NCBI GenBank assembly: GCA_026706635.1
Contig: JAPOYJ010000065.1
Location: 1 to 32,244 of the forward strand
Source of the DNA: Gemmatimonadota bacterium
GTDB taxonomy: Bacteria > Gemmatimonadota > Gemmatimonadetes > Longimicrobiales > Gaopeijiaceae
Length of the DNA: 32,244 bases
Direction of reading: 5' to 3'
Each line of letters starts with the position of its first letter. The first letter of the stretch is position 1. Below, piece after piece: positions 1 to 32,244 of the stretch. The position numbers were made by a program, and so were the translations under genes. The notes beneath the pieces were generated by a model, which made no database searches, was not told the DNA's origin, and saw only the letters and a list, made by a program, of their open reading frames with translations.

Positions 1-383
1 GGCCCGACCACATCGTCGTCGGCGAGGTCCGGGGCGGCGAGGCCGCCGACCTGCTTCAGGCCCTCAACACCGGACACGGCGGCTCGCTCACGACCATCCA
101 CGCCAACAACGCTCGCTCCGCGCTCTCCCGTCTGGCCAGCTGCGCCATGCAGGCCGGGGACGCGCTTCCCTGGGAGGTCACGTGCCGGGGCGTCGTCGAC
201 GGGATCGCGCTCGTCCTGCACGTGGCCCGCCGCGGAGGCCGGCGGTTCGTCGAGGACGCCCTCGAAGTATGCGGCTACGACGCGGCCACCGGCCACTGGA
301 TCACCGCGCCGCCTGGAGCGGAGCCCGGAACGCAACCGGTGATAGGAACCCACACCCACACACCGAAGGAGGTGAACCCATGA
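1..383 (+). CDS. TrbB/VirB11/CpaF-family secretion ATPase, C-terminal part (5' end outside window)
   Basis: The reading frame is open from base 3 and ends at a TGA at 381-383, so only about the last 126 residues are seen. The fragment contains the Walker B-like stretch HIVVGEVRGGEAADLL and the downstream histidine-box segment GHGGSLTTIHANN, which together mark hexameric VirB11-type ATPases. In this family the enzyme sits at the inner-membrane base of a type IV secretion or conjugation apparatus and powers pilus assembly and DNA transfer. The tail after the ATPase core is short and ends soon after a Pro/Thr-rich stretch. Its stop codon overlaps the next start (ATGA). The downstream ardC, excisionase-like and integrase genes argue for a conjugative TrbB role rather than a CpaF Tad-pilus role, but the fragment alone cannot separate the two. 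Confidence 0.85.
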   Translation, partial: PDHIVVGEVRGGEAADLLQALNTGHGGSLTTIHANNARSALSRLASCAMQAGDALPWEVTCRGVVDGIALVLHVARRGGRRFVEDALEVCGYDAATGHWITAPPGAEPGTQPVIGTHTHTPKEVNP

Positions 384-577
384 GCTGGAACCGCAGGACC
401 ATCCCCATCGAGACGTTCGAGGACTTCGACCGCGAACTCGCCCGCGATGGCGGCGAGACCCTCGAAGTCGCGGCCTACCTGGCCGAGGAGTACGGCCTCT
501 TCCCCGAGGACGTGGGGACCGAGGAAGAGATCGCGGCCGCCTGGGACGACCCCCACGGCGAGGAGGACGGGCGATGA
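380..577 (+). CDS. Small acidic protein of unknown function, upstream of ardC
   Basis: This 65-residue protein starts at an ATG that overlaps the stop of the ATPase gene (ATGA). A strong ribosome-binding site, AAGGAGGTG, lies just before it at about 365-373. Its own stop overlaps the ardC start in the same way, so it is translated as part of the element's operon. It is strongly acidic: about 20 Asp/Glu against 5 Arg and no Lys, with acidic clusters spread along the chain and a hydrophobic/aromatic middle (VAAYLAEEYGLF). No known domain is recognised. The acidity and the position directly before an antirestriction gene are compatible with a DNA-mimic or an ArdC partner, but that is inference from context only. 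Confidence 0.75.
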   Translation: MSWNRRTIPIETFEDFDRELARDGGETLEVAAYLAEEYGLFPEDVGTEEEIAAAWDDPHGEEDGR

Positions 578-1608
578 ACCACGACGACTATCACCGCAAG
601 TTCGCCGACGCGATCATCGAGCAGATCAGGCAAGGCACCGCGCCCTGGCAGAAGCCGTGGGCACCGGGCGAGCGCGTGCTCCCCATGAACGTGGACACCG
701 ACCGCTCCTACCGGGGCGGGAACAGCCTGCATCTGGCCGCCGTCCAGCAGGAGGAGGGCTACGGCGATGTGCGTTGGGGCACCTACCGCCAGATCAAGGC
801 CCGCGGCGGACAGGTCAGGAAGGGCGAGCGCGGCACGCGCATCCTCTCCTTCCAGGACAAGAAGCGGATCGCCGTCACCGACGAGCGCGGGCGGCCCAGG
901 AGGGACGCGGAGGGCAAGCGCATCTACCGCTATGAAAAGCTCAAGGCGCCGTTCGTCCGCCAGTACACCGTGTTCAACGCGGAGCAGGCTGACGGGCTGC
1001 CCGAGCGGTCCAACCCCACGCCCGAGCCGCTCTGGAAGGCCCACCAGGAGGCCGAGCGGGTCATGGAGGACGGCGGGGTGCCCATCCGCCACGTCGCGGG
1101 CGACCGCGCCTACTACCACATGAAGCGCGACGAGATCGTGCTGCCCGAGCGCGGGCAGTTCCCCTCCGCCAACCACTACTACCAGACCGCGCTCCACGAG
1201 CTGGGCCACAGCACCGGCCACAAGGACCGGATGAACCGCGAGACGCTGATCGAGGGCATCGGGAACGGGTTCGGCTCCCCCGCCTACGCGAGGGAGGAAC
1301 TCCGCGCCGAGATCAGCGCGATGATGACCGGCGAGCGCGTCGGCGTCGGCCACGACCCGAGCAGGGGCGCCGCATACGTCGAGGGCTGGGTCCAGGCGCT
1401 CGAAGAGGACCCGCGCGAGATCCGGCGCGCCGCTGCGGACGCGCAGAAGATCTCCGACTTCGTGCTCGTTCGGCACCGCGAGCGCGTCGCCGCGCGCGAA
1501 CCCCTCGCCGTGGCCGCAGTCCGCACGCCCGCGCAGGGACCTCAACGGCTCGTCGTTCCCGTGCCCCGGATCCCGGTCCCCGAGCGCGGCTTCGGGCCGA
1601 GCCGCTGA
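574..1608 (+). CDS. ardC: ArdC-family antirestriction protein (ssDNA-binding domain plus zincin metallopeptidase-like domain)
   Basis: The 344-residue product has the ArdC two-domain layout. The N-terminal ssDNA-binding domain spans about residues 1-135 and includes APWQKPW and YRGGN, typical of the family. The C-terminal zincin-like domain carries HELGHSTGH at residues 208-216 (His208, Glu209, His212), followed by the EELRAEI helix (242-248) that normally supplies the third zinc ligand. In the family, ArdC binds incoming single-stranded plasmid DNA and protects it from host restriction during conjugative entry. The start overlaps the stop of the preceding small acidic gene (ATGA), with GAGGAGG upstream as a ribosome-binding site. 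The tail after residue about 300 is Arg/Ala/Pro-rich and looks disordered. All catalytic motif residues are present. It supports conjugative transfer of the element. Confidence 0.9.
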   Translation: MNHDDYHRKFADAIIEQIRQGTAPWQKPWAPGERVLPMNVDTDRSYRGGNSLHLAAVQQEEGYGDVRWGTYRQIKARGGQVRKGERGTRILSFQDKKRIAVTDERGRPRRDAEGKRIYRYEKLKAPFVRQYTVFNAEQADGLPERSNPTPEPLWKAHQEAERVMEDGGVPIRHVAGDRAYYHMKRDEIVLPERGQFPSANHYYQTALHELGHSTGHKDRMNRETLIEGIGNGFGSPAYAREELRAEISAMMTGERVGVGHDPSRGAAYVEGWVQALEEDPREIRRAAADAQKISDFVLVRHRERVAAREPLAVAAVRTPAQGPQRLVVPVPRIPVPERGFGPSR

Positions 1609-1611
1609 CCC

Positions 1612-2514
1612 GTGAGAGGGAGGGAGACGTTCGGCCGCCCGGCCGAACCGGACCCGCGCCCCGCCGCGCCACCCAGCCGCAACAGCCAACGTTTGCGGGA
1701 CGGCCACCGCCGAGAATACGCCGCGAGCCGGGCGCGCGGGTCCATCTCCTTTGAAGACCGCTGTGCCGGGGCGCTCACCGACATCGGCGTCTTCGGCGCG
1801 GTCTCCTACCGCGACCTCGCCGAGGCGCGCTTCGGCGGCCACCCCCACACCACCCGGAGGGCCGTCAACGCCTGGATCCGCAAGGGATGGGTCGAGGAGC
1901 ACCGGGCCACCGGACCGAAGGGCAATCCGTTCAAGATCCTATCGCTCACTCGCGAGGGTGTCGTCGAGGCCCGGAGGAAAGCCACCCGGCGCGGAATGGA
2001 TCCCGCACAGCGGATCCGGTCCCACCGCATGAAGCCCGCCGAGGCCGGGCACGACACTGCCATCTACCGCGCCTTCCGAAAGGAACGGCAGCTCCTGGCC
2101 GAACGGGGTGCCACCGTCAGGCGCGTCCGGCTCGACGCCGAACTCAAGAGCGCCGTCGCACGCGCGAGCGAGGCCGCCCGGCTCAAGCACGGCAGGGAGG
2201 CCGCCGACGCCGAGCGCCACCGCATCGCGCGTGAGCTCGGGCTTCCCCTCGACGAGCGGGACAAGGTGCTCTACCCGGACGCGCAGATCGAGTACGCGGA
2301 CGCCGAAGGGCGGACCGGCCGCGTCAACATCGAGGTGGCATCCGGCAATTACCGCGAACCGGCACTGCGCGCGAAGGCCGCCGCCGGGTTCGCAATGCAC
2401 GCCAATGGCCCGGCCGCGGCCGGTCTGCTCCGCAAGCTCGGGCTCGGGGGAGGCGAGAAGGGCTCCTGGCTCAAAGGACCGGCCGACCGCGATCCCGCTT
2501 CGGTCGAACTCTGA
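1612..2514 (+). CDS. Winged-helix plus restriction-endonuclease-like protein, Replic_Relax-like, mobile-element associated
   Basis: This 300-residue protein begins at a GTG just after ardC. No good ribosome-binding site is visible, so the first 40 or so Arg/Pro-rich residues may not all be translated; a TTG at 1693 is an alternative. Residues about 50-125 look like a winged helix (AGALTDIGVFGAVSYRDLAE, then a helix with HTTRRAVNAWIRKGWVEE and a beta-wing ending ILSLTREG). The C-terminal part contains YPDAQIEYAD and VNIEVASGNYREP, which resembles the acidic nuclease-fold core of replication-relaxation proteins encoded on plasmids and integrative elements. The middle is a charged helical region. 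In that family the proteins are linked to plasmid replication or relaxation. The assignment is by motif resemblance, and a specialised transcription regulator is the main alternative. Confidence 0.6.
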   Translation: MRGRETFGRPAEPDPRPAAPPSRNSQRLRDGHRREYAASRARGSISFEDRCAGALTDIGVFGAVSYRDLAEARFGGHPHTTRRAVNAWIRKGWVEEHRATGPKGNPFKILSLTREGVVEARRKATRRGMDPAQRIRSHRMKPAEAGHDTAIYRAFRKERQLLAERGATVRRVRLDAELKSAVARASEAARLKHGREAADAERHRIARELGLPLDERDKVLYPDAQIEYADAEGRTGRVNIEVASGNYREPALRAKAAAGFAMHANGPAAAGLLRKLGLGGGEKGSWLKGPADRDPASVEL

Positions 2515-2534
2515 CCCCTTAAGGAGAGAACACG

Positions 2535-2849
2535 ATGCAGCCCTGGAAGATCAGCGCGGGACTCACCGCCGCACTCGCCGGGTCGGCGTTCCTACTCGGC
2601 GGATCCCGCCTCGAATACCTCGCACCCCATTGGCCAGCGATCCTCGCCGGACACGGAATCGTGCTCCTCCTCCACGCCACGCTCGCGCTAACCGCCGTCG
2701 CGGCCGCGATCTACGCCATCGCTCGCACCACCGGGCTCGCGGACCTCGGCCGCCGCGTCGATCTCGCCGAGCGGTCCGTCCGGCGCGGCGAGGGCGATCC
2801 CGGCCTCTCGGACTCCCTCCGGCAGGATGACGAGGGAGAATGGGAATGA
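2535..2849 (+). CDS. Small two-helix membrane protein of unknown function
   Basis: The product is 104 residues long, with a clear ribosome-binding site (AAGGAGAG, about 2520-2527) before the ATG. Residues about 6-25 form a first hydrophobic segment. Residues about 34-66 form a long second one rich in Ala/Leu/Val, ending IYAIART. The remainder is a charged, probably cytoplasmic tail rich in Arg, Asp and Glu. No family is recognised. It sits between the Replic_Relax-like gene and the excisionase-like gene, and its stop overlaps the preferred start of the latter. That places it in the element's transfer/maintenance operon. Small membrane proteins in this position can act in entry exclusion or mating-pair functions, but nothing in the sequence proves that. 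Confidence 0.7.
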   Translation: MQPWKISAGLTAALAGSAFLLGGSRLEYLAPHWPAILAGHGIVLLLHATLALTAVAAAIYAIARTTGLADLGRRVDLAERSVRRGEGDPGLSDSLRQDDEGEWE

Positions 2850-3274
2850 CTCGGAAGCGCGGACGGAAGGCCAGATCCGCATCCGTGGAGGGCCTGCCCG
2901 CCGACTGGCGGAAGCGGGCCAAGGTGATCCGCCGCTACGGGGGCGACACCCCGGCCACGGCGATCGAACGTTGCGCCGAAGACCTAGAAGCCACGCTTGT
3001 CGAAAGGGACGGGACCACCTACTCGCTCGTTGAAGCCGCTCGCGAGAGCGGATACTCCGCCGATCACCTGGGCCGCCTGGTTCGCGACGGCAAGATCCCC
3101 AACGCCGGACGGCCCGGCGCGCCCAGAATCGCCCTCAAGGACCTCCCCCGGAAAGCCAACGCGCCAACCGAGCCGCGACTGGCGCGCAAGCCACCGCGCC
3201 GCGAGCTTTCAAATGCGCAGATCGTGCAGTCCATCATCGAGAAAGGAATCGAAGATGGCACGCACGAAACGTGA
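2846..3274 (+). CDS. Excisionase-like helix-turn-helix protein
   Basis: The chosen ATG at 2846 overlaps the preceding stop (ATGA) and lies 8-10 bases after GAGGGAG. An ATG two codons earlier (2840) is possible but sits too close to that site. The product of about 142 residues has a basic N-terminus and a central MerR/excisionase-type helix-turn-helix: SLVEAARESGYSADHLGRLV followed by RDGKIPNAGRPGAPRI. This is the usual pattern of small DNA-binding excisionases that bend attachment DNA and direct the integrase to excise. The C-terminus (AQIVQSIIEKGIEDGTHET) overlaps the integrase start by 20 bases, so the two are co-translated. The same C-terminal peptide recurs as a remnant ahead of the second integrase in this window. 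Confidence 0.7.
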   Translation: MTRKRGRKARSASVEGLPADWRKRAKVIRRYGGDTPATAIERCAEDLEATLVERDGTTYSLVEAARESGYSADHLGRLVRDGKIPNAGRPGAPRIALKDLPRKANAPTEPRLARKPPRRELSNAQIVQSIIEKGIEDGTHET

Positions 3275-4421
3275 CCGGCGCGCATACAGCGCTGGTGAAT
3301 GGGGCCGGAACCGGGTTCGGATCTTCCCCGATCCCAAGACCGGCTTTTTCCAGATCGAGTGGCGGGAGAACGGACGTAGACTCACCCGGTCGCTGAAACA
3401 CCGCGACTGGGCGCGCGCGAAGGGGCAGGCGGATCAGTTCGCCGCTGGGTTCATTGACGCGCCGAACGGCAAGACCGAAGCTGAGCCCGAGCCGCTCACC
3501 CTGGAAGGGCTTTTTGACATTTACCGAGACGAGGTAACCCCCACCAAGAGTGAGCGGGCGCAGAGGTACGACCGCCGCACGATGGAGATGTTCCTCCCGT
3601 TCTTCGGCAGGCACCGCAAGCCCGCGACACTCTCCCAACGCGATTGGGACCGGTTCATCCGGGCGCGGCGCGCAGGCAGGGTCGGGCGCAGTCGCAGGCC
3701 GGTGTCTGACCGGACCATCGAATACGATCTGAAGTTCCTGCTTGCGATCCTCAACTGGGCAGCGAAATCGAGGGACGAGGAGGGAAGACTCCTGCTCGAT
3801 TTCAACCCGCTGAGGGGCCTTAAGGTGCCGAAGGAGAAGAACCCGATGCGCGTGGTTCTCACGGACGAGGAGTACGAGGCGCTGCTCAGGGTGTCGCGAC
3901 GGGTTGACTGGCGGTTCGGCGTGGCGCTGGTCATCGCCCACGAAACGGGACACCGTATCGGCGCGATCCGCCAGCTTCGATGGTTGGACATCGACCTAGA
4001 GGACAAAACCATCCGGTGGCGTGCCGAGAATGAGAAGACCGGATACGAGCACCGGACACCGATCACGGTCGAGGTGCTCGCTGTCCTGGACGAGGCACGG
4101 ATGCGGAGCCCCAAGACTGGGAACGCTCCCGTGTTGCCCGCGCCGAAAGACCCATCGAGATGCTTGGACCGGTCTAGGGTGCGCGTATGGTGGCAGAAAG
4201 CCGAGACGCTTGCAGGACTGGAACCGAAGCGCGGTAGAGGTTGGCACTCCTTGAGGCGCAAGTTCGCATCTGACCTCATGGACCAGCCGCTGAAGGTCCT
4301 CTGCGAGCTGGGCGGCTGGAAGACGCCCCACACGACCCTCCAGTGCTACCAGCACGCAGACGTGGATCGGCTCAGAGAGGCTCTTGAGGACCGCCGCAGG
4401 GTCTGCTCGCGACCCAATTAG
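3255..4421 (+). CDS. int: Tyrosine recombinase/integrase (element integrase 1)
   Basis: The 388-residue start is set at the ATG at 3255. A ribosome-binding site (AAAGGAA) lies before it, and the paralogue at 28973-30133 begins with the same MARTKR sequence. The open frame continues upstream, but that stretch is the excisionase-like gene in another frame. Residues about 80-185 are a SAM-like core-binding domain (LTLEGLFDIYRDEV onward). The catalytic domain shows the full set: Arg234 in ETGHRIGAIRQLRW, Lys261, His331/Arg334 in HSLRRKF, Trp355 in LGGWKT and nucleophile Tyr365 in QCYQHAD. The N-terminal 60 residues with GEWGRNRVRIFPDPKTG form an arm-type DNA-binding region. In this family the enzyme inserts and excises the element at an attachment site. 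It ends 50 bases before tRNA-Val. Confidence 0.93.
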   Translation: MARTKRDRRAYSAGEWGRNRVRIFPDPKTGFFQIEWRENGRRLTRSLKHRDWARAKGQADQFAAGFIDAPNGKTEAEPEPLTLEGLFDIYRDEVTPTKSERAQRYDRRTMEMFLPFFGRHRKPATLSQRDWDRFIRARRAGRVGRSRRPVSDRTIEYDLKFLLAILNWAAKSRDEEGRLLLDFNPLRGLKVPKEKNPMRVVLTDEEYEALLRVSRRVDWRFGVALVIAHETGHRIGAIRQLRWLDIDLEDKTIRWRAENEKTGYEHRTPITVEVLAVLDEARMRSPKTGNAPVLPAPKDPSRCLDRSRVRVWWQKAETLAGLEPKRGRGWHSLRRKFASDLMDQPLKVLCELGGWKTPHTTLQCYQHADVDRLREALEDRRRVCSRPN

Positions 4422-4456
4422 CGGGAACAAATAGCGGGAGTCGAACCCGGGGGATC
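4420..4456 (+). other. Candidate attachment-site motif downstream of integrase 1
   Basis: Two direct copies of AGCGGGA lie at 4420-4426 (the first overlaps the integrase stop codon) and 4433-4439. They are followed by GTCGAACCCGGG. A similar arrangement follows integrase 2 on the other strand: GCGGGAA, then AGCGGGA 14 bases on, then AACCGGG. Shared sequence just beyond two paralogous integrases is where attachment cores or arm sites are expected. The stretch 4434-4451 also resembles the reverse complement of a tRNA T-arm. A crossover point cannot be fixed without an empty site or the other element end. Confidence 0.4.
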
Positions 4457-4471
4457 TCGTAAGTTCAAGCG

Positions 4472-4546
4472 GGGCGCTTAGCTCAGTTGGTCCAGAGCGC
4501 CTGCCTTACAAGCAGGAGGTCGGCGGTTCGAATCCGTCAGCGCCCA
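4472..4546 (+). tRNA. tRNA-Val (anticodon TAC)
   Basis: A 75-nt cloverleaf can be folded by eye. The acceptor stem is GGGCGCT (4472-4478) paired with AGCGCCC (4539-4545), with discriminator A4546. The D-arm is GCTCAGTTGGTCCAGAGC. The anticodon stem CCTGC/GCAGG encloses loop CTTACAA with anticodon TAC, which reads Val codons. The T-arm contains GGTTCGAATCC. CCA is not encoded; the bases that follow are CTCT. The gene appears intact. It begins 50 bases past the end of integrase 1, but no duplicated 3' fragment of this tRNA is visible next to the integrase. Confidence 0.95.
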
Positions 4547-4589
4547 CTCTTCGGACGGACCATCGATCAGAGCTTCGATTGGAGGAATC

Positions 4590-5777
4590 GTGGAGACCCA
4601 CGCCACCGCGCTGATAACCGACCCGATGGGGGTCTTCGCCTTCCTGGCCGGTATCGTGGCCCTGGTCTTCTGGCTATCGGGGACTCGGCGCCTGCAGCCG
4701 CTCTTCCGAGTCGTGCCTCCGGTCATCTTCGTCTACTTCCTGCCGATGCTGGCGACCACCGCGGGGATCACTCCCTCCTCGTCCCCGCTCTACTCTTGGA
4801 CGGTTCCCTACCTGCTCCTCTTCGCGCTCCTCCTCCTGATGGTCTCGGTGGATGTGCGGAGCATCCTGAAGCTCGGCCCGACGGCGCTCTTCATGGTGGC
4901 GGCGGGGACCTTCGGGATCGTGATTGGCGGTCCGATCTCGCTCATGGTCTTCGGCGACTGGCTTCCGGCGGACGCCTGGACCGGCTTCGCGGCGCTCGCC
5001 GGCAGCTGGATCGGCGGCACGGCCAACATGGTGGCGATTGCCGAGAGCGTGGGAACCTCCGCCGACGCGATGGGGCCGGTAATCGTGGTCGACACGGTCG
5101 TCGGCTACGGCTGGATGGGGATCCTGATCGCGATGGTGGGCCTGCAGGAACGCTTCGACCGCACCGCGCGGACCGAGGCGATGGGGGAGGCCAGCCGCCG
5201 CCTGGAGGAGCAGGGGGACGACCGCCGCCCGCTTACTCTGCGCGACGCGCTCCTCATGATCGGCTTCGGGATGGCGGGCGCGGTGGTGGCGGAAAGAATC
5301 GGCGATATGCTCCCGGCGATGGGCGACCCCACGATCGTGAGCGCCACCACCTGGGCGGTGCTGATCGTGGTGACGGGTGGCCTGGCGCTCTCCTTCACCC
5401 CGGCTCGGCGCATCGAGGCGGCCGGTGCCTCCCACCTCGGCTACGCGGCGCTCTACCTGCTGCTGGCCGGCATCGGCGCCAAGGCCGACCTGCGGGCGGT
5501 GCTGGATGCGCCGATGTACCTGGCGGCCGGCGCCCTCTGGATCGCCATCCATGCGGCGGTGCTCCTGGCAGCGGCTCGGCTCGTCAGGGCGCCGCTCTTC
5601 TTCGTGGCGACCGGGAGCATGGCCAATATAGGGGGCGCGGTGTCGGCACCTATCGTGGCGGGGGTGTACCACCGCGCGATGGCGCCGGTCGGCCTCATGA
5701 TGGCGGTGGCTGGCTACATCCTGGGCATCTACGGCGGTCTCGCCTGCGCGTGGCTACTGGGCATGGTGGGCGGCTAG
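4590..5777 (+). CDS. DUF819-family integral membrane protein (probable transporter)
   Basis: A GTG start at 4590 follows TTGGAGGA (4579-4586), giving a 395-residue, very hydrophobic protein with about 10-11 membrane segments in two pseudo-repeated halves. Two signatures fit the DUF819/YjcL family: GSWIGGTANMVAIAE around residues 137-151 and GSMANIGGAVSAPIVA around residues 343-358. They lie at equivalent positions of the two halves, as expected for an inverted-repeat carrier fold. A cytoplasmic charged loop (RTEAMGEASRRLEEQGDD) separates the halves. Substrate is unknown for most of the family. It stands alone after tRNA-Val and its 3' end overlaps the convergent dipeptidase gene by 24 bases. 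Association with the neighbouring peptidase could hint at uptake of an amino-acid or peptide product, which is inference only. Confidence 0.85.
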   Translation: METHATALITDPMGVFAFLAGIVALVFWLSGTRRLQPLFRVVPPVIFVYFLPMLATTAGITPSSSPLYSWTVPYLLLFALLLLMVSVDVRSILKLGPTALFMVAAGTFGIVIGGPISLMVFGDWLPADAWTGFAALAGSWIGGTANMVAIAESVGTSADAMGPVIVVDTVVGYGWMGILIAMVGLQERFDRTARTEAMGEASRRLEEQGDDRRPLTLRDALLMIGFGMAGAVVAERIGDMLPAMGDPTIVSATTWAVLIVVTGGLALSFTPARRIEAAGASHLGYAALYLLLAGIGAKADLRAVLDAPMYLAAGALWIAIHAAVLLAAARLVRAPLFFVATGSMANIGGAVSAPIVAGVYHRAMAPVGLMMAVAGYILGIYGGLACAWLLGMVGG

Positions 5778-6953
5778 CCGGTCCTCCTCCTGGATCTGCG
5801 CCGCCACCGCCTGCACCTCCTCCAGGACCCGCAATAGGTTATCGCTCCAGAGCATCGCGATCTCCTCCTCCGTGTAGCCTCTGCGGACCAGCTCGAGGGT
5901 CACGTTGAAGGTCTCCGACGCGTCGTCCCACCCATTCACTCCGCCGCCGCCGTCGAAGTCGGAGCTGATCCCGACGTGCTCTATCCCGATCAGCTCGACC
6001 ATGTAGTCGATGTGGTCCACGAAGTCGGCGACGTCCACCACCTCCTCGGCCTTGGTCCTGTCGACAAAGCTCCTGACGGGCACGGCGTGCACCACCCCGC
6101 CATTCGCCGCCACCGCGTGGAGCATCTCGTCGTCCAGGTTGCGGCTGACGTCGGCCAGGGCTCTGACGGAGGAGTGGGAGGCGATGACCGGTGCCCGCGA
6201 GAGCTCGAGCGTCTGCATGATCGACTCCCTGGAGGGGTGGGATATGTCGACGATGATGCCGAGCCGGTTCATCTCGGCGATCGCCAGGCGCCCCATCTCG
6301 CTCAGGCCGCCGTGCATCCAGTCGCCCTCCTCCTCGCCCGTGTGCGAGTCGGAGAGCTGGTTGTGGCCGTTGTGCGCGAGCGACATGTAGCGTGCGCCCA
6401 TCCCGTGGAACTCCTCGATCCGCCCGATCTCCTCGCCAAGCGGATAGGCGTTCTCCACCCCGATCATCGCGACCAGCCTGCCCGCGGCCGCGATGCGGCG
6501 GGCCTCGTCCGCAGTGAGGGCCACCTCGATGCGCTCCGGGGCGAAGTCGGCGGCGAGGCGGTGTATCGCCTCGAACTTGTCGATCGCGTTCGCGTAGGCG
6601 GCCGCGTACCCGTCGGCGTCCAGCGGTCCCTGGCGGGTGTAGACGACGAACCACCCCACATCCAGCCCGCCCTCCTCCATCTTGCCCAGCGTGGCCTGGG
6701 TGGGCAGCTCCATCGAGTAGTTGCGTTCGATGGTGAAGTTGTCCGTGTCGATGTCGATGTGCGTGTCGAGCGTCAGCACGCGCTCGTGGATTGCTCTCGC
6801 CCTCTCGGGGAGCTCCTCGTCGCCGCCGGTGTCCTGGGACGAGGCGAGGCCGGGCGAGAGGGCGACGGCGAGGAGCGCGCAGAACGCTCCGAGACGGTGG
6901 AGCGTGCCGAGACGCTCTAGAGGGTGTGGCCGACGGGGCTGGTGGTTGCGCAT
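5754..6953 (-). CDS. Membrane dipeptidase (peptidase family M19), secreted
   Basis: The 399-residue protein starts at the ATG whose complement is 6951-6953, preceded on the minus strand by AGGAG. The N-terminus has a basic stretch, then LGAFCALLAVALSPGLASSQ, a signal peptide for export. The M19 zinc-site residues are in place: His65 and Asp67 (THIDID), bridging Glu167 (GVEN), His239 (DISH), His260 (ASHSS) and Asp332 (SSDFDG). Family members hydrolyse dipeptides, including those with a D-residue, and some cleave beta-lactam-like substrates. Periplasmic or surface peptide turnover is the likely role, matching the S9 peptidase elsewhere in the window. It is transcribed toward and overlaps the DUF819 gene, and is divergent from the BtuF-like gene across a 118-base gap. 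Confidence 0.93.
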   Translation of the reverse strand: MRNHQPRRPHPLERLGTLHRLGAFCALLAVALSPGLASSQDTGGDEELPERARAIHERVLTLDTHIDIDTDNFTIERNYSMELPTQATLGKMEEGGLDVGWFVVYTRQGPLDADGYAAAYANAIDKFEAIHRLAADFAPERIEVALTADEARRIAAAGRLVAMIGVENAYPLGEEIGRIEEFHGMGARYMSLAHNGHNQLSDSHTGEEEGDWMHGGLSEMGRLAIAEMNRLGIIVDISHPSRESIMQTLELSRAPVIASHSSVRALADVSRNLDDEMLHAVAANGGVVHAVPVRSFVDRTKAEEVVDVADFVDHIDYMVELIGIEHVGISSDFDGGGGVNGWDDASETFNVTLELVRRGYTEEEIAMLWSDNLLRVLEEVQAVAAQIQEEDRLAAHHAQ

Positions 6954-7071
6954 CTTTATCTCCTGGTCCTCTGGGGCGTCGCTGGGGGAACGGCTGGATC
7001 CAACCTAAGGCCGGTGGCGGCTCACGGCCCGGCGGAGCCTTGCCTGCGCAAGACTTGGAGGAGATCGGCGC

Positions 7072-7860
7072 CTGTACCACCGCATAGTCTGCATGACCGA
7101 GGAGTCGACCGAGATCCTCTACCGCCTCGGCGAGGAGGATCGGATCGTCGGCATCTCGGGATTCACGGTGCGACCGGCCCGCGCGAGGAGGGAGAAGCCC
7201 AAGGTCGCGGCCTTCACGAGCGCGAAGATCGACCGCATCCTGGAGCTGGAGCCCGACCTGGTGCTCGGCTTCTCCGACATCCAGGCCGAGATAGCGGCCG
7301 AACTGATCCGGAGAGGCGTCGAGGTCTTCGTCCTGAACCACCGGTCGGTCGCGGAGATCCTGCGCACTGTGCGGGTGATATCGGCGCTGGTGGGGGCGAC
7401 GGAGGCGGGCGAGCGGATCGTCGCTGAGCTCGAGGACGGCCTCGCGGATGTGCGAAGAAGGGCCGAGGCGCTCCCCAGACGCCCGCGAGTCTACTTCGAG
7501 GAGTGGTACGACCCGCTCATCTCCGGTATCCGGTGGGTCTCGGAGCTGATCGAGCTGGCGGGTGGCGAGGACTGCTTCCCGGAACTCCGCGGATCGTCGC
7601 TCGCCAGGGGCCGGATCATCGCCGACCCGGGAGAGGTGGCGCGGCGGCAACCCGACGTGATCATCGGATCGTGGTGCGGGCGGAAGTTCCGCCCCGAACG
7701 GGTGATCGCCAGGGAGGGGTGGGGGGAGATTCCGGCCGTCAGGGGCGGGCATGTGCACGAGATCAAGTCCGCGCTCATCCTGCAGCCGGGCCCCGCCGCG
7801 CTCACCGACGGGGTCGAGGCCATCCACCGGATCGTCGCAGCGTGGGCGGCCCGTGGATAG
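7072..7860 (+). CDS. BtuF-like helical-backbone metal/cobalamin-binding protein
   Basis: Family features are the N-terminal RIVCMTEESTEILYRLGEEDRIVGIS, matching the RIVSL...TE-LLxALG..DRVVGVT pattern of BtuF/FepB-type class III binding proteins, then KVAAFTSAKIDRILELEPDLVLGF, a central helical backbone and a second lobe ending RPERVIAREGWGEIPAVR. The first ATG is at 7093, but it lies inside the conserved first strand and has no ribosome-binding site. A CTG at 7072, preceded 9 bases away by GGAGGA, restores the strand and is preferred (262 residues); the frame is closed by TAA at 7006-7008. No signal peptide is present with either start, so the protein seems cytoplasmic, or its true N-terminus has been lost. 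No permease or ATPase gene is adjacent. It is convergent with the kinase gene, 9 bases apart. Confidence 0.8.
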   Translation: MYHRIVCMTEESTEILYRLGEEDRIVGISGFTVRPARARREKPKVAAFTSAKIDRILELEPDLVLGFSDIQAEIAAELIRRGVEVFVLNHRSVAEILRTVRVISALVGATEAGERIVAELEDGLADVRRRAEALPRRPRVYFEEWYDPLISGIRWVSELIELAGGEDCFPELRGSSLARGRIIADPGEVARRQPDVIIGSWCGRKFRPERVIAREGWGEIPAVRGGHVHEIKSALILQPGPAALTDGVEAIHRIVAAWAARG

Positions 7861-7869
7861 CGTGGGGGT

Positions 7870-8955
7870 TCACAGGCAGCTCGCACGGCCGCACGCTTCC
7901 CGAATCCGCGACTCGGCGGTGCGCCACTCCAGCTCGGCGAGCGAGCGGAGGAGCCGCCAGGCGGGCACCTGGCTGACCGCCAGGTACTCGTTTCCCGGAT
8001 CCTCGCGGATCTGGTGGGGCTGCACCGCGACCGAGAGGCAGAGGCGGAGCGCCGCGAGCGAAAGGGTCGCTGCGCACTCCTCGGGCGAGAGCGGCGCGAC
8101 CGTTGAGTAGCCCCGGGCGATGGCGCACGCAGCCGCCACCGGGTCGGAGCGGTCCATCATGGCGTAGGCGGCGGCGATCGCCACCTCGGAGGCGCGCCAG
8201 CCTGACTGTACGTCGCCGAAGTCGATGATGCCGGCAAGGCGGACCCCCGACGGCGACGAACGCACCAGGACGTTGTGGCCGTTGGCGTCGCCGTGGATCA
8301 CCGTGCGGGGGAGCAGGCGCCGGAGCGGTGCCAGACGGGCGAGCGAGCGATCCACCATAGCCGCTACGAGCTCGGCCCCCCGCTCCACTTCGGGAAGGTA
8401 GCGCCGAATGGTCTCCGGTGCGCCCTCCATCCGCCAGGCGAAGTCGCGCTCCAGCTCCGGATGCTCAAACCCCGCCAGCGCCGCGTCCACACAGGCCAGA
8501 GCGGCGCCCAGCTCCTCGAGGAGCGACGGCGGCGAGGCAGCCCCGGCCTCGGCGAGAAGCGTCCCCTCGATCCACGTCATGGCACAGACCGTGTGCGGAG
8601 CGCCCGCGTAGCTGACGGGAACCAACGCCGGGTGGGCGGGGTAGCAGAGCCGAGCGCCCGGCGCTGCGCCAGGCACGTCCCCGGGCGGGCAATCCAAGGG
8701 TGCAGGAGGTACGAGCGTGGGAACTGAGACCGGCAGCTTCGCGGTCGCCAGATGGTGCAGGCAGGCCGTCAGCAGCTCCGCGACGGACGTGCGGCACGCA
8801 GGCGCGAGCTTCAGCAGGAAGCACTCCCCGGACCCAGAGATGCGGAAGTTGCTGTCGATCTCGCCAGCCAGAGGGTGTACGGTTCCGTCAAGGCCGAAGG
8901 CCCGGCGGGCGATCTCTCCGGCCTCCCGGAGGAGGCCGGTCTTCGAGGTCCTCAA
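7870..8955 (-). CDS. APH-fold phosphotransferase (aminoglycoside phosphotransferase / hydroxylysine-kinase-like)
   Basis: The kinase-like fold is shown by the Brenner motif VIHGDANGHNVLV (catalytic Asp) and the metal-binding GIIDFGDVQSG, with an N-lobe GEIDSNFRI...FLLKL that supplies the nucleotide-binding lysine. This combination resembles hydroxylysine-kinase-like or homoserine-kinase-type small-molecule kinases rather than antibiotic-resistance enzymes. The substrate is not predictable. The frame is open to a TTG at 9060, but the extra 35 residues are Pro/Arg-rich and unlike the family. The TTG at 8955 is preferred (361 residues); neither start has a convincing ribosome-binding site. The gene is convergent with the BtuF-like gene and divergent from the SusC gene. 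Confidence 0.8.
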   Translation of the reverse strand: MRTSKTGLLREAGEIARRAFGLDGTVHPLAGEIDSNFRISGSGECFLLKLAPACRTSVAELLTACLHHLATAKLPVSVPTLVPPAPLDCPPGDVPGAAPGARLCYPAHPALVPVSYAGAPHTVCAMTWIEGTLLAEAGAASPPSLLEELGAALACVDAALAGFEHPELERDFAWRMEGAPETIRRYLPEVERGAELVAAMVDRSLARLAPLRRLLPRTVIHGDANGHNVLVRSSPSGVRLAGIIDFGDVQSGWRASEVAIAAAYAMMDRSDPVAAACAIARGYSTVAPLSPEECAATLSLAALRLCLSVAVQPHQIREDPGNEYLAVSQVPAWRLLRSLAELEWRTAESRIREACGRASCL

Positions 8956-9035
8956 GGTGCCGGGGCGGCTGGGTTGGAGCCCCTCGGGTTGTGGTTCAGG
9001 TCGAGGCAGAACTCGGGCATCTGGAGCCGCTAACC

Positions 9036-9066
9036 TTGCGTCAGAGCGACGGGGACCCAATAATAT
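9036..9066 (+). promoter_or_regulatory. Possible promoter for the SusC/SusD cluster
   Basis: TTGCGT (9036-9041) and TAATAT (9061-9066) resemble -35 and -10 elements. The 19-base spacer is longer than ideal. The AT-rich patch stands out in a GC-rich gap and lies 166 bases before the SusC start. Read on the other strand, TATATT could equally serve the kinase gene. Confidence 0.3.
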
Positions 9067-9231
9067 AGACGAGCACAGAGGGCGGAGTTGTGCTCCGGCC
9101 GGACGGTCGGGCTGCGGCGGGTCCGGTGCGATCGGTCCCAGCGGTGCTCGAGGTGGGCGCCTCCCGGGCCGTTGGACGCACCAAGGCCGCCGCAGGGTTG
9201 GCTCCGCAACCCATTACCAAGCGAGGTGAGC

Positions 9232-12200
9232 ATGGACAGACAACTACTGTACAGATCCCGGGGGCCCGGGACGAAGCGGGAAAGGTGGGGGCTGCTCGTA
9301 GTGGCGGCCAGCCTTGCTCTCGCCATGGCCGCCACACCGGCGGCGAGTCAGGAATCGGGTACGGTCACCGGCGTGGTGACCGACGAGGCCACGGGGCAGC
9401 TGCTCGAGGGCACCCGGGTGACCTACGACGGCGGCGCCCAGAGAGCGCTGGCCACCCAGAACGGCAGGTACGTGTTGGCGAACATCCCCGCAGGCACGCA
9501 CACTCTGACCTTCGAGCTGATCGGCTACGAGACGGTCACCGTAGAGGTCGACGTCGCTGGGGGTGCGACCACCGCGCGCGACATTTCGATGGTTGCTGGC
9601 GCCATCCGGATGCAGGACCTAGTGGTCTCCGGAGTCGCGCGCGCCACGCCTCAGTCGAAGCTACCGATCGTCGTTGAGAAGCTCGATGTCGAGGATCTGC
9701 CGGTGCCAGCGCTCTCGACCGAATCGCTCCTAGCCGCGAAGCTGCCGGGAGTGAAGGTAGTTCGAGGCAGCGGACAGCCTGGCAAATCCGGCGACATCTT
9801 GCTGCGCGGCGCCACATCCATCTCCGGCAGCCAGGCCGCGCTGTTTGTTGTTGACGGGGTCATCAGCGGGACTTCACTCAATGATATAGCCGCGCTGGAT
9901 GTCGAGTCCGTTGAGGTGGTAAAGGGTGCGGCCGGGGCCTCGCTATATGGGTCCAGGGCAGCCAACGGGGTAGTAGTCATTCGCACGAAGCGAGGCGGCG
10001 GATTCGCCGGCCAGGACTACAGCCGCATCGTGGTGAGGAATGAGGCGGGCGGTGACCAGCTTCCCGGCAGCATCCAGCTGTCCAACTACCACCCGTGGTG
10101 TGTCGTCGAGTCGGGGCAGTACGCGGGGTATTTGTGTGACTCGTTTGGCGACGGAATTCCCGACTTCCTGGACTCGCTCGCCCCCAAGCCCGCCCTCGAC
10201 GGGGAGTCCACCGCGCAGGTGTTCCAGGACAACGAGTGGCCAGCGCACATGAACCGATACGATCACGTTGACCGCATCTACACTGTCGGCATGTCCATGA
10301 CCAACTACGCGGCTACTGAAGGACGCGACGGCAACACAAGCTACCGCGCCTCAGTTGAACGAAACGACCAGCAGGGTGTGCTGTCGAGGTGGAACGATGG
10401 GTTCCAGCGCCGCGGCTTCCGCCTCAACCTGGATCACGAGGTCCGCGACTACCTGTCGATATCCGTCAGCACCGCGTACAACCACCTCGACCGGGAGGAC
10501 ATCGGTGGCAGTCCATTCTTCCACCTGACCTTCATGGGGCCTTACGTAGACCTCTTGGCGCGAGACAGCGCTACGCTGGATACGCCCTACTGCCCGGATA
10601 GTGGCTGCTTCCACTATAACCCTGACCCGCTCTCCAACCAGGCGCATCCGCTTTACGGTCTCGAGCTCCACGATTTCCGGGATAAACAGGAGAACCAGAG
10701 AGCCAGTGCCAACATCGTGTGGCGCCCCTATTCGTGGATGGACTTGGAGGGCACTTTCGGCATCGACAAGAATTGGACGCGGCAAAACGACATCCGTCCA
10801 AAAGGGCTACTTACCCCAGACGGGGATCCGGAAATTGGTTTTCTGTTAAAGGACCAACGCATTGCAACGCGGTATAACTCGGACGTGACATTGTCCACGA
10901 GTCGCGCCTTCGGTGATATCGCGACCAGAACGCGCCTGCGCTATCTTCAGGAGCTCGAAGATGCCGAGTACGTTCGGGCCCGGGGCGACGGTTTCATCGC
11001 GGAAAACCTTTACACGCTCGACAATACCGAAGACATCACGGCCACGTCGTGGGTTACGACGGAGCGAGCTGAGGGCGTTTTTCTGATTTCCGGCCTTGAG
11101 TACCAGGGTAAGTACATATTCGATGGTGTTGTGCGCTGGGACAGATCGAGTCTCTTCGGTCCAGATGAGAGAAACCAAGTTTATTGGCGTACGGCCGGGG
11201 CGTGGCGTCTGGACGAGGAGCCATGGTGGCCTCTGGCTTCAGTCGACCAAATGAAACTCCGCGCCGCGGTGGGCACAGCTGGTAGGCGACCTGCCTTCTG
11301 GCACCAGTACGAGGCCTACAACATCGACCCTGGCGGCCTTATCACTCCGGCGACGCTCGGCAACTCGGAGCTAAGACCGCAGCGCTCAACCGAGCTCGAA
11401 GCGGGTGTCGATCTGTTCATGTTCAATAGGATTGCGGCCGAGGTTACATACGCGGCCACGACTTCAAGAGACCAGATCTTGAGTGTGCCTCTTCCATCCG
11501 TATTTGGGTTCAACCGGCAAATTCAAAATGCTGGCACTATGTCAAACAACACTTGGGAATTGTCGGTCAGCGCACCCATTATCTCGACGCGCGATCTTGG
11601 ATGGGATTTTCGTCTAAACTTCGATCGAACGCGGCAGCAAATTGACAGCCTAGGTCCTCCTCCATTTAAATCTCCGTCAGAGTTTTTCTTCTACAGAACC
11701 GGCGAGAAGTTTGGTTCCTTTTACGGTCAGGTATGGGCTACTGGTTGCGAAGGCCTTCCCAGGTTTAGCGAAGACGCGAGTACCCAGAGGAACATTTGCG
11801 AGTCATTTTTCGCAGTCAACGACGATGGATTGCTCGTGTACACCGGTGGATACAGAGTCACAGACGGCATCAGTGGGCTGTTGTGGGGCACGGACACCAC
11901 CTTCATCGTCAATTACGTTACGGACGCCGACCGGAACAGCACGGCCAGCATTGTGTACGAATGGGGAATGCCCATACCGGTATACGGTCAGGAACCGACG
12001 GAAACCACGCGGACCTGCGATTACAGGATTGAAGCCGAGGCCGGGTGTGGGAATACCCAATACATGGGTAACACAACTCCAGATTTTAATGTGAGCCTAG
12101 CGAACACCTTCCAATGGAGGGGTTTGAACCTCTATGTGCTGCTTGACGGCGAAATCGGTGCACAGATATACAATCAGACGCGCCAATGGGCCTATCGCGA

Positions 12201-12582
12201 GGGGAGATCGGGAGATCAGGATCAGGCTGGCAAAGAGGAGCAGTTCAAAAAGCCTATAAAATACTACGAGAAACTCTATGACGCGAATGGCCCGAGTTCT
12301 TGGTTTGTTGAAGCTGGCGACTTTGTAAAAGTGCGTGAAGTGTCTCTGAGCCATTCGGTATCCCCGCAGTTGTTGGATTCCTACTTCGGCGGCCGAGTGA
12401 GTCAATTGGAATTCATGCTGATCGGACGCAACCTACTGACGTTCACGAACTATAAGGGGTACGATCCAGAGGTAGGCAGCAGTCGTGACGGTGACGGTGG
12501 GTCGCAGGTGGTGGGCCGAGTCGACAATTACCAGTATCCAAACTACAGAACGCTCAGTGCCAGCGTGCGTTTGGTGTTTTAG
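9232..12582 (+). CDS. SusC/RagA-family TonB-dependent outer-membrane receptor
   Basis: The 1116-residue start at ATG 9232 is supported by GAGGTGA a few bases upstream and by the signal peptide that follows (basic region to residue 19, hydrophobic 20-34, cleavage near AASQ). Residues about 43-122 are a carboxypeptidase-regulatory-like domain (GTVTGVVTDEATGQLLEGTRV), followed by a TonB-box-like MQDLVVSG (127-134). The plug at about 145-255 contains ALFVVDGVISG and the SusC signature ESVEVVKGAAGASLYGSRAANGVV. The rest is a beta-barrel ending in SASVRLVF with the C-terminal Phe. SusC proteins import oligosaccharides or peptides with a SusD lid, powered by TonB. The partner SusD follows 54 bases later. 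Base composition drops in the second half of the gene relative to neighbours. Several paired cysteines occur in extracellular loops. Confidence 0.95.
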   Translation: MDRQLLYRSRGPGTKRERWGLLVVAASLALAMAATPAASQESGTVTGVVTDEATGQLLEGTRVTYDGGAQRALATQNGRYVLANIPAGTHTLTFELIGYETVTVEVDVAGGATTARDISMVAGAIRMQDLVVSGVARATPQSKLPIVVEKLDVEDLPVPALSTESLLAAKLPGVKVVRGSGQPGKSGDILLRGATSISGSQAALFVVDGVISGTSLNDIAALDVESVEVVKGAAGASLYGSRAANGVVVIRTKRGGGFAGQDYSRIVVRNEAGGDQLPGSIQLSNYHPWCVVESGQYAGYLCDSFGDGIPDFLDSLAPKPALDGESTAQVFQDNEWPAHMNRYDHVDRIYTVGMSMTNYAATEGRDGNTSYRASVERNDQQGVLSRWNDGFQRRGFRLNLDHEVRDYLSISVSTAYNHLDREDIGGSPFFHLTFMGPYVDLLARDSATLDTPYCPDSGCFHYNPDPLSNQAHPLYGLELHDFRDKQENQRASANIVWRPYSWMDLEGTFGIDKNWTRQNDIRPKGLLTPDGDPEIGFLLKDQRIATRYNSDVTLSTSRAFGDIATRTRLRYLQELEDAEYVRARGDGFIAENLYTLDNTEDITATSWVTTERAEGVFLISGLEYQGKYIFDGVVRWDRSSLFGPDERNQVYWRTAGAWRLDEEPWWPLASVDQMKLRAAVGTAGRRPAFWHQYEAYNIDPGGLITPATLGNSELRPQRSTELEAGVDLFMFNRIAAEVTYAATTSRDQILSVPLPSVFGFNRQIQNAGTMSNNTWELSVSAPIISTRDLGWDFRLNFDRTRQQIDSLGPPPFKSPSEFFFYRTGEKFGSFYGQVWATGCEGLPRFSEDASTQRNICESFFAVNDDGLLVYTGGYRVTDGISGLLWGTDTTFIVNYVTDADRNSTASIVYEWGMPIPVYGQEPTETTRTCDYRIEAEAGCGNTQYMGNTTPDFNVSLANTFQWRGLNLYVLLDGEIGAQIYNQTRQWAYREGRSGDQDQAGKEEQFKKPIKYYEKLYDANGPSSWFVEAGDFVKVREVSLSHSVSPQLLDSYFGGRVSQLEFMLIGRNLLTFTNYKGYDPEVGSSRDGDGGSQVVGRVDNYQYPNYRTLSASVRLVF

Positions 12583-12636
12583 CGTTCCGCGTGTAGCGAA
12601 GTCGCAACAGATGACAATACAGCCAAGGATTCTGAT

Positions 12637-14340
12637 ATGAAATGCATGACAAGCAGGATACTGACATGTTTGGTGGCGCTGGGAAGTGCGAGTGCGTGCC
12701 TCAATCTAGACGTGGAGAACGAGAACGACCCGACGACTCGAGATGTGTTGACCACTCCGAAGGCGATTGAGTCGCTCGTTCGAACCTCGTTCATTTGGTG
12801 GTGGCATTCCGGCAATAATCGAAACCCCACGGCGGCCATGCAGACGGCCGCCGACGGGACAAGTTCGTCCTGGGCAAACTATGGGATGCGTGACGTTAGT
12901 TCCGAGCCCCGGGTCCGCTTCAACAACTCTGCGACCCATACCTATAGGGAAGTCAACGAATGGTCTTGGGGTTGGACATCCGACGCACTATCCTCGGTCC
13001 TTGAGGGCTTCAGGGCTGCTTCTCATCCCGACATGCAGTCGCGCATGGTTGCGGATCTCGGAGAGGTCGGAGTCGCCCGGTTCACAGCGTTCGGGAAACT
13101 GATACAGGCTCTGACGCTGAGCAGCCTGGCGACAATTTTCGACCGGGGATGGCCGGTTACGAGTGTTGAAGACCTCGAAGAAATAGGCGAGGCCGAGATG
13201 TATCCGGCAATCATGGAAAAGGCTATGGGACTTTACGAAGAATTCCTACAGCTTGCTCAGGGTGCCGAATGGGTAGTTCCTAACCATTGGGTTGGCTGCA
13301 AGAACGACTGGACAGTTGGGCGAGCCGTGGAGATCGCTAGGGCATATCGAGCACTCTACGCTGCGGCGGTTGCTCGGAGCCCGGAGGAGAGGGCCTCAGT
13401 CGACTGGGCTGCTATTCGGGCGGACGCCATAGCGGGACGAACGCGCTTCGTTGGTGCATTGGCGTTCAATGCCAATTGCAACACAGCCTGGACGGGAACC
13501 AAGCATCCGGTGCTGCTTTTTCCAGACTGGAGCCGCTCGGATTATCGTTGGATTGGACCAGCTGACGCGTCCGGCGGATGGGAAAAGTGGATTGCATCGG
13601 ACCTGAATGACCGGACGATGTTTCGCATTGATACCGACGATCGGAGGATCACTGCTGGTAATCCCGAGAGCGACGGTAAGTATATGCAATTCCAGTTGGT
13701 TTGCCCATTTCGTTTGGATCGAGGTATATATCACTGTTCGTACTACAGAGACAGTCGTTGGGACTACATACTCGAAGAGCAGTTAACGACGGATTGGCCG
13801 CTGATTGACACGGCCGTCTTCGACTTTCTGGTTGCTGAGGCTGATTACCGGAGCGGAGATATGACGTCTGCCATGGAAATCGTGAATCAGTATCGGGTGA
13901 ACAGTGGAGAACTGCCCCCGTTTACTAACCCATCGGGAGTCGCCCCAGGCGGCTCACGTTGCGTTCCGCAGAACGCCGATGGGTCGTGCGGCGATCTTTG
14001 GGCAGCTTTGAAATACGAAAAGCAAATGGAGGTCCATGGGTACGACATTGCCAGTAGTCACTATGTCGATGATCGTGGCTGGGGCGACCTTGTGGCAGGT
14101 ACGTGGGAGCAGTTGCCGATTCCCGGCTCGGAGCTCCTGATCCTCGGCATTCCGAACTATACGTTTCCCAACGCAGGCGGTGGTCGCGCAGCGGATGCGG
14201 GCGGTGCCGCTGGCGTGATCGGGTTGAATCGCGATAGTTTCCTTGATGAAGATGAAATCCGGGAGAGAATGGCGATAAATAGAGCGCGGCAGCAAACGGA
14301 ATTGGTAATCAGAGATGAGCTTGGCAATGGGTGGAAATAG
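12637..14340 (+). CDS. SusD/RagB-family nutrient-binding outer-membrane lipoprotein
   Basis: The 567-residue protein begins with a lipoprotein signal: KCMTSRILTCLVALGSASA before Cys21, giving a lipid-anchored surface protein. The length, position right after SusC and the helical TPR-like body with VLTTPKAIESLVRTSFIWWWHSGN near the start are typical of SusD/RagB. In the family it caps the SusC barrel and captures the ligand. The C-terminus has the family-type segment LNRDSFLDEDEIRERMAINRARQ. A weak AAGGA lies upstream; an ATG three codons later is an alternative start. The last 26 bases overlap the next gene in another frame. Many Trp and Tyr residues suggest a carbohydrate or aromatic-rich ligand, but the substrate is not readable from sequence. 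Confidence 0.92.
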   Translation: MKCMTSRILTCLVALGSASACLNLDVENENDPTTRDVLTTPKAIESLVRTSFIWWWHSGNNRNPTAAMQTAADGTSSSWANYGMRDVSSEPRVRFNNSATHTYREVNEWSWGWTSDALSSVLEGFRAASHPDMQSRMVADLGEVGVARFTAFGKLIQALTLSSLATIFDRGWPVTSVEDLEEIGEAEMYPAIMEKAMGLYEEFLQLAQGAEWVVPNHWVGCKNDWTVGRAVEIARAYRALYAAAVARSPEERASVDWAAIRADAIAGRTRFVGALAFNANCNTAWTGTKHPVLLFPDWSRSDYRWIGPADASGGWEKWIASDLNDRTMFRIDTDDRRITAGNPESDGKYMQFQLVCPFRLDRGIYHCSYYRDSRWDYILEEQLTTDWPLIDTAVFDFLVAEADYRSGDMTSAMEIVNQYRVNSGELPPFTNPSGVAPGGSRCVPQNADGSCGDLWAALKYEKQMEVHGYDIASSHYVDDRGWGDLVAGTWEQLPIPGSELLILGIPNYTFPNAGGGRAADAGGAAGVIGLNRDSFLDEDEIRERMAINRARQQTELVIRDELGNGWK

Positions 14341-14896
14341 TAATTTTCGGGCGTGGGGCACGATCCGGAAGACCGTGGTTCGGAGTCGCGCGGTTGCGCG
14401 GTGGTTGTTTCCCGGATGCGGGAAATTGGCGGCTGGGTGTGTAGTGGCGACAACGGCCTGCGCAAGTGGTGGTGTGTCCGCCGTTTCCGAGGGTGTGTGG
14501 CGTGAGGACATGGGGCGTATGACGAGGGAAACTGTGGTCGCGGGTATCGATCGGATCGTGCGAAGGCACGCACTCAAGGTCGATCGGGAAGACGAGCGGG
14601 CCCGCGATTTTTTGTACGAACTTGCTTGGATTTCCCGCGACGTTAGCGCCGAGGAGGAGGTATTTGGAGTCACGGGCGCTCGAAACAGAATCGTGATTTA
14701 CGGTCGGTTGTCGGGTGTCGGTGGCCTGGATGCGGAGGCGTCGATTTTCCGCGTTACCTGGGAACTTCAGAACGAGGTGGCGAGTGTGACCAACCCCGAA
14801 TGGCACTCGGGGAGGATTCCTGAGTCGGTGATCGAGTGGTTTCGGCCAGTATTTTCCGACTTGGAGATGGAGATCGGGACGGGGTTGAATCGATAG
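14315..14896 (+). CDS. Hypothetical exported/lipoprotein-like protein in the SusCD cluster
   Basis: A 193-residue ORF overlaps the SusD 3' end by 26 bases. The N-terminus is basic (many Arg/Lys to residue 37), then LAAGCVVATTACASGG, a short hydrophobic run. It contains two possible lipidation cysteines (Cys42, Cys49), neither in an ideal lipobox. The mature part is charged and ends with a mixed alpha/beta region (RNRIVIYGRLSGVGGLDAEASIFRVTWELQNEV split by Gly turns). No domain is recognised. The start could instead be the ATG at 14327. Its place between SusD and the GWxTD gene, same strand and without a gap from SusD, suggests a surface accessory of this uptake system. Confidence 0.65.
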   Translation: MSLAMGGNSNFRAWGTIRKTVVRSRAVARWLFPGCGKLAAGCVVATTACASGGVSAVSEGVWREDMGRMTRETVVAGIDRIVRRHALKVDREDERARDFLYELAWISRDVSAEEEVFGVTGARNRIVIYGRLSGVGGLDAEASIFRVTWELQNEVASVTNPEWHSGRIPESVIEWFRPVFSDLEMEIGTGLNR

Positions 14897-14900
14897 CACA

Positions 14901-14929
14901 TTGTTTCGCTCGGAGATTTTTGCCATAGT
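14901..14929 (+). promoter_or_regulatory. Possible promoter before the GWxTD gene
   Basis: TTGTTT (14901-14906) and CATAGT (14924-14929) are separated by 17 bases in the 64-base gap after the hypothetical lipoprotein gene. Matches to the consensus are partial (TTG of the -35; 4 of 6 in the -10). If real, it would start transcription about 25 bases before the start-codon hairpin. Confidence 0.3.
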
Positions 14930-14960
14930 TGTGACCACGACGGCAGAGAGGCAATAGATC

Positions 14961-14996
14961 ATGCGGGGGCCGCGGCTTGTTGCGTGGCCCCCGCAT
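14961..14996 (+). promoter_or_regulatory. Perfect 11-bp hairpin that includes the start codon of the GWxTD gene
   Basis: ATGCGGGGGCC (14961-14971) is the exact reverse complement of GGCCCCCGCAT (14986-14996), with a 14-base loop. The first three bases are the annotated start codon. A GC-rich stem of this length would bury the initiation site in the mRNA. It could be a translational switch, or an intrinsic-terminator-like element, although the run after it (TTTGG) is a poor U-tract. Confidence 0.6.
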
Positions 14997-16901
14997 TTGG
15001 TTGTGCTTTGTATCGGTCTTGTCGGCGGATCTCAGCTTGGCATCGTCGCCCAAGACGGGGGCGCGGATGTCTACGAGCGGGGGCGCGGGTATATTCAGGC
15101 GGGTGACAGCGTCGTCGCTCTTGACCTTTGGATCAGTGCCAAGGATAGCCTGACGGAAGCGGGTGCCGAAGACCCGAGAATCGGTCGGGCGTTCGTGGAG
15201 GTGGTCGCGGCGCTTGAGTTGGCGGCGTATGAAGATGTGGCGACACGGTTTTTTTACTGGGGCCTGTCGGGACGGACTGTGGCGCGAGAACCGTACAGAT
15301 CAGAGGTGCTCGCGGAAGGAAGGCGGACCTTTGCGCTGGTTGACTCCGTTGTGGCTGAACAGTGGGCGGTTAGAGGGGAAGACGATCCGGTGTCGCTGGC
15401 GCTGGCGATTAAGCGCTTCTGGCTGGAGCGTGATCCCTCGCCCACGACAATGGTGAATGAGCGGCTTCTGGAGCATTGGAAGCGGATTGCGGAGGCTCGT
15501 AGTCGGTATAGATACACGAAACGATCGGTGTACGGGACCGACGACCGGGGCGTGTTTTTCGTAAAATACGGGACCCCCGATCGTATTGTGAACGGTATTA
15601 TGTCGGTCAGTCGCTGGGAGCAGCGGATGATTGGGATGCCTCAGGTCGTGTTGGATCGCTACGACAAGTTTCCACAGTTTGAGGTATGGCGGTACGGAGG
15701 GTTGGCTGCTCGCGGATTTACCTATTTTCTCTTTGGAAACGACGAAGGATCGGGTGAGTTTCGTCACGTCCAGGGGGTGCACGAGCTTATTCCGACAGGG
15801 GCGAGGAGCTTTAACGTGTCGGGAGATGGGGCGCAGTCCGGAGGCGGGATCAGGGGGCGACGCGCAGTGCACTATCTGGAGTGGGCCTACTACCAGGATG
15901 CGGCCCGGATGGGTGGACCATACGGTGAGCGTGCAGACGAGCTCGACCGAATTTGGCTAGGACGGGCGGAACCGCACGACGCTGCCATGCGGGCCACATC
16001 TTTCCGGTACGCCGACGCTGATCGGCGTCGCTTGCAAGTGCCGCGGCCGCCGATACTGTCGGCGTACGAGGACTCGCCGAGGAGCGTGCTCTCGGCGCAG
16101 ATGGCGCGCATTCTCGACGGTGACGAGGCGCTGGTGATGGTGCTGGCGGTTTCTTCTCCGTTGTGGAGACCGGAGGTCGAGGATGGCGAGTTGGCCGACA
16201 CGGTGGAGTTGAGAGAGCACACTGGGAGGCACACGGTAATCGCTCGCAATCACAAACTGGAGGAGGTTGCGCGCGGCGACATGGAGCTGATCGATGGGGA
16301 CGGTACCGTGTCGCAGCTCGTGCTGCGGCACGTTCGCTCGCTGGGTCACCTTACTGTAGCAGTTGAGCATAGGGTGGATGAGGCCGATGGGGTAGTGGCG
16401 ACCGGGGAGGAGGCTGTGGACACTAGCGGCGTTCTGCCCGGGCATAGCCACTTCACCGTGAATCCGCCGCTCGTGCGTAGGGGAAGTGTCTCGGAGGTGA
16501 GCGACCTTATTGTCGGAATCGTGCCGCAGCCGGGGTTGCTCCCAGAGAACATGCCGGTTCCCCTCCTGCCAGCGACTCGACTCTGGCGCGAGGACCTGCT
16601 GCGCGTCTACTTCGAGATCTACCATCAGAGTGCAGTGAGGGAGGGCGACACGCGGCGGTTCGACATTCGACTTCAGATCCTCCGTCGGGCCACGGAGCCG
16701 TCGAGCGACGGAGAGGCGGCGGCTGCGACTGCCGCAATCGTGATGGCTTTGGAGTCGGTTGCGCCCACCGGAACGCACCACCTCGATCTCGACCTCCGCA
16801 ACGAGAAGTCCGGTCCTCTGGAAGTCGTTCTGATGGTGACTGACACTGGAACCGGCGAAGCGTATGTGCGCACGGCCCCGATCTTCCTGCTGGACAGCTG
16901 A
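14961..16901 (+). CDS. GWxTD-domain protein, exported
   Basis: The 646-residue product has an N-terminal signal peptide (MRGPRLVAW basic start, hydrophobic core to about residue 30). Residues about 149-210 carry the GWxTD-domain hallmark, AIKRFWLERDPSPTT...NERLLEHWKRI followed by YGTDDRGVFFVKYGTPDRI. The family consensus is FW..RDP.P.T..NE and GW.TDRGR.YI.YG.PD, so the Gly-Trp pair is replaced by Tyr-Gly here. The rest is beta-rich with no catalytic motif seen. GWxTD proteins are common in Gemmatimonadota and Acidobacteriota and have no firmly assigned function; envelope-associated roles are presumed. Later in-frame TTG/GTG codons would remove the basic part of the signal peptide, so the ATG is kept even though it lies in a hairpin. 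AGAGAGG at about 14945 can serve as ribosome-binding site. Confidence 0.85.
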   Translation: MRGPRLVAWPPHLVVLCIGLVGGSQLGIVAQDGGADVYERGRGYIQAGDSVVALDLWISAKDSLTEAGAEDPRIGRAFVEVVAALELAAYEDVATRFFYWGLSGRTVAREPYRSEVLAEGRRTFALVDSVVAEQWAVRGEDDPVSLALAIKRFWLERDPSPTTMVNERLLEHWKRIAEARSRYRYTKRSVYGTDDRGVFFVKYGTPDRIVNGIMSVSRWEQRMIGMPQVVLDRYDKFPQFEVWRYGGLAARGFTYFLFGNDEGSGEFRHVQGVHELIPTGARSFNVSGDGAQSGGGIRGRRAVHYLEWAYYQDAARMGGPYGERADELDRIWLGRAEPHDAAMRATSFRYADADRRRLQVPRPPILSAYEDSPRSVLSAQMARILDGDEALVMVLAVSSPLWRPEVEDGELADTVELREHTGRHTVIARNHKLEEVARGDMELIDGDGTVSQLVLRHVRSLGHLTVAVEHRVDEADGVVATGEEAVDTSGVLPGHSHFTVNPPLVRRGSVSEVSDLIVGIVPQPGLLPENMPVPLLPATRLWREDLLRVYFEIYHQSAVREGDTRRFDIRLQILRRATEPSSDGEAAAATAAIVMALESVAPTGTHHLDLDLRNEKSGPLEVVLMVTDTGTGEAYVRTAPIFLLDS

Positions 16902-16904
16902 AGC

Positions 16905-17681
16905 ATGCACGGCGGATCGCGTTGGCACCGCAGAAGCGGGCCTGCCTGGCGAACTTCTCTCGCCCTGTTGGCAATTGCGAACATAGCTGAGCCAACCAAG
17001 GGGTCGGCCCAGGTCGCGCGCACGGCTGCCGGGGCGAGCGGTCATTCTCGACCGTGGCAGCTGGGCGTGTGGGCCCAGAGCGGCGTCATGAGGCCCTTGG
17101 GGCGGTTGGCGACGAACGCGCTCCCGGTTGTGTTGGCCCGCCGACTCGACGTTCGTGCGGAGCTCGAGTCGGCAGTGGGGCATTCCGGCGGCCTGGAGTT
17201 GAGGTTCCCGACTCGGGGCTTTTCGGTCCGCACCGGGTGGGAGACCACCACCGGCGGAACAGCGGAGGGCTTCCTGGCGCTGTGCGAGTTGGCTGATTGC
17301 ACTCCCGAGTCAGTATCGGCTACGATGAGCGGGCTATTCGTGGAAGTGCGGGTTTTCCAGACATCTCTGGAGCGGACGGTGGCGCCGATATTCGCAGTTG
17401 GGTACGGACGCCGCTGGTACAGCTTTGGCGACGTCGATTGCACGGATCGAAATGACGACCTGAGGATCATCTGCGACGCGATTGCCGAGGTGTTCGAGAG
17501 CCCCGGGTCGCACTCGGTCCTCCGCGTTTCGGCAGGGTTAGGTACCTATTTGGGTCGGTTTAGTGCCGATCTGGCTGCGAATGCAACCGGGGGCCGCTAC
17601 TCGGGAGGGCGGGGAAAGACTGTGGGTCTTTGGTATCCAGACCTGCGGGCTACGCTGGGGGTGGGTTTGGTGGTGTTCTAG
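16905..17681 (+). CDS. Outer-membrane beta-barrel protein, hypothetical
   Basis: This 258-residue ORF follows the GWxTD gene after only 3 bases, so the two are probably co-translated. The N-terminus is basic then hydrophobic (TSLALLAIANIA) with a likely signal cleavage near GSAQ. The mature chain alternates polar and hydrophobic residues in strands (LELRFPTRGFSVRTGWETT, VRVFQTSLERTVAPIFAVGYGRRW, VLRVSAGLGTYLGRF). It ends LGVGLVVF, with the C-terminal Phe typical of outer-membrane barrels recognised by BamA. About eight strands seem possible. Two Cys pairs occur (CELADC, CTDRNDDLRIIC). No specific family is recognised. It closes the SusCD-GWxTD cluster. Its stop codon TAG lies inside the 48-bp dispersed repeat. 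Confidence 0.75.
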   Translation: MHGGSRWHRRSGPAWRTSLALLAIANIAEPTKGSAQVARTAAGASGHSRPWQLGVWAQSGVMRPLGRLATNALPVVLARRLDVRAELESAVGHSGGLELRFPTRGFSVRTGWETTTGGTAEGFLALCELADCTPESVSATMSGLFVEVRVFQTSLERTVAPIFAVGYGRRWYSFGDVDCTDRNDDLRIICDAIAEVFESPGSHSVLRVSAGLGTYLGRFSADLAANATGGRYSGGRGKTVGLWYPDLRATLGVGLVVF

Positions 17682-17726
17682 CAGCCCGTGGACAAGCCTC
17701 CCACGGCATTCGAGGCGCGCTGCATG
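17679..17726 (+). repeat. 48-bp dispersed repeat copy between two convergent genes
   Basis: These 48 bases match the reverse complement of 22698-22745 at 47 of 48 positions (single A/G difference at 17696). The unit can fold: GCAGC/GCTGC at the ends, and CCGTGG/CCACGG inside with a 9-base loop. The copy supplies the TAG stop of the beta-barrel gene and fills almost the whole gap before the convergent S9 peptidase stop, so it could act as a two-way terminator. Confidence 0.85.
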
Positions 17727-17728
17727 CT

Positions 17729-20068
17729 CTACTCCGGCGGCTGCGCCGCGAGCAGGTGCCGCACGAAGTAGTCCCACCGGCGCCGGGTCATGTACGCCTC
17801 GCCGCTGAATCCGTGCCCCCGGTTCGGCAGCATGATCAGATCGAAGTCCTTGTCGGCCGCGACCAGTGCATCCACCATCAAGAGCGTGTTGTAGACGGGA
17901 ACGTTCGTGTCCATCGTGCCGTGCGCCAGGAGGAGCTTCCCCTCCAGGCGATCGGCGAGCAGCTGGTTCGCCTGGTTGTCGTAGTTGGTTGTGCCGTCGC
18001 CATGGCTCTTCAGCAGCCCCTGCCACTTCTCCCCCCAGTCGTCGGCGTAGTTGCGGTTGTCGTGGTTGCCAGCCTGCGAGACCGCGACCTTGTAGAGGTC
18101 GGGGTAGCGGAGGATCCCGGCCGTGCTCGCGAAACCGCCGCCCGAATGCCCCCAGATCCCCACCCGTTCCAGGTCCATCCACGGGTGCCGCTCCGCGAGC
18201 TGCCGGATCATCGCCACCTGATCGGGGAGTCCGTTGTCGCCCATCTTGCCGTAGTAGGCGTCGTGAAACTCCTTCGAGCGCCAGGGCGTCCCCATGGCGT
18301 CCACCTCGACGACGACGAATCCCAGCTCGGCCATGGCCTGCTTGTCGCGCCTTGCCGCCCGAAACGATCGGGTGCGCACGCTCCCGGACTGCGGCCCCGG
18401 ATAGAGGTAGTTGACGACCGGGTAGCTGTGAGAGGCGTCGAAGTACGTCGGCCGATACATCAGGCCGTGAAGGTCGGTCTTGCCGTCGCGCGCCTTCACC
18501 ACGAAGGGCTCGGGCGGACGCCATCCGATCGCGACGAGCTGCGAGATGTCGGCCCGCTCCAGCTCGACGACGACATTGCCCTCCATCTCGCGGAGCACCG
18601 TCACCGGGGGCGACACCGGCGTCGAGTAGCTGTCGAGGAAGTGCTCGCCCGAGGGGGACAGCGTGACCGCGTGGTCGGCGCTGTCGGGGGTGAGGAGGCG
18701 CAGGCCAGCGCCGTCGATCCCGACCCGGTAGAGGTGCCGGAAGTACGGATCGCCGGGCTCGCGCACATTGCCGACGAAATAGACGATCCTTCCCGCTTCG
18801 TCAACATGCAGAACACGGTGAACGTTCCAATCGCCGTCGGTGACCCTGCCTACGAGCTCGCCGCTCTCCACGTCGTAGCGGTAGAGGTGCCCCCAGTTGT
18901 CACGCTTCGAGTACCAGAGCACCTCGCCGGACCCGTGCAGCACGCGCCAGTTCGGAGTCCCGGGCCCCGACTCGAAGAAGGTCTCCTCGCGCTCAGTCAG
19001 CACATCGCGCACCTCGCCCGTCTGGGGATCGGCGATCCGCAGCGCTGCGACCTTGTGGTCCCTCGACGACGAGACAAAGGCGAGCCTGGCGCCGTCTGGG
19101 CTCCACTCCACGTCGAGAAAGACCCCGCCCCGCCCCGCCACATGATCGGTGACCGAGGAGCGGTGCGGATCGGGCGGCATCTGGAGGCGCGTCACCCGTG
19201 CGCCACCGTCTGCGTCTCGCCGTGACCCGTCCGGCGCCTCGTCAACGTGAATCACCACCCTCTCGATGCGGAAGATCACTGTGTCGCCCGGGAGCGGGTA
19301 CCGCCACGACTGAAGCTCCGGGTGTCCGACCCTGGTCGTCGCCATGTGCATCATCCCGACGCCGCGCCCGTCGTGCTGGAAGGTGGCGATCATCCTCGAG
19401 TCGGGGGACCAGAGGAGGACTGGCGATTCGCGCCTGATCCACCCGGCGTTGTTGGTCGCGTAGCCGTAGTCCTGCACGCCGTCGGTGGTGAGCGGCCGCT
19501 CGGCACCGCTCTCCAGATCGCGCAGCCATAGGTTGTGGTCCCGGATGAAGGCGGCCCTCGTCCCGTCGGGTGAGGTGATCGCGTTTGGATCTGTGGGTGA
19601 AGCCGGGGAAGTGGCTTCGCAGATGAAGGATTCAAGGCCGCAGCGGTAGCGCTCGCCGCCGTCGCCGACCTCGGCCGTGAGTGCGACAAGCCCGCCGCCT
19701 CCGCCCAGCTCGAGTGCGTCCACCGGGATTGCGAAGGCGGAAATGGAGGTGTCGGTGGCCTCGCTCAGCGCCTCGGCGAGGCGTTCGTGGTCGAAGGCCC
19801 GCTCCCGCGCCCGGACCGTAGCGTCGACCAGCACGAACTCGGTGCCATCCGGGATCGTGTTTCGGTACCAGAGGCGACCGTCCGCCAGCCACTGGGGTCG
19901 CACCGTAGCGCCGAAGACCAACCGCGAGGTGTTCGGGGCCAGGAAGGACTCGGCGCGGGCGTAGTCCTCCCTGGTGGGTGCATGCGGCCGCTGCTGCTCG
20001 GCAGCAACCTGGGCTGAACCGGGGATGGTCAGCACCCAGAATACAAGACAAAGACGGATGGACTTCAC
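17729..20068 (-). CDS. S9 family dipeptidyl-peptidase IV-like serine peptidase
   Basis: The 779-residue start is a GTG (complement 20066-20068) that overlaps the lptG stop as GTGA, with GAGGG upstream and a signal peptide next (VKSIRLCLVFWVLTIPGSAQ). Residues about 60-500 are the DPP IV N-terminal beta-propeller, and the rest is the alpha/beta-hydrolase domain. The catalytic triad is Ser642 in GIWGHSGGGFAS, Asp720 in HGTMDTNVPVYN and His752 in NRGHGFSGEA. DPP IV-type enzymes remove dipeptides from the N-terminus of peptides, often after proline, in the periplasm or at the cell surface. The gene is the last of the lptF-lptG-peptidase run and converges on the beta-barrel gene across the 48-bp repeat. 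Confidence 0.93.
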   Translation of the reverse strand: MKSIRLCLVFWVLTIPGSAQVAAEQQRPHAPTREDYARAESFLAPNTSRLVFGATVRPQWLADGRLWYRNTIPDGTEFVLVDATVRARERAFDHERLAEALSEATDTSISAFAIPVDALELGGGGGLVALTAEVGDGGERYRCGLESFICEATSPASPTDPNAITSPDGTRAAFIRDHNLWLRDLESGAERPLTTDGVQDYGYATNNAGWIRRESPVLLWSPDSRMIATFQHDGRGVGMMHMATTRVGHPELQSWRYPLPGDTVIFRIERVVIHVDEAPDGSRRDADGGARVTRLQMPPDPHRSSVTDHVAGRGGVFLDVEWSPDGARLAFVSSSRDHKVAALRIADPQTGEVRDVLTEREETFFESGPGTPNWRVLHGSGEVLWYSKRDNWGHLYRYDVESGELVGRVTDGDWNVHRVLHVDEAGRIVYFVGNVREPGDPYFRHLYRVGIDGAGLRLLTPDSADHAVTLSPSGEHFLDSYSTPVSPPVTVLREMEGNVVVELERADISQLVAIGWRPPEPFVVKARDGKTDLHGLMYRPTYFDASHSYPVVNYLYPGPQSGSVRTRSFRAARRDKQAMAELGFVVVEVDAMGTPWRSKEFHDAYYGKMGDNGLPDQVAMIRQLAERHPWMDLERVGIWGHSGGGFASTAGILRYPDLYKVAVSQAGNHDNRNYADDWGEKWQGLLKSHGDGTTNYDNQANQLLADRLEGKLLLAHGTMDTNVPVYNTLLMVDALVAADKDFDLIMLPNRGHGFSGEAYMTRRRWDYFVRHLLAAQPPE

Positions 20069-21135
20069 GTTCGGACCCTCGCCAATAGCACGAGGCCCAC
20101 CAGAAGGAAGATCATATTGGGCGCCCACGCCGCCCACAGCGGCGGGAGGCCGCCCGCGATCCCGATGGCGCCGCACAGCCTCAGGAGAAGGATGTACACC
20201 AGCGTCGATCCAAGGGAGACGCCGACCCCGAAGGCCGCGCCTCCCTTCTTGACGGTGGTCGCTAGCGGCGCTCCGAAGAGCATGATCACGAGCGTCGCGG
20301 CCGGGATCGCCAGCTTCTGCTCCCGCCCCACGAGCAGCTTGTTCGGGTCCCCCCCCGAGCGGTAGACGCTCGCAGCCTGGCGCCCGAGCTCCTCGTAGGT
20401 CATCTCCTCCTCGTCGGGCGGGTCCTGCAGGAGGTCCTGCGGCGTCTCGTCGAACCCCGTCCGCCGATAGTTCAGGAAGGCGAAGGTGCGCTCGCGCTCA
20501 TCTTCCGGGTAGACGCGTCGCAGGTGGCCCTCCCTGAAGGTCCACCCCTCCTCATCCTCGTAGGTGGCCGTCCGGGCCCACATGTGGGTCAGGACGCCGT
20601 CCGCGTCGGTGCTCTGCAGGATCACACCACGCATCGAGCCACTCGATACCCTGAGCTCCTGCACATTCAGCACTTCGCCATCGTCGGTCTGGAAAACGAA
20701 GTTGTTGCGCCAGTCGCGCCGCATCTCGACTTCGCGGAATATCTCGGCCGCGATTCGGTTGGTGGTTGTGACGAGGGTGCCGAGGAAGAAGGCCGCCACC
20801 GTGAGGACCGCGCCTACCGGCCAAAGGGGTGCCACTAGGCGGTGGAAGGAGATTCCGCCCGCCTTGGCCGCCTGGATCTCCCGGTGGACCGTCATCGAGT
20901 GGATGGTGAAGACGGTTCCGACGAGCGCGGCGACCGGAAAGGACCAGAGAACGAACTTCGGGTACTCGAAGACGTAGCCCCAGAGGATCTCCTGCATCGA
21001 GAGGCCGCGGTCGATGTAGCGTCCCTGCTTGGCGGATTGGTCGCCCAGGATGAACATTACCGGCACGCTCAGCACGAAGAAGGTGAAGATGCGCACGAAG
21101 GTGCCCACTACCAGGCGGTCCAGCTTTCGCGTCAC
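20065..21135 (-). CDS. lptG: LptG/LptF-type LPS-export permease (second gene, LptG position)
   Basis: The GTG start (complement 21133-21135) overlaps the lptF stop (GTGA), giving 356 residues. The YjgP/YjgQ layout is clear. An N-terminal membrane helix (RIFTFFVLSVPVMFIL) is followed by two more about residues 55-115, a periplasmic jelly-roll-like domain with EVEMRRDWRNNFVFQ...GEVLNVQELRV, and three C-terminal helices (AATLVIMLFGAPLAT onward, ending FLLVGLVLLARVRT). LptF and LptG form the inner-membrane part of the LptB2FG ABC transporter that extracts LPS and passes it to the Lpt bridge. The periplasmic domain here includes an acidic DPPDEEEMTYEELG insertion. It is translationally coupled to lptF upstream and the S9 peptidase downstream. 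Confidence 0.9.
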   Translation of the reverse strand: MTRKLDRLVVGTFVRIFTFFVLSVPVMFILGDQSAKQGRYIDRGLSMQEILWGYVFEYPKFVLWSFPVAALVGTVFTIHSMTVHREIQAAKAGGISFHRLVAPLWPVGAVLTVAAFFLGTLVTTTNRIAAEIFREVEMRRDWRNNFVFQTDDGEVLNVQELRVSSGSMRGVILQSTDADGVLTHMWARTATYEDEEGWTFREGHLRRVYPEDERERTFAFLNYRRTGFDETPQDLLQDPPDEEEMTYEELGRQAASVYRSGGDPNKLLVGREQKLAIPAATLVIMLFGAPLATTVKKGGAAFGVGVSLGSTLVYILLLRLCGAIGIAGGLPPLWAAWAPNMIFLLVGLVLLARVRT

Positions 21136-22529
21136 CGCCGTCGCCTCCGGGGCACCAGACGGGCGAGTGCGCTCCGTCCCTCCAGCCAGAGCTCCCGCCA
21201 CCCGCTGTCGCGAGACGAGGCCGTCCACCTCCCGATGCGTGTCGCTAGGAGGCCGCCGATGACGATCAGCCCGATGCTCGGGCTCCACATCGCCCAGAAG
21301 GGGGTCGCTCGGTTGCGGTCGGCCCAATCCTCGCCCGTCGACAGGCCATACTGGTAGATTCCGATCACCAGCGCCGAGACCACGATCACCATGCTGATTC
21401 CGCCCCTCGGGAAGCGCACCCCGAGCGGCATCCCGATCAGAACGAAGATCATGCACGCGCTGGCTATCACCAGCTTCTTGTGGAACTCCACTCCGTACCG
21501 GTTCGCCTGCCTTCTGAGCGAGTCGTAGCGGTTCTGGCGGGCGTGCGCCTCGAAAGAGACGCGCCGTGTGGGACCGTCGGCGCCGGCGATGTGCGCTGGC
21601 GACCGAATGCCACCCTCGGGCGCACCGACCTCCTCTCCGAGTGCCCGTTGCACGGCGGTGAGCGTCCCTGCCCGGGACGCCTCCGCTAGCGAGTCCAGCT
21701 TCGCCGTCCTATACGACATCGAGTCCCAGAGCATCCGCACCGGCATCTCGCGGTCACTCCGGTAGCTCCCGTCCTCGGCCTCGAAGATGTCCGCGACGCC
21801 CCGCAGCACGTACACCTGCTCGTCGAAGGACGTCCGCCTGAAGCTGCCAGGCTCGGCCAGGGTGCGGACCTCGTAGGAGTGTCCGTCGTAGAGGCGCAGC
21901 TGCAGGTCGGTGAAGGCGCCGTTCATGTGCATCGTGCCGCGGTCGGCGTACGTTGTGCGTCGAGTCGCCGCCCGGCTCAGGTCGTGGATGACGACCTCGC
22001 TCAGCGAGCTCGACTCCGGGTCAATCGCGGCGGCGCTCAGGTAGTAGGGGCCGAGGCCGCCCTCGCCCCTGATCACATTCACGACGCTCTCGCTCAGCTG
22101 GAAGGTGGGGCTCTTCTGACGGATTGCGATCTGCAGGTTCTTGAGCCGATGATTCGCCTCGGGCAGCACTCTGTCGTTGAAGAAAAAGGTCGCCCCGGTT
22201 AGGACAATCCCCATGAACATCGTCGGCAGGAAGAGCCTGCGCGGCCGTACGCCGCCACCTGACATCGCCACGATCTCGCTGTTGGCGGCCAGATCGCTGA
22301 AGGTGTAGAGGACCGCCGGGAGGACGGCCATGGGGAGCGTGAGGGCTATCGTGTGGGGGAGGGTGAGGATGAGCGCCTCGAAGATGATCTCCTTTGGGAG
22401 CCCCTTCCCGGCAAGATCGTCCAGCCGCTGCGCGACCGCGTTCACGAACATCAGCCCGGTGAGCAGGCTAAAGGTGAAGAAGAGCGGACCCAGGTGAGAC
22501 CGTATTATGTAGCGACTGAGTATGCTCAT
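21132..22529 (-). CDS. lptF: LptF-type LPS-export permease
   Basis: The 465-residue protein starts at the ATG with complement 22527-22529. The frame is open further upstream, but that part is repeat DNA. MSILSRYIIRSHLGPLFFTFSLLTGLMFVN is the classic LptF first helix. Next come ALILTLPHTIALTLPMAVLPAVLY and the EIVAMSGGGVRPRRLFLP coupling-helix segment, a large periplasmic domain, and C-terminal helices from KKLVIASACMIFVLIGMPLGVRFPRGG. At 465 residues it is longer than the usual 350-400, because of an enlarged periplasmic domain (about residues 120-350). It pairs with LptG in the LptB2FG exporter. No strong ribosome-binding site is seen. It is divergent from the sprA homologue across 241 bases that are mostly repeats. 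Confidence 0.92.
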   Translation of the reverse strand: MSILSRYIIRSHLGPLFFTFSLLTGLMFVNAVAQRLDDLAGKGLPKEIIFEALILTLPHTIALTLPMAVLPAVLYTFSDLAANSEIVAMSGGGVRPRRLFLPTMFMGIVLTGATFFFNDRVLPEANHRLKNLQIAIRQKSPTFQLSESVVNVIRGEGGLGPYYLSAAAIDPESSSLSEVVIHDLSRAATRRTTYADRGTMHMNGAFTDLQLRLYDGHSYEVRTLAEPGSFRRTSFDEQVYVLRGVADIFEAEDGSYRSDREMPVRMLWDSMSYRTAKLDSLAEASRAGTLTAVQRALGEEVGAPEGGIRSPAHIAGADGPTRRVSFEAHARQNRYDSLRRQANRYGVEFHKKLVIASACMIFVLIGMPLGVRFPRGGISMVIVVSALVIGIYQYGLSTGEDWADRNRATPFWAMWSPSIGLIVIGGLLATRIGRWTASSRDSGWRELWLEGRSALARLVPRRRRR

Positions 22530-22570
22530 GGCGAAATCTAACCGAACCCGGCGAGGCTCCCGCTCTGGCA

Positions 22571-22664
22571 GTCCGTGGACGATCTCGCGCGAGCACCGAG
22601 AGGCGCGAAGCGCTGGCGGTCCGTGGACAGGCCCGGACGAGCACCGAGACCGGCGAAGCGCCCC
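22571..22664 (+). repeat. Two-unit dispersed repeat upstream of sprA
   Basis: Two related units begin with GTCCGTGGAC at 22571 and 22619. Each continues to a GAGCACCGAGA core and a GCGAAGCGC end. The same two-unit block, same order and orientation, occurs at 28784-28878 after sprA. Internal palindromes such as CTCGCGCGAG suggest hairpins. It lies between the divergent lptF and sprA starts. Confidence 0.8.
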
Positions 22665-22697
22665 GCTGGCAAGGCGCGACGAAGCGGTCCAGCGGGG
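22661..22697. repeat. 9-bp inverted repeat within the sprA upstream repeat array
   Basis: CCCCGCTGG (22661-22669) pairs perfectly with CCAGCGGGG (22689-22697) across a 19-base loop. It joins the two-unit repeat to the 48-bp repeat copy. Confidence 0.6.
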
Positions 22698-22745
22698 ATG
22701 CAGCGCGCCTCGAATGCCGTGGGAGGCCTGTCCACGGGCTGCTAG
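22698..22745 (-). repeat. 48-bp dispersed repeat, inverted copy upstream of sprA
   Basis: The reverse complement of these 48 bases matches 17679-17726 at 47 of 48 positions. It carries the same CCGTGG/CCACGG hairpin and ends 25 bases before the proposed sprA start. Confidence 0.85.
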
Positions 22746-22770
22746 GGCACTGGCAGCCCGGAGTGGCCCC

Positions 22771-25700
22771 GTGCGCACACTCTCCTGGCTCTTCGCCGCC
22801 CTGGTCTCGTCGCTCTCACTGCTTTCGGTGGGGTTTGTCGGCGCTTCGGGGCAGGGGCGGGGCGCTCCCCCTCCCAATGAGACGCATTGGGCGGCGCTGG
22901 CTTTGCCCGGGATCGACACGCCGACCGTCAGCCTGGGGCTGGCCGAGATTCCGGTGGCCCTCATTTCGCGGGCCTCTCCGCTCTCCCACGCCATGACCCA
23001 CGGCCCCCCTGCCGCGACGCTGGCACTCCCCGACTGGAACCGCGACCGGCTCCTGCGCTTTGGCACCCTGGGGCGCGTCATCGGCTACGCCTCGATCCCG
23101 GCGCCGAGCGGCCTCGCACCAACCGGCACCCAGCGTGCGGCCTCCCCTGGCCGCCTTCGCAACGACTTCGCCGACCTGGGCTTCTCGGTGCGCGGGACCG
23201 CACGGTTGGGGGGGGACTGGTCCTCCTTCCGCCCCTGCGACGAGGCGGTGCAGCTGACGTGCGGCGTCCCGCTGGTTCCCCGGATCACCCCGGACATCGT
23301 CTTCTCGGCAACCGCGGACGGAACCGTCGCCGACCGCATGGTGGTCGACGTCGACTACGAGCAGACCCGCAGCTTCGAGGGTGCCAACCGGATCAACGTC
23401 GCCTACCAGGGGCGGCCGGGGGAGGTGCTCCAGCGCCTCGAGATCGGCGATGTGAGCTTCGAGCTGCCCCCGTCGCGTTTCCTGCTCGAGGGAATTCCGG
23501 CGGGCGCCTTCGGCTTCCAGGGCGAAATGCAGATCGGTCCGGTCGCGGTCAGCTCCGTCTGGGCGCAGCAGGCCGGCGAGGTCACTACTCGTCGCTTTCG
23601 GCTGGGCGCCGCGGACGAGGGCGTGCTCCTGAGCGATACGATCGTGCTCGACGACGCCGACTATCTGGACGGGCAGTTCTTCTTCCTCCTCGATCCCGAG
23701 CGCATCCACGACTACCCGCACATCGACGTGCTGGCGCTCACCCCCTCCGACTCGGACGCACTCGACGCGCCGGGCGGCGGGCCGATCCAGCTCTACCGCT
23801 CCGAGATCGATCCGTATGCACAGCAGCAGGTCGAGGGGCACATCCTGGCCGACGCGATCGCCGTCCTCGGGGCCGACACCGTGGTGGAGTCGGCGTGGTT
23901 CCGGTACCTTCAGCCCGGACGCGACTACCTGGTGCACCCGAGCGGGCTCTGGGTAGCGCTGCGGTCTCCGCTCCTGGCCGACGAGATGCTGGCCGTCACC
24001 TACATCGCGGCCAGCGGCGACACCGTGGGGAGCTACAACCCCGAGGTGGTGTACAGCGAGGGTGGCCGCCCGACGCTTCGCCTCCTCAAGGCGTCGGCTG
24101 GCAGGCACCGGCCCGGACTACCCACCTGGCGGACGGAGATGCACCAGGTCTACCGCGTCTCCTCGGCCGGCGAGGTGGACCCTGCCTCGATCGAGCTCTC
24201 GATCTCCCTTGGCGAGGAGAGCGCCGGGCGCACCTTCGCGCGCCGCCCGAATGGCGAGACGGTGACCTATCTGCGCCTCTTCGGACTCGACGAGGAGTCG
24301 CCGCGCGACCTCCTGGACGCCTCGCACGTCTACCGTCCGGCGCTCGAGTCCTTCGAGGACCAGCCGCCCCTTCCCGGCAGCTTCATCGTCTTCCCGACGC
24401 TCGAGCCCTTCGCAATGCCAGCACCGCTCGGCAGCCTCGAAATCGACTCGCTGGAGGTCCAGCGCCTACTGGGCGAGAACCGCAACCACCGCATCTATCG
24501 GGCCGACGATCCCTACGAACGCGAGTACGGCGGGGTCTTCCGCCTCAACATCTCGTACGAGGCACGGGGCGATGGGGTGGTTTCGTCGCTGGCGCTCGGC
24601 GCGGTCGGAATTCGCGAGGGAAAGGAGCGGGTGACGCTCGACGACCGGCACCTGGTCCGAGGGGTCGACTACACCATCGAGTACGACATCGGCGTCATCA
24701 CGCTCCTGGACCCGGACGCCCTTCTGGCGGCTGGCGGGAAGCGGGAGCTGGAGGTGACGTGGGAGCAGAGGAGCTTCGTGCAGATCGCACCGTCGTCGGT
24801 CTTCGGGGTGAACGCGCACTACGACCTGGGCGACCATGGGGAGGTGAACGCCGTCGGCCTCTATCAGACGGAGGACCGGCTGGTTCGGCGGCCGCGCCTC
24901 GGTGTCGAGGCGAGCGCCGTGGGGTTGGGAATGGCGAGCGGCCGTCTGGCTTTCGATGTACCGGCGCTGACGCGACTCCTGGGAGCGATCGGGGGGGTCG
25001 GCGAGGACGAGCGCTCGTTGCTCAGCATCTCCGGCGAGGCGGGTATCTCGGTCCCGAACCCGAACACCCAGGGCACAGTCTATCTGGACGACTTCGACGC
25101 GGCCAACCAGCGTCCGATTTCATTGCAGAGCCCCCAATGGCGACTCGGCAGCCGCCCCGCCCATAGGCTCGGTGCGGAGGATGTGCTCCCGTCCGAGCTC
25201 TCGGCGGCGAATCTGGCCCGTGCGACGTGGCAGCACGTATGGATCGTCGAAGATCCAGGCGGGGACAGCCTGGGCATCTTCGAGGGGTTCCACCCCAGCA
25301 GCGACATCGACGAACAGATACGGATCACCGGCACCGCGGTCCGCGACCCGGGGCTCTTCGTGCGCTTCGAGCCCGACGGCGCTACGCAGGGCGCGGCCTG
25401 GTCGTCGCTCACCACGGTGCTGAGCACGTCGGGGACGGACCTTACCAAGAGCGACTTCATCGAGTTCTACGCTCGCGACAGTGCTCACCTGTCGCTGGTC
25501 ATGGACCTGGGCGTGGTGAGCGAGGACGCCTTCTTCGTCGACGCGACCGGCGCAACCGAGGGTATCAAGCGATCGGGGTCAGCCTGGGGCCAGGGGGTTC
25601 TCGACCAGGAGGCCAACCCGCGCCGGGGCGAGGTGTGGGGGACGGAGGCTGACGAGGTGGGCGTCTGGGCGGAGGCGTGCATCGCCGAGAGGGGGCGCGT

Positions 25701-28700
25701 CTACCAACTGGGCGACCCGAACGCGAACTGCACACGGGGAAACGGCCGCCTCGACAGCGAGGACCTCGACAATGACGGCAATCTGGACACCGTCGAGCGG
25801 TATCGGCGCTTTGTGGTGGAGCTGGACGGCTCTTCGCCCTTCGTTGTGAGGAACCGAGGCGAGACGGGCACCGAATTTCGGCTCTACCGGGTGCCGCTGC
25901 AGGACGCCTCGGCCACCGACGTGGGGCCCGCGGCCGGAGACGCGGATATGCGGGCGGTGCGGCACCTGCGGATCACCGTCGTCGGGAGGACTCCGGGGAC
26001 ATTGGTGCTCACCCGCATGGCGATCGTGGGGTCAACGTGGATCAGGCGGTCGGAGACGGGGGTCCTGCAAGGGATCGGGGGCGACACGACGACGGTCTCC
26101 GGCAGGGTGGAGGTGGGTCCGGTATCGCGCCTCACGGTCGGGGACGCCTACTCCTCGCCCCCTGGGGTGATCGAGCAGCTGGACGACCCCGGGGCCGCGC
26201 TCGCCGGGCAGGGAATCGAGTTCGGCGAGCGGTCGCTGGCGATCGCGTTCGAGGATGTGGCCGACGGCAACCGGGCGGAGGTATACAACCGCTTTACGCA
26301 GCGTCCGCGCGACTTCATGTCGTACCAGGAGGCGCGTCTCTGGGTCGTCGCGCCCGTTGGGGGGTTTGTCCCGGAACTCCCGGCCTACTTCTTCCTGAAG
26401 ATCGGCACCGACGACCAGAACTTCTACCTGTATCGCAAGCCACTGGAGGGGACCGAGACGCCAGGCATGGCCACCGCCGAGGAGTGGAGCCCGGAGGTCG
26501 TGATCTCCTTCGAGGAGTGGCTGAGGCTCCGGCGCGAAGCGGAGGTTCAACTGATCGCCCAACCTAGGCGGCCGGACGATCCGCCTCTGGTGATCTGGAG
26601 CGCCGACAGCGCCTACGCGATCTACATGCAGGACCGGGGACGGGCTCCGAATCTGGCGGCAGTGCGGGAGATCAGCGTTGGCGTGGCCAACCACACCAGG
26701 GGGACGATCACGGGAGAGGTGTGGGTGGACGAGCTGCGTCTGGCGAGGGGCATCCGCGACGCAGGGATCGTCTCGGCGTTCGACGCAGAGGTGCGGGGCG
26801 GCGAGTTCCTCTACGCACGGGCCTCGCTCCGGGACAGGAGCGGCTATTTCCGACAGCTGCACGCCACCCCGACCTTCCAGGACAACCGCAGGACGGACGC
26901 GCGAACCACACTTCAGCTCGGTCGCCTCGCCCCCGACGGGTGGGGGATGCAGCTCCCGCTCACGGTGACTTGGGAGCGCGAGGACCAGTCGCCTATCTTC
27001 CTGGGGCGGAGCGATGTGCGCGTCGACCGCCTGGAGGTGCGGCGGCCGGGGTACGAGCATGCCCGTGCCGATCTCGCCCTCTGGCGGTCGGGCGTGGCCG
27101 ACGAGGGACTCTGGGGAGCTGTGCTAGGTGGCCTGGACGTACGGGTGGGGGTGGGAAGCTCGTCACTAAGGACGATCACCACCGAGAGCGAGGGAAGCAC
27201 CGTGGATGGCTCGGTCGCATACGAGCTGCTGCCGGCTCGCCGCGACCTGACCCTCTTCCCCGGCGGGGTGGGCGACCTGATCCGCCGCGTCCTGCCGCGC
27301 GGAGTAGGCGAGAAGCTGGCGGGCGCGCGCCTGCAGTGGCTGCCCACCAGCGTCTCGTTGCGCGGCGGCTTCGCCGACCGCGAGCTCTCGACGTGGCGCT
27401 TCGACCGGATCGTTGCCACCGACGCGGACACTGCCGTCCGCGCGACCGAGGCGCCGCGCAGAGATGCAGCCCTCTCGGTGCAGGTCGTCGCAAATCCGCT
27501 TCCCTCGCTGACGGCCGAGGGCGAGATGCTGAGCGGTCGCGATCTCCTCGGGGTTGAGGAGCTGGCCGACGACGAAGGGAGCCGCCGACTCCTCGACTCG
27601 GAGCGCAGGAGGGTGGCCGGTGTCGATCTGGGGTGGGAGACGGACCGCCGTCTGCGGACGCGGGTCGTCTTCGAGCCCAGCGTCGCCGAGTGGACGAAGA
27701 CTAGGTTCGAGATGTCGACGGTCTACCGGTCTGAGCGCAACTCGGATCTGATCGAGGTGCGCGACACCGCGCTGACGCTGCTCCGCAACGTCAACGGGCA
27801 TAAGAGGATCGTGGCGACGCTCGCGATCGACCCGGCCGGGGCTGTAGCCGAGCGCGAAGAGCGCAGCTGGGTGGGCGTCCTGGCCCGGGGCCTCGAGGTT
27901 CTCTCACTCAGCTACGAGAGCGGACTCATTTCGCGCTTCGAGCGCGAAGCGGTCGACCCGGGCTTCGTCTATGAGATCGGGTGGGGTGGCCGCGACGATT
28001 TTCTCCTCATCGAAGGCGACTCGGCCTCGACGCTGCACGACCGGGAGCTCGTCCGGATCGGCGGAGGGCTGCGACTCCCCAGCGCTGCATCGATCTCCGT
28101 CGGCTACGAGCACAGCCGCGACCAGAAGCTGGACTCTCGCTCCGATCGCCAGGACCGACGCGAGGTGTGGCCGGATCTGACGCTGTCGATATCCAACGCA
28201 GCTCCTCCGCTCCTCTCCGGCTTCCTGCGCTCCCTGACGCTTCGGGCGGGGTACCGTCGCGAGTGGCGCTCCTCGATCTTCGGCGAGGGCGCCCGCCAGA
28301 ACCGCCGCCGGGAGGAGCGCGCCACGCCGCTCCTCCTGGTCCTCCGGCTCCCCCGGGGCGCTTCAGTCACCTACAGGGGCCGCTTCGACACGAGCGAAAC
28401 CACGGATCCGACCGGAAACACCAACAGCGAGCGCACCGCGCACTCGCTCTCGGCATCGGCTTCGATGCCGTCCCCAATCGCGGCACTCAGCCGCCGCGGG
28501 GCCCCGATGCGCGTTGCGCTGGGCCTCGCCTACCGCGACGAGCTCCGTTGCCGAATCCAGAGCGAGGCGGGCGAGTGTGCTCCCTTCGTCGACCGCTTCC
28601 TCCGCGAGGCCTCCGTCACCGTATCCTCCCAGCTGCGCGACCACGGTATCGGTGCGCGCCTCCAAATCGTCGACCAGCGCTCCTTCGTGGGCCGGCAGGC

Positions 28701-28779
28701 CGGAGTGACCCGCTTCCAGCTCGAAATTTTCGGCGAGTTCCTGCTCACCCCCGACCTGCTCTCGGCACGCTCCCCGTAG
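22771..28779 (+). CDS. sprA: SprA-family type IX secretion translocon protein (Sov/SprA homologue)
   Basis: The frame is open from 22522, but bases up to 22745 are repeats. The GTG at 22771 begins a signal peptide (RTLSWLFAALVSSLSLLSVGFVGASGQ), giving 2002 residues. SprA hallmarks are visible. The N-terminal SprA domain near residues 195-265 has FEGANRINVAYQGRPGE and LQRLEIGDVSFELPPSRFL, then FGFQGEMQIGPVAVSSVWAQQ. Near residues 750-790, SISGEAGISVPNPN and TVYLDDFDAANQRPISLQ match the plug-associated DDFE region. The C-terminal half is beta-barrel-like strands to the end. In Bacteroidota, SprA is the giant 36-strand outer-membrane pore through which type IX cargo passes; those proteins are usually about 2400 residues, so this is a shorter form. 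No other type IX gene is in the window. It is divergent from lptF and flanked on both sides by the same repeat block. Confidence 0.85.
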   Translation: MRTLSWLFAALVSSLSLLSVGFVGASGQGRGAPPPNETHWAALALPGIDTPTVSLGLAEIPVALISRASPLSHAMTHGPPAATLALPDWNRDRLLRFGTLGRVIGYASIPAPSGLAPTGTQRAASPGRLRNDFADLGFSVRGTARLGGDWSSFRPCDEAVQLTCGVPLVPRITPDIVFSATADGTVADRMVVDVDYEQTRSFEGANRINVAYQGRPGEVLQRLEIGDVSFELPPSRFLLEGIPAGAFGFQGEMQIGPVAVSSVWAQQAGEVTTRRFRLGAADEGVLLSDTIVLDDADYLDGQFFFLLDPERIHDYPHIDVLALTPSDSDALDAPGGGPIQLYRSEIDPYAQQQVEGHILADAIAVLGADTVVESAWFRYLQPGRDYLVHPSGLWVALRSPLLADEMLAVTYIAASGDTVGSYNPEVVYSEGGRPTLRLLKASAGRHRPGLPTWRTEMHQVYRVSSAGEVDPASIELSISLGEESAGRTFARRPNGETVTYLRLFGLDEESPRDLLDASHVYRPALESFEDQPPLPGSFIVFPTLEPFAMPAPLGSLEIDSLEVQRLLGENRNHRIYRADDPYEREYGGVFRLNISYEARGDGVVSSLALGAVGIREGKERVTLDDRHLVRGVDYTIEYDIGVITLLDPDALLAAGGKRELEVTWEQRSFVQIAPSSVFGVNAHYDLGDHGEVNAVGLYQTEDRLVRRPRLGVEASAVGLGMASGRLAFDVPALTRLLGAIGGVGEDERSLLSISGEAGISVPNPNTQGTVYLDDFDAANQRPISLQSPQWRLGSRPAHRLGAEDVLPSELSAANLARATWQHVWIVEDPGGDSLGIFEGFHPSSDIDEQIRITGTAVRDPGLFVRFEPDGATQGAAWSSLTTVLSTSGTDLTKSDFIEFYARDSAHLSLVMDLGVVSEDAFFVDATGATEGIKRSGSAWGQGVLDQEANPRRGEVWGTEADEVGVWAEACIAERGRVYQLGDPNANCTRGNGRLDSEDLDNDGNLDTVERYRRFVVELDGSSPFVVRNRGETGTEFRLYRVPLQDASATDVGPAAGDADMRAVRHLRITVVGRTPGTLVLTRMAIVGSTWIRRSETGVLQGIGGDTTTVSGRVEVGPVSRLTVGDAYSSPPGVIEQLDDPGAALAGQGIEFGERSLAIAFEDVADGNRAEVYNRFTQRPRDFMSYQEARLWVVAPVGGFVPELPAYFFLKIGTDDQNFYLYRKPLEGTETPGMATAEEWSPEVVISFEEWLRLRREAEVQLIAQPRRPDDPPLVIWSADSAYAIYMQDRGRAPNLAAVREISVGVANHTRGTITGEVWVDELRLARGIRDAGIVSAFDAEVRGGEFLYARASLRDRSGYFRQLHATPTFQDNRRTDARTTLQLGRLAPDGWGMQLPLTVTWEREDQSPIFLGRSDVRVDRLEVRRPGYEHARADLALWRSGVADEGLWGAVLGGLDVRVGVGSSSLRTITTESEGSTVDGSVAYELLPARRDLTLFPGGVGDLIRRVLPRGVGEKLAGARLQWLPTSVSLRGGFADRELSTWRFDRIVATDADTAVRATEAPRRDAALSVQVVANPLPSLTAEGEMLSGRDLLGVEELADDEGSRRLLDSERRRVAGVDLGWETDRRLRTRVVFEPSVAEWTKTRFEMSTVYRSERNSDLIEVRDTALTLLRNVNGHKRIVATLAIDPAGAVAEREERSWVGVLARGLEVLSLSYESGLISRFEREAVDPGFVYEIGWGGRDDFLLIEGDSASTLHDRELVRIGGGLRLPSAASISVGYEHSRDQKLDSRSDRQDRREVWPDLTLSISNAAPPLLSGFLRSLTLRAGYRREWRSSIFGEGARQNRRREERATPLLLVLRLPRGASVTYRGRFDTSETTDPTGNTNSERTAHSLSASASMPSPIAALSRRGAPMRVALGLAYRDELRCRIQSEAGECAPFVDRFLREASVTVSSQLRDHGIGARLQIVDQRSFVGRQAGVTRFQLEIFGEFLLTPDLLSARSP

Positions 28780-28783
28780 CCTA

Positions 28784-28878
28784 CAGCCCGTGGATAATCT
28801 CGCGCGAGCACCGAGAGCGGCGAAGCGCTGGCGGTCCGTGGCCCGGACGAGCACCGAGACCGGCGAAGCGCCGGGCTG
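28784..28878 (+). repeat. Two-unit dispersed repeat downstream of sprA
   Basis: The block starts 5 bases after the sprA stop. It is bounded by a 7-bp inverted repeat, CAGCCCG (28784-28790) and CGGGCTG (28872-28878). Inside are the two GAGCACCGAGA...GCGAAGCGC units also found at 22571-22664; the second unit lacks a few bases after GTCCGTGG. It could act as a terminator for sprA. Confidence 0.8.
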
Positions 28879-28881
28879 ACA

Positions 28882-28961
28882 TGTGGTTGGAGTTTCGCAT
28901 CTTGTTGCGGTGAATGTGGTTGCATGTTCGACAGCCCGGTTTCCCGCTGAATGATTCCCGC
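28882..28961 (-). other. Candidate attachment/arm-site region downstream of integrase 2
   Basis: On the minus strand, just after the integrase stop, GCGGGAA (complement 28955-28961) and AGCGGGAA (complement 28941-28948) lie 14 bases apart, followed by AACCGGG. This parallels the motif after integrase 1. Further on are two direct copies of TGTGGTTG on the plus strand (28882-28889 and 28915-28922). No crossover point can be assigned. Confidence 0.35.
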
Positions 28962-28972
28962 CGGTCTCGATT

Positions 28973-30133
28973 TCAGCCGCGAGCCCGGCGGCGGTCTTCC
29001 AGAGCCTTCCGAAGCTGTCCCTCGTCGGCTCTCTGATAGCACCGAAGCACCGTCTTGGCCGTCTTCCAGCCGCCGAGTTGGCAGAGCACCTTCAACGGCT
29101 GGTCCATCAGGTCGGAGGCGAACTTGCGCCGCAGCGAGTGCCAGCCCCGTCCGGGCTTCGGCTCCAGTCCCGCGAGCCGCTCGGCCCTGTCCCACCATCC
29201 CTGCGCCAACGCGGCACCCATGCAGGCCGACGGATTCCGGGGTGCGGGCATGATCGGGGCATCCCCAGCAGCGGGATTCCAACTCCGCGCCTCCTTCAAG
29301 GCATCCAAGGCCTCGTCCGTGACCGGCGTGATGTGCTGGTAACCCGACTTGTCGTGTTCGGCGCGCCAGACGATGGCCCCGCCCTCGAAATCGATGTCCT
29401 GCCACCGAAGCTGGCGGATGGCACCGACCCGGTGGCCCGTTTCGTGCGCGAGCACGAGCGCGACATGGAACCGCCAGTCCACCCGCCGCGACACCTTCAG
29501 GAGCGCCCCGTACTCCTCTTCTTGGAGCACCACCCGGTTCGGGTTCTTCTCGCGCGGCGTCCTGAGCCCCCTGAGCGGGTTCCGGTCGAGCAGCAACCGG
29601 CCCCGCTCGTCGCGGGACTTCGCCGCCCAGTTGAGGACGGCGATCAGGAACTTCAAGTCGTATTCGACCGTCCGGTCCGCCACCGGCCTGCCACTCGGCC
29701 CGATCCTGCCAGCGCGACGCTCCCGGATGAATCGGTCCCAGTCCCTCTGAGACAGGGTCGCCGGGTCGCGGGACAGTCCGAAGAGGTCGAGGAACATCCG
29801 CATCGACGTTCGGTCGTGCTGCCGCGTGTGAGCGCCCTTGGCGGGCGTCACCTCCTGACCGTAGATGTCAAAGAGCCGCTCCAGAGTGAGCGGCTCGGGC
29901 TTGGCTTCCGCCCCGCCCCCGATCTCCGGGCCGGCGAACCCGGCGGCGAATTCGTCCGCCTGCCGCTTCGCGCGCCGCCAGTCACGGTGCTTGAGGGACC
30001 GGGTGAGCCTGCGCCCGTTCTCCCGCCACTCGATCTGGAACATGCCGGTCTTCGGGTCCGGGAAGATCCTGACCCGGTTCCGGCCCCATTCGCCAGCGCC
30101 GTACGAGCGCCGACTTCGTTTCGTGCGTGCCAT
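28973..30133 (-). CDS. int: Tyrosine recombinase/integrase (integrase 2, paralogue of integrase 1)
   Basis: The ATG with complement 30131-30133 gives 386 residues starting MARTKRSRRSYGAGEWGRN, collinear with integrase 1. By eye most positions in the N-terminal 60 residues and around the active site are identical. The catalytic residues are complete: Arg235 (ETGHRVGAIRQLRW), Lys262, His332/Arg335 (HSLRRKF), Trp356 (LGGWKT) and Tyr366 (RCYQRAD). Divergence is concentrated in residues 65-125 and 245-315. GAGAGGAA before the start can act as ribosome-binding site. No transfer genes are seen on this side within the window, and the excisionase-like gene that precedes integrase 1 is reduced to a fragment here. 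So this may be the last active gene of a decayed or very small element, although the enzyme itself looks functional. Confidence 0.92.
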   Translation of the reverse strand: MARTKRSRRSYGAGEWGRNRVRIFPDPKTGMFQIEWRENGRRLTRSLKHRDWRRAKRQADEFAAGFAGPEIGGGAEAKPEPLTLERLFDIYGQEVTPAKGAHTRQHDRTSMRMFLDLFGLSRDPATLSQRDWDRFIRERRAGRIGPSGRPVADRTVEYDLKFLIAVLNWAAKSRDERGRLLLDRNPLRGLRTPREKNPNRVVLQEEEYGALLKVSRRVDWRFHVALVLAHETGHRVGAIRQLRWQDIDFEGGAIVWRAEHDKSGYQHITPVTDEALDALKEARSWNPAAGDAPIMPAPRNPSACMGAALAQGWWDRAERLAGLEPKPGRGWHSLRRKFASDLMDQPLKVLCQLGGWKTAKTVLRCYQRADEGQLRKALEDRRRARG

Positions 30134-30173
30134 CGTTCGATTCCTCTCGATAGACGGACTGCACGATCTGCGC
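30117..30173 (-). pseudogene. Remnant of the excisionase-like gene before integrase 2
   Basis: In the frame that overlaps the integrase start, the peptide AQIVQSVYREESNDGTHET is readable. It matches the C-terminus AQIVQSIIEKGIEDGTHET of the excisionase-like protein before integrase 1, including the overlap geometry. In copy 1 a stop follows directly; here the frame runs on (GAA ACG AAG). Upstream of this tail the similarity ends and no helix-turn-helix is found. Only the 3' end of the gene survived. Confidence 0.7.
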
Positions 30174-30406
30174 GAACCAAGTATCGCGGAGGGAGGGCTT
30201 CTCCGCCAGTGTCTCCCACGCTCGTACCCAAGGGACCCCACCGATGCGCGCACGGATCGCGGGCGACGGGAACATGCGGGGCCTCGAACGGTATCATAGG
30301 CAGAACCCTCGGGCCGTTGGTTCCTACGCTTCAAGCGACCGGGATGGCCCGGCAGAAAGAGCAGAACCGAATGTCAGGCGGAACCCTGGACGAAAGGGCG
30401 AGGACC

Positions 30407-31048
30407 GTGAAGAAGCTGCTTGGACTTGCAACCGCCGTCGTGGTGTTCGCGTGCGGAGATACCGAACCGGAGAACCAAGCGCCGGTCGCCGTCGGCGACA
30501 TTCCACCCGTCACCCTGACGGAAGAGGACGTTTTCACGGAGACGGTATCGGCGTTCTTCTCCGACCCGGACGGTGACGAGCTCGCCTACTCGGCGAAGTC
30601 GTCGGCCGCAAGCGTGGTGACCCCCTCGATGTCGAACGACACGATCATGGTGAAGGCGATGGCTGCCGGAACGGCGATGATCACCGTCACGGCGACCGAC
30701 CCCGGCGGGCTGTCGGCCAGCCAGACCGCCGATTTCACGGTAGAGAGGACCAACCGGGCGCCCGTGCTGAACCTGCCCATCAACGACATGACCATCGTGG
30801 AAGACGGCGAGACCGATTTCCTTCTCTCGTACCACTTCTATGATCCGGACCGTGACGACCTCACCTATGCGGCGATTTCATCGGACGCCGATGTGGTGTC
30901 GGTCGCGATCGACACTTGGAGCATCGTGATCACCGCAGTCGCCGTGGGGACGGCGGAAATCGAGGCCACAGCCACCGACACGGGCGGTCTGTCCGCCTCG
31001 GACACGTTCACGGTGACGGTCGTCAAGGACGACGGGGACAAGGAGTAG
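30407..31048 (+). CDS. Lipoprotein with two cadherin/Ig-like repeats
   Basis: The GTG at 30407, after GCGAGGA, gives 213 residues beginning VKKLLGLATAVVVFAC, a textbook lipoprotein signal with lipidated Cys16. In-frame ATGs at 30344 and 30371 would add a poorly fitting N-terminal extension. Two tandem domains of about 90 residues follow, at roughly 22-112 and 115-205. Each starts N(Q/R)APV, carries a DPD(G/R)D(E/D)L calcium-binding-like turn (FFSDPDGDELAYSA; FYDPDRDDLTYAA) and ends ATD(P/T)GGLSAS followed by a closing strand. These resemble cadherin-like or BIG-type surface domains used in adhesion or matrix binding. The gene is divergent from integrase 2, so it may be cargo of that element. 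Specific function is unknown. Confidence 0.8.
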   Translation: MKKLLGLATAVVVFACGDTEPENQAPVAVGDIPPVTLTEEDVFTETVSAFFSDPDGDELAYSAKSSAASVVTPSMSNDTIMVKAMAAGTAMITVTATDPGGLSASQTADFTVERTNRAPVLNLPINDMTIVEDGETDFLLSYHFYDPDRDDLTYAAISSDADVVSVAIDTWSIVITAVAVGTAEIEATATDTGGLSASDTFTVTVVKDDGDKE

Positions 31049-31289
31049 GAAGCTACGCCATGAGCCAGTCAGTCTTCCCCGTTTTCGCGTCACGGGCTAC
31101 GATTGAAGTGCTGTTTTCGAGGCGGTGCTCGGAATCGACGCGGGAGGTCGATCCAAGACCCGGAATGGACGGGTCGGTGTCCGGATGAAGCCGCACATGT
31201 GCAACAGACCCGATGTGCGCGGAATCGCCGTTCGGACGTGCAGGTCTCCGGCTACGCAAGTCGTTGTCCAGCTTGCGTTTGCGCCACGA

Positions 31290-31324
31290 CCTCCGGGGCG
31301 GCGATGCCGCGCGGGAAACGGAGG
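31290..31324. repeat. Nested hairpin
   Basis: CCTCCG (31290-31295) pairs with CGGAGG (31319-31324). Inside it GCGGC (31298-31302) pairs with GCCGC (31306-31310) around the loop GAT. It lies immediately before the first 93-nt structure. Confidence 0.5.
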
Positions 31325-31329
31325 CCGTG

Positions 31330-31422
31330 CCCGTAGCGACCCACCCTTTTCGATGCCTGTTGTGGCATCGAGCGGGGTTGGGATGTGCATTGCATCCCAC
31401 CCCCGCAGCGGGTCGCTACGGG
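31330..31422. other. 93-nt three-way-junction-like structure 1
   Basis: The outer arms CCCGTAGCGACCC (31330-31342) and GGGTCGCTACGGG (31410-31422) are perfect 13-base complements. Inside are two hairpins. TCGATGCC/GGCATCGA (31350-31357 / 31364-31371) closes a 6-base loop. TGGGATG/CATCCCA (31379-31385 / 31393-31399) is extended by GGGG/CCCC with a one-base bulge. The result is a compact three-way junction that could form in RNA or extruded DNA on either strand. Confidence 0.55.
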
Positions 31423-31748
31423 TCCAGCAGTCCTTTGCAGGAAGGCCGGAGGACGCTCACGGTGGGGGCATCCCGACTCTCGGCAAGAGGGACCGCTGCC
31501 TCGAACCGGCAGTCTCCATGGACGGGGGGTGAAACCCGGACGGGGGCCGTTGCGTAGCGACAGAAGCGGATCGCGGTGCCGGGGCCAAGGCCGTCGCGGG
31601 TGGCCGGAGTCGGCAACCACGCGGGCGGGCGCGGGCAGGAGAGCGGCGCGGGCGGTTTCGGCAACGGCGGCAGCCGGAGGAGGATCGGGTTGCTCCACCG
31701 CGTCCCGAAGCGGCGTTCGGACGGCCTTCCCGCCAGGGATTGTTTGGT

Positions 31749-31841
31749 GCGGGAGCGACCCCAGGAGGGCAGGGGCGAGGTGTGAATCTCCACCTCGTCC
31801 CGAACCCGTACCGAGCCCTTGGCGAGGGGGGTCGCTCCCGC
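31749..31841. other. 93-nt hairpin structure 2
   Basis: GCGGGAGCGACCCC (31749-31762) and GGGGTCGCTCCCGC (31828-31841) are perfect 14-base complements. They enclose a second stem of up to 11 pairs around CGAGGTG/CACCTCG (31776-31782 / 31791-31797). The total length equals that of structure 1, and the arms share AGCGACCC, which suggests the two are related elements. Confidence 0.55.
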
Positions 31842-31949
31842 CACGGCCCCAGCCGCTCGCGTGCCACGGGCCACCGGGCGGCCGGGCCGCAAGACGTTGC
31901 CGCACATCACGATAAGCAGGACGGCAGGTGTGCATCGGAGGCAGACCGA

Positions 31950-31983
31950 AGTGTGAATCGACCCCCCATGTCGTTTTCACACT
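31950..31983. repeat. 8-bp inverted repeat
   Basis: AGTGTGAA (31950-31957) pairs with TTCACACT (31976-31983); CGA/TCG can extend the fold inside. GTGTGAATC also occurs in the loop region of structure 2 (31780-31788). Confidence 0.45.
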
Positions 31984-32208
31984 CCGGTGCGGTCGTAAAC
32001 GGGAGCGCCGGGGCATGGGGCGGGGCCGATGCGTCCGGGAACCTGCACCGCAGGCAGCCGATGGGCATCTAAGTCGGCCCTGACCCGATCGGGATAGTGG
32101 TGGCGGAAGAGGACCTGTCTCCGGGTGCTGGAAACCGGAGATTCGTGACCTTCCTCGTCCGACTTGACGCCGAGCCCTTGCGGAATGGCGTGTCGAGAGC
32201 AAATGATA

Positions 32209-32244
32209 TGTCCGCTTTTCGGAGCACGCAATGTGTCCGCTTTT
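32209..32244 (+). repeat. Direct repeats at the window edge, possible insertion-sequence end
   Basis: TGTCCGCTTTT occurs at 32209-32219 and again at 32234-32244, 25 bases apart. Short tandem copies beginning with TG resemble the multiple transposase-binding sites at ends of IS21-type elements. No transposase gene is inside the window, so this is tentative. Confidence 0.35.

Follow-up and report, generated by a model that had tools for sequence, protein, structure and literature searches.

The 93-nucleotide (nt) stem-loop described here is the centre of a structured repeat of about 300 nt, designated U, which forms outward-reading inverted pairs beside a tyrosine recombinase gene in relaxase-less integrative elements and lies singly next to virD4 in their conjugative relatives. 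We propose that U is an oriT-like (relaxosome) site that lets the conjugative relatives mobilise elements without a relaxase. The anatomy of U was observed directly, and its oriT function, which we infer from this anatomy, seems to us plausible and a little short of probable.

Results

Two inverted stem-loops in the window

The window, which is the whole stretch of DNA analysed (32,244 nt), contains the following features, where L and R denote the two units of the U pair and INT the recombinase.

28870..28881, minus strand: inferred att core TGTCAGCCCGGC, read outward from INT; half of the repeat REPX starts here, and this is the recombinase-side end of the element (boundary inferred)
28976..30133, minus strand: INT, tyrosine recombinase of 386 aa (PF00589), with the R-K-H-R-W-Y catalytic residues conserved in the family alignment
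30371..31048, plus strand: cargo gene for a 225-aa Ig-like (Big_9/Big_2) putative lipoprotein; its 3' end faces unit L
31066..31448, minus strand: unit L, reading outward toward INT and the cargo and containing structure 1; delimited by HMM and copy alignment, outer boundary approximate
31330..31422, no strand: structure 1, 93 nt with a 13-bp closing stem, inside unit L
31449..31721, no strand: core between L and R, of the 270-bp type; elsewhere about 70 bp, other filler or genes
31722..32011, plus strand: unit R, reading outward to the right and containing structure 2 and the covarying terminal hairpin
31749..31841, no strand: structure 2, 93 nt with a 14-bp closing stem, inside unit R
31951..31982, no strand: terminal hairpin of unit R, GTGTGAATCGAC...GTCGTTTTCACAC

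A preliminary description of the window had pointed to a perfect 14-bp stem spanning exactly 93 nt at 31749-31841, and this was confirmed: GCGGGAGCGACCCC (31749-31762) pairs exactly with GGGGTCGCTCCCGC (31828-31841). The equal span claimed for structure 1, which starts 419 bp upstream of the start of structure 2, proved correct as well, with a perfect 13-bp stem between CCCGTAGCGACCC (31330-31342) and GGGTCGCTACGGG (31410-31422). Folded as DNA and compared with dinucleotide shuffles, structure 2 has an energy of -34.2 kcal/mol (z -5.65; none of 200 shuffles was as good) and structure 1 of -39.0 kcal/mol (z -9.12). The two were also said to differ in their interior hairpin. Their interior sequences do differ, but structure 1, when reverse-complemented, aligns with structure 2 end to end with few gaps, and by this alignment they share a single architecture in inverted orientation and are not unrelated hairpins.

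A chance palindrome was excluded by the shuffle folds, by the conservation of length in relatives and by covariation. A protein-coding explanation was likewise set aside, as no long open reading frame spanning the region, in either direction, matches Pfam. The stem-loop region matches no Rfam family at the gathering score, and no intrinsic terminator-like or promoter-like site was found in the region with a tool that assumes sigma-70.

The repeat U and its two subtypes

Within this genome, region 31084-32011 recurs on contig C13 (83%) and, truncated, on contig C58 (89%), while contig C57 has two half copies, both of the right half; the left half, reverse-complemented, aligns with the right half. 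Each unit has, besides the multibranch 93-nt stem-loop, a small hairpin of the CCC-GCAA-GGG type and a terminal hairpin, and in relatives of unit R the last of these shows the compensatory change GTGTGAA/TTCACAC vs GTGCGCA/TGCGCAC. The subtypes L and R stay distinct, L being the unit that adjoins the recombinase.

L and R are adjacent in 26 of 44 loci, always with their inner ends facing each other, that is, as an outward-reading inverted pair; these loci were partly picked for having both units, so that the count informs on orientation and gap and not on frequency. A fixed spacing of the pair, which the preliminary description had raised, was not seen across genomes: the gap is about 70-90, 160 or 250-380 bp, or 0.7-2.7 kb. 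Its companion suggestion that the intervening segment varies was borne out by differing filler and, in the long gaps, by genes such as one for a small outer-membrane-like protein. Loss of the common length and independent occurrence of the two structures had been named as evidence against a pair; the length is kept in relatives, but U is also found singly. In several loci (L074/L075 3808-3916, L058 1213-1350, L056 55-201) the outer half of a second R unit follows close after R, which looks like a tandem duplication of the outer hairpin region.

Conservation and covariation

Of the 22 other genomes in the genus, 20 have matches to U, many of them in several copies; the HMM searches took the window and its relatives as their starting point. 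The sequence pattern of the unit gives up to 32 matches per genome in this genus vs 0-4 for a reversed-pattern control; nearly all genomes are MAGs in which repeats break contigs, so that copy counts are lower bounds. Enrichment of the pattern extends to genus g12 and to two genomes from another family; the other members of the phylum that were sampled stay at background. The enrichment in genomes G116 and G281 is genuine; that in G179 came from matches unlike U, which we took as chance. The strict pattern was found on no viral contig.

Among 123 de-duplicated copies, 97 keep AGCGACC...GGTCGCT. The inner span of these 97 is 82-87 nt in all but one (96), and 49 of them measure 92-93 nt from stem to stem, a length kept despite wide variation of the inner sequence. 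In an alignment of 33 R units, 91% of the cells in three named helices are paired, as against 36-53% with the partners slid, 51 cells are changed on both sides vs 23 after shuffling, and the covariation score is 0.190 vs 0.116 shuffled. Sequence relatedness inflates such scores, and the slid controls nonetheless come nowhere near. An apparent strand-specific RNA signature in our first G-U counts disappeared when pairs were predicted on both strands: G-U and A-C cells then numbered 12 and 16 in R and 38 and 32 in L, and given this balance there is no sign of selection on one RNA strand.

Recombinase, cargo and insertion site

INT matches PF00589 with an E-value of 2.3e-16, and its catalytic residues are conserved in 12 of 12 aligned sequences. 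It lies on the outer side of L in most paired loci, either directly or with one cargo gene between. The element as a whole comprises INT, usually one or a few cargo genes, and the pair, which occupies its non-coding portion. The cargo differs by copy: it is a different small lipoprotein in C13, L055, L056 and L057, and in L065, L069, L089 and L162 the winged-helix protein GENE1 occupies the cargo position. The leader and start-codon region of the cargo is common to the window (30209-30400) and C13 (L025 2021-2220), whereas the cargo genes themselves are unrelated, which suggests a constant leader behind which the gene body may be replaced. A query dominated by the INT region gave roughly 8-34 matches per genome in the genus, and no plasmid relatives of INT or GENE1 were found. 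The window also contains a second INT homologue (3255-4403, plus strand) with an HTH/Xis-like open reading frame (2840-3271) ahead of it. This homologue stops 5' of a tRNA gene at 4472-4546, the junction bearing CGTAAGTTCAA, and the arrangement looks like the recombinase side of a further element that may have decayed.

About 100 bp past the INT stop codon the sequence enters, at a point common to the copies, half of a dispersed intergenic repeat, REPX. REPX is about 118-176 bp long and occurs in many places per genome, sometimes in tandem. The following lines list copies of it.

Locus L059, 783-1262: REPX
Locus L059, 6394-6800: REPX
Window, 22613-22746: REPX

The att core motif of the window and the same split of REPX follow INT in C13, L054, L055, L057, L059, L071 and others. 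L059 has the core TGCCAGCCCGGC at 1250-1261 and again at 6396-6407, with REPX copies outside both, and this delimits an element of 5.1 kb in the order cargo, R, core, L, INT. In three relatives (G012, G018, G005) the flanking genes are joined without the element, but also without REPX there, so that an exact empty REPX was not seen. From the split repeats and the direct-repeat core, the element appears to insert into REPX by site-specific recombination, and REPX is apparently the insertion target of INT.

The window holds the INT-side site only, the other end of the element lying beyond the end of the contig. The suggestion that the paired structures are the two ends or two members of one system is upheld in its second part: L and R stand side by side, and they are not the ends of the element. 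Its likely ends are the recombinase-side att site and, in L059, the second core copy beyond further cargo. At the contig end itself (32186-32244), a stretch of about 55 bp with repeated TGTCCGCTTTT motifs recurs at many contig ends of the same genome; it looks like the terminal repeats of an assembly-breaking insertion sequence, which at a guess is IS21-like.

Conjugative relatives, GENE1 and relaxases

The same recombinase family is carried by relatives of the self-transmissible type with T4SS and VirD4. On contig C40 of genome G010, genes for an AlpA-type regulator, VirB2, VirB4, VirB10/TrbI, a TrbJ-like protein (no Pfam match), VirB6/TrbL and VirB8 are followed by GENE1, a single U, VirD4, VirB11, ArdC, a wHTH-like protein, an Xis-like HTH protein and INT. 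GENE1-U-VirD4 is also the order in L122 and L226 (for L226, virD4 sits in the adjoining locus, L092), and L197 and L200 have it followed by INT. Small elements that lack virD4 retain GENE1-U as a module, and the 3' end of GENE1 faces the outer end of U in 12 of 12 instances within the 44 loci. Two further loci of the window's own genome, L023 and L128, have virD4 and GENE1 fragments with a DUF4102-type integrase and are remnants of conjugative elements.

GENE1 has no convincing family match in Pfam, NCBIfam or PDB (one copy, in L073, has a stop codon and was excluded from the alignment). Its identification as a relaxase by structure was abandoned, as the predicted model was too poor (pLDDT 56), and weak matches to plastid PAP1/pTAC3 in a PDB profile search (E 0.024) were taken as chance. 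The conjugative-element genes examined include no member of a Pfam relaxase family; PF03432 has no match on contig C40 of G010, and the MobH relaxase PF07514 has none in the genus. PF03432 relaxases are common in other elements of these genomes. INT lies beside the relaxase in 13 of 20 relaxase loci, and U in 1 of 20; conversely, relaxase matches occur in 6 of 44 U loci, of which five are incomplete at 73-159 aa and the sixth runs off the edge of its locus. In this modest, non-random sample, relaxase and U look like alternatives.

Discussion

U as a candidate transfer origin

U has several traits of an oriT: it is non-coding, contains inverted repeats and adjoins mobilisation/coupling genes. 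The relaxosome reading follows from the presence of U in both conjugative and relaxase-less elements and from its position next to virD4 in the former; it is supported by the repeated and structured nature of U, the GENE1-U-virD4 arrangement, the near-exclusion of U and relaxase, and published precedents.

On the simplest account, three kinds of element would have one recombinase in common. The conjugative ones would carry a single U, those with a relaxase beside INT would carry none, and those lacking a relaxase would carry cargo and the L-R pair. The relaxosome of the conjugative elements would bind U in folded form, as a single strand or a cruciform, and the relaxosome protein would be GENE1 and/or an unrecognised relaxase. 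INT would excise the small relaxase-less element as a circle, which a resident conjugative relative would nick at U and export. The inverted pair might, at a guess, allow initiation in either direction or serve two slightly different relaxosome specificities. Against an oriT function it should be said that neither a nic site in U nor a relaxase for the conjugative elements was found, and that the PF03432 relaxases encoded in other parts of these genomes could act on other oriTs.

The precedents are non-canonical IMEs that carry only an oriT and are devoid of relaxase (PMC5704250). Like them, the elements described here encode a recombinase of their own, carry cargo, appear to insert site-specifically, have no intact relaxase in the loci examined and contain a structured non-coding site common to self-transmissible relatives; unlike them, the site is a repeat of about 300 nt in an inverted pair with two fixed subtypes, and its oriT role is a proposal. 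The oriT of SGI1 is GC-rich, with several inverted repeats, and lies near mobilisation genes (PMC6414798). U resembles both this site and the oriT of pIGRK in GC-richness, in several inverted repeats and in its place beside mobilisation genes, and the AGCGA motifs of the pIGRK oriT are weakly similar (five bases) to the invariant stem AGCGACC of U. At about 300 nt and as an inverted pair, U is unusual beside the single 125-bp oriT of SGI1, and we count this against the oriT reading. Relaxases outside the canonical MOB families are known, namely MobK, TcpM and MpsA, which resemble tyrosine recombinases but lack the usual core/arm-binding domains (PMC8152469); INT, in contrast, is a full-length recombinase of about 386 aa. 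As expected of an ICE or IME, a site-specific recombinase is encoded beside the pair, and self-transmissible relatives have a T4SS, VirD4 and the same recombinase.

A bolder version of the proposal, which we consider unlikely, is that the inverted U pair and GENE1 make up a novel module for conjugative mobilisation, in which a transfer origin that is long, folded and two-sided is served by a relaxase or relaxosome protein outside all known families; a swarm of single-cargo integrative elements of sponge symbionts would use this module, which would cross bacterial phyla.

Other explanations of the repeat

There is a small but real chance that U is instead an arm-type binding region of INT or of a directionality factor, where L and R would hold INT near att and regulate excision, as in lambda-type integrases. 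L is the unit adjoining INT, at a near-constant distance in copies without cargo between them (157, 215-223 or 281-292 bp, depending on the subfamily), and the outer end of R has CGTAAG, which resembles the CGTAAGTTCAA found after INT. Recombinase arm sites, however, are short and not multi-hairpin; moreover, many INT copies, including those of relaxase-INT elements, have no detectable U, and the U of conjugative elements adjoins virD4 at kilobases from INT.

The covarying stems, the multibranch fold and the GNRA-like CCC-GCAA-GGG hairpin with its compensating variants would also suit a structured RNA, either small RNAs transcribed divergently out of the core or an attenuator/leader in the interval from GENE1 to virD4. 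We regard this as improbable in view of the lack of an Rfam match and of intrinsic-terminator-like or promoter-like sites (as judged with a sigma-70 tool), and because G-U and A-C cells show no strand preference, unlike the tendency of an RNA made from a fixed strand, and U is kept in elements without virD4.

More doubtful still is that L-core-R is a non-autonomous transposable unit (MITE/BIME-like) with 300-bp structured terminal inverted repeats, a transposase acting in trans and captured core cargo. L and R are indeed inverted relatives around a variable core that can carry genes, and the GTAG/GGAG before the stem recalls REP sequences, which share with U the arrangement of palindromic intergenic repeats in inverted pairs (REP/BIME). 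But U, at about 300 nt, is about ten times longer than a REP palindrome (~20-40 nt) and is linked to a tyrosine recombinase and T4SS genes, with no tie to a Y1 transposase noticed; in most copies L-R is tied to INT on the L side and not freely scattered, single units occupy a conserved operon position, and target duplications flanking L-R were not established.

Integron cassettes (IntI, attI, attC) offer a further likeness, in that a recombinase diverges from a single swappable cargo gene that is followed by a structured element. In contrast to integrons, the elements carry their own INT, which is not of the IntI type that an attC would call for (its best NCBIfam match, NF040815 for XerA/integron integrase, scores 36 bits vs a cut-off of 220), U is about 300 nt long and paired, and no GTTRRRY core was noticed in it by eye.

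Finally, an origin of replication for the excised or transferred circle, such as the single-strand origin (sso) reported for ICEBs1 (PMC4595007), would likewise be highly folded non-coding DNA of about 300 nt in a conjugative element, but this has a similarly slender chance of replacing a nicking site, as it explains the GENE1-U-virD4 neighbourhood no better than an oriT does.

Host range and significance

The named relatives of INT come from sponge-associated Gemmatimonadota, including a Candidatus Palauibacter MAG, and from MAGs labelled Gammaproteobacteria and Acidobacteria. The host lineage is Palauibacter-like and associated with sponges, the genomes being, as we take from the bin names and from general knowledge of the lineages, of sponge origin. 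Close INT relatives, several of them with U, lie on contigs of MAGs labelled Gammaproteobacteria or Acidobacteria (L145, L162, L164, L170, L181, L197, L213), and these occurrences reflect either transfer between phyla or mis-binning. Our search of the literature found no description of these elements, and a genome paper on Palauibacterales has no text on integrases, conjugation or repeats; the family of U elements in uncultured sponge-associated Gemmatimonadota is apparently undescribed.

The present analysis gives an anatomy for this large family of mobile elements, and in U it provides a concrete candidate transfer origin for conjugative elements in which no tested relaxase family was found. 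If U is indeed a transfer origin, relaxase-less hitch-hiking elements could be searched for by the repeat alone, and the 93-nt stem-loop would be a marker of gene exchange inside sponges.
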